From Ignavibacteria bacterium (GTDB lineage: Bacteria > Bacteroidota > Ignavibacteria > Ignavibacteriales > Melioribacteraceae): 64,000 nt of DNA. The notes under the pieces are model-generated. The model was not told the DNA's origin. It worked only from the letters and a program-made list of their open reading frames with translations, and made no database searches. Both the position numbers and the translations under genes were made by a program. Location of the stretch: positions 1-64,000 of the forward strand of contig JAAYAN010000125.1 of assembly GCA_012719345.1 (NCBI GenBank), given 5' to 3'. Positions 1 through 64,000 of this stretch are shown here, in pieces (the first letter of the stretch is position 1; each line of letters starts with the position of its first letter).

Positions 1-1
1 G

Positions 2-244
2 AACTTCCCTAATCCTTTCAACCCTTCAACTGTAATAAATTATTCATTAGCTAAAGAAGCTTTTGTTAAACTTGCAGTTTACAATGCAATAGGTCAGGAA
101 GTTGTTACTTTGGTTAACGGCGTTCAGCCTGTAGGCGCTCACAAAGTTACATTTAACGCTTCATCTTTCAATAGCGGCGTTTACTTCTACCGTATAGAAA
201 CAGCAGATTTTACAGCTATGAGAAAGATGCTTCTTGTTAAGTAA
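2..244 (+). CDS. C-terminal end of a type IX secretion cargo protein (partial)
   Basis: Only the last 80 codons are in the window; the gene starts before base 1. The frame opens with NFPNPFNPST and ends with a VYFYRIE...MRKMLLVK tail. This is the type A sorting domain (Por secretion tail) that directs exported proteins through the type IX secretion system of Bacteroidota and Chlorobi relatives. The FPNPFNPST form is especially frequent in Ignavibacteria-like genomes. The cargo itself (enzyme, adhesin or repeat protein) cannot be told from this piece. A strong terminator follows 34 bases after the stop. Confidence 0.9.
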   Translation, partial: NFPNPFNPSTVINYSLAKEAFVKLAVYNAIGQEVVTLVNGVQPVGAHKVTFNASSFNSGVYFYRIETADFTAMRKMLLVK

Positions 245-277
245 TTTTTAGAGTAATTAGTAAATATATTTTTAGGC

Positions 278-315
278 AACTGTCCGTTTGAGTTTTCAGA
301 CGGGCAGTTTTTATT
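278..315 (+). terminator. Rho-independent terminator of the T9SS cargo gene
   Basis: A 12-13 bp stem, with two G-U pairs, is formed by ACTGTCCGTTTGA (279-291) and TCAGACGGGCAGT (296-308). A run of T follows directly. It lies 34 bases after the stop of the plus-strand gene, which is the expected place. Confidence 0.85.
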
Positions 316-353
316 TTAAATGGTTTTATTAAACATAGATTAATATATTAAAC

Positions 354-405
354 CTCCAATGTTTTTACTTGCCCCGATGTTTTGTTTATCGGGGAAACCT
401 TGGAG
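354..405. other. Nested inverted repeat in the convergent intergenic region
   Basis: CTCCAA (354-359) pairs with TTGGAG (400-405). Inside it, CCCCGAT (372-378) pairs with ATCGGGG (388-394), with a 9-base loop. The structure lies after the plus-strand terminator and before the end of the minus-strand PAP2-like gene. Neither side has a clear T run, so it may be a 3-prime-end or mRNA-protecting structure rather than a classical terminator. Confidence 0.5.
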
Positions 406-500
406 TTTTACAAAAAATATTTCCCTTATAAAAAAGCATCTATACAGGTTAAGATCTAAGAAGATTAATAATATTATTTGAGATTGTCTCTCAGGATTTC

Positions 501-1070
501 TTAAAAACAATAAAGTACAAAAAGAGTTATGCTGCCGCCCAAAAGCGTTCCTGCAATAATTTGGGAAATTGTATGGACACCTAATTTCCACCTTGCCCAT
601 CCCAATAAAATTAAAAATGGCAGAAAAACCAAAGCTTTTAACCCGGCTGTAAAATAAACGCAGGAAAACGGAATTGCCGCCCCGAGCATATGCGCGCTGA
701 TTTTCCAATAATAATTTATTATTATTATTAAAACTGAACAGACAGCCAAAACAATCCACATAAGTCCTATAATTTTATGTGAACCCGATATATACGAAAC
801 CGAAAAAGCCGAAAGGCAGAATATCACACCGATAATATAAGGAACGGTTCTTTCTTCCTTAACCGTGGCATCGTCGTTTACAATTTTTCCTTTTTTGCGC
901 ATAATAATAAACGTAATAACCGGCAAAAGAAATCCAAACAATACCGGATTAATTATATCAATTGTAAATGTATCTGTCTGTTTGTTATATATAACAGCCA
1001 GATAAATGAATACAGCAAGCGTAAGCACTGGAGGTACCATTATATATGAAATAACACGGGCTGCTTTCAT
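501..1070 (-). CDS. PAP2-like membrane phosphatase family protein
   Basis: This 189-residue integral membrane protein has about six hydrophobic segments. It carries a degenerate PAP2 signature: an EERTVPY segment near residue 74, KISAHMLG near 124-131 (second motif, with its His) and ARWKLGVHTISQ near 159-170 (third motif Arg and His). Family members dephosphorylate lipid phosphates such as phosphatidate or undecaprenyl pyrophosphate; the exact substrate cannot be told. The ATG at 1070 shares a base with the dusB stop (TGATG), so translation is probably coupled. The upstream TTG at 1073 is less likely to be the start. Confidence 0.75.
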   Translation of the reverse strand: MKAARVISYIMVPPVLTLAVFIYLAVIYNKQTDTFTIDIINPVLFGFLLPVITFIIMRKKGKIVNDDATVKEERTVPYIIGVIFCLSAFSVSYISGSHKIIGLMWIVLAVCSVLIIIINYYWKISAHMLGAAIPFSCVYFTAGLKALVFLPFLILLGWARWKLGVHTISQIIAGTLLGGSITLFVLYCF

Positions 1071-2068
1071 CAAGCAGTCCTTTCATTTTCGTTTTCCCGC
1101 ATTTTTAACTCTTCCAGATAATTAAAAAGTCTTTCTTCCACCTCGGAATAAGTAACAAGCTTCATCATTTCATTTCTTACGTGCGAAATATTATGCAAAC
1201 CTTTCAGATACGAAGTGTAATGTTTTCGGAATTCCAGCACTGCGCGCCTTTCTCCTTTTACCGGCACGGCGGATTTTATCTGCTCGAGCGCCGTAAATAT
1301 TTTATCCTGATACGTTACCACGGTTTTAATTTCACCCGTTTCAATTAGCTCTTTAGTCTCTTTAAATATCCATGGATGAGTAATTGCTCCGCGGGCAATC
1401 ATTACTGCATCGGCGCCAGTTTCGTCGAATGCCCGTTTTGCATCGTATGCTGTAAATATTCCTCCGTTAACGGCAACAGGTATTTTAACTATTTGTTTAA
1501 CTTTACCTATCCAACTCCAGTCCGGTTCTCCCGAATGTCCTTGGCAGCGAGTTCTTCCGTGGATTGTAAGCGCCTGAGCTCCGGCATCTTCAATTCTTTT
1601 TGCAATTTCTTCTATAAGAATGCTGTTGCTGTCCCACCCGATACGTGTTTTTACGGTTACAGGAATTTTAACCGATTTTACAATTTCCTCTACCATTTTT
1701 TGAAGATAAGGCGGATCTTTAAGAAGTCCGGCTCCCGCTCCCCTATTTGCAACTTTTTTAACCCAGCAGCCGGCATTTATATCAATTAAATCGGGATTTT
1801 CCTGCTCGGCAATTTTTGCCGCTTCAATCATCGAATTCAGATTTTCGCCATAAATTTGAATTCCCACGGGTCTTTCAAAATCCGATATTTCAAGTTTCTT
1901 TCTTGTTTTTTCATTCGACCTGATAAGTCCTTCGGCATTTACAAATTCGGTGTAAACAACATCCGCTCCCATTTTTTTGCAAAGCTGCCGGAAAGAAATA
2001 TCTGTAACATCTTCCATCGGCGCCAGAAGCAAAGCGTTTTTTATATTTATTTTTCCAACTTTAAACAT
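1070..2068 (-). CDS. dusB: tRNA-dihydrouridine synthase (DusB-type)
   Basis: At 332 residues this is the normal length for a bacterial Dus enzyme, an FMN-dependent reductase that makes dihydrouridine in the tRNA D-loop. Diagnostic stretches are LAPMEDVTD near the start, EFVNAEGL, DINAGCWVKKV with the catalytic Cys in the usual NxGC position, PVTVKTRIGWD, and IHGRTRCQGHSG for phosphate and FMN binding, followed by VNGGI and MIARGA. It is the middle gene of a probable three-gene minus-strand operon: MFS transporter, 8-base gap, dusB, 1-base overlap, PAP2-like protein. Confidence 0.95.
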   Translation of the reverse strand: MFKVGKINIKNALLLAPMEDVTDISFRQLCKKMGADVVYTEFVNAEGLIRSNEKTRKKLEISDFERPVGIQIYGENLNSMIEAAKIAEQENPDLIDINAGCWVKKVANRGAGAGLLKDPPYLQKMVEEIVKSVKIPVTVKTRIGWDSNSILIEEIAKRIEDAGAQALTIHGRTRCQGHSGEPDWSWIGKVKQIVKIPVAVNGGIFTAYDAKRAFDETGADAVMIARGAITHPWIFKETKELIETGEIKTVVTYQDKIFTALEQIKSAVPVKGERRAVLEFRKHYTSYLKGLHNISHVRNEMMKLVTYSEVEERLFNYLEELKMRENENERTA

Positions 2069-2076
2069 ATTTCTAC

Positions 2077-3261
2077 TTATTTATTAAAATGAACTGATTT
2101 AAATACATTAAAAGATAAAACCAGAGCAAGCAAAGTAAATGCAGCTCCTGTTAAAAATGGGAACTGATAGCCGAAATAATCGAAAGAAAATCCTCCCCAT
2201 ACAGGTCCAATAACTCTGCCCAACGAAGCAATAGACTGATTCAAGCCCAGCACTGCTCCCTGTTCAGCTTCCGGGGAATACTTCGAAATCATGCTCATAA
2301 TTATCGGCTGATTTATAGATGTTCCGATAGACATTATAAAAACTGCAGCCGATATTCCAATCAATCCGCCGCCGAAAGGAATAAGCGCAAGACCAATCAT
2401 AATAAATATCAAAGCAGCCAGTACAAGCTTTTTCTCCTCGAATATCCGCGTCAAATATTTTATTCCAAAACCTTGTATTATCACTCCTACAAGTCCCATA
2501 ATACCGAAAAGATACGAATTCTGCCGATCGGTAAAATTATGTACTTTCATTCCTAAAATTGCAAGGGTTCCGTGAATGTTTGCCACAGAAAACACTCCGA
2601 TAAAAAAAATAAGAACAAGTACAGCAATTATAAAATTATCCTTTTGAAGTTTTAATGCATATTTAATATCAAATATTTTATAACTGATTTTTTGTTTCAC
2701 ACTATCTTCAGGAAGAGATTCCGGCAATACAAAAAGTGCAAATATAAATGCAATAAACGAAAATCCCGCGCTTGCATAACCTGCAACTGAATAACCGTAT
2801 TCGGCAAGCAAACCGCCTATTACAGGTCCGAAAACAAACCCTAAACCGAAAGCCGATCCGATCATTCCCATTCCTTTTGCTCTTTCCTCTTTTGTAGTTA
2901 TATCGGCAATGTACGCCTGAGCAACACCAATATTACTTCCCCCAATTCCCGCAAGTGCCCTCGAAATAAAAAGCATTAAAAAATTGTGAGAAAAGCTGAA
3001 TAAAATGTAAGAACAACTTGTTATTAGCAATGTTGAAAGCAGTAAAGGTCTTCTGCCGATTTTATCGGATAATTTTCCAAAAAACGAATTAAGCAAAAAC
3101 TGAACAAACGAAAAAACGCCTACAATTATTCCTATTCCGGTATCCGATATTCCTAAATCTTTACTTGCAAAAGAAGGAAGTATCGGAACAAGAATTCCGA
3201 AACCCATCAGATCTATAAAAACTGTAAAAAAGATTACTGTAAGTCCGGCTTTATTTTTCAT
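2077..3261 (-). CDS. MFS efflux transporter, TetA/TCR-like
   Basis: This 394-residue protein has 12 predicted membrane segments. MFS motif A appears in the loop after the second helix as FFGKLSDKIGRRPLLL, and motif C-like glycines as GLGFVFGPVIGGLL. The overall pattern is that of the proton-driven drug/H+ antiporters related to TetA. Drug specificity cannot be read from sequence, so it should not be called a tetracycline resistance gene. It is probably the first gene of the operon with dusB 8 bases downstream. Confidence 0.85.
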   Translation of the reverse strand: MKNKAGLTVIFFTVFIDLMGFGILVPILPSFASKDLGISDTGIGIIVGVFSFVQFLLNSFFGKLSDKIGRRPLLLSTLLITSCSYILFSFSHNFLMLFISRALAGIGGSNIGVAQAYIADITTKEERAKGMGMIGSAFGLGFVFGPVIGGLLAEYGYSVAGYASAGFSFIAFIFALFVLPESLPEDSVKQKISYKIFDIKYALKLQKDNFIIAVLVLIFFIGVFSVANIHGTLAILGMKVHNFTDRQNSYLFGIMGLVGVIIQGFGIKYLTRIFEEKKLVLAALIFIMIGLALIPFGGGLIGISAAVFIMSIGTSINQPIIMSMISKYSPEAEQGAVLGLNQSIASLGRVIGPVWGGFSFDYFGYQFPFLTGAAFTLLALVLSFNVFKSVHFNK

Positions 3262-3325
3262 ACACAGAAATTAATTAAACGAAGGCTGTAAATTATTGAT
3301 TATTAAGGAAAATAGCTTGAATATT

Positions 3326-4459
3326 TTATTTAAGAGGCATAATTTTATCAGAATATTTTGTGATTATATAACGGGTATCATTAAAACTTTGTATCATTGC
3401 AGAAGAATCTTTTTTTGAAATATATTCCGGATAAAGTCCTCCCTTAAAATTCTGCGAAATTATTTTGTATTCACGCTTTTCACCTGTATTGCCTTTATAA
3501 ACCCAAACCGGCAGGTATTTTACATCCCCAAGCGAGAATTTTCTTGAAATATCCTGACGTGATATGCTGAAATTAAGTATTATGCCGCAATCGGAATATC
3601 TCCAGCGCTGATTTGAAATAAAATTACCTAGCGAATATGCTGTAAATCCGGTATCTATATTTGCGCTTGAATCTGAGTAAAAACGCACCGGCTGAATTAC
3701 GTGAGGATGACTTGCAATAATTATATCGGCTCCGGCTTTTAATGCAATTTCTTCTGTCTTCCGCTGGTAATTATTTTCAGTCCTCTGGTATTCGTTTCCA
3801 AAATGGAAATATACTATTATCAGTTCGGCCCCCATTTCTCTTATTTTTCTTATGTCATTTGTAATTTTAGCCGAATCGATAACATTTACTGTTGTTTTGC
3901 TTTTATTTGATTGTGCTCCTAGGTTTGTTCCGTAAGTATATGCGGGAAAACCTATTTTAACTCCTTTTACTTTTACAATTCTATAACTTTTCAAGGAATC
4001 GTTTTTTACGGTGTAACCTGTGGTAAGAAATCCATATTTTTCTGTCTCTTTTATAGTTGATTCGAGACCATAGCTGCCATAATCGTAAATGTGATTATTT
4101 GCAAGATAAAGCAGGTCGAAACCGCAGCTTTTTATTGCTTTTAGATATTCTTCGGGCGAGTTAAAGCAAGGATATCCTGAATAAGGTTTTTCGCTGTTTA
4201 CTACAGTTTCAAGATTCCCGACAGTAAAATCGGCTGATTGAAGTGTTTTCCTGACATATTCAAAAACAGGATTAAAATCATAACCGCTGTCAGTTTTTGC
4301 ATAATCCCTTTGGGGAGAATGCATCATAAGATCGCCTATAAAATTAAAAGTTATTTCTGTAACTGTAACCGGTTTTTCTTGCGGTGCTTTTTTTTCGGTA
4401 TGGCAAAAAGAAAAAAAGAAAGAGATTAGAATTGCTAAAGTGCTGATTATATATTTCAT
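3326..4459 (-). CDS. CapA-family metallophosphoesterase-like protein
   Basis: This 377-residue exported protein belongs to the CapA / poly-gamma-glutamate synthesis family, which has a calcineurin-like fold. Metal-site blocks are FIGDLMMHS, GNLETVV, LANNHIYDYG, YFHFGNEY, IIASHPHVIQP and YSLGNF. The N-terminus is a hydrophobic export signal ending in a Cys at residue 19 (FSFC), a poor lipobox, so lipid attachment is uncertain. The family is linked to surface polymers in some bacteria, but no pgs genes lie nearby and the substrate is unknown. It sits 64 bases upstream of the MFS gene on the same strand. Confidence 0.88.
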   Translation of the reverse strand: MKYIISTLAILISFFFSFCHTEKKAPQEKPVTVTEITFNFIGDLMMHSPQRDYAKTDSGYDFNPVFEYVRKTLQSADFTVGNLETVVNSEKPYSGYPCFNSPEEYLKAIKSCGFDLLYLANNHIYDYGSYGLESTIKETEKYGFLTTGYTVKNDSLKSYRIVKVKGVKIGFPAYTYGTNLGAQSNKSKTTVNVIDSAKITNDIRKIREMGAELIIVYFHFGNEYQRTENNYQRKTEEIALKAGADIIIASHPHVIQPVRFYSDSSANIDTGFTAYSLGNFISNQRWRYSDCGIILNFSISRQDISRKFSLGDVKYLPVWVYKGNTGEKREYKIISQNFKGGLYPEYISKKDSSAMIQSFNDTRYIITKYSDKIMPLK

Positions 4460-4518
4460 AAAAAAAGGTTACAATCGTTATTCAATTTACAAAAATAACG
4501 AAAGTAACCATGAAAACA

Positions 4519-4704
4519 TTAAGATTTTTTACTAGCCTTTTTTTCTTGAATCTCAACACGCATATCCTGGGCTAAAGCCTTTAATTCGCTTAAACTTTTT
4601 CTTAAACGTGTGCCGGCAGCCGATTGCCCTTTTTCGTAAAATTTCTGAACATCTGCTTCCATCGATTTTACAAAGTCGATAAGATTATTGTATTTTTCGC
4701 TCAT
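4519..4704 (-). CDS. Histone H1-like (Hc1 family) DNA-binding protein
   Basis: This is a 61-residue, Lys/Arg-rich, mostly helical protein with a central GTRLRKSLSELK segment and a KKASKKS tail. It matches the short Hc1-like proteins common in Bacteroidota, which are thought to bind DNA as nucleoid proteins. A good ribosome site (AGGAG) precedes the ATG. The gene lies between the FeS oxidoreductase (31 bases upstream) and the capA-like gene. The family assignment rests on composition and this core motif only. Confidence 0.8.
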   Translation of the reverse strand: MSEKYNNLIDFVKSMEADVQKFYEKGQSAAGTRLRKSLSELKALAQDMRVEIQEKKASKKS

Positions 4705-4735
4705 AACTACTCCTGTAATTTTATAGTATTATTAG

Positions 4736-6691
4736 TTATTTAGAATTTTCGAGAACAATTTCAGCAATATCTTTAACTTCCATTTTGTTCCCGTTTATTG
4801 TTTTAAAACCGTCATTCAGCATAGTCATACAAAACGGGCAGGCAGAAACAACTTCTTCGGCACCCGATTTTTCAATCTCTATTGCGCGGTTAATATTTAT
4901 TTTTTCACTGTTTTTTTCTTCAAGAAACATTCTTCCGCCGCCGGCTCCGCAACAGAATCCTTTTTCATAATTCCTTTTTTGTTCAATAAAATAATTCTTA
5001 TAAAGTAATTTAATAGGATTTCTTGGAAAATCATAAATATTATTGTATCTGCCAAGATAACAAGAGTCGTGATATGTTATTTTTTTTGTTTTTTCTTCTT
5101 CTTTTAATACAATTTTACCTGTTTCAATAAGCTCGTTTATAAATTCCGAATGGTGAAGCACCTTAAAATTTCCGCCAAATTGCGGGAAATCATTCTTCAG
5201 AGAATTAAAGCAGTGAGGACAAGCTGTTACAATATTTTTCACATTGTATTTCCGAATAGTCTGAATATTTTCGGTAATAAGCATCTGCGCAAGATATTCA
5301 TTTCCCAGCCGGCGTGCAGTATCTCCGTTACATTTTTCTTCATTCCCGAGAATCCTGAATTTTATTCCTGCTTTATATAATATTTCTGAAAAAGCAGCCG
5401 ACACTTTTTTTGCTCTTTCATCAAACGAACCTGCACATCCTACCCAAAAAAGCCATTCACAATCTGCGTCTTCGGCAAGGGTTTTAATTCCAAGCGGCTT
5501 TGCCCAGTCTGCTCTGCTGCTGTTGCTGAATCCCCATGGATTGTAAGAATTTTCAATGTTTCTGAATACTCCGTTCAATTCTGCGGGAAACCGCGATTCT
5601 GTAAGAACAGTATTTCTCCGGAGTTCATATATTGTATCGAGATGTTCAATTTCAACCGGACACTCGTAAACGCAAGCACCGCAGGATGTGCACGACCAAA
5701 TTTCTTCTTCCGATGCATAATTTCCGAGAAGTTTTTTATCGCTTCCCGTTTTGTATTTTTCTTCAGATCTCTTTCTTATATCAGTTATTATTTTCCGCGG
5801 TGAAAGAGGTTTGCCTGTCTGCGCGGCCGGACAAACTGAATCGCATCTTCCGCATTCGGTGCAGGCAAATCCGTTAAGAATTTGCTTCCACGAAAGTTCA
5901 TTTGTATCCGCTGCTCCATAACTTTCGGCATTTTCATCTTCCAGATTTATGGGATAAATCGAATATTTATTTTCCAATTTTGAAAAGAATACATTTGGAA
6001 TTGCAGTGATTATATGAAAGTGTTTTGAAAAAGGAAGATAATTAAGAAATACAAGGATAAGAATGTTATGAATCCACCAGCTTGTTTCTAAAATAATATT
6101 GCTGTAATTTATTGCACCGGCAGGTAAAATGGCCGAAAGTATTTTTGTTATTGGGATTAATTCATTTCCCGGAATGAAATGATTTCCAGCGGCTGACTGA
6201 ATATTCATCGTAACTACTATTCCCGCAATTAAAAACAGTATAATTAAAGCATCCTTATTTCCTGCTTTGCTTGTCTGAAGTCTTTTAATTCTAATTATGT
6301 ACCGCCTGGCAATTGCGACTGCAACTGCAAATAAGACCAAAACTGAAAACACCTGATTTACAGTGCTAAAAATATAAGAAATGTTTTCAGGAAGATTAAA
6401 AGAAAAATTTGAATAAAATCCATTTAAAAAAGATTCTGTTACCGGGAAAAGGAATATTATAAATCCCCAGAAAATTGCTAAATGAATAAATCCTGCAAAC
6501 GGCTGGCGTATTATTTTTATTTGCGCAAAACATAATACCGCAGTCTTTTTAATTCTTGCAGTTAAATTGTCCCATCGGTACTCGTCTTTACCCGTTTTTA
6601 TTATCTTAATTTTCTTTTGCAGATTAAAAAGAAATATCCCTGAGGATATAATAAAAACAGCAGTAAATATTATATTTTTTAATTCCATCAT
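4736..6691 (-). CDS. Membrane-anchored FeS oxidoreductase (heterodisulfide reductase D / FadF-like)
   Basis: The first ~240 of 651 residues are a membrane domain related to nitrate reductase gamma / HdrE, with several His that could bind haem (H70, H208, H224, H226). Two 4Fe-4S motifs follow: C277-C280-C283-C287 and C334-C337-C340-C344. Two CCG-type domains come last, the first with EKCNGD and CPHC, the second with HDSCY, GFCCGAGGGRMF and CPFC. Proteins built this way move electrons between soluble donors, for example electron-transfer flavoprotein, and the quinone pool. No etfAB or acyl-CoA dehydrogenase gene is adjacent, so the donor is unknown. It overlaps the upstream hydrolase gene by 4 bases. 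Confidence 0.88.
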   Translation of the reverse strand: MMELKNIIFTAVFIISSGIFLFNLQKKIKIIKTGKDEYRWDNLTARIKKTAVLCFAQIKIIRQPFAGFIHLAIFWGFIIFLFPVTESFLNGFYSNFSFNLPENISYIFSTVNQVFSVLVLFAVAVAIARRYIIRIKRLQTSKAGNKDALIILFLIAGIVVTMNIQSAAGNHFIPGNELIPITKILSAILPAGAINYSNIILETSWWIHNILILVFLNYLPFSKHFHIITAIPNVFFSKLENKYSIYPINLEDENAESYGAADTNELSWKQILNGFACTECGRCDSVCPAAQTGKPLSPRKIITDIRKRSEEKYKTGSDKKLLGNYASEEEIWSCTSCGACVYECPVEIEHLDTIYELRRNTVLTESRFPAELNGVFRNIENSYNPWGFSNSSRADWAKPLGIKTLAEDADCEWLFWVGCAGSFDERAKKVSAAFSEILYKAGIKFRILGNEEKCNGDTARRLGNEYLAQMLITENIQTIRKYNVKNIVTACPHCFNSLKNDFPQFGGNFKVLHHSEFINELIETGKIVLKEEEKTKKITYHDSCYLGRYNNIYDFPRNPIKLLYKNYFIEQKRNYEKGFCCGAGGGRMFLEEKNSEKININRAIEIEKSGAEEVVSACPFCMTMLNDGFKTINGNKMEVKDIAEIVLENSK

Positions 6692-7521
6692 CTAACTTTT
6701 AAATGCGTTTTCAAAAATGGGATGGTTAGTTCCAATAATTTTTCGAATGCCGGATTAGATTTTTCGAATGGATGATTTATATTGAAAGTATGACCGGCTT
6801 TTTCAATAATTTCCAGCTTAGTAAGATTTTTATCTGCCCAATTGTATAACTTTTCTGCTTCGGCAATTTTAACGGGAATATCTTCTTCGCCGTGTATTAT
6901 TAGATAAGGGATGTTTATATTCTGCACCGCTTTTTTTATATTCAATTTTACTGCGGAATTTTTTTCTATGTCCTCCAGGAATGAAAGATTCATTTCAAAA
7001 TCTTGCCCTGTACGAAGATTTGTTGTTTTTATAAAACCGTTTGTTCGCCATTCTTCTTTCTGTCGTTCAGAATATCGGTGAAAATTTGAAATTGCCGCCC
7101 AAGTAATTATGCACAAAGGTTTTACAACAGCTGATGCAAGCAAAGAAACAGCTCCGCCCCTGCTATGCCCGATTAGTGCAATACCTGAAGGAATAAATCC
7201 TTCAAAAAAACCGTTTTTAAGAATTTCGGATATTTCAATAATTTCATCAACTTCGCGGCTGTATGTGTTTGCTGCAAACTTCGCAAAATCCGTAAACTCG
7301 TTTGTGTTTTCACCAATTCCGTTATGCGAAAAATTAAAAGTTATAACAGTCAGTCCCGATTCCGATATTTTTCTTGCTGCAACAGGGAAAAATCCCCAGT
7401 CCTTAAAACCTTTAAAACCATGTGCTAAAATTACAGCAGGCTGTGTTCGGGTTAAATCGCCATAGACTGTAATTTTAATTTTATGTTTATCGGATGTGTA
7501 ATAAGAAAAATCTTTAGACAT
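6688..7521 (-). CDS. Alpha/beta hydrolase
   Basis: This is a serine hydrolase of the alpha/beta fold, similar to dienelactone-hydrolase-like and acyl-peptidase-like enzymes. The oxyanion region is ILAHGFKGFKDWG, the nucleophile elbow is GHSRGGA, the acid is in HGEEDIPV, and the catalytic His is in AGHTFNINHPF. An ATG at 7521 is preferred over a TTG at 7569, because the 16 residues between them are not conserved-looking and precede the first strand. Its end overlaps the FeS oxidoreductase start by 4 bases (ATGA). The substrate cannot be inferred. Confidence 0.87.
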   Translation of the reverse strand: MSKDFSYYTSDKHKIKITVYGDLTRTQPAVILAHGFKGFKDWGFFPVAARKISESGLTVITFNFSHNGIGENTNEFTDFAKFAANTYSREVDEIIEISEILKNGFFEGFIPSGIALIGHSRGGAVSLLASAVVKPLCIITWAAISNFHRYSERQKEEWRTNGFIKTTNLRTGQDFEMNLSFLEDIEKNSAVKLNIKKAVQNINIPYLIIHGEEDIPVKIAEAEKLYNWADKNLTKLEIIEKAGHTFNINHPFEKSNPAFEKLLELTIPFLKTHLKVR

Positions 7522-7655
7522 ACCGTCAAATATGGTTAAACAAGGCACTAATGTCAAGAAATTAGTCAAAAAGTTTTACATAATAACATTAAATTATTTA
7601 AATTATTTTATCATTTAAATAGTATTTCATAACTTATTGTTTATAATAAATATTT

Positions 7656-7684
7656 TTGTGCAAGAAATATTAAAAAGATAATAT
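7656..7684 (+). promoter_or_regulatory. Candidate sigma70-like promoter of the hisA-like operon
   Basis: TTGTGC (7656-7661), a 17-base spacer and TAATAT (7679-7684) give a plausible -35/-10 pair. They would leave a leader of about 30 bases before the ATG at 7722. An overlapping TATTTTTG (7651-7658) also fits the TAnnTTTG -7 element of Bacteroidota, so the choice is open. Confidence 0.35.
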
Positions 7685-7721
7685 ATTAGTTAAAATAAAC
7701 ACTAAAAAAAAATAGAAGATT

Positions 7722-8474
7722 ATGTCGGGACTATTAGTAATTCCATCTATCGATATACAAAACGGGAAAATTGTTCGTGTTGTTCAAGGAATTCCTGAAC
7801 TTGGAAGCTACAGCTACGGTGATGATCCGGTTGAAATGGCTATGATATGGCGCGCAGAAAATGCAAAATGCATTCATGTTGTTGATTTTAATGCATCTGC
7901 CGATAATTCGAAGACAAATTATGATATAATTGAGAAAATTTGTAACTCGGTTATAATTCCTGTTGAATACGGAGGCGGAATCAGGACTTTCCAGGATGCA
8001 AAAGATGCTTTCGATATGGGTGTTTTCAGAATTGTAGTCGGAACAATGGCATTCGAAAATCCCGATGATTTCAGAAAAATAATTGAAACTTTCGGAGCTT
8101 TACGCGTATCTGCCGCAATTGATGTGGTTTTCAATAAAGTTGTTGTGAAAGGAAGATCGCAATTAACCGGAATAACCGTTGAAAATTATGCTTTAAAATT
8201 AAAAGAACTCGGTGCCGAAAGATTTATTGTCACAGACGTGGGACGAAACGGAATGCTTACAGGACCGAATGTAGAACTTTCGAAAAAAGTAGCCGAAGCT
8301 ACCGGTGGTAAAGTAACCCTTTCCGGCGGTGTAGGCGGATATTCAGATTTGATGAAAGTTTATAATGCTGTAAAATTTGGGATTGACTCTGTAATTATTG
8401 GAAGAGCTTTATACGAAAACCGTTTCCCTTGTCAAAAAATTTGGCGTAAAGCAGAATTCGGTATATTCAATTAA
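7722..8474 (+). CDS. HisA-like (beta-alpha)8 isomerase, divergent paralog
   Basis: The 250-residue TIM barrel follows HisA (ProFAR isomerase) closely. The first catalytic Asp is kept (PSID11), the second is D134 in AAIDV, and the Thr equivalent is T171 in VTDVGRNGMLTGPN. Phosphate sites GGGIR (84-88) and SGGVGG are present. The usual Gly-Trp in the substrate loop (normally KGW or DGW) reads KGRSQ here. No other histidine gene is near; instead it heads an operon with a cNMP-binding and a universal stress protein. It may be the genome's working HisA or a paralog with another sugar-phosphate substrate. Confidence 0.85.
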   Translation: MSGLLVIPSIDIQNGKIVRVVQGIPELGSYSYGDDPVEMAMIWRAENAKCIHVVDFNASADNSKTNYDIIEKICNSVIIPVEYGGGIRTFQDAKDAFDMGVFRIVVGTMAFENPDDFRKIIETFGALRVSAAIDVVFNKVVVKGRSQLTGITVENYALKLKELGAERFIVTDVGRNGMLTGPNVELSKKVAEATGGKVTLSGGVGGYSDLMKVYNAVKFGIDSVIIGRALYENRFPCQKIWRKAEFGIFN

Positions 8475-8483
8475 GAGGATTTT

Positions 8484-9059
8484 ATGAATGAAGAAATAAA
8501 ACTAAGCGGTTTATGGGCTAATATTTTTAAGACTGTGAGCGATAAAGACGACTTTGAAGTTGTAATTTCAGGTCTTCCCCCTTTTAAGGATTTGAGCAGA
8601 AAATATTTAAAAGAATTATTGAAGCTTGTTCATACAAGAACATATTCTGCCGGAGAAGTAATATTTTCGAAAGACGATCCCGGAATGGGTTTATTTATAG
8701 TGCGAATGGGCGAAGTTAAAGTGTTTCAACCTACTGAAGATGGGAAAGAATTTATTTTTGCAAATTACACGCGAGGCGATTTTTTCGGCGAGCTTGCCTT
8801 GCTTGATAATGAAGTGAGAACTGCTACAGCTGCAGCCGTTAAAGAAACTAATCTTGCCATAATTTTCAAACCCGATCTTGACGATTTTATAAACCAATAT
8901 CCAAGGCAAGGACTAAAAATTCTTCGGGGTCTTTCGAAAATAATTATAACTCGTTTAAAATTGATTAATAGAGATCATCTTAACTTATATCAAAAACTTA
9001 TTCAATTAAATAAGGAGACTGAAGATGTATTCGATAAAGAAAATATTAGTGCCGGTTGA
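8484..9059 (+). CDS. Stand-alone cyclic nucleotide-binding domain protein
   Basis: The protein has 191 residues. Residues ~28-150 form a Crp-type cyclic nucleotide-binding domain, with the phosphate-binding cassette GDFFGELALL followed by VRTATAA, which supplies the Arg expected to hold the cyclic phosphate. No helix-turn-helix follows; the remaining ~40 residues are helical. It is therefore probably a regulator acting through protein contacts rather than a transcription factor. It has a good ribosome site (AGAGGA), lies 9 bases after the hisA-like gene, and overlaps the next gene by 35 bases in another frame. Confidence 0.85.
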   Translation: MNEEIKLSGLWANIFKTVSDKDDFEVVISGLPPFKDLSRKYLKELLKLVHTRTYSAGEVIFSKDDPGMGLFIVRMGEVKVFQPTEDGKEFIFANYTRGDFFGELALLDNEVRTATAAAVKETNLAIIFKPDLDDFINQYPRQGLKILRGLSKIIITRLKLINRDHLNLYQKLIQLNKETEDVFDKENISAG

Positions 9060-9492
9060 TTTTTCCGATTATTCCAAAAAGGCTCTTAATTTTGCTTCTG
9101 ATTTTTCGCGGCAGTATAATGCCGAACTGTTGCTTGTATATGTTGTTGAACCAACTGTTTATCCAGCTGATTTCAGTATGGGTCAAGTCAGTATTCCTAT
9201 GATGGATACAGATTTAACTGAACGCGCGCAAACAGAACTGGAAACACTGGCTCAAAAAGAAATCAATCCAAATATTAAACATCAAGTCATCATTAAATCC
9301 GGTAAGCCTTTTGTAGAAATAATTGAATGCGCTTCTGAGTTTGATGCCGATTTGATAATAATTGCTACTCACGGGCATACCGGAGTTGAACATCTTCTTT
9401 TTGGAAGCACTGCCGAAAAAGTTGTTAGAAAAGCTCCTTGTCCTGTTCTTACAATAAGAGAACCGATTAAGGGGTTTAAATTTAAGAGTTGA
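9025..9492 (+). CDS. Universal stress protein, UspA family
   Basis: A single 155-residue Usp domain begins with KILVPVDFSDYSKKAL. It carries the nucleotide-binding signature HGHTGVEHLLFGST followed by AEKVVRKAPCPVL, so ATP binding is expected. The start is fixed by a strong AAGGAG site at 9011-9016, inside the end of the preceding gene, giving a true 35-base overlap. Co-expression with a cNMP-binding protein suggests an energy or stress response role; the partner is not known. Confidence 0.93.
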   Translation: MYSIKKILVPVDFSDYSKKALNFASDFSRQYNAELLLVYVVEPTVYPADFSMGQVSIPMMDTDLTERAQTELETLAQKEINPNIKHQVIIKSGKPFVEIIECASEFDADLIIIATHGHTGVEHLLFGSTAEKVVRKAPCPVLTIREPIKGFKFKS

Positions 9493-9522
9493 TTTCCAAT
9501 TAAATTGTCTGCTTTTTTATTA

Positions 9523-9547
9523 GTGTTTATATCTCTAGATAAAACAC
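9523..9547. other. AT-rich hairpin between convergent genes
   Basis: GTGTTTATATCT pairs with AGATAAAACAC apart from one bulged base, leaving a very small loop. It sits between the end of the UspA gene and the end of the radical SAM gene and may act as a weak two-way terminator. No long T run follows. Confidence 0.35.
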
Positions 9548-9625
9548 AAATAGAATGCTTACAAATAAGACAGATGTTTTTGAGCTAAATTCAATAGTTC
9601 TTAAAGCAACTTTTAAATTCTGCGG

Positions 9626-10498
9626 TTATTTTTTAAAACGTTCTTTGTATCTGCATTTTTTGCAAAGTATTTCAACTGCTTTATTTTTCGAAAAACCTTT
9701 ATAAATGCTGTTTGCCCTTTCTGAATTTATAATTTCATCAAAATTTTTAATGAATATATTTCCCAAATTAATTATACCTTTTGCATCAAGACAGCATGGC
9801 ACAACGGTGCCATCAACTAGGATTCCCGCTTGATCGCGCAAACCCAGGCAAAATCCTTCTTCATTTAAGAATGTATCAGATATTTCCGGCCAGATAAATT
9901 CTTTTTCAAAATTAATATATAGCCGCTCTTTTATCTTAATTCCGTTTGAGTCAATTTTCCCGCAAATTTCCTTATTTACATTCATCTTTTTCAAAATATC
10001 ATTGATTATTTTTTTTTCTGATTCGGGCATAATACTATTTTCATCAAGATTCCAGAATCTTAAAGAAATTATTATTTTCGATTTTTGTAACGCCTCTTCT
10101 GCAAACCTTAAAATTTCCTCAGTATAAAATTCCGACGATATATTTTCGTTTGCACCAAGACTATGGACAGAAATATTTATTTGTCTTACTGAACCGGATT
10201 GAAGTAGTATTTCGCCCTTTTCTTTCAGCAGAGTACCGTTTGTAGTAATATTTACAAATAAATTATATTTATTTGATAAATCAAGAATTGTCTTTATTTC
10301 AGGATGCAGCAGCGGCTCGCCTTTTATATGCAAATTAATATAATCACTAAATGGTTTTATCTGCTTAAGAATATTCTCAAATCCGCTTGGTTTCATAAAT
10401 TCAATTTTACGGTTATGAGGCGGACAGAATGAACATTTTAAATTACAGGCATTTGTAATTTCGATATATATTTTTTTAAATTTCCGGATATTGTTCAT
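9626..10498 (-). CDS. Radical SAM protein with SPASM-like C-terminus
   Basis: This 290-residue radical SAM enzyme has the CxxxCxxC cluster at C18-C22-C25 (ACNLKCSFC), a GEPLLHPEI segment (GGE-like SAM site) and NITTNGTLL. A C-terminal SPASM-like set of cysteines (FCLGLRD, VPCCLDAKG, LCKKCRY) probably binds an auxiliary FeS cluster. Relatives modify peptides, sugars or other small molecules; no RiPP precursor is visible. It is the last gene of a minus-strand run of glycosyltransferase-like genes (27 bases after the GT47-like gene), so a role in modifying that glycoconjugate is a reasonable guess. Confidence 0.85.
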   Translation of the reverse strand: MNNIRKFKKIYIEITNACNLKCSFCPPHNRKIEFMKPSGFENILKQIKPFSDYINLHIKGEPLLHPEIKTILDLSNKYNLFVNITTNGTLLKEKGEILLQSGSVRQINISVHSLGANENISSEFYTEEILRFAEEALQKSKIIISLRFWNLDENSIMPESEKKIINDILKKMNVNKEICGKIDSNGIKIKERLYINFEKEFIWPEISDTFLNEEGFCLGLRDQAGILVDGTVVPCCLDAKGIINLGNIFIKNFDEIINSERANSIYKGFSKNKAVEILCKKCRYKERFKK

Positions 10499-10525
10499 AA
10501 GCAGGACAAACTTTATTTTATGGAT

Positions 10526-11524
10526 TCATTTAATTTTTATATTCGCACTTGCATCTTTTGCAAAACGCAGAAAATGATAAGGACGCAATAATTGCATATG
10601 TTTCTTAACTTGCACAAATTTATTATTTATTTTCCCTTCCGATTTTATTTCATTCAGCCATTCGGCTATCCTGTGAAATGAGCTTTTCTCAGAGAAATAT
10701 TCTTCCCAAATATGTCTGGCTTTTATGCCCATTATATCAGCATAAGCCGTTCTTTCGTTTAATATTTGAGGAATAATACTAACATTTTTCTGTTTAATCC
10801 TTATACTGAATTCATCCCAATTTATTCCGGCAGGTTCTACCCATTCATCCGAAATAATTACAGGCACTCTTCCCATCATCATTGTTTCAAATAACCTGAA
10901 ACTCGAAGTACCGAATCCTCTGGGACAAAGAACAAAATAACTTTTATTTAAATTTTCTGCATATTCGCTGCGATAATTTTTATAATCTTCAGGATGTACG
11001 ATAAGTCCCTTCTTTTTCTTTACTTTTAAATTTTGAATGTCTTTTAAAAAAGAATTTTTACACTTCAGATTCATTATTTTTTTTCTGATAGGATGATTAT
11101 CTGCTTGTCCAATGAAAGAAAACAAATATTCCTTTTGATTAAGATGTTCATTATAAAGCAGCGGCGGTTCTTCTCTTATTCCTATATAATGGAAAGATCT
11201 TTCCCAATCAGGATCGTACCACCTTTTTTCCAACGACGAATAGAGCCCGGGCAAATAAGAAATAAACTTATCGTTTGAACTGATAATAAATGATTTGAAC
11301 TTATATTTTTTATATAGCGGATTAACAAAAATATCCTGCATGTATTTTCTGTCGCTTCCGCAAAAAAGTATAATATCACAATCTTCGGGATTCTCAATAA
11401 GGCAATGTGTTTTATGCTTGTCTTTTTCGGCAAGCTCTTTAATTCTTATAAAAGAAGAATAACTTTCACCTTCTTTTTTTAACGGAATATTAAGATATAT
11501 TCCTGTCAAACATTTCCCTTTCAA
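10526..11524 (-). CDS. Exostosin-like glycosyltransferase (GT47-type)
   Basis: The 332-residue protein carries the exostosin signature in its C-terminal half: CPRGFGTSSFRLFE (200-213), then MGRVPVIISDEWVEP and INWDEFSIRI. This donor-sugar region is typical of GT47 enzymes, which are common in eukaryotes and scattered in bacterial surface glycan clusters. Residues 1-170 are a variable acceptor half. There is no signal peptide, so it is cytoplasmic. The start appears to be a TTG overlapping the stop of the preceding gene. The sugar and acceptor are unknown. Confidence 0.82.
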   Translation of the reverse strand: MKGKCLTGIYLNIPLKKEGESYSSFIRIKELAEKDKHKTHCLIENPEDCDIILFCGSDRKYMQDIFVNPLYKKYKFKSFIISSNDKFISYLPGLYSSLEKRWYDPDWERSFHYIGIREEPPLLYNEHLNQKEYLFSFIGQADNHPIRKKIMNLKCKNSFLKDIQNLKVKKKKGLIVHPEDYKNYRSEYAENLNKSYFVLCPRGFGTSSFRLFETMMMGRVPVIISDEWVEPAGINWDEFSIRIKQKNVSIIPQILNERTAYADIMGIKARHIWEEYFSEKSSFHRIAEWLNEIKSEGKINNKFVQVKKHMQLLRPYHFLRFAKDASANIKIK

Positions 11525-12660
11525 AAATTATAAATATATTCAGACACTTCTTCAGTTCCGTTACGTAATTTCTGATTTTCTATTCTATTTATAAATTCTG
11601 CATAATATTTTTCATCCGATATAAACCGGCAAACAACTTCCGATATTTTCTCAATGTTGGTTTCATATATTCCCAAACCATTATCTCGCAGATATTCCAT
11701 ATTGCCTTTTTCCTGCTCCCATAAATAATTTGTAACAACTGGCACTTTTTTAGAAAGCAGAATCTCCATAAATGTAGAAGCCCCGCATTTTGTTATCACA
11801 ACATCCGAAATATTGAGCATATCAGGGACAAAATCAATAAGTTTATATACTTTAAGAAATTGATAACCTGTCTGTCCTTTTATCTTTTCAGCTTTATTGT
11901 AAAGTTCTTCGTTTTTACCGCAGACTATTACAATGTAATGCTGATTCATTTTCTGAACCATTTTTTTTATTATCTGATCTGCTTTTACCAAACCATCTGC
12001 CCCGCCGATAATAAGAATTATCTTCCTCTTTTCTTCAAATCCGAGGTTTTGTTTTATTTTATTTATTTCTTCTGAAGAAGCTGGCTTTCCGAACTTTTCA
12101 TCAAGTATAAATGGGAATACAGAAATTGATTGCGGCGCAATTCTTCTTTTCACTATTTTAGTTTTTAATTCTTCACTGAAAACAATAAAATTTTGGTTCT
12201 TAATCAAAAACCATATCGGATGAGGCGTGTAAGGATCAGTAACAACTGTAATAATTTTACAATCAAGTTTATGCTTTTGAATTATTTTTCTTACAGGTTT
12301 TAAAAGGAAAAAATGAAATATCACTACTTTTTGAGGTTTTCTGCTTAAGATAATTCTTTCAATTGAAGTTATAGAATAAAATGATATTATTGAACACGTA
12401 AGATTAGAAAATAAAGGGATTTTGTTGAAAGCATAAATTATTTCATATATAAGCTGTGCTTTGGATTGCAGATTCCGGTACCCGTCTTCAATAATTGCTT
12501 TAAGCCAATTCCCAACATTTTCGAAACCGTCAACTAGCTCAACTTCAACATTATTTTTTTTTGCATTTAAATATTGGGATACAGACCTTGCCGGTGCCAA
12601 ATGCCCGCCCCCGGTTTTAAGATAAAAAAATAAATATTTCTCTTTTAGATTATCAGACAT
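11521..12660 (-). CDS. GT28-like glycosyltransferase related to MGDG synthase / diacylglycerol glucosyltransferase
   Basis: The 379-residue GT-B protein opens with FYLKTGGGHLAPARSV, the glycine-rich acceptor loop of the monogalactosyldiacylglycerol synthase / UgtP group. It ends with the donor site ITKCGASTFMEILLSKKVPVV. These enzymes add sugar from a UDP-sugar to diacylglycerol at the inner membrane, so a glycolipid product is likely. It sits 2 bases after another protein with the same general fold and overlaps the start of the exostosin-like gene. Two GT28-like genes in a row suggest successive sugar additions, or one enzyme and one partner. Confidence 0.82.
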   Translation of the reverse strand: MSDNLKEKYLFFYLKTGGGHLAPARSVSQYLNAKKNNVEVELVDGFENVGNWLKAIIEDGYRNLQSKAQLIYEIIYAFNKIPLFSNLTCSIISFYSITSIERIILSRKPQKVVIFHFFLLKPVRKIIQKHKLDCKIITVVTDPYTPHPIWFLIKNQNFIVFSEELKTKIVKRRIAPQSISVFPFILDEKFGKPASSEEINKIKQNLGFEEKRKIILIIGGADGLVKADQIIKKMVQKMNQHYIVIVCGKNEELYNKAEKIKGQTGYQFLKVYKLIDFVPDMLNISDVVITKCGASTFMEILLSKKVPVVTNYLWEQEKGNMEYLRDNGLGIYETNIEKISEVVCRFISDEKYYAEFINRIENQKLRNGTEEVSEYIYNF

Positions 12661-12662
12661 TT

Positions 12663-13976
12663 TTACCTCATTAACGGAGATGATCTTTCTTCCATTTTAC
12701 CGGTACTTAAAACTTCATCTATTTTATAAATTCCAAGTTTACGAGCTTTTAAAAAACCTGACCAGGCTGCTTCTGCAAGTCTTCCATCGTTTAAATAATC
12801 AAAAAGCCATTGGTCTGTATATTCAGGGTTCATCTGCTTTATTCCGGCGCCTATTTCGCGAAGCCATTTCCTGTTAAATTTTTCTTGCGAGCCTATTGCC
12901 GGACTCATAATTATCGGAATTCCAAGACCGCAGAAAAACGAAAGTTCGCTCGGTTTTGTCCACAAAATATCAGTATCCCTTAATAAACTGTTGAATTTAT
13001 TAAAGTATTCTTTAATTTCAGAAGAATAGCAAATATTAATGCTTTTTCCGTTTTCATCGAACTTCCGTTTCAGAACGGAGAAATAATCAAAAACTTCTTT
13101 TCTTATTCCTGCAATAAGGTTTATCTGCACTTCATTTTTCTTAATTTTTTCCCGAAGACTTTTAATAATTTTTTCTGCTATTTCTTTTTGAGCTCCGGCT
13201 CCGCCTACAGCATAAGTTATTGTAAGAGGTCTTCCCCCTTTGAATATGCATTTTTCTTCGCCTAAAAAATGCTGCACGCTTACCCCGTGCATCGACATAA
13301 ACTTACCGCACGGATCAAGAAATCTTAATCTTTGCCCCAAGTCATTTTTTACAAATTCAAGGTCTTTCCCGCCTATCAATTCTTCGGGCAGCGGAAAACC
13401 TGTAATGTATATTTTATCTTTCGAAACACCGTATGCCTCAAGTCTTTTAGCAGCTTTTCCGCAAGGAGCAAAGTATTTTATCCTGCTTTCATAAGGGTCC
13501 GGCGAAACCCATACTCTGTTGATATCCGCATCACAAATAATACAAAAGACCTGATGATTCCCCTGAATATCTGCAGCAATTGCCGGTGCATAAAATGAAG
13601 TAATCATTGGAATTTGCTCGGATTGGATTTCCTGAAGAACACCTTGGCAAAGCCCTTTTTTAATACTCGAGATTAGTAATGACACCTGAAAAGTTTTTTG
13701 CGATAAATCCCGCATTGGATAAAAACTCGGGATATGAAGCAATCTGTCCAATAATCCGAAAACAGGCTTGCCTATAACAGGAATACTTTTAACGCGCGAA
13801 ATAAAATTGTAAGCAGACAAACTTTTTTCCCAAAGTTTTTTTTCTTTTTCCGAAACAAAACTTCCTCTATCGGCATTTAGTATTCCTCTGTCAGAATATT
13901 TTTCCAGCGCATAAGCAGCCCTATGATGTCCGTACCCCATTTCAACAGAAACAACCCAAGCTTTAATATTTTCCAT
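12663..13976 (-). CDS. Divergent GT28-like protein of unknown substrate
   Basis: From the ATG at 13976 the protein has 437 residues. The N-terminus VSVEMGYGHHRAAYAL matches the GGGH loop region of GT28 proteins. The middle has ITSFYAPAIAADI, CDADINRVWV and YFAPCGKAAKRL followed by ITGFPLP. The C-terminus has AVGGAGAQ and a donor-site-like block LWTKPSELSFFCGLGIPII. It resembles a whole-length relative of processive lipid glycosyltransferases, but I do not recognise a characterised member. It follows the SpoIIE phosphatase gene after 20 bases and precedes the second GT28-like gene by 2. The upstream TTG at 13982 is a less likely start. Confidence 0.7.
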   Translation of the reverse strand: MENIKAWVVSVEMGYGHHRAAYALEKYSDRGILNADRGSFVSEKEKKLWEKSLSAYNFISRVKSIPVIGKPVFGLLDRLLHIPSFYPMRDLSQKTFQVSLLISSIKKGLCQGVLQEIQSEQIPMITSFYAPAIAADIQGNHQVFCIICDADINRVWVSPDPYESRIKYFAPCGKAAKRLEAYGVSKDKIYITGFPLPEELIGGKDLEFVKNDLGQRLRFLDPCGKFMSMHGVSVQHFLGEEKCIFKGGRPLTITYAVGGAGAQKEIAEKIIKSLREKIKKNEVQINLIAGIRKEVFDYFSVLKRKFDENGKSINICYSSEIKEYFNKFNSLLRDTDILWTKPSELSFFCGLGIPIIMSPAIGSQEKFNRKWLREIGAGIKQMNPEYTDQWLFDYLNDGRLAEAAWSGFLKARKLGIYKIDEVLSTGKMEERSSPLMR

Positions 13977-13996
13977 AAGCAATATTTTTTTACGAC

Positions 13997-15184
13997 TTAA
14001 AGTCTTTTAATTACTACAACTGTTGCATCATCAAACCATTTATCCTGATTTCCATATTTCCGTGTAACTTCAAATATTTCCTGATTTATTTCTTTTGCCG
14101 ATTTGTGCTGGTTTTCAATAATTAAATCTTTAAGTTTTTGAATCCCGAATTCGTCTTCAGCAGAATTTGTTCTTTCAATAATTCCATCAGTATAAAGTAC
14201 AATCAAGCTGCCAGGTTCCATACGTGCATATTCTCTTTGAAGTTCAATTTCAGGAAGAGCGCCAAATATCAATCCAGTACTGTTAAGCTCTTGTATGTCA
14301 TTCCCTTTAATCAATAACGGAGCAGGGTGACCTGCGTTTACATAAAACAGATTTCCGTTATTTTCGATATTTGCGTAGAACAATGAAATGAATCTTGTTG
14401 AATAAACAGACCGGTATATCACTCTGTTAAGTTTTTTAAGTACGTGTGTAATTTCTGCGTGACTTTCCACTCCCATTCTTAAACCTGTTACCACATCTCT
14501 TGCTAAAAGAGCAGCTGGAATTCCGTGTCCGCTTGCATCACCTATTACAAAGCCGAATCTTCCATCTTCGTGAAGGAAATAATCGTACAAGTCGCCACCC
14601 ACAAGTTCTGCAGCAACAGACCTGCCGTGGATATCAAATCCTTGTATATCAGGCGAATTTTGCGGTAATAAGCTTTGTTGGATACTTGCTGCCTGTTGAA
14701 GTTCGTTTTTTATCGTTTCTGAAATCAGCCTTTGGTTAAGTGATGCATTAACAGCATTAAGACAAAGCTGAATTTCATCACGTATCCAGCCGGCTTTTAA
14801 ATCAAAAATAACAATATATCTAAATTCCCCGTTACGGACAATAAAAGCGGCAGGTATTGTATGATCGTTATTCTTGCTTACCGATTCATCGATTGTAAAT
14901 TCTTTATTATTGTATATATAGCTTCGGTTTTTTATCAGCATTTTTACCGGCTCGCTTATCGCGTTGATTTTTTTTAATTTTATGTCTTCAGGATTTGAAG
15001 AACTTATAAGTATATATTCGTTTCCTGCTTCCTCATAAATTCTTCCGTTGGTGATATGAAGATCTTTTCCAAAAGTTGATTCAACTTCGCCAACAATTGA
15101 CATAATAAAGTCTTTGCCCGACTTTCCGAAACTAATTTTGCTTAAAAGCGCATCAAGCTTTCTGTAAAATATTTTTGGATCCAA
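13997..15184 (-). CDS. SpoIIE/RsbU-type PP2C phosphatase with N-terminal sensor
   Basis: Residues ~1-150 look like a GAF-type sensor domain. A linker helix (ELQQAASIQQSLLPQ) leads to a PPM phosphatase domain with AAELVGGDLYD (192-201), VIGDASGHG (213-221) and VLYTDGIIERTN, the metal-binding Asp positions of SpoIIE/RsbU enzymes. Such enzymes dephosphorylate STAS-domain anti-anti-sigma factors or release other switch proteins. No STAS/RsbW pair is adjacent; a SpoIIAA-like protein lies far away at 28295. A TTG at 15184 with an AAAGGGA site is the only sensible start. It may be co-transcribed with the glycosyltransferase genes downstream. Confidence 0.87.
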   Translation of the reverse strand: MDPKIFYRKLDALLSKISFGKSGKDFIMSIVGEVESTFGKDLHITNGRIYEEAGNEYILISSSNPEDIKLKKINAISEPVKMLIKNRSYIYNNKEFTIDESVSKNNDHTIPAAFIVRNGEFRYIVIFDLKAGWIRDEIQLCLNAVNASLNQRLISETIKNELQQAASIQQSLLPQNSPDIQGFDIHGRSVAAELVGGDLYDYFLHEDGRFGFVIGDASGHGIPAALLARDVVTGLRMGVESHAEITHVLKKLNRVIYRSVYSTRFISLFYANIENNGNLFYVNAGHPAPLLIKGNDIQELNSTGLIFGALPEIELQREYARMEPGSLIVLYTDGIIERTNSAEDEFGIQKLKDLIIENQHKSAKEINQEIFEVTRKYGNQDKWFDDATVVVIKRL

Positions 15185-15281
15185 TTATTTCCCTTTCAAT
15201 ATTTTTTTTTGAACTTGGACTAACATAATAATTTTATGTGAAATAACAGTTACGAATTATACTTAAATTTGATTTTTTTAA

Positions 15282-15344
15282 CCGGAAGGATAACTATTTT
15301 CCGGGGAAATATCGTATAATATTAAATTTAATACATCCCCGGAA
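15282..15344. other. Two overlapping inverted repeats after the efflux operon
   Basis: TTCCGGGGA (15299-15307) and TCCCCGGAA (15336-15344) form a perfect 9 bp stem with a 28-base loop. CCGGAA (15282-15287) can instead pair with TTCCGG (15299-15304). The two stems share bases and exclude each other. On the minus strand the region follows the last permease stop by 6 bases and no T run follows, so an mRNA 3-prime structure or attenuator between the efflux operon and the phosphatase gene is possible. Confidence 0.45.
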
Positions 15345-15350
15345 TGAACT

Positions 15351-16574
15351 TTACTCGTATCGTAGAGCTTCTATTGGATCAAGATTTGCAGCTTTATAAG
15401 CAGGATATGTGCCAAAACCAACCCCAACAAATACACAAAGCATAATTCCAATTATAACCCAATCGTATGGGATTGCGTTAGAAGCTTCAAGCATGCTGCC
15501 CAGAATATTCCCAACTAATATACCTAATACTATCCCTATTATCCCCCCAAGCTGGCATAAAACAACCGCTTCAGTAAGAAATTGAACTAATATATTGGAT
15601 TTTCTGGCTCCTACTGCTTTTCTTATTCCAATTTCCCGAGTTCTTTCAGTTACAGAAACAAGCATAATGTTCATAATACCAACACCTGCAGCAGTTAGTG
15701 CAATCAACGAAATAACAATTGCACCTATTCTAACACTTGCAGTTATATCATTAATCTGTGTTAATATCGATTCGTTTGAATAAATTCCAAAATCGTCTTC
15801 CTCGCCAGGCGGCACCTTTCTGATAGTACGCATAAATCCAGTTGCCTTATCCATTAAATCCTGATAATCTTCTTTAGATTTAGAGGTAACTGTAATATTT
15901 ATACTTCTATTATCCTTTCCATAAAAACTTTGAAATGTTGTAATAGGAGATACAGCAAAATTGTCCTGACTCTGACCAAAGAACGAGCCCTGTTTTTCAA
16001 GAACACCTATTACTCTTAAGTTTCTGTTATCAACCTTAACTTCTTTGCCAATTGGATCTGAATTTCCAAATAATGTTGTCGCAACTTCTGCTCCAAGTAC
16101 TACAACCCTTTCATATCGGTCAATATCCTTCTCATTAAATATTCTTCCACTCTCAGCAATCCATTTATTATTTGGGAAAGCTTCGGTTGTTGCTCCGCTT
16201 AATTGAATGTTAGGATTAGTTTCTTTATTTCCATATTGAAAGGTTTTTCCATACTGCCACAACTCAGCGCCGACAGCCTGGGCATCAGTAAGCAAGTCTT
16301 TCAATCTTTCATAATCTTCTAATTTTATATCTTTTCTATTGCGGGTTCTGTCTCTTCCACCTGGTCCGTGTCCAACCATTGCTGGCCATTTCTGAATTTG
16401 AAATGTATTCTGCCCAAGCTGAGAAATTCCTTCTTCGATGCTGTTTTGCATTATCGTAATAATAGTGCTGGTGGCAATTATCGAAAATATCCCTACAATA
16501 ATACCAAGTATTGTAAGCGTTGAACGAAGTTTATTAACCCGTAAGGAATTTAATGCTATTTTTATAATTTCCAT
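15351..16574 (-). CDS. MacB-type ABC transporter permease (second copy)
   Basis: This 407-residue protein has one N-terminal membrane helix (residues ~15-40), a periplasmic domain of ~230 residues and three C-terminal helices, the FtsX/MacB permease plan. The conserved ends are ALNSLRVNKLRSTLTILGIIVG and SVTERTREIGIRKAVGAR. There is no nucleotide-binding domain; the ATPase is separate at 17821. Start and preceding stop share one base (TAATG). It differs from the upstream permease in its periplasmic part, which suggests a heterodimeric permease. Confidence 0.93.
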   Translation of the reverse strand: MEIIKIALNSLRVNKLRSTLTILGIIVGIFSIIATSTIITIMQNSIEEGISQLGQNTFQIQKWPAMVGHGPGGRDRTRNRKDIKLEDYERLKDLLTDAQAVGAELWQYGKTFQYGNKETNPNIQLSGATTEAFPNNKWIAESGRIFNEKDIDRYERVVVLGAEVATTLFGNSDPIGKEVKVDNRNLRVIGVLEKQGSFFGQSQDNFAVSPITTFQSFYGKDNRSINITVTSKSKEDYQDLMDKATGFMRTIRKVPPGEEDDFGIYSNESILTQINDITASVRIGAIVISLIALTAAGVGIMNIMLVSVTERTREIGIRKAVGARKSNILVQFLTEAVVLCQLGGIIGIVLGILVGNILGSMLEASNAIPYDWVIIGIMLCVFVGVGFGTYPAYKAANLDPIEALRYE

Positions 16575-17812
16575 TATTCGTACCTCAAAGCTTCTACCGG
16601 ATCCATTTTTGCCGCAGAATAAGCCGGTGCAAATCCAGACAATATTCCTGTAATTAGTGAAATTAAAAGAGCAAGAACAAATGCATCATACTGCAGAGAA
16701 ACCGGGAAATCCATCTTTTCAATTATCATACTTAAAATAACTGCAAATAAAAGTCCTACTAAACCGCCCAGCAAACATAAGATTAATGCTTCCATAATAA
16801 ACTGACGAAGAATTGTTACACTTTTTGCTCCAATTGCTTTTCTTATACCTATCTCTTTTGTACGTTCCTTAACTGAAACAAACATAATATTCATTATCCC
16901 GATGGCTCCTACAAATAAAGCAAGTCCTGTTATAACATACCCGGCAATCTGAACTACTCCGATAGTTGAGTCAATTTCATTTAATAAGCCTTCTTGCTGA
17001 TTAATACCGAAGTTATCTCTTTCATCGTATCTTAAGCCTCTAATACGCCTCATAATACTTTGTGCTTCTTCTTTTACTATTGTTATCTGCTGGCTGTTTG
17101 CAGCACGAATATTTATTGTAATGCTGCCTCTTGCATTTTGATAGTATTTAAATACGCAATCCAGAGGAATAAAAACCTGATTATCGGGATTCATATCTCC
17201 CATCACCCAGCTGCCTAATTCATCTAAAACGCCAATTATTTTATATTTATTCGATTTTATTTTAATTATTTTATTCATCGCTCCGCCATTTGGGAAAAGC
17301 TGTTTAGCAATTTCGGAACCTATAACTACAACCATTCTTGCCCCGTCAGATTCAGTTTCAGAAATAAACCTTCCTTCGGCAAAAGTAAAATTGGTTGTTT
17401 TTATATAATCGCTTGTAACTCCGGTAATTGTCACACCTTCTATTTTTGAATCGCCAAATTTAATTGTTTGCTGGCTTGCCGCTGATGGAGCTGTAGCAAG
17501 CGGTAATTTAGCCATTCGCTTATATTGGTCATACTCATCCATTATAACTTCGGGTCTGTTACGCATTTCCCACCAAGGAACATCGTTATCAAACCACGAC
17601 CACTTAGTAATATACATATTATCCGAACCAAGCGCTGATACCCCAGTTTGAAAAGCTTCATCTATTCCTTTTACTGCCGTGGACATTAGAACTACTGAGG
17701 TAACGCCTATAATTATACCAAGTGTTGTTAGAAGCGATCGTACTTTATTAGCTTTAAGCGCATTGAATGAGATTATCAATCCTTCTTTTAATTCAAATGA
17801 AAGCTCTTTCAT
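16574..17812 (-). CDS. MacB-type ABC transporter permease (first copy)
   Basis: At 412 residues it follows the same four-helix plan, with SFNALKANKVRSLLTTLGIIIG at the start and SVKERTKEIGIRKAIGAK before the last helices, ending ALRYE. The periplasmic domain would contact the MacA-like adaptor. It lies 8 bases after the ATPase gene. Together with 15351-16574, 17821, 18553 and 19845 it forms a complete export machine. The substrate is unknown; characterised MacB relatives export peptides, enterotoxin, macrolides or lipoproteins. Confidence 0.93.
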   Translation of the reverse strand: MKELSFELKEGLIISFNALKANKVRSLLTTLGIIIGVTSVVLMSTAVKGIDEAFQTGVSALGSDNMYITKWSWFDNDVPWWEMRNRPEVIMDEYDQYKRMAKLPLATAPSAASQQTIKFGDSKIEGVTITGVTSDYIKTTNFTFAEGRFISETESDGARMVVVIGSEIAKQLFPNGGAMNKIIKIKSNKYKIIGVLDELGSWVMGDMNPDNQVFIPLDCVFKYYQNARGSITINIRAANSQQITIVKEEAQSIMRRIRGLRYDERDNFGINQQEGLLNEIDSTIGVVQIAGYVITGLALFVGAIGIMNIMFVSVKERTKEIGIRKAIGAKSVTILRQFIMEALILCLLGGLVGLLFAVILSMIIEKMDFPVSLQYDAFVLALLISLITGILSGFAPAYSAAKMDPVEALRYE

Positions 17813-17820
17813 AATTTTCC

Positions 17821-18546
17821 TTAATTAACACTTATTTTTGTTTTAGGAATAATTCTATTCGTAACAAACTCATCTCTTTCAATATATCCGTCACGTATCC
17901 TGATAATTCTCTTTGCATGCTCAGCAATATATTCTTCGTGAGTAACAAGAATTATTGTATTTCCCTGATCGTGCAGATGAGCAAATAATCCCATAATATC
18001 TTCACCGGTTTTCGTATCCAAATTACCTGTCGGTTCATCTGCCAGGATTATTGCAGGTTTAGTTACAAGCGCACGGGCAATAGCTACTCGCTGTCTTTGT
18101 CCGCCAGATAATTCATTTGGTCTGTGATGCATCCTATCACCAAGTCCAACACTCAATAACGCCTGCGTTGCCCTTTCTTTTCTTTCCTCACTCGGTATTC
18201 CGGCATATATTAACGGAAGTTCTACATTATGCAGAGCTGAAGAACGGGCTAATAAATTGAATGTTTGAAAAACAAATCCAATTTCTTTATTTCTTATTCG
18301 CGCCAAATCATTATCATTCATTTCACTTACGTTATTATCTTTGAAAAGATAAAGTCCGCTTGTGGGTGTATCAAGGCATCCCAGCATATTCATAAGCGTA
18401 GATTTACCGGAACCTGAAGGACCCATTATTGCAACGTATTCGTTTTTATCAATTCTTAAAGAAACATCAGCTAAAGCATGTACTTCTTCTGATCCCACTG
18501 TATAAATTTTTGCAATATGTTCAATATTAATTATATTCATTTTCAT
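17821..18546 (-). CDS. ABC transporter ATPase, MacB/LolD-type
   Basis: The 241-residue ATPase has Walker [10 protein letters not shown], a Q-loop FVFQTFNLL, signature LSGGQRQR, Walker [13 protein letters not shown] and switch His in LVTHEE. The NLDTKTG form is typical of the LolD/MacB/FtsE branch that powers mechanotransmission rather than pore transport. It is encoded between the adaptor (6-base gap) and the permeases (8-base gap), so it most likely drives both permeases of this operon. Confidence 0.96.
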
Positions 18547-18552
18547 TCCGGT

Positions 18553-19827
18553 TTAAGATTTTTTTGCTTTTTTGTCTTTTTTCTCTTCGATATATACTTT
18601 TTTACCATCAGAGATTTCGCTTGATATAGCTTTGTATGGACCCGAAATTACTTCTTCGCCACCGCTTAATCCTTCTGTTATCTGAATATAAGTGTCATCG
18701 CTTATTCCAGTACCAACTTTTACAAGTTTAGCTTGCCCATTTTCAAATAAGAATACAATTTCATCTAATTTTTTCTTTTTTTGCTCTTTTTTAACTGTTA
18801 CTACTTCATCATCAGTTTCTTCTTCAATTTTCATTTCAGTACGTGCTGTTACACTTTGAATAGGAACTGTAATTACATTTTTAACAGTTTCAGTCTCTAT
18901 ATCGGCATCGCAAGACATTCCGGGACGAACTTCATTACCTTCATCAAGAAGTAATAATATTCTTACTTCGAAATTAACTACTTCATTCTGAGTACCTAAT
19001 CCGCTTGTAATTGCACTGTTACCTATTTGTGTAACAACTCCGTGAAACTGTTTATCTTTAAAAGCATCAATTTCTATTTTTGCCGTATCACCAACAGATA
19101 TTTTTACAACATCATTTTCGTCAACTTCAACACGTGCTTCCATTTTGGAAAGATCGGCAACAGTCATAATATTTGTACCCTGCGAAAATCCGCTTCCTAA
19201 AACTCTTTCTCCAACTTCAACATTTAACGCGCTAATTGTTCCAGTTAAAGGAGCATATATTACAGTCTTAGCCAATTCTTCCTGAGCTTCTTTTAATGAT
19301 TCGGAAGCTTGAATAACAGAAGATTTTTGTGCTTCATATTCGCCAGCTCTTTGAAGATAGCTTGATTTTGCCTGTTCAATTTCCGCATTACTTGCCAGTC
19401 CTTTTTCAAAAAGACCCTGCATTCTTTTGTAGTCAGCTTCAATAAGATCAAGTGTAGCTTTTCTTACATTTAATGTTGATTTTGCCGCTTCCAAATTAGC
19501 TTCAGCCCGGTTTTTCTGGGCAATATAAATATCAGGCTTAATTCTGATAAGCAAATCACCTTTATTTACTTTATCCCCTTCTTTCACAGGAAGTTCCACA
19601 ATTTCGCCTGTCACTTCAGGTGTAATTACAACCTGATATTCCGGATTTATTTTTCCGGTTGCTGTAACAACTTCCGTAATATCTCTTTTAATAACTTTTT
19701 CAGTCTGTACATAAACTATTTCTTCTTTGTTGCTGCCTAATATTACTACTGCAATAAGCGCTAAAACTAAAAACCCGATAACACTTAAAATGATTACTTT
19801 TTTCTTTTTTGATTTACCGTTTGCCAT
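18553..19827 (-). CDS. MacA/HlyD-type periplasmic adaptor
   Basis: The 424-residue protein has a basic start, a single membrane helix (residues ~11-31), a lipoyl-like half (ITPEVTGEIVELPVKEGDKVNKGDLL), a helical hairpin (~95-165), the second lipoyl half (VIYAPLTGTISALNVEVGERV) and a beta-barrel domain. It would bridge the inner-membrane permeases and the TolC-like outer-membrane channel. A run of charged residues (KIEEETDDEVVTVKKEQKKKK) interrupts the C-terminal domain and is unusual. RBS AGGAG precedes the ATG. Confidence 0.94.
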   Translation of the reverse strand: MANGKSKKKKVIILSVIGFLVLALIAVVILGSNKEEIVYVQTEKVIKRDITEVVTATGKINPEYQVVITPEVTGEIVELPVKEGDKVNKGDLLIRIKPDIYIAQKNRAEANLEAAKSTLNVRKATLDLIEADYKRMQGLFEKGLASNAEIEQAKSSYLQRAGEYEAQKSSVIQASESLKEAQEELAKTVIYAPLTGTISALNVEVGERVLGSGFSQGTNIMTVADLSKMEARVEVDENDVVKISVGDTAKIEIDAFKDKQFHGVVTQIGNSAITSGLGTQNEVVNFEVRILLLLDEGNEVRPGMSCDADIETETVKNVITVPIQSVTARTEMKIEEETDDEVVTVKKEQKKKKLDEIVFLFENGQAKLVKVGTGISDDTYIQITEGLSGGEEVISGPYKAISSEISDGKKVYIEEKKDKKAKKS

Positions 19828-19844
19828 TATTATTTCTCCTAATA

Positions 19845-21149
19845 TTATTCAAATTTTTTATAATCAAGAACGCCAAGATAATTCATCAATCTGTCTCTGT
19901 ACTCAAAATATCTGTACTGAGCATTTATCTGATCACTTAATGCCTGCTGATAATCTTTATCTGCTTGAAGAACATCCAAAATAGTTCCTGACCCCAAATT
20001 GTATCTTTCATTGTTTACACGTCTGTTTTCACTGGCGGATATTACATTTTTTTTGCTTACATCCAGCTGTTTTTTTGCAGCCTGCAAATCTAAATATCCT
20101 TGTTTAACTTGTATTTTAATTGATCTTTCAAGCGCTCTTAAATCTTCTTTTGAGTTCATTACATTAACCTTTGCAAACTGAATTTGGTTATCAGTTCTCC
20201 AATTTGAAAATAAAGGGACACTTAGTGTTAACCCAAAACTATGAGAATATGTTTTATTTTTATATAAATTTGATATCGCATCTGCTGAAGTATTAAAAAG
20301 TCCGTAATTTGCTGATAATTGCGGATATAAACCTCCACGTGCAATAACTACACCGTCTTCAGCACTTTCCACATCAAGTTGCTTGCTTTGATAATCCTTT
20401 CTTTTTTCCAAAGCATTTTTAACCATATTTGTAATGGAACCAAACTCATCAATGTAAACTTCGGATTCTGAACCGGAGTTTGTTGTTGTAACATCTTCAA
20501 AAATATATTCCTCAAGCACGTCTAAAGAAAGATAGTTTAATAAAGAGCTTTTTGCATTTTCCAAGTTGTTTTGAGCCTGAATGAATAAAAGTTCCGCATT
20601 TCCGGCCTGTACCTGCTGAGTATAAACATCAGCAATTGCAACCGCTCCAAGCTTATTTCTTTCTTGAATTGTTTCTAAAAATTTCTGATTATATTTAACA
20701 TTTTCTTCTCTTACTTTAAGAAGTTTTTCTGCATTTATAACTTCATAATATAATGAAGTTGCCTCGAATACTACATCCTGTTTTAATTTTTCAAGTGCAA
20801 ATTCAGCAGATTCAAGTTCGTTTCCTGCTTGTTTTATTGAATAAATATTTGAAAGTCCGTCAAATAAAACTAATTGACCGCTAATTCCGGCACTGGCATT
20901 ATTTGTATTATAATCCAAGCTGTCTTTGTAATTTTTCATCCAATTTGCACTAACAGATGCCCCTACTGAAGGGAGTAAAGATCCGTAAGCAGATTTTAAA
21001 TTAGATTTGCTTGTAATGAGCGCATTTTTTGTTTTAAGCAACGAAGTATTGCTTTGAAGAGCTATTGCAACTGCCTCATCCAAAGTTATTTTCTTCTGCG
21101 CGTTAATTACTATAAGTGTACCGAATAAAAAGAAAAGTATTTTTTTCAT
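19845..21149 (-). CDS. TolC-family outer-membrane efflux protein
   Basis: From the ATG at 21149 it has 434 residues: a signal peptide ending at INAQ, then two repeats of the long-helix TolC fold, beginning ITLDEAVAIALQSN and, in the second half, GGLYPQLSANYG and YNLGSGTILDVLQADKDYQQA. It would form the outer-membrane exit duct for the MacA/MacB-like exporter encoded downstream (17-base gap). The start is fixed by a GGGAG site just ahead of that ATG; an upstream TTG at 21176 lacks this. It is the first gene of the five-gene operon. Confidence 0.94.
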   Translation of the reverse strand: MKKILFFLFGTLIVINAQKKITLDEAVAIALQSNTSLLKTKNALITSKSNLKSAYGSLLPSVGASVSANWMKNYKDSLDYNTNNASAGISGQLVLFDGLSNIYSIKQAGNELESAEFALEKLKQDVVFEATSLYYEVINAEKLLKVREENVKYNQKFLETIQERNKLGAVAIADVYTQQVQAGNAELLFIQAQNNLENAKSSLLNYLSLDVLEEYIFEDVTTTNSGSESEVYIDEFGSITNMVKNALEKRKDYQSKQLDVESAEDGVVIARGGLYPQLSANYGLFNTSADAISNLYKNKTYSHSFGLTLSVPLFSNWRTDNQIQFAKVNVMNSKEDLRALERSIKIQVKQGYLDLQAAKKQLDVSKKNVISASENRRVNNERYNLGSGTILDVLQADKDYQQALSDQINAQYRYFEYRDRLMNYLGVLDYKKFE

Positions 21150-21238
21150 TATCTCCCTCAAAAAGTATTTTTTCAAATTTTTATTTAATTGAATTATGTG
21201 ACGCTATGAGTCTTAAAAAAGTTACATCTGATTTTAAA

Positions 21239-22660
21239 TTATTTTTCTGATTGATATTTTGTTTTGAGTTGCATCATAAATTTGTGTGCTTCATCATAGT
21301 CATTTGCTATTATTCCTTCCAGAATTGCTTCTTCAATTTCTGTTTTAATTTTTCCCACAATTTTACCGGGTTTAAGATTAAACTCTTTCATAATTTCTTC
21401 TCCCCGCACAGGCGATTGAAATTCCCGCAGTTTATCTTTTTCCTTAACTTCGCGTACTTTTTGCATTACAATTTCATAATTATTAAGATAGCGCGAAACC
21501 TTATTTATATTTTTGCTGGTAATATCCGCTCGACAAAGTTTTATTAAGTCTTCCAAATCCTCGCCTGCTGCAACAACAAAACGGCGTATTGCAGAATCCG
21601 TTACTTCGTCATCAACCAAAGCAATAGGGCGAAGATGCAGCCGTATAAGTTTTTGAACATATTCAAGCTGAACAAAAGGCAGTTTCATTCTTTTAAATAT
21701 TGCTTTTGCCATTTTAGCGCCAAGGTCTTCGTGCCCGTGGAATGTCCAGCCGATTCCTTCAATAAACTTTTTTGTAGGCGGTTTTGCAACATCGTGGAGC
21801 AAAGCGGCTAAACGAAGCCAAACATTACTTGTCTCTTTAGAAATATTATCTACAACTTGCAACGTATGCAAAAAAACATCTTTATGATGAAAATCCTTGC
21901 GCTGGTCAACTCCTGCCATTACAGCAATTTCAGAAAAAATAACATCCATTACTCCGCTTTCCTGCAAAAGATTTAATCCGTAAGAAGGTTTTTCACTTTT
22001 CAATATTTTAAGAAATTCATCAGTAATTCTTTCCTGCGAAATAATTTTAAGCCTTTCTTTAAGATTTGAAGCAGCCGACAAAACTTCATCCGATATTTGA
22101 AAATTTAACTGGGATGCAAAACGGAAAGCGCGCATAATTCGCAACGGGTCATCGTTAAAAGTTACTTCGGGATCGAGAGGTGTTTTAATTATTTTTCTTT
22201 CTATATCCTGAATTCCATTAAAAAAATCAGTAATCTCACCAAAATTCTCCTTCGAAAGCGAAACAGCAATAGAATTAATTGTGAAATCTCTTCTGTTTAT
22301 ATCATCTTCAAAAGTGCCGTCTGTAACAATCGGGTTTCTGCTCGATTCGGAATAAGATTCTTTCCGCGCTCCTACAAATTCCAAATCAAAATTTTCATAT
22401 CTGAAATGAGCCGTTCCAAAATTCTTAAATACCGAAACATTTTCCACTTTCAACTCTGTTGCAAGATTTTCTGAAAATTCAACTCCGTTTCCTAAAACAA
22501 GAAAATCAATTTCATTCCGCACTCTGTTCAGAATAATATCGCGCACAAATCCGCCCACGATAAAAACTTTTTCGCCGCGCTTTTCAGATAATTCCTTAAT
22601 AGTTTTTAAGAAACTGATTTGATTTAAAATATTATTTATTTTTTCTGAATATTTTGTCAT
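21239..22660 (-). CDS. cca: CCA tRNA nucleotidyltransferase with HD domain
   Basis: The 473-residue class II nucleotidyltransferase has the head motif FIVGGFVRD, RRDFTINSIAV and the neck motif DPLRIMRAFRFASQL. A C-terminal HD domain (HHKDVFLHTLQ, LAALLHDVAKP, HGHEDLGA) follows, typical of CCA-adding or tRNA repair enzymes. The tRNA-Val in this window ends without an encoded CCA, consistent with a need for it. The first metal-site Asp of the usual DxD appears as Glu (NEIDF). The ATG at 22660 is chosen over the GTG one codon earlier. Confidence 0.92.
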   Translation of the reverse strand: MTKYSEKINNILNQISFLKTIKELSEKRGEKVFIVGGFVRDIILNRVRNEIDFLVLGNGVEFSENLATELKVENVSVFKNFGTAHFRYENFDLEFVGARKESYSESSRNPIVTDGTFEDDINRRDFTINSIAVSLSKENFGEITDFFNGIQDIERKIIKTPLDPEVTFNDDPLRIMRAFRFASQLNFQISDEVLSAASNLKERLKIISQERITDEFLKILKSEKPSYGLNLLQESGVMDVIFSEIAVMAGVDQRKDFHHKDVFLHTLQVVDNISKETSNVWLRLAALLHDVAKPPTKKFIEGIGWTFHGHEDLGAKMAKAIFKRMKLPFVQLEYVQKLIRLHLRPIALVDDEVTDSAIRRFVVAAGEDLEDLIKLCRADITSKNINKVSRYLNNYEIVMQKVREVKEKDKLREFQSPVRGEEIMKEFNLKPGKIVGKIKTEIEEAILEGIIANDYDEAHKFMMQLKTKYQSEK

Positions 22661-22671
22661 CACTTTCTGCT

Positions 22672-24849
22672 TTAACCTTTCTTCTTTTCAATTAGCCATT
22701 TAATATTTTCTATATTTTCTAAATACTTTTGCTCATTAACTTTATCCGATAATTTCAAAGCCGCCTCTGCAAACCTTATTGAACGGTTGTAATCGCCTTC
22801 TTCTTTCGCATAAACTGATAATTCATAAACCGGCTGACTCCAATTTTTGTTATTTAAATTTACAGTATCAAACATCTTAATAAAATGCAGATAATCATTC
22901 TTTAAATTTTTATTCAACCGAATAATTTCAGAAATAGTGAAATATCTAAGAGTATCAGAATTTATCTTTTCAAATATTGATAATCTTTCTGCTGAGGTTC
23001 CTAAAATGTATTTCTGTAAAAGCAAATAGTCTTTTCCCTGAATAAGTATTTTTTTCTGCAAATTATCTTTAAGACTATAATAAACCTCGTTAACCGAATT
23101 TTTATAAATCGAATCTGCTTTCGAAGGATTTCCTTTCAACGCGAACAAATCACCTTTGTAACTTTCTAAAACATCATAATAGACGCTGTTTTGAAATTTT
23201 TCCTGCGATTTTGAAATTGAATCAAGAGCTTCGTTGTAATCGCCGGTAAAAAGACAATTGTAGATAAAACCCCTGAACGAAGGAAAACTTCCGGTTTTCT
23301 CATAAATCATCTTATAAGTTTTTTTAGCTGATTTATAATCTTTTAAGGATACATATTGCGCAGCTTCACTCATTTTTTTTGAAACTAAACGGGGACAAAA
23401 TTTCTTAAACAGACTTTTTCCTGTAAAATAAACTTCTGCTTCTTTTTTATCGGCAGTAAAACCTTTACCTGATAAATATTTCTCGTAATCTTTTTGCAAG
23501 TCGTCAAAGGAAACATTTAGTGTTTCAGTGAAATCTCCTGTTTTATAAATAATTTTTATCTTTTCAGCACCGTATTTTGAAAGAAGAAATTTTGTAAAAG
23601 AACCCGCATATATATAAGATAGTGTTGAAGAATTTGAGAAAAAGCTGAGATTATTAAATATCGATCTAAAATCCGGTTTGTACCCCGATTGAATTCCAAC
23701 TGAAGCAAGATAATCAGGATCTTTTTCATCAAAATTATTATCAACTGCAACGGCTAAACCTTCAGTTAATCCGAAGTTCAATTTACCGGCAATATAAAAC
23801 GGAGATGTCCCCCATTCAGTAGCGATTATATGAACAATTTCGTGCTGAAGAGTGTGCGTGAAACTTCCTGCATCAACATAAATCTGTTTTAACCAAGTTT
23901 TTGCTACATCGGCATTTCCGGCTCCGAAAAGCTCTTTTTTCTGTTCGCGGTTTTTAAAAAGAAAAATTGTTATCTTTTCCGTAAAATCTATTTTTAACTT
24001 CCCGCTAATTCTTTCAAAGTAATATTCACTCTGCAATTTAAGATATTCTATTTTTTTCTGCGGTTCATCTTTGGGATAATAAATTATAAAATGACTGGTT
24101 TCGGTTTTACCTTTTAATTCATTATAGATTGAAGAATTTGTTGAAGAATATCCTAAAAAAGGTTTTAGGAACGAAAACGCTGCAATAATTACTAAACAAA
24201 ACAGCACAAAACCAACTTTCCGCAGTATTGAAATCTTCAAATCAAACTTTTGGATAATATAAAAAAGAATAATCCAGAAACTAATATTTATCAATCTGTA
24301 AGAAACTATTTTAAAATTTACACGAATATCTTCATCGTAAATATTCCCCGGATAATAGCCTGTAAAAGGCTCGTATAAATATATCTGAGGATTAAAATAA
24401 ATTTCGCTTATTCCTAAAATAAACAGTAAAACAAAAATTATTGAGAAAAGCAGATAAGCTCGTTTCAAGTTTATTTCGCAAGCTGAAAGTCCGCAAATAA
24501 TTCCAAACATTATTGCAGGAAAAGTACCGGTAAAATAAAACAGAGCGTAATCCGAAACCGGGCAATCACTAATAAAAACGTTTGTAAATAATGATATAGT
24601 AAGCGGAATAATAAAAAGAATTAAAAATTCAGGAAGTTTATTCTTAATAACTTTAAGCGGTTTTTGATAATTTTTTTTTTGCGAACTGATTGAAATTATA
24701 CCCGCGAGAATGAAAAGAATAAAAGAATTTACAGCAGATATTTCATATCCCGCAACATCCATTAAAGGAAGAGACACTAAAAAAATATTTAGCGGGAAAA
24801 GAATAAGAAGAATTACTAAAAACAGTTTTTGTTTTATTACAGAAATCAA
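22672..24849 (-). CDS. Membrane-bound gluzincin protease (peptidase MA-like) with TPR-like tail
   Basis: The first ~235 of 725 residues form six or seven membrane helices. Residues ~250-460 are a peptidase-MA-like domain with HEIVH at 336-340 and the third zinc ligand Glu in GLTEGLAVA (E363). The rest is helical and TPR-like. The predicted active site faces outward after the last helix. The substrate is unknown. The start is a TTG 2 bases after the murA stop, so it is probably coupled to murA; the link with a wall-synthesis gene suggests, without proof, an envelope role. Confidence 0.8.
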   Translation of the reverse strand: MISVIKQKLFLVILLILFPLNIFLVSLPLMDVAGYEISAVNSFILFILAGIISISSQKKNYQKPLKVIKNKLPEFLILFIIPLTISLFTNVFISDCPVSDYALFYFTGTFPAIMFGIICGLSACEINLKRAYLLFSIIFVLLFILGISEIYFNPQIYLYEPFTGYYPGNIYDEDIRVNFKIVSYRLINISFWIILFYIIQKFDLKISILRKVGFVLFCLVIIAAFSFLKPFLGYSSTNSSIYNELKGKTETSHFIIYYPKDEPQKKIEYLKLQSEYYFERISGKLKIDFTEKITIFLFKNREQKKELFGAGNADVAKTWLKQIYVDAGSFTHTLQHEIVHIIATEWGTSPFYIAGKLNFGLTEGLAVAVDNNFDEKDPDYLASVGIQSGYKPDFRSIFNNLSFFSNSSTLSYIYAGSFTKFLLSKYGAEKIKIIYKTGDFTETLNVSFDDLQKDYEKYLSGKGFTADKKEAEVYFTGKSLFKKFCPRLVSKKMSEAAQYVSLKDYKSAKKTYKMIYEKTGSFPSFRGFIYNCLFTGDYNEALDSISKSQEKFQNSVYYDVLESYKGDLFALKGNPSKADSIYKNSVNEVYYSLKDNLQKKILIQGKDYLLLQKYILGTSAERLSIFEKINSDTLRYFTISEIIRLNKNLKNDYLHFIKMFDTVNLNNKNWSQPVYELSVYAKEEGDYNRSIRFAEAALKLSDKVNEQKYLENIENIKWLIEKKKG

Positions 24850-24851
24850 TT

Positions 24852-26117
24852 TTAAAATTCTGCTCCCGATTCTCTTTTAATATCAGCTCCAAGAGCCGAT
24901 AATTTCTCTTCAATCCTTTGGTAACCTCTGTCAAGATGATAAATCCTTAAAACTTCTGTAACGCCTTCTGCTGCAAGTCCGGCTAAAACCAGAGATGCGC
25001 TTGCTCGTAAATCAGTTGACATAACTTTTGCCGCCCGAAGCTTTTTTGTTCCTTTAATTACTGCGCTGTTGTTTGTAACTTGGATATCTGCACCAAGTCT
25101 GTTCAACTCCGGAACGTAATTAAATCTGTCGGTGTAAATATTATCAGTAACTTTACAAATTCCTCCGGCAAGCGACATATAAGCAGTCCATTGCGCTTGC
25201 ATATCTGTTGGGAAACCCGGATAAATTGAAGTGTTTACATCAACACTTAAAGCTTCAAGATTTTCAGCATCAATTGAAACAACATCTTTATCAATAGTAA
25301 TTTTTGCTCCGCTGTCCTCAAACTTTGAAAGAACTGCCCGAAAATGTTTATAATCTGGATATACAATTTTAATTTTGCTTTTAGTTATGGCGGCTGCTGT
25401 AAGCAATGTGCCGGCTTCAATCCTGTCGCAAATATTTTTAACATTTGCCGGATATAATTCATCCGTTCCTTCAATTTCAAGTATCGGTGTACCTATTCCG
25501 TTGATTTTAGCTCCCATATTTACAAGATATTCTGCAAGCTGTGTAATTTCAGGCTCCATTGCGGCATTTGTAATTATTGTTTCACCCTTTGCAAGAGAAG
25601 CAGCCATCATTAAATTTCCAGTAGCGCCGACTGAAGAAATATCAAAATTTATATGAGCGCCTTTCAATTTATTTGCTTTAGCAATAATATATCCTTCTTC
25701 CAACTGAATATCGGCGCCCATTTTCTTTAATGATTCGAGATGAAGATTTATCGGGCGCGGACCCCAAGCACATCCGCCGGGTAAAGATACTTTTGCGTAA
25801 CCGTAACGGCTTAATAGAGGACCAAGCACATAAACGCTTGCGCGCATTTTTTTTACGTGTTCGTAAGGAGCTTCCTGATTATTAATACCTTTTGTATTAA
25901 GCGTAAGCGTTCCGTTTTCAAAAACACATTCAACACCAAGATGCGTTAGCAACTTAATCATTGTATAAATATCATTTACTTCAGGCGTATTGAATTGAAT
26001 ATTTGAACCGGAATTAAGAAGTGTTGCAGGCATAAGCGCTAAAGAGGAATTTTTTGCACCGCTTACTTTTACTGTTCCGCTAAGTTTTTTTCCGCCTGTA
26101 ATTAAAAATTTATCCAA
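24852..26117 (-). CDS. murA: UDP-N-acetylglucosamine 1-carboxyvinyltransferase
   Basis: MurA makes the first committed step of peptidoglycan synthesis, moving enolpyruvate from PEP to UDP-GlcNAc. The 421-residue length is standard. K22-N23 (SGAKNSSLALM), the active-site Cys C116 in PGGCAWGPRPINLH (fosfomycin target), the Asp in YPGFPTDMQAQ and the Arg in HLDRGYQRIEEKL are all present. The start is a TTG at 26117, 8 bases after an AGGAG site. It lies 15 bases downstream of the kinase gene, the same arrangement as some wall-regulating PASTA kinases. Confidence 0.97.
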   Translation of the reverse strand: MDKFLITGGKKLSGTVKVSGAKNSSLALMPATLLNSGSNIQFNTPEVNDIYTMIKLLTHLGVECVFENGTLTLNTKGINNQEAPYEHVKKMRASVYVLGPLLSRYGYAKVSLPGGCAWGPRPINLHLESLKKMGADIQLEEGYIIAKANKLKGAHINFDISSVGATGNLMMAASLAKGETIITNAAMEPEITQLAEYLVNMGAKINGIGTPILEIEGTDELYPANVKNICDRIEAGTLLTAAAITKSKIKIVYPDYKHFRAVLSKFEDSGAKITIDKDVVSIDAENLEALSVDVNTSIYPGFPTDMQAQWTAYMSLAGGICKVTDNIYTDRFNYVPELNRLGADIQVTNNSAVIKGTKKLRAAKVMSTDLRASASLVLAGLAAEGVTEVLRIYHLDRGYQRIEEKLSALGADIKRESGAEF

Positions 26118-26132
26118 TATTGCATCTCCTGC

Positions 26133-28022
26133 TTATAATTTAATTATTGTACCGTTGGCTCCTGCAAGATAAATATTCCCGCTCGCGTCTTTAATTATTC
26201 TGTTAATATTTACAAAAGCTTTAGTATTTATTCTTTCCCAAGATTTACCGTTATCATTGCTTAAAAGGATTGTTCCTTTAGAACCAGATACATATATTTT
26301 ATCATCTACTTTTAAAATATCGCTTAATCCAACATTAACACCCGAATTGATAATTTTCCAATCCTTGCCTGCATTTTCCGATCGAAGAATAATTCCATTT
26401 CCGCCTGCAATTAAAACTGTATTTTTATCTATAAATTCTATTGAACGCAGATATTCGTTAGTAATTTTTTCAATTTTAGCCCAACTGTTCCCGCCATTTT
26501 TTGTGGCAAGTACTACTCCGTTCCATCCGCATATAAATCCGTTTTTCCCATCTGCAAAACAAATATCATATAGCATTTCCGATACTCCCGAATTAATCTG
26601 CTGCCAATTTTCTCCGGCATCTGATGTGGTTAATATCAGCCCTCGGTTACCTGCAATAAAACCTTTGTTTTTATTCAGGAAATGTACATCAAATAAACTT
26701 ATATTTTTATTAATATTTATTTTCGAAAAAGAACTGAATGCATCAACGCTTTTTAGTATAGTTGAATTTTCACCAATAATAAATCCTGTCTTACCGTCCT
26801 CATCAACATAAACCTGATTTAGATTGTCATTTCCGTCGTAATTTATTCTTTCCCAATTCAGTCCGGAATTAAAAGTCTTTAATATTGTTCCGTCCGCTCC
26901 TGCAGCAATTCCGTTTTTCGTATTAAAAAATTGTAATGAATTTATTGAACTTATAACACTTGTTTTTTGCAATTTCACTTTTGTATAATCAACCGCAAAC
27001 TCGCCTTGTGTTTCCGATTCTGCGGCAAATATCTCTTTTAATTTTTCCATTCCGTTTTCGGAATAAAATTTATCCACTTGATAAAAAACAAAATATCCCA
27101 AAACAATAAAAAATATTAAGAAAAGAAAGAATATAAGGAAAGAGTAAAACTTGTCGCTTTTCTTTTTCTTATTTACTGATTTTGTAAATTCCTGCTGGTA
27201 GTTATTTATAAACTTTTCGGCTTTTTCTGCAGTATCAAAAAAATCTTCGCATGTATTGTATCTTTCAGATGGTTCTTTTTTAAGCGCAGTTTGAACAAGA
27301 GTTTCAAGTTCATCTGGAATTGAAGGTCTAACAGAACTTACCAAAGGCGGCGCTTTTTTAAGGTGTCCGTCCATAACCTCGTATTCGGTTTCAAAATAAA
27401 ACGGAGGATACCCGGTAAGCATTTCATAAAGTGTTGCTCCTATCGAATAAATATCTGTGTGATGAGTAAGTTCAACACCTTTAATCTGCTCCGGACTCAT
27501 ATAATAAACAGTTCCAACCTTTGCGCCTGCCTGAGTTACACTTTTATCAAAAATAGATTTTGAAATTCCAAAATCCATAATTTTAGCAGTTCCGTCAACA
27601 CCAATTATTATATTAGATGGTTTTATATCCCTGTGGACAAATCCGCGCGAGTGAGCATATCCTACCCCTGAAAGCACATTTTTTAGAACATATAAACAAT
27701 CAAGGATATGCAGTTTCCCCTCTTCTCTTATTATTTTATCGAGACTGTCGCCTTCAACATATTCCATCACAATTCCGTGAATGCCTTTAAAATCAATAAA
27801 ACCGTAAACTGTAATAATATTCGGATGCGATAGTTGAGCTTGATGTTTAGCTTCCTTTTTAAACCTTTCAATAAAAGAAGGATTATCTATAATTTGCGAA
27901 TTTAAAATCTTAATTGCAACATATCGTTCAAGTTTAGTATCATAGGCTTTGTAAACGGTACCCATACCGCCTTTTCCTATAATAGATACAATTTTATAAT
28001 TTTCTATAAACGAATTAATCAT
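26133..28022 (-). CDS. Membrane Ser/Thr protein kinase with YCF48-like propeller sensor
   Basis: The 629-residue protein starts with a Hanks-type kinase domain (residues ~8-270): GKGGMGTVYKA, K38, HRDIKPSN (130-137), DFG (150-152) and SPEQIKG. A membrane helix spans ~292-316. The outer part (~340-629) has about six repeats of the form TxDAGxNW / SENAGKDW / NNGKSWERI, typical of YCF48/BNR beta-propellers. This is the plan of a transmembrane kinase that senses an outer ligand. Being directly upstream of murA, it may control wall synthesis; the ligand and targets are unknown. Confidence 0.92.
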   Translation of the reverse strand: MINSFIENYKIVSIIGKGGMGTVYKAYDTKLERYVAIKILNSQIIDNPSFIERFKKEAKHQAQLSHPNIITVYGFIDFKGIHGIVMEYVEGDSLDKIIREEGKLHILDCLYVLKNVLSGVGYAHSRGFVHRDIKPSNIIIGVDGTAKIMDFGISKSIFDKSVTQAGAKVGTVYYMSPEQIKGVELTHHTDIYSIGATLYEMLTGYPPFYFETEYEVMDGHLKKAPPLVSSVRPSIPDELETLVQTALKKEPSERYNTCEDFFDTAEKAEKFINNYQQEFTKSVNKKKKSDKFYSFLIFFLFLIFFIVLGYFVFYQVDKFYSENGMEKLKEIFAAESETQGEFAVDYTKVKLQKTSVISSINSLQFFNTKNGIAAGADGTILKTFNSGLNWERINYDGNDNLNQVYVDEDGKTGFIIGENSTILKSVDAFSSFSKININKNISLFDVHFLNKNKGFIAGNRGLILTTSDAGENWQQINSGVSEMLYDICFADGKNGFICGWNGVVLATKNGGNSWAKIEKITNEYLRSIEFIDKNTVLIAGGNGIILRSENAGKDWKIINSGVNVGLSDILKVDDKIYVSGSKGTILLSNDNGKSWERINTKAFVNINRIIKDASGNIYLAGANGTIIKL

Positions 28023-28145
28023 TATTCAGTGATGAAAATTTATTCGAAAAAACATATTAAATATAAACATTTATTTTTTTTAAATTTTATAATATTTGAG
28101 AACATTTTGAATGAGAATAAAAGCCGATATGAGTTTTTTTAAGAA

Positions 28146-28183
28146 CCCGGCAGCTAGAACGTTGGGCGGAGAAAACTGCCGGG
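28146..28183. other. GC-rich stem-loop with competing inner pairing
   Basis: CCCGGCAG (28146-28153) pairs perfectly with CTGCCGGG (28176-28183) around a 22-base loop containing AACGTT and GTTGGGC. GGCGG (28165-28169) can instead pair with CTGCC (28176-28180). The block is far richer in G and C than the flanks. It lies 112 bases after the STAS-like gene and 124 before the kinase start (both minus strand). No T run follows on either strand. It may be an RNA leader, a 3-prime structure or a short interspersed repeat. Confidence 0.5.
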
Positions 28184-28294
28184 CATTTGGTGGGTAAACT
28201 TACATTAAATTTCAAAACTTGTATGTAAAAATACATAATCAAAATTGGATGAACAAATTATTTTTTATTTTTTTTAATAATACATCTTAATCTT

Positions 28295-28669
28295 TTATAT
28301 ATGGTCTATTTCAAGCCATTTCACAGCTTCTTCTTCAGTTAAAAATTCTTTACAACGAAATCCTCTCATTTCTATAAATGCTGTTAACATACTATGACTG
28401 TTATCCATTGGATCAGCAACTAAAGCAACTTTTTTGTATTGGTGTTCATCCGGCGATGGCAGACTTTTAAAAGCAGAAACATAGTTATGTTTAGTAGTAT
28501 CAACATTCTTTACCTCGCGTACATCCGTCAAAAGTCTTTCAATTTTGTATTTTTTTCCCGCTTCGTTAGTGTCGGCAACAGATTTAATAAATATTTCATT
28601 AGTAATATCTTTTAAGTATTTAATTTTTACGAATTTTCTTGAATCTGATACACTAATCAAATAATCCAT
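28295..28669 (-). CDS. SpoIIAA/STAS-like domain protein
   Basis: A 124-residue soluble alpha/beta protein, with LLTDVREVKNVDTT in the middle, KKVALVADPMDNSHSM, and EFLTEEEAVKWLE near the end. This pattern matches the small SpoIIAA-like (STAS/Sec14-related) proteins found singly in many Bacteroidota. It has no clear conserved phospho-Ser in a DSS-type motif, so an anti-anti-sigma role is not shown. An AGGAGA site precedes the ATG. It stands alone, divergent from the uridine-kinase-like gene. Confidence 0.6.
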   Translation of the reverse strand: MDYLISVSDSRKFVKIKYLKDITNEIFIKSVADTNEAGKKYKIERLLTDVREVKNVDTTKHNYVSAFKSLPSPDEHQYKKVALVADPMDNSHSMLTAFIEMRGFRCKEFLTEEEAVKWLEIDHI

Positions 28670-28846
28670 TTGATATTCTCCTAGATTTACTTGTCTAAGT
28701 AATTTTGTTATAAATATATAATTTTTACATATTTTAATTTTCTCAACTAATGAATATCAAATAATCAGAATAAATTTTTTATTTTTTTTGCTTTTATTTT
28801 CACTAAATGAATTATTTTTAAATACTTATAAATTTAAGGTTTTAAT

Positions 28847-30193
28847 ATGAGTAATTCCAGATTAATATATGTAAAAAAAAGAAGCGGTGTTACCGTTCCT
28901 TTTAATCAGGAAAGAATAACAAATGCAATTTACCGCGCAGCAGTTGCAGTTGGCGGAAGAGATAAAATCATTGCCGAAAATTTAAGTAATATGGTTGTTG
29001 AATACCTCGAAAATAATTGCCGCGAAGAATGTGCCCCTCATATTGAAGAAATTCAGGATGCTGTTGAAAAAATTCTTATAGAAAACCGTCACGCAAAAGT
29101 TGCAAAGGCATTTATTCTATATCGCGAAGAAAAGGCTAAACGGCGGATGGCAGACAGTAAATTTGCAGCAATTGCATCGGATAATGTCCCATGGCAAAAA
29201 ATATGGTATGTTCTTAACTGGGCTGTTGATCATGGACTTGAAACTATTGATAAACTTAATGAAAGAATAATTAAAGGTGAATTTTCCCAAATTGTTCACG
29301 AAAGCGAAACTGCTTATGAAAATGATATTTTAACAGCTGCCGATAATATTAATGAAAGAGCTGATGAACTTAAAATGGTTTTTGTAAGCGGACCTTCTTC
29401 TTCCGGGAAAACTACAACCACTAAAAAGCTTGAAGAAAGACTTAATGCAAAAGGATTAAAATTGGTAGCTCTTAACGTTGATCATTATTTTTACGATTTG
29501 GAAATGCACCCAAAAGATGAATTCGGCGATTATGATTTTGAAACTCCTCAGGCACTTGATCTGGAAATGATAAATGAACATCTCGTAAAATTATGCAAAG
29601 GCGAAGAAGTAAAAATACCTTTTTACGATTTTAAAATCGGCAAACGTTACCTCGAGCATTCATCCCTGAAACTTGCCGGTAATGAAATCCTTCTTATTGA
29701 CAGTCTCCACGGACTTTATCCGCAGTTAAGCAAAGATATCAGCTCCGAAAATAAATTCCGCGTTTATATAGAACCTCTTTTGCAGATGAAAGGATCTGAC
29801 GGTAAATTTATAAAATGGACAGATTTACGTCTGATTAGAAGAATGCTCAGAGACAGCGTACACAGAGCTTACAATCCCCGCCAGACTCTAGAACACTGGC
29901 ATTACGTGCGTTCCAGCGAAATGCGAAATATTATTCCTTATCAAAGCTCGGCAGATTATATAATCAACAGCGGTATGCCATACGAAATACCATTATACAA
30001 GGCGCGTATATTTAACGAATTTGTTAATTGGGAAAAAGAATACAAAAATAATCCTTTGCGCGAAGATGCATACGAAAGAGCTTACAGAGTCAGGAATTTC
30101 CTTGAAAGCTGCGAAGCTTTAAAAGACGATTCTGCTGTTCCGCATAACTCCGTTTTACGCGAATTTATTGGCGGAAGCAGTTATAAATACTAA
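28847..30193 (+). CDS. ATP-cone / uridine kinase-like P-loop fusion protein
   Basis: Residues ~6-98 of 448 form an ATP-cone, the dATP/ATP-sensing domain of ribonucleotide reductases and NrdR (VKKRSGVTVPFNQERI, then AFILYREEKAKRR). A ~75-residue linker domain follows. Residues ~176-400 are a uridine kinase / phosphoribulokinase-type P-loop domain: GPSSSGKTT at 182-190, NVDHYFYD, DFETPQALDLE, PFYDFKIGKR and LLIDSLHGLYP. The likely role is a nucleotide-regulated kinase, but the phosphorylated substrate is not known. It stands as a single plus-strand gene between minus-strand operons. Confidence 0.83.
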   Translation: MSNSRLIYVKKRSGVTVPFNQERITNAIYRAAVAVGGRDKIIAENLSNMVVEYLENNCREECAPHIEEIQDAVEKILIENRHAKVAKAFILYREEKAKRRMADSKFAAIASDNVPWQKIWYVLNWAVDHGLETIDKLNERIIKGEFSQIVHESETAYENDILTAADNINERADELKMVFVSGPSSSGKTTTTKKLEERLNAKGLKLVALNVDHYFYDLEMHPKDEFGDYDFETPQALDLEMINEHLVKLCKGEEVKIPFYDFKIGKRYLEHSSLKLAGNEILLIDSLHGLYPQLSKDISSENKFRVYIEPLLQMKGSDGKFIKWTDLRLIRRMLRDSVHRAYNPRQTLEHWHYVRSSEMRNIIPYQSSADYIINSGMPYEIPLYKARIFNEFVNWEKEYKNNPLREDAYERAYRVRNFLESCEALKDDSAVPHNSVLREFIGGSSYKY

Positions 30194-30244
30194 TGTATAA
30201 TTAATGAAATAATTCTCCAGTATTTAAATAACCGATTATACATT
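30192..30244. other. AT-rich inverted repeat between convergent genes
   Basis: AATGTATAAT (30192-30201) and ATTATACATT (30235-30244) are perfect 10 bp inverted copies separated by 33 bases, starting at the stop of the plus-strand kinase and ending just before the end of speA. It may form a weak shared 3-prime hairpin. Confidence 0.35.
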
Positions 30245-30249
30245 ATAAA

Positions 30250-32142
30250 TTATTCTAAATAAGTGTATCCGTAGAGACCGGAACGATAATTTGAAAGGAA
30301 TTCTTTTCCTTCTTCAGTTGTAATTGTTCCTGCTTTTACTGATGAAGTAACCCACATTTCAACTGTTCTAACCATTTTTTTAGGATTATACTGAACATAA
30401 TCCAAAACTTCTGCAACTGTCTCCCCGTCAATAATCTGGTCTATACTGTATCCTTTTTCATCAACCGAAACGTGTACGGCATTTGTATCCCCGAACAAAT
30501 TGTGAAGATCTCCCAAAATCTCCTGATATGCACCGACAAGAAAAACCCCGATGTAATAAGGTTCTTTTGCTTTTAATGAATGAACAGGCAGATAGTAAGA
30601 AAAATTCCTTGTGGAAATAAAGTTATCAATCTTTCCGTCGGAATCGCAAGTAATATCCTGAATAGTAGCTCTGCGTTCAGGCTTTTCATCAAGCCGTTGA
30701 ATAGGTATTATTGGAAATATCTGATCAATTGCCCAAGAATCGGGTAATGATTGAAACAGCGAAAAGTTACAAAAATATTTATCCGATAAAAGTTTTGGCA
30801 GACTTAAAAGTTCCTCGGGCACATGTTTAATTCCTGCTGTCATCTGATGGATTTCTTTGGCAATTGTCCAGAATAATCTTTCAATTTGAGCACGGGTTTT
30901 CAAATCAAGCAATCCCAGACTGAATCTATCAAGTGCTTCTTCCCGAATTTGCATTGCATCGTGCCAGGTTTCAAGCATGCTTCGCTGGTTTAACGATTCC
31001 CACAACGAATATAATTCCCGTAAAAGTTCGTGATCTTCTTCTCCAATTTCATCTTCTTCTGTCCATGTAGGTATTGTTGTTGATTCCAATACTTCGAAAA
31101 TAAGCACCGAGTGATGGGCAGTTAACGATCTTCCGCTTTCGGTAACAATGTTTGGATGCGGCAGATTATTTTTATCGGCAGCATCAACCATTGTTGAAAC
31201 AGCATCGTTCAGGTATTCCTGAATGCTGTAATTAACGCTGCTTTCGCTGTATGCCGATCTTGTTCCGTCATAATCAACTCCAAGTCCGCCGCCGATATCA
31301 ACAAAATCAACATCAAAACCGCTTAATCTGAGCTGAACGTAAAATTGCGAAGCCTCGCGGAGTGCATTTTTTATTCTTCGGATTTTCGTAACCTGGCTTC
31401 CAATGTGAAAATGTATCAGGTGCAAACAATCTTTAAGTCCGTTATCTTCCATATATTCCAAAGCTTCCAAAAGTTCGCTGGATGATAACCCGAATTTGCT
31501 TACATCGCCGCCAGAATCTTCCCATTTCCCGCTTCCGCTGCTTGCAAGTTTTATTCTTATACCAAGATTCGGTTTAATTTTTAATCTTTTTGCAATTTTC
31601 GAAATCAATCTGAGTTCGTTTAATTTTTCTACAACAAGGAATATTCTTCTTCCCATTTTTTGAGCTAAAAGAGCAAGTTCGATATAATCTTCATCTTTGT
31701 ATCCGTTACAGATAATCAGAGAATTATTATCAGTGTTAATTGCAATTACAGCATGAAGTTCAGGTTTTGAACCAGCCTCGAGACCGATATTGAATTTCTT
31801 TCCGTGTCCTACAATTTCTTCAACAACGGGACGCATTTGGTTTACTTTTATCGGATAAATTACAAAATTTTGTCCCTTATAATCATATTCTTCGGAAGCT
31901 TGTTTAAAACAGCTTGCCATCTTTTCTATCCGATTATCCAGAATATCGGGAAATCTAATAAGAACCGGTGTAGAAACATCTCTAAGCTGTAGTTCTTCAA
32001 CAAGTTCTTTCAGCTCAATTTTTAATCCATCCTTTTTCGGTGTTACAACCACATTGCCTTTTTCATTTACCGAAAAGTAATTAATTCCCCATCCTTTAAT
32101 ATTATACAATTCTTCCGAATCTTCAATGCGCCATTTTCTCAT
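30250..32142 (-). CDS. speA: Biosynthetic arginine decarboxylase
   Basis: This 630-residue PLP enzyme has the SpeA length and plan. It converts arginine to agmatine for polyamine synthesis. The PLP Lys is K99 in VIYPIKVNQ. LEAGSKPEL, HFHIGSQV, VDIGGGLGVDYDG and TESGRSLTAHH are the expected barrel motifs. The C-terminal domain has GVFLVGAYQEILGDLHNLFGD, the second-site block with the conserved Asp. No other polyamine gene is next to it, so agmatine processing is encoded elsewhere. Confidence 0.96.
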   Translation of the reverse strand: MRKWRIEDSEELYNIKGWGINYFSVNEKGNVVVTPKKDGLKIELKELVEELQLRDVSTPVLIRFPDILDNRIEKMASCFKQASEEYDYKGQNFVIYPIKVNQMRPVVEEIVGHGKKFNIGLEAGSKPELHAVIAINTDNNSLIICNGYKDEDYIELALLAQKMGRRIFLVVEKLNELRLISKIAKRLKIKPNLGIRIKLASSGSGKWEDSGGDVSKFGLSSSELLEALEYMEDNGLKDCLHLIHFHIGSQVTKIRRIKNALREASQFYVQLRLSGFDVDFVDIGGGLGVDYDGTRSAYSESSVNYSIQEYLNDAVSTMVDAADKNNLPHPNIVTESGRSLTAHHSVLIFEVLESTTIPTWTEEDEIGEEDHELLRELYSLWESLNQRSMLETWHDAMQIREEALDRFSLGLLDLKTRAQIERLFWTIAKEIHQMTAGIKHVPEELLSLPKLLSDKYFCNFSLFQSLPDSWAIDQIFPIIPIQRLDEKPERRATIQDITCDSDGKIDNFISTRNFSYYLPVHSLKAKEPYYIGVFLVGAYQEILGDLHNLFGDTNAVHVSVDEKGYSIDQIIDGETVAEVLDYVQYNPKKMVRTVEMWVTSSVKAGTITTEEGKEFLSNYRSGLYGYTYLE

Positions 32143-32275
32143 AATATAAACTCATAATACGGTTAATAAAAGCTGACTAAAAAAGGTAAAATGTGTGTGA
32201 AAGTCAGTTGATAAAAAGGTTAAAATCCAATGCGAAAAATATATTTTTAGAACAGCAATTACAAGTAAATTTATT

Positions 32276-33832
32276 TTAAGTATTAATCATCTTAACTGCC
32301 ATTTCAGCGCATCTTTCGCCGTCAATCGCTGCTGAAACAATTCCGCCTGCATATCCTGCTCCTTCCCCGCAAGGAAACAATCCTGTTATTTGAGGGTGTT
32401 GTAATGTACCTGAATCGCGCGGAATACGAATTGGTGTACTGGTTCTTGTTTCGGCAGCAAGAATTTGAGCCTCGCAAGTATAATATCCTTTCATTTTATT
32501 CCCGAATATTCGCAGCCCTTTTTTTAATCTGTACGATATTTCATATGGTAAAACTTCATCATTTTTTACCGGAACTGTTCCCGGTATATATGATGTTTTA
32601 GGAAGCGTTGCCGAGATTTTATTTTCACAAAAATCTGTTACTCTTTGCGCAGGAGCTTTTTGAGTTTGCCCGTTTCTTTCAAAAGCTTTTTTTTCAATCT
32701 CTTTCTGATACATCAATCCGGCAAATTTGCCATAATCAGAATATTTTTTCCAGTCGCTTTCATCAATAGAAACTACAAGTCCGGAATTTGCATACGGAGA
32801 ATCGCGTCGTGAAACTGACATCCCGTTTAATACAAGTTCGCCCGGAGAAGTTGAAGCCGGTACAATTATTCCTCCGGGACACATACAAAACGAGTAAACG
32901 CCTTTTCCGTCAACTTGGCAGGTAAGGTTATAGCTTGCTGCAGATAAATTAGGATGCCTGATTGCAGAATGATATTGAATATTATCGATAATGCTTTGCG
33001 GGTGTTCAATTCTCACACCTGCAGCAAAAGGTTTTGCTTCAATAAAAATATTATGATTATCGAGAAGATAATATATGTCCCGAGCACTGTGACCGGTTGC
33101 CAGAATAACTGATTCGCCAGTAAATTCTGTAATTCCATTTACAATTACACCTTTTATTGAACTATGTTTAATAATTAAATCGGTTACTTTAGAGTTAAAA
33201 TGAACTTCACCCCCCGAAGATATAATAGTAGTTCTTATTTCCTGAATTATTTTCGGAAGTTTGTTTGAACCGATATGCGGATGCGCATCAATCATTATAT
33301 CGTTATCTGCGCCGTGTTTTACAAAAACATTTAATATCCTGTTTATATCTCCCCTTTTTTTTGATCGGGTATAGAGTTTACCGTCACTGTAAGTACCTGC
33401 TCCCCCTTCGCCAAAACAATAATTACTCTCTGAATTAACAACACCATTCTGCTGAATTTCGCGCAAATCCCGTCTCCTTTCACGCACATCTTTGCCTCTC
33501 TCCAACACAACCGGTATTAAGCCCAATTCAACACATCTTAATGCAGCAAACAAACCGGCAGGTCCGCTTCCTATAATAATAATTTGTTTTTTGTCACTCA
33601 CAACCGGATAATTTAACTGCATTTCGAGCAAAGGAGGATTTTCGTTAATAAAAACTTGATATCGCAAAATAAAATGTGGATTTTTACTGCGGGCATCTAC
33701 AGAGCGTTTTATTAATTTAACCGCGTTAATTTCCGAAATATCAATTCGCAAATTCCTGCTTATTATTTTTTTATGAAGCTCTGAATCCCCTGTTTGTTCA
33801 GGCTTAACTTGTATTTCTAATTCTTTAAACAA
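32276..33832 (-). CDS. FAD-dependent oxidoreductase, COG2509-type
   Basis: With the TTG at 33832 as start it has 518 residues. That TTG has a strong AAGGAGG site 5 bases upstream (33838-33844), whereas a further-upstream TTG at 33889 would put the site inside the gene. An N-terminal ~95-residue domain precedes the FAD fold with IIGSGPAGLFAALRC, LERG, SNYCFGEGGAGTYSDGKL, ATGHSARD and FPCGEGAGYAGGI near the end. This is the widespread family of uncharacterised flavoproteins (sometimes called FAD-dependent dehydrogenases); electron donor and acceptor are unknown. Confidence 0.85.
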   Translation of the reverse strand: MFKELEIQVKPEQTGDSELHKKIISRNLRIDISEINAVKLIKRSVDARSKNPHFILRYQVFINENPPLLEMQLNYPVVSDKKQIIIIGSGPAGLFAALRCVELGLIPVVLERGKDVRERRRDLREIQQNGVVNSESNYCFGEGGAGTYSDGKLYTRSKKRGDINRILNVFVKHGADNDIMIDAHPHIGSNKLPKIIQEIRTTIISSGGEVHFNSKVTDLIIKHSSIKGVIVNGITEFTGESVILATGHSARDIYYLLDNHNIFIEAKPFAAGVRIEHPQSIIDNIQYHSAIRHPNLSAASYNLTCQVDGKGVYSFCMCPGGIIVPASTSPGELVLNGMSVSRRDSPYANSGLVVSIDESDWKKYSDYGKFAGLMYQKEIEKKAFERNGQTQKAPAQRVTDFCENKISATLPKTSYIPGTVPVKNDEVLPYEISYRLKKGLRIFGNKMKGYYTCEAQILAAETRTSTPIRIPRDSGTLQHPQITGLFPCGEGAGYAGGIVSAAIDGERCAEMAVKMINT

Positions 33833-34019
33833 TATATCCTCCTTCCAGCTCGAAATATAACATTTACCGGAAATTAAATTGTGTAACAATTAAGTTTTTT
33901 ATTTAATCAAATCATTATTCAATTAAATAAAAATGGTTTTCATATTGATTGTTTTTATATATGGCTTTACGACGATAAAATGTAATTTTTAACTTTTCTA
34001 TAAATTTCTAAATATTTTG

Positions 34020-34048
34020 TTGCATTATTTTTGATACTGAGCTATATT
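34020..34048 (+). promoter_or_regulatory. Candidate promoter of tRNA-Val
   Basis: TTGCAT (34020-34025), a spacer of exactly 17 bases and TATATT (34043-34048) form a good sigma70-like promoter, placing the start about 15-20 bases before the mature tRNA. An overlapping TATTTTTG (34026-34033) also fits the Bacteroidota TAnnTTTG element, but without a suitably spaced upstream element. Confidence 0.5.
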
Positions 34049-34072
34049 AGAAGTCTAAATTTTGATTTGCTC

Positions 34073-34147
34073 GGGAGCATAGCTCAGCTGGTTCAGAGCA
34101 CCTGCCTTACAAGCAGGGGGTCCTTGGTTCGAATCCATGTGCTCCCA
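34073..34147 (+). tRNA. tRNA-Val (anticodon TAC)
   Basis: A complete cloverleaf of 75 bases: acceptor GGGAGCA paired with TGCTCCC, D-arm GCTCAGCTGGTTCAGAGC, anticodon stem CCTGC/GCAGG around loop CTTACAA (anticodon TAC, reading GUA and related valine codons), variable loop, and T-arm with GGTTCGAATCC. The 3-prime CCA is not encoded (discriminator A followed by CAA), so the CCA transferase must add it. Confidence 0.97.
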
Positions 34148-34179
34148 CAAAAAGCCGCTTTATTTGCGGCTTTTTTATT
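34148..34179 (+). terminator. Rho-independent terminator of tRNA-Val
   Basis: AAAAAGCCGC, a 7-base loop (TTTATTT), then GCGGCTTTTTTA: a GC stem flanked by A and T runs directly after the tRNA. It probably separates the tRNA from the protease gene at 34211. Confidence 0.92.
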
Positions 34180-34210
34180 TTGCTTAATTTCATAATTTTC
34201 ATTCTAATAT

Positions 34211-34897
34211 ATGAGTAAATTTTCCTCAAAAAATAAAACCATCATCGAAATAATTCTTTTAATATCATTCGGTATAATATTATATCTTTTTTGGAATTCC
34301 TGGTTTATTTATCCGATTAAATTATTCACAGTACTTGTTCACGAAATTTGTCACGGAATTGCAGCAGTTTTATCAGGCGGATCAATTTCTTCTATTGAAA
34401 TTAGTAAACTGCTCGGTGGTGAATGCCGAACTTACGGTGGTAATGTTTTTATTGTTGCTTCTTCGGGTTATCTCGGAAGTTTAATTACAGGTTTTATTCT
34501 TTTTATTTCTTCATATAATATTAAAAGAAGTATTATTGTTTGCACTATAATTTCCATAATTATTTTCTTATTTACTATTTCCTTTATTAAAGGAAGGTTT
34601 GGAATAATTTTTTCGCTCATATCGGCTGTCATTCTTTATTCATCACCACGCTATTTCCATAGCATCCTGCATTACTATTTCATAAGGTTTATTGGTTTTG
34701 CAAGTGTCTTTTATGTTTTAATTGATATTAAAGAAGATATTTTAACTAATGAAGTGAGAATTACCGATGCTCATATTTTAGCTCAATATTCCGGGATATC
34801 TCATCTTGCTTGGGGATTTATCTGGATTGCTGTATGTTTAATTCTTATTTTTTTACTGTTAAAATTCAGCATTAAAAAAGGCGCAACATTAAAATAG
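34211..34897 (+). CDS. M50B-like membrane metalloprotease family protein
   Basis: This 228-residue integral membrane protein has about six hydrophobic segments. HEICHGIAAVLSGGS places a HExxH zinc motif at 44-48 inside the second helix, typical of peptidase M50B-like proteins related to site-2 proteases. A possible Asp ligand in a later helix is VLIDIKED (~177). The substrate is unknown. The stop is only 3 bases from the stop of the convergent UMF1 gene, leaving no room for a terminator between them. Confidence 0.78.
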   Translation: MSKFSSKNKTIIEIILLISFGIILYLFWNSWFIYPIKLFTVLVHEICHGIAAVLSGGSISSIEISKLLGGECRTYGGNVFIVASSGYLGSLITGFILFISSYNIKRSIIVCTIISIIIFLFTISFIKGRFGIIFSLISAVILYSSPRYFHSILHYYFIRFIGFASVFYVLIDIKEDILTNEVRITDAHILAQYSGISHLAWGFIWIAVCLILIFLLLKFSIKKGATLK

Positions 34898-34900
34898 TTT

Positions 34901-36202
34901 TTATTGTTTTTCTTCCACTTTTAATAAGATTAAAAGTCCAACTACAAAAAACACAGCGATTGATAATATAGCTAAACGCTGACTTTCGAAAATATAACTT
35001 ATTAAACCGAAAACAAGCGGTCCAACAATTGCTGAACTTTTTCCAAACATCGAAAAAAATCCAAAAAACTCAGTTTTTTTATTTATTGGAACAAGAACTG
35101 ACATTAGACTTCTGCTTACAGATTGTGTTGCTCCCATTACTGAACCGGCAAGTAATCCAACAAAATAAAAATATTTCTTTTCTGTTTCCAATGTACTAAG
35201 CGTAAAATATTCGGATGTCTGTAAAACTATCCAGTTGCTGGCATCACTTGTAATAAAAGCAAATAATATTGTAAATATCCAAATTATCAACGAAGTGATA
35301 ATTGTTTTCTTGTACCCAAAAGAATCAGCCACTATTCCAAAAATAACAGAACCGATTATTGCAGTACTTTGAACTATTATGAAAAACAATATCAATTCTG
35401 TAAATGAAAAAGAAAGCGTAGAACTTGCATAATTTCCCGAAAAAAATATAACAGTATTTACTCCTTCGATATAGAAAAAATAAGCTAAAAGAAACAAGGC
35501 AAGGTTTTTAAATTTCTTTAAGTTGCTTACTGTTTCCCAAACTCGCAAAAATCCAATTCTTAAATAGTTTACTGAACTTTTTTTTTCTTTTCTGTCATCT
35601 CTGATAAAAAGGAATAGCGGAATTGAAAAAATTAAGAAAAATACTGCGGCAAGTGGGAAAGTTTCCTTAATCATATCATTTTGAATAAAAGGATATGCTA
35701 TTGTTAATGTAACCAAAGAACCTAGATAACCCATTCCATAACCGTAACCGCTAACTCTTCCAAAATTTTTCTCTGTTGTTATATCAGGCAGAAATGAATC
35801 GTAAAAAACCAGACCGGCTTCAAATCCTATATTTGCAATTATAAAAAGCAATATTCCCCAAAAAACATCCCCTTCCTTTAGGAAAAACAAGTTGGCTGTT
35901 GCAACAATACAAATTATTGTAAAAAACAGAAGAAATCTTTTTTTACCAGCTGAATAATCGGCAATTGCTCCTAATACAGGCGCTATAACTGATGTTATAA
36001 GCATAGATATACTTATTGCCCAACTCCAGTATAAATCGCCTTCCGGCAAGCCTGAAACGATTATTTTTTTAAAGTAAACCGCATAAAGAAAAGTGACAAC
36101 AACAATAGAAAATGATGTATTGCCAAAATCAAAAAGGGTCCAATTAAAAATTAAAAATTTGCTGTTAAGTTTGTTCGTTCTTTTTGGGGAGAGTTTCGTC
36201 AA
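34901..36202 (-). CDS. MFS transporter, UMF1/Atg22-like
   Basis: This 433-residue protein has about 12 membrane helices, with NWTLFDFGNTSFSIVV at the start and YDSFLPDITTEKNFGRVSGYGYGMGYLGS in the middle; both are characteristic of the bacterial UMF1 branch related to the yeast Atg22 vacuolar effluxer. The start is a TTG inside the 3-prime end of nusB, with an AGAGGA site (36207-36212) 4 bases before it; no ATG is available for another 60 residues. The overlap of 38 bases implies translational coupling to nusB. The transported substrate is unknown. Confidence 0.85.
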   Translation of the reverse strand: MTKLSPKRTNKLNSKFLIFNWTLFDFGNTSFSIVVVTFLYAVYFKKIIVSGLPEGDLYWSWAISISMLITSVIAPVLGAIADYSAGKKRFLLFFTIICIVATANLFFLKEGDVFWGILLFIIANIGFEAGLVFYDSFLPDITTEKNFGRVSGYGYGMGYLGSLVTLTIAYPFIQNDMIKETFPLAAVFFLIFSIPLFLFIRDDRKEKKSSVNYLRIGFLRVWETVSNLKKFKNLALFLLAYFFYIEGVNTVIFFSGNYASSTLSFSFTELILFFIIVQSTAIIGSVIFGIVADSFGYKKTIITSLIIWIFTILFAFITSDASNWIVLQTSEYFTLSTLETEKKYFYFVGLLAGSVMGATQSVSRSLMSVLVPINKKTEFFGFFSMFGKSSAIVGPLVFGLISYIFESQRLAILSIAVFFVVGLLILLKVEEKQ

Positions 36203-36650
36203 TAAGTCCTCTGCCTGTTTTTGATATCAATCCGTTTTTCTTAAGTTCATTAAGGATTGCATCTAAAATACCATTTATAAATTTACCGCTATTTGAGGTG
36301 CTGTAATTTTTTGCAATTTCTATTACCTCGTTAATAGATACCTTAGGAGGAATATCATTAAAATAAAGTAATTCTGCAATACCCATACGAAGCAAGAGCT
36401 TATCAATCAAAGCTATTCGGTCCATTTCCCAATTATTTACACGTTCCTTTATTTTTTCATCTATTTCTTTCTGGTTTCCGACTACCTTGTTTACCAAGGT
36501 TTCACCAAATTCCTTGTCAACTTTTTTATTAACATCTGATAAAATACCATTAGTAATAGACGTTAATCCTTCGCCGTTCATTTCAAATGCATATAAAATC
36601 TGAAGGCATTTTTCTCGTACTTCTCTTCTGTTGAATTTCTTATCTGTCAT
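36165..36650 (-). CDS. nusB: Transcription antitermination protein NusB
   Basis: 161 residues from the ATG at 36650, with the NusB core RREVREKCLQILYAFEM, VNKVVGNQKEID, WEMDRIALIDKLLLRMGIAELLYF and PPKVSINEVIEIAKNYSTSNSGKFINGILDAIL. NusB, with NusE (S10), binds boxA RNA for rRNA antitermination. The longer open frame upstream begins with a non-start ATT codon. Unlike many genomes, no ribH or ribBA is next to it; it is linked instead to the UMF1 transporter. Confidence 0.95.
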   Translation of the reverse strand: MTDKKFNRREVREKCLQILYAFEMNGEGLTSITNGILSDVNKKVDKEFGETLVNKVVGNQKEIDEKIKERVNNWEMDRIALIDKLLLRMGIAELLYFNDIPPKVSINEVIEIAKNYSTSNSGKFINGILDAILNELKKNGLISKTGRGLIDETLPKKNEQT

Positions 36651-36742
36651 ATTATTCTTAATCAATATAAATTTCTTAAAATGTACCTTAAAAATATAAA
36701 ACGATTATCACAAATGCATTAAGAATATAAACATAAGTCTCA

Positions 36743-37747
36743 TTATATCGCATAAAGCCAAAAAAACAGCAGTCCAATACTTTCTCTTATGTGATAATAC
36801 ATATATTTATCCCAGTTGAGCTTAAATTCACTAGAAAGAGGAACTATATTTACCTTGTAAAAATGTGATATTTCCATAACTCTGCACAAATGAAATTTGT
36901 CCGATATTACCAAAACGCTGTTCATCTTTTTTGATATTATAAGCGAGTCTTTTATAAATTTAATCTGTTCGGAAGTTGTTGATGTTTCTTCTTCAATAAA
37001 TATGTTCTCTTCATTTACGCCATAATCCAATAATAGATTTTTGGCCGCATTTGCTTCTGTAATTTCACCTGGAGCGCTTCCTCCTGTAACCTGAAGGTTT
37101 TCTACATTCTTATTGTAATAAACTTCGAAACCTTTTTTTATTCTTTGAGAGAATAATGGACTGGGTTTATTATCCGACCACACAGCGGCTCCTAAAATTA
37201 CACCAATCTTGTATTTTTTATCGTTTATTTTCTGTGTTTTATAACTTGCTATATATATAAAAGAGAGAGAAAGCATAATAATAAAAACAAATACAGATAT
37301 ATATATCCCTTTTACGAACACAAAATTGCTACTTCCTAATATTTTTGAATAAACAACAATAATCATGTAAATCTGTAATAAACCATTAGCCGATAAAAAA
37401 GAAGCTACTATTATTTTTTTTGCAGAATAGCCAAGTATATAAGATTTCATCCAGTCAAAAATATCTTTATTAAATAATATAGCTCCAATCATAAAAATAA
37501 TTAGGAATGTCCCCATAATTAATATTGTCCGGTTTAGAACATTCTCTTTTGCTTTATAATACATAATAATTGCGCCGCTAAAAAGAATAAGAAAAGAAAT
37601 AAAATTATAAAGATTGCCAATATTGTAAATAGAAAATTCAAGAGGTAAAATTGAATTATGCGAGTATTTAAAGAAATATATTAATAATAAATTGCATACC
37701 ATTAAGAAAAGTGAAATTGATTTTATATTTAATATTTTTTTTTTCAT
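36743..37747 (-). CDS. YdcF/SanA-like (DUF218) membrane protein
   Basis: The first ~170 of 334 residues form five or six membrane helices. Residues ~180-310 form a DUF218 domain: GVILGAAVW, RIKKGFEVYYNKNVENLQVTGGSAPGE, EANAAKNLLLDYGV, IEEETSTTSEQIKF and VISDKFHLCRV. ElyC and SanA of this family affect envelope integrity and vancomycin tolerance in E. coli; enzymatic activity is not known. It lies 10 bases after the FecE-like ATPase gene. Confidence 0.83.
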   Translation of the reverse strand: MKKKILNIKSISLFLMVCNLLLIYFFKYSHNSILPLEFSIYNIGNLYNFISFLILFSGAIIMYYKAKENVLNRTILIMGTFLIIFMIGAILFNKDIFDWMKSYILGYSAKKIIVASFLSANGLLQIYMIIVVYSKILGSSNFVFVKGIYISVFVFIIMLSLSFIYIASYKTQKINDKKYKIGVILGAAVWSDNKPSPLFSQRIKKGFEVYYNKNVENLQVTGGSAPGEITEANAAKNLLLDYGVNEENIFIEEETSTTSEQIKFIKDSLIISKKMNSVLVISDKFHLCRVMEISHFYKVNIVPLSSEFKLNWDKYMYYHIRESIGLLFFWLYAI

Positions 37748-37757
37748 TAATATTGGG

Positions 37758-38543
37758 TTAACTCTTAATTTTCATTGTTACACTGTCGTAATTTTGAGAA
37801 TATTTAATTACAGCATCAACATTAAATGTCATTTTTATATTCTCTTCAGTAAGAACATTTCTTGTTTTTTCATCTCTGAATATTTTTCCATTTTGCATTA
37901 AAACAGTTCTCGTGCTGTAAAAACCACTAAGAATTATATCGTGAGAAACCATAATTATTGTATGTTTCTTTTCATTATTAAGTTTGCATAATATTTCAAA
38001 ATTAGAAATCTGGTGTTGCAAATCAAGATGCGCATTAGGTTCATCAAGAAGTATTATTTCTGTATCTTGGGCAAGAGCTCTTGCTATAAAAGCTCTTTGG
38101 GCTTCCCCGCCCGATACTTCATTAATTCCTTTATTTTTAAGGTGCGCAATTTCCATAACTTCTAAAGCTTCTAAAACTTTTTTATGATCATCATCGCATT
38201 CTATCCCAAGCATATTAAGATATGGAGTTCGTCCCATCATTACAATCTCGTAAACAGAAAAAGGGAATGCAGAATAAGTTGATTGCGGGACGTAAGATAT
38301 TTTTTTAGCAATTTGCTTTTTGGAATATTTTTCTATTAGTTTTTCCTCAAGTCTTATTCTTCCGCTTTTTGGTTTATATATACCGGATATTAAGTTCAAT
38401 AAAGTAGATTTACCTGACCCGTTTGGGCCCATTATCGTTAAAAAATCTCCTTTTTCAACAATAACACTTACATCTTGAAGGCTAAATGAGGAGTTAATGT
38501 TTTGATAAGAAAAACTTACTCTATCTATATCAATTATTGGCAA
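37758..38543 (-). CDS. FecE/BtuD-type ABC ATPase without adjacent permease
   Basis: The 261-residue ATPase has Walker A GPNGSGKST, PQSTYSAFPFSVYEIVMMGR (the Q-loop region typical of iron-siderophore, haem and cobalamin importers), signature VSGGEAQRAFIARAL, Walker B IILLDEPNAHLD and switch His in MVSHD. The neighbours are a YdcF-like gene and tonB; no FecCD-type permease or binding protein gene is in the window. The start is probably TTG at 38543. It probably energises an uptake system encoded elsewhere. Confidence 0.9.
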   Translation of the reverse strand: MPIIDIDRVSFSYQNINSSFSLQDVSVIVEKGDFLTIMGPNGSGKSTLLNLISGIYKPKSGRIRLEEKLIEKYSKKQIAKKISYVPQSTYSAFPFSVYEIVMMGRTPYLNMLGIECDDDHKKVLEALEVMEIAHLKNKGINEVSGGEAQRAFIARALAQDTEIILLDEPNAHLDLQHQISNFEILCKLNNEKKHTIIMVSHDIILSGFYSTRTVLMQNGKIFRDEKTRNVLTEENIKMTFNVDAVIKYSQNYDSVTMKIKS

Positions 38544-38658
38544 TATAATATTTCTTCTATAGTATTATTTTGAAACGAAATATAATTCTTAAGTTCAAAT
38601 TAAGAAAGAGATAGTTTTATAGCTTTTTGATAAAATAACTTTATCCTTTTTTTGGTAA

Positions 38659-38684
38659 AAAAAAAGCGCCTTAAGGCGCTTTTT
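38659..38684. terminator. Two-way terminator after tonB
   Basis: A near-perfect palindrome: A run, AGCGCC, TTAA loop, GGCGCT, T run. It starts right at the tonB stop on the minus strand and also has T runs on both sides, so it can end transcription in both directions. Confidence 0.92.
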
Positions 38685-39345
38685 ATTGAAGCTTAAATAT
38701 TATCGGTATTGCAACCTGGACTTTTACAGGCTTACCTCTCTGTTTACCTGGTTTAAACTTTGTTTTTTTAACGGCATCCATTCCCGCTTCATCACACCCT
38801 GCTCCAATTCCTTTAATAAGTTCAACTTTAGATACGTTGCCTTGTTCATCAACATAAGCTTTTACATAAACTCTTCCCTGAACATTTGCTTTTTTTGCTA
38901 AATCAGGATAAACAATGTTATCTTGAATTGCTTTAATACCACCAATCGGTTCTGGCATTTCTTCAACTGCTACGAAGAAAACAGGTTCTTCAGCAACTTC
39001 TTCTTTCTTTTCCGCTGCAGGCGGTGGAGGCGGAGCAGCAACTTCTTCATTAACATCCAAGTCAGTATCAGCTATTTCTATATCATCCAGAACATCGTCT
39101 GTTGGAGCTTCAACAGGTACTAAAGGACGAGGTGGAGGTGGTGGTCTATTTTCTATTTTAGTAACAGCAACTTCCTCCATTTTAACTAATTCTTGTTCTT
39201 GCTCAAAATATACTTCTTCAGCTTGAGTATCTGGAAAATACTTAAAAGCAAAAATCGTTAAAATAAGTGCAATTATTAAACTTACTTCAACAAATCTCTG
39301 ATATTTACGCCTCAAATCAGCTTTTGGTGTTTTCTTTAAAGCCAC
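38683..39345 (-). CDS. tonB: TonB-family energy transducer
   Basis: The 220-residue protein has one N-terminal membrane helix (~20-37) and two proline-rich stretches (PPPPPRPL, APPPPPA) in an acidic spacer. A C-terminal TonB domain (~133-220) follows: RVYVKAYVDEQGNVSKVELIKG, then KKTKFKPGKQRGKPVKVQVAIPI. It would pass proton-motive energy to outer-membrane receptors. No exbB/exbD gene is adjacent. The start is a GTG at 39345 with a GGAGG site, and TTGACT/TAACTT with 17-base spacing lies upstream as a possible promoter. Its C-terminal domain closely resembles one in the protein at 50838. Confidence 0.92.
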   Translation of the reverse strand: MALKKTPKADLRRKYQRFVEVSLIIALILTIFAFKYFPDTQAEEVYFEQEQELVKMEEVAVTKIENRPPPPPRPLVPVEAPTDDVLDDIEIADTDLDVNEEVAAPPPPPAAEKKEEVAEEPVFFVAVEEMPEPIGGIKAIQDNIVYPDLAKKANVQGRVYVKAYVDEQGNVSKVELIKGIGAGCDEAGMDAVKKTKFKPGKQRGKPVKVQVAIPIIFKLQ

Positions 39346-39438
39346 TTAATCCTCCAATTTCACAAAATTAATTGTTCAAAAGTTAATTAATGTAATTGTA
39401 ATAGTCAATAAATTTAATCTTTTTATTTAACATATAAT

Positions 39439-39861
39439 TTATTTTTTTGTTCCAATGCTGCTTTGTTTTTTTTTAAGACGCTTAAATAAACAATTATATG
39501 TAACCACTCCTAAAACTGCACCTATAAAATCTGCTATCCAATCGTAAAGATCGCAACTTCTGCCAGGAATAAAACTTTGATGTATCTCATCAATAACTCC
39601 ATAGGAGGAAGCTACAAACAAAGAACTTAAAATTACATGTTTTTTTATAAATAATAATTTTTCCTGTAAAGAAAAAGCAATGCTTAGCATAATTGTAAGT
39701 ATAAAATAAGCTGCAAAATGCTTAAATTTGTCACTTACTCCGATAGAAGGAATTGAACCTCCTGGTATTGATGTTCCGATGAATATTATTAACCAATATA
39801 AAACTAAAGGTAAATAAACATAGAGTCTGCGTTTTGTAGAAATCTTATCTAAAAGTGTCAT
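39439..39861 (-). CDS. VanZ-like family membrane protein
   Basis: This 140-residue protein has four hydrophobic helices, with the VanZ pattern GVSDKFKHFAAYFILTIMLS, YGVIDEIHQSFIPGRSCDLYDWIADFIGAVLG. Family members include VanZ (teicoplanin resistance), but most have no known function and resistance should not be inferred. It is the third gene of an asnS-nnr-vanZ-like run and overlaps nnr by 17 bases. Confidence 0.88.
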   Translation of the reverse strand: MTLLDKISTKRRLYVYLPLVLYWLIIFIGTSIPGGSIPSIGVSDKFKHFAAYFILTIMLSIAFSLQEKLLFIKKHVILSSLFVASSYGVIDEIHQSFIPGRSCDLYDWIADFIGAVLGVVTYNCLFKRLKKKQSSIGTKK

Positions 39862-41410
39862 TCAAAAACTTTAATGTATTAGGAAGATTATCAATTATGT
39901 CTAAAGCTGTATATCCGAATTCTGTTTTTTGATATGATAACAAATCAGAACAAAAACTGTGCAAATAAACACCGCAAATAGCAGATTGTTCCATATTATT
40001 ATTTTGAGAAATTAAACCTCCTAGAATACCAGTAAGAACATCACCAGTAGCAAATTTTGCCATTCCGCTGTTCCCCGAACTATTTATTAGAATATCTCCG
40101 CCTGGTAAAAATATAATTGTAGGAGCACCTTTTAGTACCAGAATGCATTTTGTCTGATTTACAAATTCAGAACCGTATTTTAATATATCTTCCTGTAACT
40201 TTTTCAGGTCAACTTTTAATAGTTCTGAAAATTCTTTATGATGAGGGGTAATTATACAATTTTCAAGAAATAACCTATTGTATTCATTTTCCGAAAGAGC
40301 ATAAATTGCATCTGCATCTATCACGATATTCTTTTCTTTGTTATTTTCAATAATTGATTTTACTGCATTTAATGTCTCATTTTGTCTTCCTAAACCAGGT
40401 CCAATAACAACAGTTTCACACCAATCAAACAATTCAGATAATTCATTAATATTATTTTTTTGTAAATAGCCACTACCATTATCGGAGAAAGTCTTAACTA
40501 CTGAGATATCTATTTTGGAGTGTACAATATTCTTAATAGATTCAGGGACGGCAAGAATAACTGAACCGGCACCTATTTTATGAGCTGCATTTGCAGTAAA
40601 AGCTGCTGCTCCAGGATAATCTGCTGAGCCCGCAATAAGCAATATTTTACCTGAAGAGTATTTATGCATATCTTTACTTCTTAAGGGCAGATAATTATAA
40701 GCATCTTCCGGTTCAATTAAATATGTATTAATATCTAAGCTATTAAAGTATTCACTGCCTATTCCTATCGATCCTTTCTTTACTTTCCCTGAATATTTAT
40801 ATCCTTTTCCGTAAAAAAGCCCTGTCTTTAATTCACCAAGGCTGATTGTTAAATCGGAATTAAAAACAGTTTTACCTGTACCTTTTTCAACATTTAATCC
40901 CGTAGGAATATCTACTGCAACCCTTTTATAGCTGCCTTTATTAATTTCTATAATAATATCCGATAAATTCGTTTCTAACTGACCTTTTGCTCCGGTGCCA
41001 AGAATTGCATCAATCACTAAAAAACATTCATCAAAGATTTTTATTTCATCGGAATGAATAATTTGTTTTAGTAATACAGAAACATTTACTTCAGACAATT
41101 TTTTCAGTATTTGGAAATTCAACAAAGCATCACCTTTGATCTCTTGCTCGGCTGAAGTATGAAGAACAATTACTTTATTTCCTGCGTTGCAAAAATGACG
41201 GGCAAGAGCAAATCCATCGCCACCGTTATTCCCTTTTCCGCATATAATTCCTATAGCAGATGCTGGATTTAAATCACCAAAGAATTCTGTTATTTCTTTG
41301 TAAATGCTTAGTGCTGCATTTTCCATCAGAATAACAGAAGGTATTTGCAATTGTTCAACTGCAAATGTGTCGGCTTCTTTAACTTGTTTAACGCTGAATA
41401 AAGGTATCAT
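39845..41410 (-). CDS. nnr: Bifunctional NAD(P)H-hydrate epimerase / ADP- or ATP-dependent dehydratase
   Basis: The 521-residue fusion repairs damaged NAD(P)H. Residues ~1-215 are the YjeF_N epimerase (AVEQLQIPSVILMENAA, GKGNNGGDGFALARH, DAILGTGAKG, DIPTGLN). Residues ~230-521 are the CARKD-type kinase-fold dehydratase (LLIAGSADYPGAAAF, VVIGPGLGRQ, TPHHKEFSELL, GNSGMAKFATGDVLTGILGG). The start follows the asnS stop with no gap (TAAATG). The length and both domains are intact. Confidence 0.95.
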   Translation of the reverse strand: MIPLFSVKQVKEADTFAVEQLQIPSVILMENAALSIYKEITEFFGDLNPASAIGIICGKGNNGGDGFALARHFCNAGNKVIVLHTSAEQEIKGDALLNFQILKKLSEVNVSVLLKQIIHSDEIKIFDECFLVIDAILGTGAKGQLETNLSDIIIEINKGSYKRVAVDIPTGLNVEKGTGKTVFNSDLTISLGELKTGLFYGKGYKYSGKVKKGSIGIGSEYFNSLDINTYLIEPEDAYNYLPLRSKDMHKYSSGKILLIAGSADYPGAAAFTANAAHKIGAGSVILAVPESIKNIVHSKIDISVVKTFSDNGSGYLQKNNINELSELFDWCETVVIGPGLGRQNETLNAVKSIIENNKEKNIVIDADAIYALSENEYNRLFLENCIITPHHKEFSELLKVDLKKLQEDILKYGSEFVNQTKCILVLKGAPTIIFLPGGDILINSSGNSGMAKFATGDVLTGILGGLISQNNNMEQSAICGVYLHSFCSDLLSYQKTEFGYTALDIIDNLPNTLKFLNDTFR

Positions 41411-42709
41411 TTACGGTGTATTCCGATATATCATTCTTGCAAAAGGAATTGTTTCTCGAACATGTTCCAAACCGCAAATCCAAGAAACAGTTCTTTCAAG
41501 ACCGAGTCCGAATCCTGAGTGAGGGACTGACCCGTATTTTCTTAAATCCAAATACCATTCAAATACAGAGCGAGGAAGATTATGTTCTTGAATTCTTTCC
41601 AGTAAAAGGTTAATATCATCCTCTCTTTGGCTTCCTCCTATAATTTCACCGTAACCTTCCGGAGCAAGAACATCTACTGCCAGCGCTAGTTTAGGATTTT
41701 GCGGATCGCGTTTCATATAAAAAGCTTTTACTTCTGCTGGATAACGATGAACCATAACAGGTCTGTCGAATTTCCCTGATATAATTGTTTCGTCCCCGCC
41801 TCCAAGATCATTTCCATATTGAAAATCGACACCTTCACTTTTCAATATATCAACTGCATCATCGTAGCTAATTCTTGGAAAAGGACGTTTTACAGATTGA
41901 AGTTTTGTAATATCTCGTTCAAGAATTTCAATTTCGGATTTTCTGTCAGTTAAAACTGATTGAACAATATACTCAATAAGTTCTTCAGCAAGATCCATAT
42001 CGTCATCCAAATCGAAAAAAGCCATTTCCGGTTCAACCATCCAGAATTCCGTTAAATGCCGCCTTGTTTTTGATTTTTCAGCACGGAATGTTGGACCAAA
42101 AGTATAAATCTTTCCTAAAGCCATTGCACCTGCTTCGCCGTAAAGCTGTCCCGATTGAGTTAAGTAAGCTTTGCCCAAATCGAAATATTCCATTTCGAAA
42201 AGCGTTGATGTTCCCTCTGCTGCATTTGGAGTGATAATCGGCGGATCGAAAAGTGTAAATCCGTTCATATCAAAAAAATCTCGTATGGCTTTTGCAATCC
42301 TATGCCGGATTTTAAGAATAGCCAACTGCCTTTTTGAACGGATCCATAAATGTCTGTTATCCATTAAAAATTCCGGTCCGTGCTCTTTAGGCGTTATAGG
42401 ATAATCAAATGATGTACCAATCAATTTTAAATCTTTAACATCCATTTCATATCCCCCCACTGCACGCGGTTCGGATTTTATTTTTCCTGTCACTACAAAT
42501 GAAGTTTCCTGGTTAAAAGTTTCTGCCAGTTTAAATATTTCTTCCGATACATTGCCTTTAAAAACAACACATTGAAGATAACCTGTTCCATCTCTTAGAA
42601 TTAAAAATTGTACTTTCCCGCTTGATCTTTTATTATAAAGCCAGCCTTGCAAACTAATTTCCTGTCCTGTATAATTTGCTAAATCCGAAATGTAAATTTT
42701 CTTCTTCAT
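41411..42709 (-). CDS. asnS: Asparaginyl-tRNA synthetase
   Basis: The 432-residue class IIb synthetase has an N-terminal OB-fold ([29 protein letters not shown]), motif 2 ([28 protein letters not shown]), and motif 3 ([16 protein letters not shown]). The sequence [12 protein letters not shown] is typical of AsnRS rather than AspRS. It charges tRNA-Asn directly. It is probably the first gene of the asnS-nnr-vanZ-like run; no T-box-like leader was seen in the 71 bases upstream. Confidence 0.97.
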
Positions 42710-42780
42710 CGTATATTTACCTCTGTTTTTTTTCGCCTAAATATAAGTTTACCTTTTCTGAAAATCAAAATCTTCAAGAT

Positions 42781-44340
42781 TTAATTTTTTAAAAGACTAA
42801 TTCCTGTATTAAATGTTTCTTCAAAAAGCAGTTTTCTTCTTTGGAAATTCCATTCTTCAATTTCAGGATAATTTCCTTTGTAAACAATTTCCAGCTTAAT
42901 CATATTTCCAGAAATTTTTGCAACTATAATATCATCAATTACTTGTTGATGAGTTCTATCGAGTGAATCGCATATCCGCAGAATGGCCGATAATTTATTA
43001 ACAATTTGTTTGTTTTTGGGATTTAAGGAATTATATGCTGAGTGGCTTTCTTTTGGATGGCTTTTTCTGTGATATCGTGCAATGTTGGCAATTATTTCAA
43101 TTTCGTTATTCGTAAAACCCAGCAATTCACTGTTCCGAATTATATAGTAACTGTGTTTATGGTGCTGATTGTGGGAAATATAAAATCCTATATCGTGAAG
43201 AATTGCGGCAGCTTCCAAATATTCGCGGCAATCATTATCGAGTTTATGAAAATTTTGCAGCTGGTCGAACAAGCGAAGTGAAAGGAATGCGATATGATCG
43301 CTGTGTTTCTTTTCATAATGGCAGTTTTTTGCTAGACGTTTTACACTTTCAAGTCTTATTTTGTTAAGTTTTGGCTTAACTTCATTGGAATGATATTTAT
43401 ATAAAGAATCAATTATAATTCCTTCGCGCAAAGCATAGCCCGAAATTGTAATCTCTTTTATATTCAGCTGTTCGAAAATTGTTTTTAAAATCAGTAATCC
43501 TGCCGGAAAAATATCACTTCGCTGCTCGTCAAGTCCTAATATTTTGGATCTTTTTTGAGCTGATTTTATTTTGAATACTTCATCATAGACCTCTTGTAAA
43601 TCTTGATAAGTAAAAACGTAATTATTCAAAATATTACCCGAATAATCTTTTTTCTTTTTCTTGCTTAAAGAAATTAAAGCTGCTGTCATAATAGTGCCGC
43701 TCGAGCCCGTAGCAATATCTATTTTTTGCTCTCTCAAGCTTCTAACAACTGGATATAATTCACCTTCTATCCATTTTTTACATTCATCTGTATTTTTTTT
43801 CTTTATTTCATAATCAGGGAAAAATTTATTGGAAAGTCTTACCGCCCCTAACTTAAGACTGTTAGAATAAAGTATTTTTTCTTTTTCACCTAAAACAAAT
43901 TCTGTACTGCCTCCTCCAATATCGATAGCTAATGTTTTCTTTTCATAAACTGGAAGTGCATTAAGAATGCCAAGATAAATAAGCCTTGCTTCCTCATATC
44001 CGGAAATTACCTCAACTTCAATTCCTGTTTCATTATATACCTTTGATATAAATTCTTCTTTATTTAACGATTCTCTTACTGCGCTTGTAGCCATTGCCCG
44101 CAATTTTGCATTATGCGATTCAGCCAGACCTTTAAATTTTTTAAGGGTTGTAATACCTCGGTTCATTGCTTCGGGAGTAATAATTTTAATATCTCCTTTG
44201 CTGCCTTCGCTTAACCGGATTACTTCTTTTTCTCTGTCGATTATTGTAAAACCTGTATCACCTTCCACTTTTACAACTATCAGATGAAATGAGTTTGTTC
44301 CTATATCTACAGCAGCAAGAAAATTACTTTGTTCAATCAT
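42781..44340 (-). CDS. Ppx/GppA phosphatase with HD-like C-terminus
   Basis: The 519-residue protein has an ASKHA-fold Ppx/GppA domain (~7-310): AAVDIGTNSFHLIVV, RAMATSAVRES, EARLIYLG, AIDIGGGSTEFVLG and ATGSSGTIM. A C-terminal HD-type domain follows (HSDHIAFLSLRLFDQL, AAILHDIGFYISHNQHHKHSYYII, RYHRKSHPKESH). Such proteins split inorganic polyphosphate or pppGpp; the choice cannot be made from sequence. It is the last gene of the pgeF-folBK-dNK-GT9 operon and overlaps the GT9 gene by 8 bases. Confidence 0.92.
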   Translation of the reverse strand: MIEQSNFLAAVDIGTNSFHLIVVKVEGDTGFTIIDREKEVIRLSEGSKGDIKIITPEAMNRGITTLKKFKGLAESHNAKLRAMATSAVRESLNKEEFISKVYNETGIEVEVISGYEEARLIYLGILNALPVYEKKTLAIDIGGGSTEFVLGEKEKILYSNSLKLGAVRLSNKFFPDYEIKKKNTDECKKWIEGELYPVVRSLREQKIDIATGSSGTIMTAALISLSKKKKKDYSGNILNNYVFTYQDLQEVYDEVFKIKSAQKRSKILGLDEQRSDIFPAGLLILKTIFEQLNIKEITISGYALREGIIIDSLYKYHSNEVKPKLNKIRLESVKRLAKNCHYEKKHSDHIAFLSLRLFDQLQNFHKLDNDCREYLEAAAILHDIGFYISHNQHHKHSYYIIRNSELLGFTNNEIEIIANIARYHRKSHPKESHSAYNSLNPKNKQIVNKLSAILRICDSLDRTHQQVIDDIIVAKISGNMIKLEIVYKGNYPEIEEWNFQRRKLLFEETFNTGISLLKN

Positions 44341-45436
44341 TTTTTTTCTTCTTTTTATTTAACAGAAATGAACAGAGATTATAAACGTCTTCAACCGAAA
44401 CATCATCAATTAAATCGGATTTTCGTATAAAATATTTTGTTTGTCCTACAGGAGCCCAATTATACGGGTTTGTGGGACCGAAAATAGAAATCTGCGGCGT
44501 ACCCGTTGCGCCTGCAACGTGCATTACCCCTGTATCATTTGTAATAAACAAATCACTTTTTTCAATAATAGCGGCTAAAACCGAAATCTCTTTATTTAAA
44601 CAATAAGTTATATCTAAATCCGAATTCGATTTCATATAATATATTTCTTCTTTGTCGCTTTTGCTTCCGGTTATATAAAATTTTGCATCGTAATTATCTT
44701 TAAGTTTTGTTATCAGTTTAGCAAATTTTTGAAGCGCCCATCTGTTTTGAGGTTTTCCTGCACCAATGTGTAAACCTATCAGCAGTTCCTTTTTCCCTTT
44801 ATGAATTTCGGAAATAAAGTCATCAGCTTCGCGCTTATCGTAACCATCAAAATTTATCTCTGTTCTAAAATTTTTAGATGCAAAACCAAAAGGACGTGCG
44901 ATATCCTGAATAAAATCTGATACGTGGGAATCGGGAAATTTTCTCCAATCAAGATCAACTGGCTTATTAAACAAGAACGAATAATCGTTCAATACTCCAT
45001 CAAGCGAATTAGGACCAATTATAAAGTCCGAATTTGATATCCGCGCAATGAAATTACTTGTAAAGGAAATTGATACTGTAGCAGGAACTAAAGTAATATC
45101 ATACTTTTTTCTTATAATCTTAACAAATTTCCAAATATAGATGGGATTTATCAGTTTCTTTTTGTTGTAGTCAATCGTTTCATCAACAAAGCGGTTTTTT
45201 TTAACTGCGTAATTATTTGAAGGGCTTGTAATTAATGTTATTCTGCATCTGGGGTTTTTTTCTTTAAAAGCCCTAAAAAGCGGAACAGTAGCTAACATAT
45301 CGCCGAATTGATTATGCTGCCTTACAATTAAAACATTTTTAGGGTAAGAAGGCACTGCCTTTTCAGTTATCGATAATGCATAATATTTATGAATTATTTT
45401 TTTCAGTATTACCGAAAATATATTTTTTGACCCCAT
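44333..45436 (-). CDS. Glycosyltransferase family 9 (heptosyltransferase-like)
   Basis: The 367-residue GT-B enzyme has NVLIVRQHNQFGDMLATVPLFRAFKE at the start and LIGLHIGAGKPQNRWALQKFAKLI, FITNDTGVMHVAGATGTPQISIFGPTNPYNW in the donor half. GT9 members add heptose or related sugars to the lipopolysaccharide core. It does not sit in a polysaccharide cluster but between a small membrane protein (1-base overlap) and ppx/gppA (8-base overlap). The sugar is unknown. Confidence 0.9.
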   Translation of the reverse strand: MGSKNIFSVILKKIIHKYYALSITEKAVPSYPKNVLIVRQHNQFGDMLATVPLFRAFKEKNPRCRITLITSPSNNYAVKKNRFVDETIDYNKKKLINPIYIWKFVKIIRKKYDITLVPATVSISFTSNFIARISNSDFIIGPNSLDGVLNDYSFLFNKPVDLDWRKFPDSHVSDFIQDIARPFGFASKNFRTEINFDGYDKREADDFISEIHKGKKELLIGLHIGAGKPQNRWALQKFAKLITKLKDNYDAKFYITGSKSDKEEIYYMKSNSDLDITYCLNKEISVLAAIIEKSDLFITNDTGVMHVAGATGTPQISIFGPTNPYNWAPVGQTKYFIRKSDLIDDVSVEDVYNLCSFLLNKKKKKND

Positions 45437-45627
45437 CAGTCTTTCTTTTCTTCGTTTTTTTGTTCAATGTCTTCAAATTCAGCATCAATAATATCTTCCT
45501 TTTTTATCATCTGTTTAGCTGATTTTTTTTTATCATATTCTTTTTTATTTTTTGACGGCACTGCAATTACTTTTATGATACGGAGAATAATATATACAAA
45601 TATTGCAAAAAATATAACTTTTAACAT
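45436..45627 (-). CDS. Small single-pass membrane protein
   Basis: 63 residues: one N-terminal helix (VIFFAIFVYIILRIIKVI) followed by a highly charged tail (KNKKEYDKKKSAKQ, EDIIDAEFEDIEQ). The layout is typical of small Bacteroidota membrane proteins of unknown function. Reality is supported by its place in the operon: 2 bases after the deoxynucleoside kinase gene and with its TGA sharing a base with the GT9 ATG. No function can be assigned. Confidence 0.72.
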   Translation of the reverse strand: MLKVIFFAIFVYIILRIIKVIAVPSKNKKEYDKKKSAKQMIKKEDIIDAEFEDIEQKNEEKKD

Positions 45628-45629
45628 TT

Positions 45630-46274
45630 TTATCCTCTTGTTTCGGGACTGAAATACTCAATGAAACCTCTGTTTTCATTAAATATTTGTCTGCATAATT
45701 CTTCGAAATCGTTCTCGCTGTTAACAAAATCTATTTCCGTCGAATTAACAATTAAAAGCGGAGTTTCGTTAAATTTGAAAAAAAAGTTATTATAGGCTTC
45801 GCTTAATTGCATAAGATAACTTCTTGTAATGTTCCGCTCAATTTTTCGTCCGCGTTTTTTAATATTATAAATAAGCCTGTCGATGCTGGATTGCAGATAA
45901 ACCACAAGATCAGGTTTTCTTAAATCCCTTTGCAAGGTGGGAAAAAGATTTTCGTAAAGCTTTATTTCATCGGGACTTAAATTTAAGTATGCAAATATCT
46001 TATCTTTTGCAAAGATATAATCAGAAACTATAAAATCCGAAAACAAATCTTCCTGATGAAGTTCCTGCTGCTGCTTATATCTGTTTATAAGAAAAAACAT
46101 CTGGGTCTGAAAGGCATAACGTTTTCTGTCGAAGTAAAATTTTTCGAGAAACGGATTTGTTTCAAATTCTTCTTCTATTAATTTCGCATTTAGTTTATCG
46201 GACAGTTTTTTTGCCAGAGAAGATTTCCCCGCCCCAATAACTCCTTCAATTGCAATATATTTAACTTCAGACAA
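45630..46274 (-). CDS. Deoxynucleoside kinase
   Basis: The 214-residue protein has the P-loop GVIGAGKSSLAKKL near the N-terminus, LIEEEFETNPFLEKFYFD, RYAFQTQMFFLINRYKQ, VVSDYIFAKDKIFA and the lid region YNIKKRGRKIERNITRSY. These define deoxyadenosine/deoxyguanosine-type kinases that salvage deoxynucleosides. The start is a TTG at 46274 with a GAGG site 6 bases ahead; the P-loop leaves no room for a later start. It follows folK after 17 bases. Confidence 0.9.
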   Translation of the reverse strand: MSEVKYIAIEGVIGAGKSSLAKKLSDKLNAKLIEEEFETNPFLEKFYFDRKRYAFQTQMFFLINRYKQQQELHQEDLFSDFIVSDYIFAKDKIFAYLNLSPDEIKLYENLFPTLQRDLRKPDLVVYLQSSIDRLIYNIKKRGRKIERNITRSYLMQLSEAYNNFFFKFNETPLLIVNSTEIDFVNSENDFEELCRQIFNENRGFIEYFSPETRG

Positions 46275-46291
46275 TATTTACCTCGGATTAT

Positions 46292-46780
46292 TTATAGTAC
46301 TTTACTGATAATATTTTGTTTAAGTCCTTCTATCCTTATTTCCGAAAGTATAATTTTTAAAACCGGATGAATAAAATCCGGTTCTATTTCGCACGCCGGA
46401 ACAATAACAAAATCTCTTTCACAAAATCCCGGATGCGGAACTGTTAATTTTTCATTACAGAATATCGTGCTACCGAAAAATAATAAATCTAAATCTATTT
46501 CGCGCGGTCCCCATTTAAATGTTTCTTTTCTGCCTATATTTTTTTCAGTTTTTTTTAAATAATCAAATAATTCAAAAAGAGTGATTTCACATAAAAAACT
46601 TATTGCGCAATTATAAAAGTCAGGCTGTTCTTCGTAACCGAAGGCTTTTGTTTCATATATCGCTGATACTTTAATTTCGCTAAATTCTTTTTCACTTTTT
46701 AAAATATCAACAGTATTGGAGATATTTTTAAGCCTTTCTCCGGAATTTGAGCCAACCCCGATAATTGCTTTAGTCTTCAT
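46292..46780 (-). CDS. folK: 2-amino-4-hydroxy-6-hydroxymethyldihydropteridine diphosphokinase
   Basis: At 162 residues it is the standard HPPK length. IGVGSNSGERLKN, SAIYETKAFGYEEQPDFYNCAI, ENIGRKETFKWGPREIDLDLLFFG and VPHPGFCERDFVIVPACEI are the family hallmarks, with the two magnesium-binding Asp in DLDLL. It pyrophosphorylates the pterin after FolB in folate synthesis. It overlaps folB by 11 bases, so the two enzymes are made together. Confidence 0.95.
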   Translation of the reverse strand: MKTKAIIGVGSNSGERLKNISNTVDILKSEKEFSEIKVSAIYETKAFGYEEQPDFYNCAISFLCEITLFELFDYLKKTEKNIGRKETFKWGPREIDLDLLFFGSTIFCNEKLTVPHPGFCERDFVIVPACEIEPDFIHPVLKIILSEIRIEGLKQNIISKVL

Positions 46781-47138
46781 TTGAACGGATTACCTCAGCT
46801 TCAACGCAATCAATAACTCCGCCCACAGGAACAGTATTTTTTCTTACCCGCACGCACACTTTTTGTACCCTATTGTAATTTTTAATTATTTCATCAGCAA
46901 TTTTATACGCTATCGATTCTATAAGATGATATTTCTTTTCGTTTGCAACTTTCATAATAAGCTGATAAACACTGTGATAGTTTACCGTAAGTTTTAAATC
47001 GTCCTTAATTGCAGCTTCCGAAAAATCAGTATAAATATCAACATCAGCTTCAAATATTCCGCCAATATTCTGTTCTTCGGATAACGCTCCGTGATAAGCA
47101 TAAAAAGATGCGTTTTTTATTCGGATTATATTAACCAT
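46770..47138 (-). CDS. folB: Dihydroneopterin aldolase
   Basis: The 122-residue tunnel-fold protein has FYAYHGALSEEQNIGGIFEADVDIYTDF, VNYHSVYQLIMKV, KKYHLIESIAYKIADEII (catalytic Glu region) and VRVRKNTVPVGG (with the active-site Lys). It splits dihydroneopterin to 6-hydroxymethyldihydropterin, the substrate of the overlapping folK product. It lies 2 bases after the EamA gene. Confidence 0.94.
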   Translation of the reverse strand: MVNIIRIKNASFYAYHGALSEEQNIGGIFEADVDIYTDFSEAAIKDDLKLTVNYHSVYQLIMKVANEKKYHLIESIAYKIADEIIKNYNRVQKVCVRVRKNTVPVGGVIDCVEAEVIRSNED

Positions 47139-47140
47139 AA

Positions 47141-48046
47141 CTAAACACTCACATTCTTATAATATTTAAGTATTCCCTTCAAATTTGCAATTAAAATACC
47201 CGCAAGAACAATTGCCGAACCATTAATTTGAACGACAGATAATTTTTCTTTTAGAATAATCCAGCCCAATAAAACAGCAATTATAGGTGTAATAAAAGCG
47301 CTTAACGATAATATTACAACATTAATTCTTTTCAAGAGCCAATAATAAGTTGTAAAAGCCATCACAGTTCCTAAAACTGCAAGGTATAAAATTGAAGAAA
47401 TAGCTGATAAAGTAAATTTATTGCTTAAATAATCTTCAAATAAAACAGAAAATATTATTAATAAAATACCTGCTAAAAAAAGCGGGACAAGGTTCATTGA
47501 TAATGGGTTTAATTTCTTTGCGTTTTTTTTAAGATAAACAGCAATAAATCCCTGCATGGCAGCACTTAAAACAACTGCAGTCATTCCTAACATCATATTA
47601 GAATAACTAAACGATAAATCATCAGAAAATATAATAACCAGTCCGATAAAACCCAAAACTGCTCCTAATATTTGATATAAATCTGTACTTTTTTCTTTAA
47701 TAAAAATGTATGATAAAATAATAACAACAAAAGGATAAATACCGAAAAGTATTGAAGCCAATCCGCTTGGTATAAATTGTTCTGCCCAATAAACAAGTCC
47801 AAAAGGGATTACAAATGAAAAAAGGGCAAGCATAACATATATTTTTAAAGAAAATAAATCTTTTTGCAGATTTATTTTTTTTACTTTCATAATTAGAAAT
47901 ACGATAATTGAAGCAACAACAAATCTTACTCCTGCAGATAAAAACGGTGTCATATTTTCCAGACCAATTCTTATCATCAGCCACGTTGAACCCCAGGCAA
48001 AACAAATTAAAATATATCCCAGAAATATTTTCAAGTTTTCGTTCAT
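47141..48046 (-). CDS. EamA (DMT) family transporter
   Basis: The 301-residue protein has ten predicted helices in two EamA repeats. ICFAWGSTWLMIRIGLE and AGVRFVVASIIVF mark the first; AALQG-like AMQGFIAVYLKK, AFTTYYWLLKRINVVILSLSAFITPIIAVLLGW mark the second. Family members export amino acids, metabolites or drugs; the substrate is not known. It overlaps the end of the pgeF frame by 4 bases (ATGA) and precedes folB by 2. Confidence 0.92.
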   Translation of the reverse strand: MNENLKIFLGYILICFAWGSTWLMIRIGLENMTPFLSAGVRFVVASIIVFLIMKVKKINLQKDLFSLKIYVMLALFSFVIPFGLVYWAEQFIPSGLASILFGIYPFVVIILSYIFIKEKSTDLYQILGAVLGFIGLVIIFSDDLSFSYSNMMLGMTAVVLSAAMQGFIAVYLKKNAKKLNPLSMNLVPLFLAGILLIIFSVLFEDYLSNKFTLSAISSILYLAVLGTVMAFTTYYWLLKRINVVILSLSAFITPIIAVLLGWIILKEKLSVVQINGSAIVLAGILIANLKGILKYYKNVSV

Positions 48047-48780
48047 TCTTCGCTCATCGCTATAATTCCTATTGCCCGTCCGGATTTAATTCCTTCTCTT
48101 CTGTAAGAATGAAGCAAATCTGTTTTTTCATAACTGCATAAAGGACTAATTTCAATATGTTTTTCGGGAATACCGGAAGCAATTAACATATTTTTGTTTT
48201 CTTTTTTTAAGTTAAGGAAATAACACTTATTTTGTATTTCAACCGATTCGGGATTGAATTTTTTCGCTACTTCCTCCCCGACTTCATAATTTTTAACATC
48301 GATACATGGAGCTATATATGCAAAAATATTTTTTTCATCTGAATTGAATTCTTCTTTTAATTTTTTCAAAGTCTTTCCAAGAATCTTTAATTCCGTACTT
48401 CGCCAGCCAGAATGTACGGCAGCAATTACTTCATTTTTTCTGTCATACAAAAATATCGGGACGCAATCGGCAGATGAAACTGCAAGCCCTATTCCTTTCT
48501 TTTTCGTAATAAGAGCATCACTTGCGGGAAAAATATTATTATTTTCAACAATTGAAATGTTATCTCCGTGAACCTGTTTCTGAAATACAACATTTTCCTC
48601 TTTAAGTCCAAGCTTAGTAATAAATTATGACCTGTTTGCTTTTACAATATCAGGATTATCCCCAACTGATAAGGACATATTAAAATAATACGGTTCGCTT
48701 CGGTTAAGTCCGGTTTTTGTGCTGAAACCTAATTTAATTTCCGGAAACTGACTAAATAGACTGCTTTTTATTATTATCAC
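48043..48780 (-). pseudogene. pgeF: pgeF (YfiH/laccase-domain) interrupted by one in-frame TAA
   Basis: Reading the minus strand from a GTG at 48780 gives a 245-codon YfiH-type protein, the expected length, with a single TAA at 48627-48625. Before it: FGLSTKTGLNRSEPYY, MSLSVGDNPDIVKANRS. After it, in the same frame: FITKLGLKEENVVFQKQVHGD, SADCVPIFL, AVHSGWRST, APCID. The zinc ligands (His in KQVHG, Cys in SADC, His in AVHSGW) are all kept. PgeF corrects misplaced amino acids on peptidoglycan precursors. The lack of any other damage points to a recent nonsense change, a sequencing error or read-through. It overlaps the EamA gene by 4 bases. Confidence 0.88.
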
Positions 48781-48864
48781 AAATTGCTATTATTTTTAAC
48801 CCAAATTTACAAAAATTGCCAATCAGACTGATGTTATTTTATTAAAGGTACAGAAAACAAATAT

Positions 48865-50601
48865 CTATTTAATTTCGGAATTACTCCATTTAAGAAAATC
48901 AATTATACCTTCAGTAATCTTGTCAGCTATTTTTTCCTGATAAACCGGATTTAATAATTTCACTTCATCGTAAGGATTGGATAAAAAAGCAGTTTCAATT
49001 AAAACTGCCGGTAATTCTGTTACCGAATTTACTGATAAATTAAAACCTTCGAATATCCCGAAAGAATTAAATCCCAGTTCAATCATCTTTTTATGAATAA
49101 ACTCTGCCAATTGCCTGTTTGAAGAATGATGGTAATAAACAGCTGTCCCGCGTACGCGATGCGGATCAACATTAAGAGCAACAGAATTACAGTGAATGCT
49201 TAACAGTATATCTCCGCCTGTTTCAAATACCTTTTTAATTTTTTCAGGATTTGATAAATTCTCGTCTCCATCTCGCAGCAGAATAACTTTTGCGCCGTGA
49301 TTCACTAAAGACTTTTTTATTTTAGAAACAAGCTCATAATTTACATCTTTTTCCAAAGCCCCGGAAGATCCTAATGCACCTAAGTTGTTTCCACCGTGAC
49401 CTGCATCTAGAATCACAGTGCAGTCATTTATTAATTTAATCCCCTTCCTTTTGTAAATGATTGAGAGAATACTGTCCGAAAATTCAACTGAATACCCCCA
49501 TACCTGCTTTTCATCTAAAGTCAAAAATACTTCTAAAGTTTTTTCTTTTGAATTATAAAAATGTGAAATGTCAGCCTTTTCATCAGATTTATTAATAATC
49601 TCATATCCAGAAAAATCGTACCCAACCAATTTAACAACAATTACTGCCGGATCTATTCTTTGATAAGTAATATAAGGAGTTGGAGTATTAATCTTAATTT
49701 TAATTGTATCAGCATACTCGTATTTATATTTAGGCTCGGAAGATACAAAGGAAAATTCAGGATTTGCAAGGAAATCAGTTACATATTCTTCCGGTATCCA
49801 GCCATTTTCTTTTCCGGAAATACTGAATCTGTAATATTTTCCCTTTTTTCCGGTAACAGTTAACTCTGTTCCTTCCGAAATATAATTCGGTTCTTTAAGT
49901 CCTAATCGGTCTGTTTGCAGTTCATAACTGAAAAGAGGCCTGAAACCTTTTGTTTTTCCTTTAAAGAATATTTTATGACTGGTGATATTCATTTTTACAG
50001 AACTGTTATATCTGGTCTCATTTCCGTATTTATCCGTTAACACTATTTCGTAATTCCCGAAATAATCAGTTTTAAAGTCATTAGCATTAATTTTAATTGA
50101 ATAATATCCCGGTCGTTTTTTTGAATCCGAAAAAGGCAGCTCAATTATTCCCGGAATAATTGCAGAACATCCGGTTGTGCCTGAAAATGATAAAGTCAAA
50201 GATTCTCCTGCTGATATCCATCTGTCTTCTGCCGGTAAAACAGATTCCGGAAATATTTTAACTATATCTCCGTATTCCTTAAGTTTTTTTTCTTCTTTAA
50301 CTAAATAAATATCTTTTTCCGCTTTTAAATATCCGTCATAATAAGCACGTATTGTAAATTTATTAGTCCCTTGTTTTATTTTCAGTAGTGTTGCAAAAGC
50401 TCCGGTCTCGTAAACTCTTAAATTTTCATCATTAACAGTAATTGTATAATCCGGATTAGTATTGCCCGCAATCCGATAATTTTTATAATCAGTAAAAGTT
50501 GTATCTTGATCTGGGAAGACCAAATTAATTACAGGTTTTTGTGCTAGCAGAAATCCAGCATAAATCATCAAAAACCATAATTTATAAATTATTATTTTCA
50601 T
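48865..50601 (-). CDS. N-acetylmuramoyl-L-alanine amidase (Amidase_3) with SH3-like and accessory domains
   Basis: A 578-residue exported protein. A signal peptide ends near LLAQ (residue 21). Beta-rich domains fill 25-380, including an SH3-like segment (EGTELTVTGKKGKYYRF, NGWIPEEYV at 242-274). The zinc amidase domain is 395-575: H402 (LDAGHGG), E417 (LEKDVN), H470 (SIHCN) and catalytic E536 (LIETAFLSN). It cuts the amide between MurNAc and L-alanine, as in daughter-cell separation. No transcription link to pgeF is certain (84-base gap). Confidence 0.93.
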   Translation of the reverse strand: MKIIIYKLWFLMIYAGFLLAQKPVINLVFPDQDTTFTDYKNYRIAGNTNPDYTITVNDENLRVYETGAFATLLKIKQGTNKFTIRAYYDGYLKAEKDIYLVKEEKKLKEYGDIVKIFPESVLPAEDRWISAGESLTLSFSGTTGCSAIIPGIIELPFSDSKKRPGYYSIKINANDFKTDYFGNYEIVLTDKYGNETRYNSSVKMNITSHKIFFKGKTKGFRPLFSYELQTDRLGLKEPNYISEGTELTVTGKKGKYYRFSISGKENGWIPEEYVTDFLANPEFSFVSSEPKYKYEYADTIKIKINTPTPYITYQRIDPAVIVVKLVGYDFSGYEIINKSDEKADISHFYNSKEKTLEVFLTLDEKQVWGYSVEFSDSILSIIYKRKGIKLINDCTVILDAGHGGNNLGALGSSGALEKDVNYELVSKIKKSLVNHGAKVILLRDGDENLSNPEKIKKVFETGGDILLSIHCNSVALNVDPHRVRGTAVYYHHSSNRQLAEFIHKKMIELGFNSFGIFEGFNLSVNSVTELPAVLIETAFLSNPYDEVKLLNPVYQEKIADKITEGIIDFLKWSNSEIK

Positions 50602-50837
50602 TAAATCTAATTTGCTAAAACGATTTATTTACGGGATTTATAAAGGCTAAATTAAAAATAAAATGCTTATAATAAAAGGATTATAAAACCAAGTTTTTTA
50701 TAATTCAAATATTAATGGCTTCATTATCAATATTACATATTTTTTAACGATGTTTACACTCAAACATTACAAAAAGAATTTAATAGGCATTTATGCTAAA
50801 GTAAACGGGAAATAAATTGCTGATCTTATTAGATAAA

Positions 50838-52007
50838 TTAATCTATACTAGCTTCAACTGACAACATTAATTCGGAACTTACCTTTTTACCATTTATTTT
50901 CGCTGGAATAAATTTGGTAATTATTATTGCTGCTTCAATATTTTCATCAATTTTTCGGGAAATATTCTTTGTGATTTTAGAATAATAAACGTTACCCTCT
51001 TCATCAATTTTTATGAATAATTCTAAAATTCCTTTATAATCTTCAGCTCTGTTTTCAGGAGAAATGAATACATTTTCGATAACTGCATCCATTCCGCCTT
51101 CAGGAAAAGGACATTCATTGGCATCGCAACTCAAGTCTTTTATTTCAAGAGAAATACCTTCTTTTTTTTCTGTTTGTTTTTTTACATTATGTTTTTTTTC
51201 TGTAATAACATTATTTCTTTGCACCCCCTGCGAATTGGAAGTAGTTAAATTTTTCTTCGGAGTCAGCAAAAAAGGGATATAAAGTATTACCTGCGTTGAA
51301 ACTACTTCTTCTTTATCCTGCCCGGGGATAAATTTTGTTTTTTTTACTGCATCAATTGCAGCTTCATCACAGCCTAATCCAATTCCTTTAACAACTTGGG
51401 CATCTCTTACATTTCCTTGCTCATCAATTTGCGCCAACACAGATACTGTCCCTTCAAGCCCGTATTTTTTAGCATCTTCTGGATAAATTAATGTTTCTAT
51501 TATCGATTCGATACCACTGACAGGTTCAGGGCAAATATCAATAGGACAGATATATTCTTCTTTACGGCGTGAACTGTTTTTTATCCCCGATATTTCCGTA
51601 AAATACCTGGAAATAGGAGCAGCATAATTTGGATCGAGACTTACAAAATTTGTGCTTATCAATTTCCCTTTTTCATATATTCTTGTTTCTTTAAGTCCGC
51701 CGTTTTCATAGTAATATTTAGATAATCCGTCTAAAATCCCCATATCGGTTTGTATTTCAGACTTTATTATTCCGTTTAAATAATATTCTCTTATCCAACC
51801 GTTTACAATTCCGTTTGAGTATGTTACTTCTTTTCTGAGATTTCCGTTTTCATAAAACCAATAGCAAGTACCGTCAAGTCTGTCGTTTACATAGCTTATT
51901 TCCGAAGATATTTTCCCGTCTGGATAAAACGAACGATTTATGCCTGTCTGGCTGTATATATCGTTTAAGAAAATTAAAACCGAAATCAGTACAAAAAAGC
52001 TCTTCAT
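50838..52007 (-). CDS. Exported protein with MORN-like repeats and two TonB C-terminal-like domains
   Basis: The 389-residue protein has a signal peptide (~1-19, ending NDIYSQ). Five YwqK/MORN-like repeats follow (residues ~23-125; YPDGKISSEISYVNDRLDG, YENGNLRKEVTYSNGIVNG). Then comes a TonB C-terminal domain (~170-255; IDEQGNVRDAQVVKGIG, KKTKFIPGQ), a linker with a KKNVKKQTEKK-like basic stretch, and a second weaker TonB-like domain (~310-385; IDEEGNVYYSKITKN, TKFIPAKINGKKV). There is no membrane helix besides the signal, unlike a true TonB. The function is unknown; it lies 3 bases after the DUF5020 gene. Confidence 0.8.
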   Translation of the reverse strand: MKSFFVLISVLIFLNDIYSQTGINRSFYPDGKISSEISYVNDRLDGTCYWFYENGNLRKEVTYSNGIVNGWIREYYLNGIIKSEIQTDMGILDGLSKYYYENGGLKETRIYEKGKLISTNFVSLDPNYAAPISRYFTEISGIKNSSRRKEEYICPIDICPEPVSGIESIIETLIYPEDAKKYGLEGTVSVLAQIDEQGNVRDAQVVKGIGLGCDEAAIDAVKKTKFIPGQDKEEVVSTQVILYIPFLLTPKKNLTTSNSQGVQRNNVITEKKHNVKKQTEKKEGISLEIKDLSCDANECPFPEGGMDAVIENVFISPENRAEDYKGILELFIKIDEEGNVYYSKITKNISRKIDENIEAAIIITKFIPAKINGKKVSSELMLSVEASID

Positions 52008-52010
52008 TTA

Positions 52011-52673
52011 TTAGAATTCCCATTTTGCTGCTAATGTCGGCATAATTTCAACTTTGTTTGTCGGCAAAAAATTATGAGTAATTTCAACTTCACTGCCAAG
52101 AAAAAGATTTTTTGTTACTTTTACCCATAACTGAGGTTCAGTCATTATTACTAAATCTTTTTTATCTTTTCCTGCCAGCTTAGCGCTCCATAAATCTGCA
52201 AATCCGGTAAAAATAATTTTCCCATCCCAAAATTCGTTAAACCAAACAATAGTAATCTGAAAGTCGCTTCCAGTTGATAAATAGTCCTTTCGGTAAAGCA
52301 AATCAGTATTTAATGTTGTTATTCCCAAATCTATAGGATAACTTAATCCGGCAAGCCAAACATGCCCGAGAGGATATCCTGCGGCATTTCCATCGTTATA
52401 TTGTAAAGTTGCAGAAAGATTTTCTACCCAAGGCAGATTTATGTAGCGTGCAATTTCAAAATACGCCAGAGACATACTTTTATTTCCGCCGTTATTAAAA
52501 TCGAAATCGGTAAAGAAAAATGTTGATCCGTAATCATCGGCTTTCAGCATTTCAAAAGTAGAAGTAAAATATTTTCTATCCTTTCCTAAATCGTAATGAA
52601 TTTGAATATTTTGCGATAATAACGGAGTGATTAAAAATATCATTAACAGAGTAACTTTCATTATCTTTATCAT
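52011..52673 (-). CDS. DUF5020-like outer-membrane beta-barrel protein
   Basis: A 220-residue exported protein: signal peptide ending ITPLLSQN, then alternating beta strands (IQIHYDLGKDRKYFTSTFEMLK, STFFFTDFDFN, VWLAGLSYPIDLG) and a C-terminal aromatic end (AAKWEF), typical of an outer-membrane barrel. The pattern matches the DUF5020 family related to Tsx-type nucleoside channels. Substrate unknown. A second ATG at 52661 is also possible as the start. It sits 23 bases after the histidine kinase gene. Confidence 0.78.
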   Translation of the reverse strand: MIKIMKVTLLMIFLITPLLSQNIQIHYDLGKDRKYFTSTFEMLKADDYGSTFFFTDFDFNNGGNKSMSLAYFEIARYINLPWVENLSATLQYNDGNAAGYPLGHVWLAGLSYPIDLGITTLNTDLLYRKDYLSTGSDFQITIVWFNEFWDGKIIFTGFADLWSAKLAGKDKKDLVIMTEPQLWVKVTKNLFLGSEVEITHNFLPTNKVEIMPTLAAKWEF

Positions 52674-52696
52674 TTTTGCCTTATATTTTTAGAATT

Positions 52697-54244
52697 TTAA
52701 GAATTGCACTTTGGAAGTGTAACAGTAAATTCGGAACCTTTCCCGAATTCGCTTTTTACATAAATATCTCCGCCTATTCTTTTCAAGAATTCTTTGCAAA
52801 GAATCAGTCCAAGTCCCGTACCCTTTTCTTTAGCAGGACCAATCGAAACATAGTGTACATCAATCCGGAAAAGCTTATTTTGATCTTCTTCCGATATCCC
52901 GATACCTTCATCGATAACCGAAACATATACTTTTCCGTCATCTTTTTCTGTTGCGGTAATACTAACTTTTGCTCTTTCTTGCGAAAATTTAATCGAGTTA
53001 CTTAGTAAATTGCCAATTACAGATATCGTCATATTTTTATCTGCAAATACTTTTATATGTCTTTCTGCATCAACAAAAAATCTTATTTTTTTATGCGCAA
53101 AATCATCTTTTAAAGTACTTGCCACTTCCCATATTAAATCCTGAACTACAAGAGCCTGCGGTTCGTTCTGGATTCTCCCGGTATGAGCACGCGACCATTG
53201 GAGTAGGTTTTCAAGAAGTTTATATGCGTGTTTTGCTGAATTGTTTATTTCAGTAATAAAAGTTATTTTTTCATCTTCATCAAAAGAATCATAGTCCTTT
53301 ATCAGCATATCCGAAAAACCCAGCAGCGTAGTAAAAGGATTTTTAAGATCGTGCGATACAATTGTAAGAAATTTGTCTTTTGTCGCATTAGTTTCTCGGA
53401 TTTTTTCTTCAGATTCTTTTAGGTTTTTTTCTGTAAGAATTCTCTGCGTGATATCTGAAAATGATCCGATTATACCGCCAGGTTTGTCATTATCATCATA
53501 AAATACTGATTTACTGATAAGAATATTTCTTTTCTCTCCGGAATCAACTTCAATTTCTGTTTCGTAAGTCAACGAGTTAAGACTATTTATAACCTCTTTG
53601 TCTTTTCTTTCATCTTCTTCCGAAAACTCTTTTGAAAATACTTCATCAGCCGACTTACCGAATATTTCTTCCAAAGTTTTTCCCAAGTATTCTTCAAATT
53701 TCCGATTGCAGCCTAAATATATACCTTTCAAATTTTTATAATAAACCGGATTTGGAATATTATTCATTATTGAAAGTATAAACTTACTTTGCTGGTTTGT
53801 TAATTTATCTTGGTTAAAGTTAGAATTATATTCGTGGATAAATTTTAGCACAACCTTGGAACCATTTGCAGTAACTGCAGGATAAAACCCGGCACAACAA
53901 TCAATTTTATTATCATTAACAGATAAAAAAGTTAAATTAACCACCTCTACAGTATTATCGTATAAATTAATTTCCTTAAGGATATTCTGAGTTTTATTGT
54001 AATCAGATTTATCAATTATACTTAAAACGCTTTGTTCCGATATTTCATCCGGCTGATATCCAAATAACTGCATCCATTTTCTGCTGGTTGCAATAAATTC
54101 ACCTTTATAGTCAATTATTGCAAAAACTTTTTCAGAATAATTATCTAATTCTTGTACTGCGTCACTATTACTAACAGTTTTAATGTCAATATTTTTAATG
54201 AAATCGATTATTTCTTTTATCTGAAGGATATCCGCTTGTGCCAT
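52697..54244 (-). CDS. Soluble PAS-PAS sensor histidine kinase
   Basis: In this 515-residue protein PAS1 is ~30-137 and PAS2 ~150-272 (GIYLGCNRKFEEYLG, GGIIGSFSDITQR). HisKA follows with the phospho-accepting H298 in FLTIVSHDLKNPF. HATPase_c holds the N-box IGNLLSNSIKFS, G1 DEGIGIS and GTGLGLILCKEFLKRIGG. It has no signal peptide or membrane helix, so it senses a cytoplasmic cue. No response regulator gene is adjacent. The terminator of the lipoprotein gene lies upstream, so it probably has its own promoter. Confidence 0.93.
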   Translation of the reverse strand: MAQADILQIKEIIDFIKNIDIKTVSNSDAVQELDNYSEKVFAIIDYKGEFIATSRKWMQLFGYQPDEISEQSVLSIIDKSDYNKTQNILKEINLYDNTVEVVNLTFLSVNDNKIDCCAGFYPAVTANGSKVVLKFIHEYNSNFNQDKLTNQQSKFILSIMNNIPNPVYYKNLKGIYLGCNRKFEEYLGKTLEEIFGKSADEVFSKEFSEEDERKDKEVINSLNSLTYETEIEVDSGEKRNILISKSVFYDDNDKPGGIIGSFSDITQRILTEKNLKESEEKIRETNATKDKFLTIVSHDLKNPFTTLLGFSDMLIKDYDSFDEDEKITFITEINNSAKHAYKLLENLLQWSRAHTGRIQNEPQALVVQDLIWEVASTLKDDFAHKKIRFFVDAERHIKVFADKNMTISVIGNLLSNSIKFSQERAKVSITATEKDDGKVYVSVIDEGIGISEEDQNKLFRIDVHYVSIGPAKEKGTGLGLILCKEFLKRIGGDIYVKSEFGKGSEFTVTLPKCNS

Positions 54245-54304
54245 ACAATAATTAAGTTTTTATGCTAAAGTAACAAAATTAATACTAACATTATACATCC
54301 GAAC

Positions 54305-54337
54305 AAAAAAAAACCCCGCCTTTTGACGGGGTTTTTT
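54305..54337 (-). terminator. Rho-independent terminator of the lipoprotein gene
   Basis: AAAACCCCG, loop, CGGGGTTTTTT with A and T runs, 14 bases beyond the lipoprotein stop on the minus strand. Having T/A runs on both sides it could act in both directions. Confidence 0.92.
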
Positions 54338-54350
54338 ATTAAATAATATT

Positions 54351-55805
54351 TTAAAGAGCACTACCGTTAAGAACTACAGCTGCATCGCCATTCGGGCTTT
54401 TTACTTCAATAATAACTGACACTTTTCTTGAACCGGGATTTACATCTCCTTCAGGATCTATTTCCGAAACAACAACTTCAAAATAAGTATAAGCATCGTT
54501 CATAGTATCAGGTATTTTTATTCCAGTTGTTCCAGAAACAGTCAAGTTTTTACCGACTGTTTTAACATCAACAGTAGTACCTTCAGCTAATGGGTTACCA
54601 AATTGGTCAGCAACTCTGAATCTGAAAGTAACTCCGCCACCAGTATTGAAATCAGGAATTACCCAATTTCCATCTCCATCAACCGGATCTATCACTATAT
54701 CGTATATTCTTGTTCTGCCAGACCATAAACCTTGTGAGGTAGTTGTTATGTAATTATTATTTTCATCAACAGTTTTTGCCGATACCGAATAATAACCATA
54801 ACCTATCACTGGATCATCAGGCCAAGGAGCACCTGTTATAATATCAGCTTGTGCAACACCGAATCTATCTGTATGTTTTGGATCCTGGTATCCTTCAATT
54901 ACTCCTGCGGTAGTTTGGAAATAGACAGCGGTTCCTTCAACAACAGGGTTTGAATATCTGTCACCGACAACACAAACTGCAAATGGTCTTGGCAGTAAGT
55001 TAACAACATGGTATGCAGCACAATTTAGTCTGCTGATACCAACACTGAAATGATTTTGTTCAGGAAATCCGCCGCTTATTGTAAGTTTAACCGGACGCGA
55101 TTTAATAAGTTTTCCGCCTATCGTGCAACTAGCTTGAACTTGAACAGGACCAGAAATTGTTCCGCTTCTAACTGTTGTAAACACTAATCCTTCAGAATTT
55201 GATCTTACTGTTTTAGGACCGATTTCTTCACCACCGTTAGGATGTGAGCCTGGCAGAAAATCGAATGTTACCGGAATTGAATGATCGATATCTATTGGAT
55301 TACCGTTTGAATCTACAACAACATAAGTTATATTTGTCCAAGTTATATCTCCTGTTTCCTGAACAAAAATATTCGAGCTTGTCATACTAACAAACTGAAT
55401 AGCGTCTGCAGGACCGGAAACACTGCTGTTTATTAGTTGTTTTTCTAATCTTATAGTTCCTAAATCAAGTTTCTTTTCGGCAACATTTACATCTTGTGTA
55501 ATTTCTCTTGTTTCGTAACCTTTAATATTAAAAGTAAACTTTAGTTCTTTGTTGCCGCTCATATCAAGTATAAATGCAAAATCACCGCCGGCTTCCGAAT
55601 ACCTGTCATTAAAACCAGAAATTTTTATGGTAACTCCTTCAATTCCGGCTCCTGTTGTATTATCAATAACTTTCCCGGAAATGGTTACTTTACCACCTGT
55701 TTCAGCTATTTCTTCTTCTGCTTCGTTTGTAGTAGATTTTTTACACGATGTTGCGATAAATAAAACAAAAAATACTGACAGCAAAAATAATAATGTCTTT
55801 TTCAT
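54351..55805 (-). CDS. Lipoprotein with regulatory-like and Ig-like (Big-1 type) domains
   Basis: 484 residues. Lipoprotein signal with IATSC21. Residues ~36-115 are a carboxypeptidase regulatory-like domain (ISGKVIDNTTGAGIEGVTIKI). Three Ig-like repeats follow, each with the invasin-type opening VVVDSNGNPID, CVVGDRYSNPVVEGTAVYFQT or RVADQFGNPLAEGTTVDV. It is a surface or periplasmic lipoprotein, perhaps adhesive or structural; no enzyme domain is seen. It is a single-gene unit between the histidine kinase terminator region and a long upstream non-coding stretch. Confidence 0.85.
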   Translation of the reverse strand: MKKTLLFLLSVFFVLFIATSCKKSTTNEAEEEIAETGGKVTISGKVIDNTTGAGIEGVTIKISGFNDRYSEAGGDFAFILDMSGNKELKFTFNIKGYETREITQDVNVAEKKLDLGTIRLEKQLINSSVSGPADAIQFVSMTSSNIFVQETGDITWTNITYVVVDSNGNPIDIDHSIPVTFDFLPGSHPNGGEEIGPKTVRSNSEGLVFTTVRSGTISGPVQVQASCTIGGKLIKSRPVKLTISGGFPEQNHFSVGISRLNCAAYHVVNLLPRPFAVCVVGDRYSNPVVEGTAVYFQTTAGVIEGYQDPKHTDRFGVAQADIITGAPWPDDPVIGYGYYSVSAKTVDENNNYITTTSQGLWSGRTRIYDIVIDPVDGDGNWVIPDFNTGGGVTFRFRVADQFGNPLAEGTTVDVKTVGKNLTVSGTTGIKIPDTMNDAYTYFEVVVSEIDPEGDVNPGSRKVSVIIEVKSPNGDAAVVLNGSAL

Positions 55806-56128
55806 ATTGTGATCTTCATTTTATTGATGAAATATTTATTATTTAGATTATATAACAATAAAAATATACAGACTATTGTTCTAAAGCAAGAAATTTTTAA
55901 GATATTTATAACGATAAAAATAAGATTATTTCAATAATCATTCCAGCTAATTCTCGAATATTTTATTAATATTTTAATCGGTTAGGACAAATATTAGCCA
56001 TTTGCTCAAAAAAATCAACTATTTTATTACTAAAATATTTATAAAAAACATATAAATATTTATTTTTATGTTAAATTAACTATTGGCTTATTTTTTGAAG
56101 GTTTTTAATATTACTTTTTGGAGAAAAA
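55806..56128. other. Non-coding divergent region
   Basis: This 323-base, very AT-rich stretch lies between the lipoprotein gene (minus) and the small ORF (plus). It must hold the lipoprotein promoter and any promoter of the small ORF. I see no long inverted repeat, tRNA or convincing extra reading frame in it. Confidence 0.6.
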
Positions 56129-56368
56129 ATGAGCAACTATTATTCTTTAATTTTTCATTTTTCAAAAATATTTTATCAAACAGAAAAACTTATTGAAAAC
56201 AAAATAGAATTGTACGAAATTAAAAATAAAGCTGCAGATTTTCCTTACTGGAAAAAACTTATCGGCACAGCTGTTTCAGAATTTAGAATCGAACATTTCT
56301 ATAAATTATCACTCGGAACGCTTTATATTACTATGTTAACTTTTTTAATATTAAAATATTTACAGTAA
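56129..56368 (+). CDS. Small putative membrane-tail protein, unknown
   Basis: 79 residues: an amphipathic N-terminal part (NYYSLIFHFSKIFYQTEKLIENKIELYEIKNKAADF), then a C-terminal hydrophobic helix (LGTLYITMLTFLILKYL). A ribosome site (GGAG) precedes the ATG. It is the only plus-strand gene in a minus-strand region and ends 11 bases from the convergent GH123-like gene. No family is recognised. The AT-rich composition makes a chance frame possible, so confidence is moderate. Confidence 0.5.
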   Translation: MSNYYSLIFHFSKIFYQTEKLIENKIELYEIKNKAADFPYWKKLIGTAVSEFRIEHFYKLSLGTLYITMLTFLILKYLQ

Positions 56369-56379
56369 ATTTTACCGGT

Positions 56380-58044
56380 CTATTCAGTCTTAACTATTTT
56401 TAATATTTCCTCTATTAACTTTTTTCGAGTAACATCATTATCGTTCATTTTAAATTTATTAAGCAGTTCATAACGGCTTATTTTATTATTTTCTGAATAT
56501 TCTTTTAAATTATATAAAGTTTCAAAATAACGAACATCGTCTATTGCTTCGCACATTCCTTCCCATTGAATTGTTGAAATAATTCCGTCAATTATTGGAT
56601 AAGTAAAAGCTTCTTCACGAAATCTTTTTTCAGGATCATCAAAATCATTCCAGAAATTACCGTAACTCTTTTGATATGCATATATCATTGTCCCATCGTA
56701 GTTTTTTTGAATTAAATCGAATCCGTAGTTATTTCTGTAAATTTCAGGATTTTCCTGCCCCGCCTGAGGATTATGATAAGAAAGTACTTTTATATTTTGT
56801 TTATGAAATTTTTCCGGTATTGTAACATCAGTTTCACCATGAACAACCGCAAAAGAAATTTCGTTGTCAACATATTTGTAAACATCTTTTACTGCCGCTA
56901 TAAATATCCCATTATGATATTTTTTTGTTTTTTGCCAAAACGGAATCTGCTTTTTAATATTTGCCGAGTCAGCTTCATCAATACCGTAAATGTATAAACT
57001 ATCCCAACCGTTTTTTTTTATTATTTCAGAATATTCCTTAACTTTGTTTATTAACGAGTTTGTGTCACTATTAAAAACCGCATCTGAGAAAAGATTTAAG
57101 TCGATGTTGAATATTTTATCTGTCGCATATCCTAAACTTTTCCTTATTTCCAGATTTCGTACAAGATAATTGTTTTTTTGATAATTTGCCGGATAGTTAA
57201 AACCGTGGTCCCTAATATCCTTAAGTTCAAGATTAAATTGATTTTCAGTTTTATCAACATAATGATAAGGACGCTGATAATCTTTAATCTGTCCGGTGTA
57301 GTAAATTGCATAAATTATTCCAGGATTATCTAATCTAAATGGCAAGACATTTATACTGATTGGTATCCTATAAACATTTTTCCCGGATGTCGCTATTTCG
57401 ATAAAACCTCTATAAATTCCTGGTAATTCTGAACTGTCTGCAAAACATTTCAGCCAAATTTGCCGATAATCATTTTCAAGTAAAAAAGGTTTAAGATTAG
57501 GTGTATCAGCAATTTTTAAATCTGAAAAATCGGAGTTAATGCTATCCGTTATATTAATATATTTTGTATTATTTTTTTTTGTTTTACAAAGAAGGTAATT
57601 CTGTTCGTTTATTCTGTCAAGTTTAATCAATTTATCATTTTTAACTAGTAATTCCTGAGTTAATAGTTTGCTTTTTTCATTTCTTATATCTTTTGATGTA
57701 ATTCCAGCTTGGTACCATACTTTTACAATATACGGGTCAATAATACCATTAAACATCTTATTATTTTCATTTTTTAACTCGGCTATTTTGATTGATAATA
57801 TTTCTGTTTTACCCAAGCTTTTTATAATGAACGATAAAGGTTCAAATTCTCCTGGTGTTATATTGCACGAAAGTGAATCAAGAATTTTAATATCCGCCGG
57901 AAGATTAATTTCATCCAATCTTAAATATTTGGTAGGATTTAAGTAATAAAAACTCAAGCCCGATTCTTCCGAACAGCTTGTAACTCCCCAAAGGAATAAA
58001 AATAAAATTATTCTCAAGAACTGATGATTTTTTATAAATCTCAT
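56380..58044 (-). CDS. DUF4091 / GH123-like lipoprotein
   Basis: 554 residues. Lipoprotein signal GVTSC24, then a ~200-residue beta domain and a TIM-barrel-like catalytic region. YIYGIDEADS puts an Asp-Glu pair at 356-357, matching the catalytic DE pair of GH123 N-acetyl-galactosaminidases. Near the C-terminus, WEGMCEAIDDVRYFETLYNL is the usual DUF4091 ending. It is likely a cell-surface glycosidase on an amino-sugar glycan, but the substrate is not proven. It lies 7 bases after the WecA-like gene in a polysaccharide cluster. Confidence 0.82.
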   Translation of the reverse strand: MRFIKNHQFLRIILFLFLWGVTSCSEESGLSFYYLNPTKYLRLDEINLPADIKILDSLSCNITPGEFEPLSFIIKSLGKTEILSIKIAELKNENNKMFNGIIDPYIVKVWYQAGITSKDIRNEKSKLLTQELLVKNDKLIKLDRINEQNYLLCKTKKNNTKYINITDSINSDFSDLKIADTPNLKPFLLENDYRQIWLKCFADSSELPGIYRGFIEIATSGKNVYRIPISINVLPFRLDNPGIIYAIYYTGQIKDYQRPYHYVDKTENQFNLELKDIRDHGFNYPANYQKNNYLVRNLEIRKSLGYATDKIFNIDLNLFSDAVFNSDTNSLINKVKEYSEIIKKNGWDSLYIYGIDEADSANIKKQIPFWQKTKKYHNGIFIAAVKDVYKYVDNEISFAVVHGETDVTIPEKFHKQNIKVLSYHNPQAGQENPEIYRNNYGFDLIQKNYDGTMIYAYQKSYGNFWNDFDDPEKRFREEAFTYPIIDGIISTIQWEGMCEAIDDVRYFETLYNLKEYSENNKISRYELLNKFKMNDNDVTRKKLIEEILKIVKTE

Positions 58045-58051
58045 ATTTGTT

Positions 58052-59716
58052 TTATTTTGTGAATAATAAAAATGTTATAGAAATGAAAGGGAGCAAAAAC
58101 GAAAAAATAAGTATATACTTTGCAGTATTTTCACGAAATCGAGAAATGATTTTATACAATAAATAAATTATAAATGATTGATAAAATACTATATTCAGAA
58201 AAGCCAATCTGTCATAATCTACGAAATTATTAATTACAAAAAGCAAGGAAAAGAAAAGGATTAAAATAAGATCAATGCCTGTAAGCAAAGCTTCTGGACT
58301 GAAAAATATTCTTTCGCGCAGAACAATATAAAATATTACCGTGAGCAAAACAACACCGAATAATATTTCGAGATAATTATTATTCAATATTGAAACAATA
58401 TATTTATTCTTTATTGATTCTGAAAGTCCGCTTAAAAAGAAAAATCCGGCAGTATTTAAAAAAACATAAATTCCTGCAATTTCCTTTGTACGTTGATAAT
58501 GCATTATTGATAAAATCAGCGATAAAACACCTACAATAGTTAAAAACAACAAATCTTCGAACTGAAGTGAAGTTTTTATGGGAACAGACGACAACAGAAT
58601 AACAGATGTTGCCAGAATTGAGGAAGGTATTATAAATTTTATGTAAAGTTCAATTATTTGCTGTGGAAGCATAGATATTTTATCAGTATAGTATCTTGTA
58701 AAAAAGTCGGAAACTGATTTTACCTTACTGAATAAAAGTTTGCTGAAAATAAGTATTAAAGCAACTAAAAAAAATAAAACAGTTGCAGTGTACTCATATC
58801 CCTTTAAATAAATAAAAGAAATCAGAATAAAAATTATTGTAAAGAGATGAACAATGAAAACGGAAAATTTGTGCTGAATATTGCTTTCGAGAATAATGTG
58901 ATGCAGATGTGTTCTATCGGGACTGAAAGGACTTTCTTTTCTTAGAACTCTGAATATCATCACTTTTAAAGTATCTATAATTGGAACTCCGAGCACAATT
59001 ACGGAATATGTAATATCCAACTGCGAACCGTAATGATCAACGGAAATAAGTAGAGAAACAAGCATAATAAAAAAACCAAGAATTAAAGATCCTGTATCTC
59101 CTAAAAATATTTTCGCCGGATATGCATTATATTTTAGAAATCCTAAAATACTTCCCGAAAGACTTGAAGTAAGAATAAGCGCAAGTTCATTGCTAGTATA
59201 GATTGAAACCATAAAGTACATAAAAAAGATTAAAAGCGAAAACCCGCTTGCCAGACCATCAAGCCCATCCAAAAGATTTATCGAATTAATTACCCCTACA
59301 ATAAAAAACCCAAGTAATATTAAATCAAACGGTTGCGGAATAGTAACACCGAACAGCATAATTCCAGTTACAAATTCGGTAAAATATGTAACGGTTAAAA
59401 TTGCTGTAAGGATTTGAAAAGCAAATTTCACCAGCGGACTAAGCCCTATTATATCATCAAGCGTACCGCATAATAAAATTATAAGAGCTCCTACAAATAA
59501 AAGTTTAATTGAGTTCAAATCCGGATAGAAACTGAACATTAATACCATAACACTGGTAAAAATAACAATCCCTCCCATCCGTGGAATTACTTTTGTATTA
59601 ACCCTTCGCGCACCCGGTCTGTCAACTATATCTGACTTTTTTAGGAAAGAAATTAATGGCGGTGTAAGAAATAATGTAATTACTAATCCCGCAAAAAATA
59701 TAAAGGTATAAGTCAT
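58052..59716 (-). CDS. WecA/MraY-type polyprenyl-phosphate sugar-1-phosphate transferase, long form
   Basis: The 554-residue multi-pass protein has DD at 87-88, NLLDGLDGLASG (147-158), KIFLGDTGS (202-210) and the RTHLHH block (268-273), as in WecA/TagO rather than MraY. It would start a polysaccharide on undecaprenyl phosphate. The catalytic core ends near 280; a further ~270 residues with about seven membrane helices follow, well beyond the usual ~350-residue length. Its start shares a base with the GT4 stop (TAATG). Confidence 0.9.
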   Translation of the reverse strand: MTYTFIFFAGLVITLFLTPPLISFLKKSDIVDRPGARRVNTKVIPRMGGIVIFTSVMVLMFSFYPDLNSIKLLFVGALIILLCGTLDDIIGLSPLVKFAFQILTAILTVTYFTEFVTGIMLFGVTIPQPFDLILLGFFIVGVINSINLLDGLDGLASGFSLLIFFMYFMVSIYTSNELALILTSSLSGSILGFLKYNAYPAKIFLGDTGSLILGFFIMLVSLLISVDHYGSQLDITYSVIVLGVPIIDTLKVMIFRVLRKESPFSPDRTHLHHIILESNIQHKFSVFIVHLFTIIFILISFIYLKGYEYTATVLFFLVALILIFSKLLFSKVKSVSDFFTRYYTDKISMLPQQIIELYIKFIIPSSILATSVILLSSVPIKTSLQFEDLLFLTIVGVLSLILSIMHYQRTKEIAGIYVFLNTAGFFFLSGLSESIKNKYIVSILNNNYLEILFGVVLLTVIFYIVLRERIFFSPEALLTGIDLILILFFSLLFVINNFVDYDRLAFLNIVFYQSFIIYLLYKIISRFRENTAKYILIFSFLLPFISITFLLFTK

Positions 59717-60942
59717 TACATTACTTCCTCTATCAAATCAATCATTTCGGCTGCAATTTTTTTTCTGTTAAAATTTGCCATTACAAAATTGTGCCCGTTA
59801 TGCCCCATAAGTTGAGCATCTTTGCCGTTTTCGCTGAATTCCAAAACCCTGGCAACTAAATCTTCACTGTTTTCAGGTTCAAAAAAAATTCCGCAGCGTG
59901 CGTTTTCAATAATCTTTCGCGATTCTCCTTCAACACCCATTAAAATAGGTTTTTTCTTTATCATTCCTTCAAACATTTTTGAAGGTATAACGGTTTTAAA
60001 TAAATCGTTTTTCTTAAGGTGAACGCAGAAAAGATCAAGTTTTTCAATAATTGCCGGAATATCTGATTTTGGCTGAATTGGAAATATCCGGATATTTTTG
60101 AGTTTCCTTTTTTCAATTTCATCTTCAAGTTTTTGTCTTTCGGCACCTGAACCGACAATTACAAATTTAATATCGGTGTTTTTTAATTTTTCTGCTGCTT
60201 CAATCAGTGTAATAATTGAATGAGCCATTCCGATTGTTCCGATATAACCTATCTTAAATCCTGACTGTAAATAATTCTTTAATTCTTCATTCCCAATTTC
60301 ACTTTTTACATCAAACGTCTCTGTATCAACACCGTTGAAAAATACGTGTATTTTGTCTTCTTTTATTCCTCGTTTTACAAGATTTTCTTTAAAGGATACA
60401 GTTACTGATATTATTTTCTTCGCTGATTTATAAAGATTTATTTCAATCCATTCGAGAAGTTTAATTATTTTTTTATTTGTTAAAGCTCCAACCGCCACAA
60501 TAGATTCTGGCCATAAATCCCTAAGCTCCAAAATAAACGGTTTTCTTCTTAAAATTGAGATGTATTTACCAGCAAGTCCACAAAAAAACTGAGGTGTTGT
60601 GGACATAATGAGATCAAATTTAATCCCTGAAAAAGAGACATACAGAACGCTTAAAAGCATAAAAATTAAGTAATTAAGAGTTCTTAAAATAAACCCCTCG
60701 TTTGGTGTAATAAAAGTCCATAAACGTATTACATCAATACCGTCAATGCTTTCTTTCTGAATTAGTTTATTTTTATAACCGGGAAATACTTTTCCGTCCG
60801 GATGATTAGGAAAATTTGTAACTACGGTAACATCAATTCTATCCATCCAAGCTCTGCAGTGCTCGTATGTCCTGTTTGCAGGAGCATTTACTTCCGGCGG
60901 GAAATAATGCGTAACAAACAATAACCTTTTTCTACCTGACAA
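59716..60942 (-). CDS. Glycosyltransferase family 4 (WbuB-like)
   Basis: The 408-residue GT-B enzyme has LFVTHYFPPEVNAPANRTYEH at the start, a hydrophobic patch near 85-110, LELRDLWPESIVAVGA, YIGTIGMAHSI and the donor EX7E-like region (VIPSKMFEGMIKKKPILMG). This matches the WbuB branch acting in O-antigen and capsule synthesis. The start is probably TTG at 60942, with AAGGAG 10 bases ahead. It overlaps the WecA-like gene by one base, so both are likely made together. Confidence 0.9.
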   Translation of the reverse strand: MSGRKRLLFVTHYFPPEVNAPANRTYEHCRAWMDRIDVTVVTNFPNHPDGKVFPGYKNKLIQKESIDGIDVIRLWTFITPNEGFILRTLNYLIFMLLSVLYVSFSGIKFDLIMSTTPQFFCGLAGKYISILRRKPFILELRDLWPESIVAVGALTNKKIIKLLEWIEINLYKSAKKIISVTVSFKENLVKRGIKEDKIHVFFNGVDTETFDVKSEIGNEELKNYLQSGFKIGYIGTIGMAHSIITLIEAAEKLKNTDIKFVIVGSGAERQKLEDEIEKRKLKNIRIFPIQPKSDIPAIIEKLDLFCVHLKKNDLFKTVIPSKMFEGMIKKKPILMGVEGESRKIIENARCGIFFEPENSEDLVARVLEFSENGKDAQLMGHNGHNFVMANFNRKKIAAEMIDLIEEVM

Positions 60943-61129
60943 ATTAAACTAACTCCTTATAATAAAAAAATAAACAAAATTACAATTTATTGTCTTTTCC
61001 TAAAAGGGACAATATGTATTTTTTTATTATGGTATGTTGATTAAAAATATAAATTTCAAATAAAAATTTACTCTAAAGATGCAAGTAAAACAAGAAACAA
61101 AAGTTAAAATAGGAAGTTTTTTTTTAATT

Positions 61130-62740
61130 TCACTTAAGTATTAAAATATCATAATCTATTTGAGCGGGAATTGACGTTTTTGTTAAAATTATGGTACTCT
61201 GAGTTAAAGCAATTCCAAACTGAGGATAATACTCGGTTTCTTCTATTTCGTGATCACAATCCTTTATACTTATCTTTACATCAACTTCATCCAAAGATAT
61301 GAAATATTCGTTTCCGTCTGCCGAAATACTGCAATCGGGATGCAAATGGATGTAACTTTTTACTAAATGATTTCCCTTTCCTGAAACTGAATCTCGCACG
61401 GAGATTGTATTATCTTTTGTAAGAATATTTCTACGATGAATTATTTTATCTCCAATAAGTCTGGCAAATCCTTTATATTCACCTGAAAAATTAAAATTAT
61501 CTGCATTGCATTCATATTTAATATTTTCAGGTTTGTATCTTCGTGCAACCCTGAAACTTCCCCAGCATTCAATCTGATCTATTCCATCAATACATAAAGT
61601 ATTGTGCGCTGATGCCGATCTTGAATAATTTCTTCTTATTCCATGCTTATATTCAAATACACCAGTATCGGTAATAATTTTCTTTTTGTTTACCGAGAGT
61701 TCATAACTGAATATATCAGAATGTGAATGGGCTGGAAGATAATCTGGTCCAATTTTTCCTGCATCTAATGCAAAATAAATGTTTTTATTTTTAAAAACAT
61801 AATAACCTGAATCAGTGTAAATATTTTTCTCTTCAATGTTATTAAAACCAAGATCATTTGCATATTCATTAAGTACTTTGGTCTCTGGAGCAATTCCTTC
61901 CGCCGAATCGTTAAATAAAGTAATTTCGCCGTTGGGATGAGTGAGATCATTTAGAAAATGGAGCATTTTTGTAATATTTCTCTTTAAGAAATCGCAATAC
62001 TCCTCATCATGCAAAGTAATGTTATACATATCCAATAAACCGAAAAGCATTATTGCATGATACATTGTTGATCGTTCAAAATAGCCTCCGTCACTCAACA
62101 CCTGAATTGGAAGCTCTTTGTAAAATATTCTTTTCGCTTCAGAAAGCCATTTATCTGATTCTCCGCATCCGCTGAAATATTTTCCTGCAAAATATAACGC
62201 TTTAGCATTTTCCAGATAGTGATTACCGGGAAAATAAAACTCCATGTTCCTGTAAAGAAATGAAGCTTGCTGATATATACTATGCTTAATAACTTCGTTT
62301 TCCGGTTTCATTTTTATCCAATTTACAATTCTTATAGATAATGGATAAGAATGCCACCCTGTACCCTTTCCTAAAGGATTTTCGTTTATCCAATTAATAC
62401 AAATATTTTCGAACTCGCTTTTATTCAGAAGAAATCCGTAATTAAAATAGTGCAAATTAAATTTCCATAATAAAGGAAATTCGTTAATATTCCAATTAAT
62501 CGGGATACCTGTTTGACCGCAATGATTCAAAAATGTAAAGTTGCCATTTAATATTTCTTCTTTTCGATTTGTTGGGTCGTAAAACAGATAGTCGGTAAGT
62601 GATTGTTCATTTGTTTCAAGTTTGAACGGAATATCCGGTATATTTTGCTTAAAGTATTTACGCTTTATTATAGAGTAAATCCGTCCAAATATCTGTTCTT
62701 TCCGTAAATATTTAATTGTATAATAATACTTTAATATCAT
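61130..62740 (-). CDS. Heparinase II/III-like polysaccharide lyase family protein
   Basis: 536 residues: an alpha/alpha-barrel region (~80-280) with WHSYPLSIRIVNWIK and PGNHYLENAKAL, then the heparinase II/III beta domain with LPAHSHSD (336-342) and YSRSASAHNTL (372-382), the family's active-site blocks. No signal peptide is present, so it may be cytoplasmic. Such proteins often sit inside exopolysaccharide clusters. It overlaps the GT4 gene by 4 bases and is followed by a 187-base gap before the next GT4. Confidence 0.87.
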   Translation of the reverse strand: MILKYYYTIKYLRKEQIFGRIYSIIKRKYFKQNIPDIPFKLETNEQSLTDYLFYDPTNRKEEILNGNFTFLNHCGQTGIPINWNINEFPLLWKFNLHYFNYGFLLNKSEFENICINWINENPLGKGTGWHSYPLSIRIVNWIKMKPENEVIKHSIYQQASFLYRNMEFYFPGNHYLENAKALYFAGKYFSGCGESDKWLSEAKRIFYKELPIQVLSDGGYFERSTMYHAIMLFGLLDMYNITLHDEEYCDFLKRNITKMLHFLNDLTHPNGEITLFNDSAEGIAPETKVLNEYANDLGFNNIEEKNIYTDSGYYVFKNKNIYFALDAGKIGPDYLPAHSHSDIFSYELSVNKKKIITDTGVFEYKHGIRRNYSRSASAHNTLCIDGIDQIECWGSFRVARRYKPENIKYECNADNFNFSGEYKGFARLIGDKIIHRRNILTKDNTISVRDSVSGKGNHLVKSYIHLHPDCSISADGNEYFISLDEVDVKISIKDCDHEIEETEYYPQFGIALTQSTIILTKTSIPAQIDYDILILK

Positions 62741-63858
62741 CGACTTTCATTTTTTATTGATTTCTCAATGTAATCTTTCATCCGCTTCCCTACCATTTCC
62801 CAAGTATATTTTTCTGTAACTAGTTTATACCCACATTCACCGAAATCCATGCATTTTTGCGGATTATCAAGTAATTTAATTAAAGCTTTGGCAATTCCGC
62901 TTATATCACCTGGGTCAACAAGATACCCGTTTGTATCATTTTGAACAAAATCAGGAATTGCACCTATATTTGTGGCAACAACCGGCAGTCTGTATAGCAT
63001 TGCTTCAAGATAAACAAGTCCGAAAGGTTCTCTTTGGGTGGGCATACAAAAGACAGACGCGTTTTTATAATAATCCGGAACTTTTTCGATTGGAATTCTT
63101 CCAAGAACGATACAGTTCTCATTTTTTATTTTTGGATTTGCGCCTATAATAATCAATTTTGAATCGGGATGCTTTTCTAAAACTCTTTCAAAAGCTTCAA
63201 GTAAATCGGGTCCGCCTTTCCTTTCCCAGTCAATTCCTACAAATAGAATATTTTTATTTTTATATCTTTCAATATCCGAGGTCATATTTTCAATATCAAC
63301 GTTGCTTCCTGCATAAACACAAGCAACTTTTTCTACAGGACAGGAGTACTCCGAAATAATAGAATTTGTAATATTTGAACTGTACGTAAAGTTTAATGTG
63401 GCATTTTTGTAAATAGATTTTTCAAGTTCAATCATTTCGTTTGATAAAAGTCCTTTTTTATCGAACAGCGGATAACCTAAATTTGCCAAATGCGTATGAT
63501 CGGTATATAAAAAATGAGGAAGTCCTTTGAGACTTGTATCGTAAACAGAACCAATTTGAAACGAGAAGTAATAATCACCTTCACGTAATTTAGTATTCAC
63601 CATTTTTTTTATTTCCTTAAATAAAAATACTGTCCGGAAATAAACATATTTGAATTTCTTGCGGCTTTTTAATAAATCTAAACCATATTCTTTTAATGTA
63701 AAAAAGATATTAAATAAAGCAATTATCTTCTCTTGTTTTAATAAATCTACAATCCGAATAATATCAAACTTGTAATCAGGAAAATTATCTTCCAATATTT
63801 TAAGCGTATTATCTGTCTGCGGATGTTCGTGAGCAGTAATAAAAGCAATTTTTTTCAT
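62737..63858 (-). CDS. Glycosyltransferase family 4
   Basis: The 373-residue GT-B protein has the donor half intact: ILFVGIDWERKGGPDLLEAFERVLE, LIIIGANPK, VFCMPTQREPFGLVYLEAMLYRLPVVATNIGAIPDFV, with the EX7E pair in EPFGLVYLE. The sugar is unknown. It heads a two-gene unit with the heparinase-like gene. The acceptor half (1-170) lacks a membrane anchor. Confidence 0.9.
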   Translation of the reverse strand: MKKIAFITAHEHPQTDNTLKILEDNFPDYKFDIIRIVDLLKQEKIIALFNIFFTLKEYGLDLLKSRKKFKYVYFRTVFLFKEIKKMVNTKLREGDYYFSFQIGSVYDTSLKGLPHFLYTDHTHLANLGYPLFDKKGLLSNEMIELEKSIYKNATLNFTYSSNITNSIISEYSCPVEKVACVYAGSNVDIENMTSDIERYKNKNILFVGIDWERKGGPDLLEAFERVLEKHPDSKLIIIGANPKIKNENCIVLGRIPIEKVPDYYKNASVFCMPTQREPFGLVYLEAMLYRLPVVATNIGAIPDFVQNDTNGYLVDPGDISGIAKALIKLLDNPQKCMDFGECGYKLVTEKYTWEMVGKRMKDYIEKSIKNESR

Positions 63859-63944
63859 AACTGTATTAAGACTTAATAGTAAATTTTACCGTATCAGTAC
63901 GGTTGTTATTTAGCTTATAAAATAGATAACAAAACTGACAAAAC

Positions 63945-63998
63945 TTATATAATTCTTTTTCTGCTGAAATGTTCGCAGATAATACTTTGCACTTCACC
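63945..63998 (-). CDS. Possible 3-prime end of a further minus-strand gene (partial)
   Basis: Seventeen codons reach the right edge of the window and end in a TAA at 63945, reading GEVQSIICEHFSRKRII. It might be the C-terminus of the next polysaccharide gene upstream. Another frame stays open for 44 codons but has a less protein-like composition. Too short to be sure. Confidence 0.25.
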   Translation of the reverse strand, partial: GEVQSIICEHFSRKRII

Positions 63999-64000
63999 TT

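Follow-up and report, generated by a model that had tools for sequence, protein, structure and literature searches.

The window analyzed here is a stretch of 64,000 nucleotides from an Ignavibacteria bacterium (contig JAAYAN010000125.1, from an assembly of 4.02 Mb in 323 contigs). Within it five genes follow one another on one strand, and the question they raise is which of them belong together and what their products make. The gaps between the SpoIIE, DUF6938, GT28, GT47 and radical SAM genes are 20, 2, -4 and 27 bases, the GT47 gene overlapping the GT28 gene by 4 bases. These re-read coordinates bear out the first-pass annotation, which had four genes running with gaps of -4 to +27 bases behind a PP2C phosphatase, itself 20 bases from the next gene. 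The DUF6938 gene starts with ATG, and a TTG lies 6 bases upstream. A single transcript across the five genes is plausible.

Table 1. Features of the locus in the window, with their domain matches and their standing among related loci.
Feature	Position	Strand	Matches and assignment	Standing
SpoIIE-type PP2C phosphatase	13997-15184	minus	SpoIIE 148 bits	Local neighbor, not conserved
DUF6938 protein	12663-13976	minus	PF22053 63.5 bits; predicted GT-B fold, GT28/MGDG-synthase clan	Core of the conserved pair
MGDG-synthase-like GT28	11521-12660	minus	PF06925 + PF04101	Second member of the conserved pair
Exostosin-like GT47	10526-11524	minus	Exostosin_GT47 74 bits, RXYLT1_C 41 bits	Local neighbor
Radical SAM/SPASM enzyme	9626-10498	minus	Radical_SAM 52 bits, SPASM 47 bits	Local neighbor, not conserved
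Intergenic region upstream of SpoIIE	15185-15350	minus	Best PHO-box-like repeat within background	Probable promoter of the five genes

The Pfam matches of all five window proteins lie above the Pfam cut-offs. The GT28 protein matches MGDG_synth at 47.2 bits (cut-off 25) and Glyco_tran_28_C at 34.4 bits (cut-off 22). For the DUF6938 protein PF22053 was the sole Pfam match up to an E-value of 0.1, with none to MGDG_synth or Glyco_tran_28_C, and we counted this against the glycolipid reading developed below. The description of two GT28-like proteins is upheld. The 437-residue protein, which had been said to have no recognized characterized relative, indeed maps to a Pfam domain of unknown function, and neither DUF6938 nor PF22053 is named in any paper found in open-licence PubMed Central.

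The AlphaFold model of the DUF6938 protein, built from 51 sequences, has a pLDDT of 90.5 and a pTM of 0.90. The first-pass annotation had pointed to MGDG synthase for structural comparison, and MGD1 is the closest solved structure (Z 24.7, rmsd 3.4, 300 residues), followed by MurG (Z 22.6, rmsd 3.6, 301 residues); Foldseek also placed MGD1 at the top. UDP-GlcNAc 2-epimerases appear in the same fold list at Z 20.6, below MGD1. The GT28 model (pLDDT 91.6, pTM 0.89) likewise ranked MGD1 first (Z 33.0, rmsd 2.5, 320 residues) and matched MurG at Z 27.2. In profile searches the GT28 profile found MGD1 at an E-value of 3.2e-53 and UgtP at 1.1e-43, and the DUF6938 profile found UgtP at 1.6e-7. Compared profile to profile, the DUF6938 and GT28 families gave a probability of 69 and an E-value of 4.4e-5.

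The conserved residues are in line with these matches. A GGGH-type histidine is invariant in both families, as H19 in 51 DUF6938 rows and as H20 in 30 GT28 rows. The E and N of the QExxN donor-site motif are invariant or nearly so in both, and the invariant residues of DUF6938 comprise M15, G16, G18, H19, R21 and A22, G260 and G261, K343-E346, E367 and N370. H155 is described as the catalytic base of MGD1 (PMC7419546), and this residue corresponds to the GGGH histidine on the basis of its alignment with the GT28 profile. On these models both proteins have a predicted GT-B fold and are assigned to the GT28/MGDG-synthase clan. The DUF6938 protein thus resembles that clan in its predicted structure, yet is filed under a separate Pfam family. 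Of the two, the GT28 protein stands nearer to plant MGD1 and bacterial UgtP, and DUF6938 appears as a divergent sister that keeps the histidine and the donor-site motif.

Which genes, then, stay together in related genomes? Homologues of DUF6938 occur in 13 of the 79 genomes of the GTDB family of the window. GT28 is the next gene after DUF6938 in 9 of 12 same-family loci (window excluded); two of the others are truncated where their contigs stop, and the third (L022) lacks GT28. Among 395 genomes of the phylum, 18 have DUF6938 above 250 bits and 8 have a GT28 orthologue above 480 bits, all 8 within the 18. A scan of 84,980 species genomes returned 472 stretches with DUF6938 relatives, the best 80 of which form the broad-scan loci and come from Ignavibacteriota, Bacteroidota, Verrucomicrobiota, Spirochaetota and Bacillota. 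GT28 of at least 450 bits adjoins DUF6938 in 48 of these best 80, and a divergent GT28 (59 to 121 bits) does so in 4 more, all in Spirochaetota. Counts over 78 of these loci leave out L106 and L146, where the DUF6938 frame is hidden by a longer antisense frame. In Spirochaetota a DUF6938 match above 400 bits was found in 21 of 247 genomes, and GT28 stands beside it in 3 of the 17 regions read (L187, L192 and L198); in L187 and L188 a longer antisense frame again hides the DUF6938 frame, which is absent from the frame list.

DUF6938 also occurs without a GT28 partner in many genomes. We searched for the GT28 family in 24 genomes, 20 of them picked because they had no adjacent GT28 of at least 450 bits or came from other phyla; those without a GT28 neighbor mostly had just weak MurG-like matches, and some Bacillota carried another GT28 (145 to 207 bits) elsewhere in the genome. 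The neighborhood and distribution counts lead us to regard the pair as the conserved unit, with DUF6938 also able to stand alone. The pair is patchy and scattered over several bacterial phyla; Natronoflexus pectinivorans (L130) and Alkalitalea saponilacus (L135) are among the strains with it. In the DUF6938 tree the two verrucomicrobial proteins cluster with Ignavibacteriaceae rows (100/99), a placement suggestive of transfer. The window protein clusters with L083, L128 and L140 of Ignavibacteriaceae/Ignavibacteriales (98/96) and not with the Melioribacter rows, so the history and regulation of the window pair may differ from theirs.

The setting of the pair in some relatives links it to phosphate. 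In L020, on the contig that also carries L109, Porin_O_P and a Pst operon with PhoU stand opposite the pair across one intergenic region, and a calcineurin-like phosphoesterase is located downstream; L086 and L090 have a similar arrangement. In Melioribacter the pair and PstSCAB-PhoU have a common promoter region. The intergenic region of the L020 type carries four 7-base units near TGTTAAG at a spacing of 11 bases. A Pho review describes PHO boxes in this form, as two direct repeats of 11 bases, each with seven positions conserved and four less so (PMC4415409). In a locus of Akkermansiaceae (L118) DUF6938 stands opposite a PstS-like gene that scores 198 bits (cut-off 206.6); beside that gene are a 657-residue fusion of GT4 and metallophosphoesterase and then PhoU and Pst genes. 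L118 is the only locus with such a fusion beside the pair, and direct Pst linkage was found in two lineages only.

Paired PHO-box-like units scoring at least 12 were found upstream of DUF6938 in 8 of 70 regions vs 10 of 773 control regions, with the remaining upstream regions of those loci as controls (p = 3.4e-5). L086, L090 and L109, which supplied the matrix, were excluded from this test (an earlier version that kept them had 73 vs 850 regions), and loci with fewer than 250 bases upstream were left out. With L079, L087 and L088 counted once, 6 of 68 loci had a box (p = 9e-4). Spacings of 8, 10, 12 and 14 and a reversed matrix gave no significant excess at thresholds of 8 to 14; a rank test at spacing 14, one such test, gave p = 0.035. 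Several of the 10 control hits also lie near DUF6938, and in L121 a box stands upstream of both the phosphoesterase gene and DUF6938. The enrichment holds at the level of the group, most single DUF6938 loci having no box.

The window copy has none of these signs. The best paired box upstream of SpoIIE scored 7.6, a value exceeded by 10.6% of the controls, and the score upstream of DUF6938 was -1.0. The pair has no Pho neighbor at the window locus. The Pst operon of the genome (its genes named by eye and order) is on another contig, where no such box was seen by eye, and a genome-wide count with at most one mismatch gave 3 matches vs 4 for the control, that is, no enrichment. The pair is probably under phosphate control in some lineages, with such control not evident at the window copy. 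The small number of lineages with Pst linkage, the MraY context of one family of loci (f7) and the lack of Pho signs at the window pair were all counted against the glycolipid reading.

A calcineurin-like phosphoesterase is found beside the pair in some relatives. A 306-residue protein of this type occurs in 12 of the 13 DUF6938 genomes vs 24 of the 66 remaining family genomes (p = 2e-4); in G051, counted among the 12, it is a 56-bit fragment with a stop. We discounted this co-occurrence because most hits belong to a different subfamily, beside a sugar-nucleotide/aminotransferase cluster; Rnf-like genes, named by eye, are often present there. The closer subfamily (at least 390 bits) occurs in 5 of 13 DUF6938 genomes vs 3 of 66 others. 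In those five it shares a contig with the pair and so represents one island and not independent evidence.

Taken together, we moderately favor a reading of DUF6938 and GT28 as a two-enzyme glycolipid synthase, in which sister GT-B transferases would make a glycosyl or diglycosyl lipid, likeliest on diacylglycerol. The GT28 protein would probably use a nucleotide sugar to glycosylate diacylglycerol, the GGGH histidine serving as the base, and DUF6938 would probably act on the same lipid to add a second sugar. MGD1 catalyzes a first step, and the greater likeness of the GT28 protein to it suggests that DUF6938 acts second; the distribution, in which no GT28 orthologue lacks DUF6938, is compatible with the reverse order or with a complex as well. 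DUF6938 may alternatively work with another first-step enzyme in lineages that have no GT28. The product is probably a phosphorus-free membrane lipid. In several relatives, where the pair appears to belong to the phosphate-starvation regulon, this lipid would probably replace phospholipids, as happens in the PlcP-Agt pathway. We infer the acceptor, the donor, the order of steps, the membrane role and any role in the window organism. For DUF6938, a domain of unknown function, the analysis adds a fold prediction, a histidine that is probably catalytic, a partner gene conserved beside it and a candidate physiological setting.

The MraY context leads to an alternative, in which DUF6938 is a transferase of MurG type whose substrates are polyprenyl-linked sugars for the cell wall or a surface polymer and GT28 extends the same carrier-linked chain. 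In f7 loci a Mur ligase and MraY immediately precede DUF6938 (in L063 IspD follows it); this order occurs in 5 of the best 80 of 472 loci, and MurG is the second-best fold for DUF6938. We consider this alternative unlikely, since the MraY context is confined to one clade of the DUF6938 tree, both models are closer to MGD1 than to MurG, and MurG is encoded separately in 21 of the 22 DUF6938 genomes tested, including that of the window. The exception is G168, for which about 139 kb of the contig carrying DUF6938, read as seven stretches, contained no MurG. The separate MurG in 21 of 22 genomes also makes replacement of MurG by DUF6938 unlikely, and we rejected that candidate, but DUF6938 may still use a polyprenyl-linked acceptor.

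Somewhat less likely still is that the two proteins make up one heteromeric transferase and are not successive enzymes, with one of them, DUF6938 or GT28, serving chiefly for regulation or for docking to the membrane. Alg13/Alg14 provides a precedent for such a division of labor. The tight coupling of the two genes and the constant company of GT28 orthologues with DUF6938 (8 of 8 in the phylum genomes) would fit a heteromer, but both proteins keep the catalytic-site motifs and DUF6938 stands alone in many genomes.

The remaining three genes look like a local arrangement. GT47 was found near DUF6938 in 0 of 12 same-family loci, 0 of 15 further loci (a set that includes L069, a weak Pfam-only hit with no DUF6938) and 0 of 78 broad-scan loci. 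Radical SAM was near DUF6938 in 0 of 12 same-family loci and 1 of 78 broad-scan loci (L145, a 20-bit match). For SpoIIE the same-family loci gave a single match, at 27% and some 7 kb distant (L026), the 78 broad-scan loci one on the opposite strand (L140), and the 17 spirochaete regions read one about 5 kb from DUF6938 (L196). Conserved co-occurrence of all five families, by which the first-pass annotation had set its cluster to be judged, thus fails in the neighborhoods examined, and we rejected the five-gene functional cluster. A five-gene pathway, with a glycolipid sugar modified by the radical SAM enzyme, extension by GT47 and a switch by the SpoIIE phosphatase, has contiguous, co-directional genes with short gaps in the window genome to its credit, but it is highly improbable given this lack of co-occurrence and a radical SAM enzyme that, among the matches listed, stays below every curated equivalog cut-off. 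From the suggestion of a glycolipid with a radically modified sugar under a phosphatase switch, glycolipid synthesis stays plausible; the modification and the switch rest on adjacency in one genome, and the phosphatase and radical SAM enzyme have no supported tie to the lipid.

How does a two-enzyme glycolipid synthase compare with known systems? The pair has the same-clan GT-B fold in common with MurG. It differs in that, against the TIGR01133 MurG model (cut-off 250 bits), GT28 scores far lower at 41.3 bits and DUF6938 has no match, and the true MurG of the window genome is encoded elsewhere. With plant MGD1 the pair shares the GT-B fold over most of both proteins, the GGGH histidine and the donor-site QExxN motif. 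In contrast to MGD1, the window has two different proteins in tandem, with identities of only 17% (DUF6938) and 22% (GT28) in the structural alignments. UgtP/YpfP, the bacterial processive diacylglycerol beta-glucosyltransferase, has profile matches to both proteins of the pair. Whereas UgtP is a single processive enzyme, the pair comprises two dedicated genes, and against the NCBIfam equivalog cut-off of 500 bits GT28 reaches 113.6 and DUF6938 26. PlcP-Agt is a published pathway of lipid remodeling under phosphate starvation with PHO-box-type elements (PMC4796936, PMC8528852). Some relatives of the window pair resemble it in their Pho neighbors, PHO-box-like repeats and either a GT4-phosphoesterase fusion or a calcineurin-like phosphoesterase, a candidate PlcP-type phospholipase C, beside the pair, whereas the window locus has no Pho-type feature and the pair is of GT28 type where Agt is of GT4 type. 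More tentatively, the pair may be an unrecognized GT28-based lipid-remodeling module that makes a diglycosyl lipid. On this view it has moved among Ignavibacteriota, Bacteroidota and Verrucomicrobiota (relatives also occur in Spirochaetota and Bacillota), and the phosphate-starvation regulon of at least two phyla has recruited it, a development parallel to PlcP-Agt. Should the Pho link prove correct, it would place a GT28 route alongside the known GT4-based replacement of phospholipids under phosphate starvation.

The GT28 partner is not a constant neighbour of DUF6938. In one family, DUF6938 is preceded by a Mur ligase and MraY (L063, L064, L066, L067, L136-L138, L142 and L144), and at these loci the GT28 partner is absent; at L063, DUF6938 begins 1 base past MraY. 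G168, the genome whose contig carries both L066 and L136, gave zero MurG matches, the sole such case among the 22 DUF6938 genomes (1/22), and MurG was not found in seven stretches of one G168 contig. A MurG match is present in G172, a genome of the same genus.

Other settings were observed too. In a Bacillota MAG (L141), flagellar FliD- and FliS-like genes, named by eye, are followed 3 bases on by DUF6938. Four Spirochaetota loci (L139, L145, L146 and L148) share a conserved, divergent gene of about 582 residues upstream beside DUF6938, and its protein starts with MKEQLIVKNLPFIKILP. At L140, whose DUF6938 is a close relative of that of the window in the tree, a SpoIIE-like gene (78 bits) lies one gene from DUF6938 on the opposite strand. 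This proximity may be due to chance.

The pair appears to have been lost from G066, as judged from a GT28 remnant with several stop codons (144 bits) in a genome that is without DUF6938. The phosphoesterase of G066 adjoins a PstS-like gene (L233). A second subfamily of calcineurin-like phosphoesterases (L234-L246) faces a conserved sugar-nucleotide/aminotransferase cluster in many Melioribacteraceae, and Rnf-like genes often flank its other side, the names in both cases being assigned by eye.

Locations of the features described in the window, its genome and its relatives
Feature	Location	Placement	Basis
Export operon (TolC/HlyD/ABC/two MacB-type permeases)	window 15351-21176	same strand, just upstream	domain scan for 15351-16574 only; remaining genes named by eye
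Six TTAA-containing units	L205 about 1455-1520 (G000:C78 about 71600-71670)	between TonB-receptor-like gene and divergent gene	
SpoIIE-like gene	L140 4000-5800		
FliD- and FliS-like genes, DUF6938	L141 1131-5195		
GT28 remnant	G066:C398:4538-5095		

The window's own genome also holds a repeat array (L205), in which the units are spaced by about 11 bases and include one exact TGTTAAG-N4-TGTTAAG. The array is possibly a response-regulator site.
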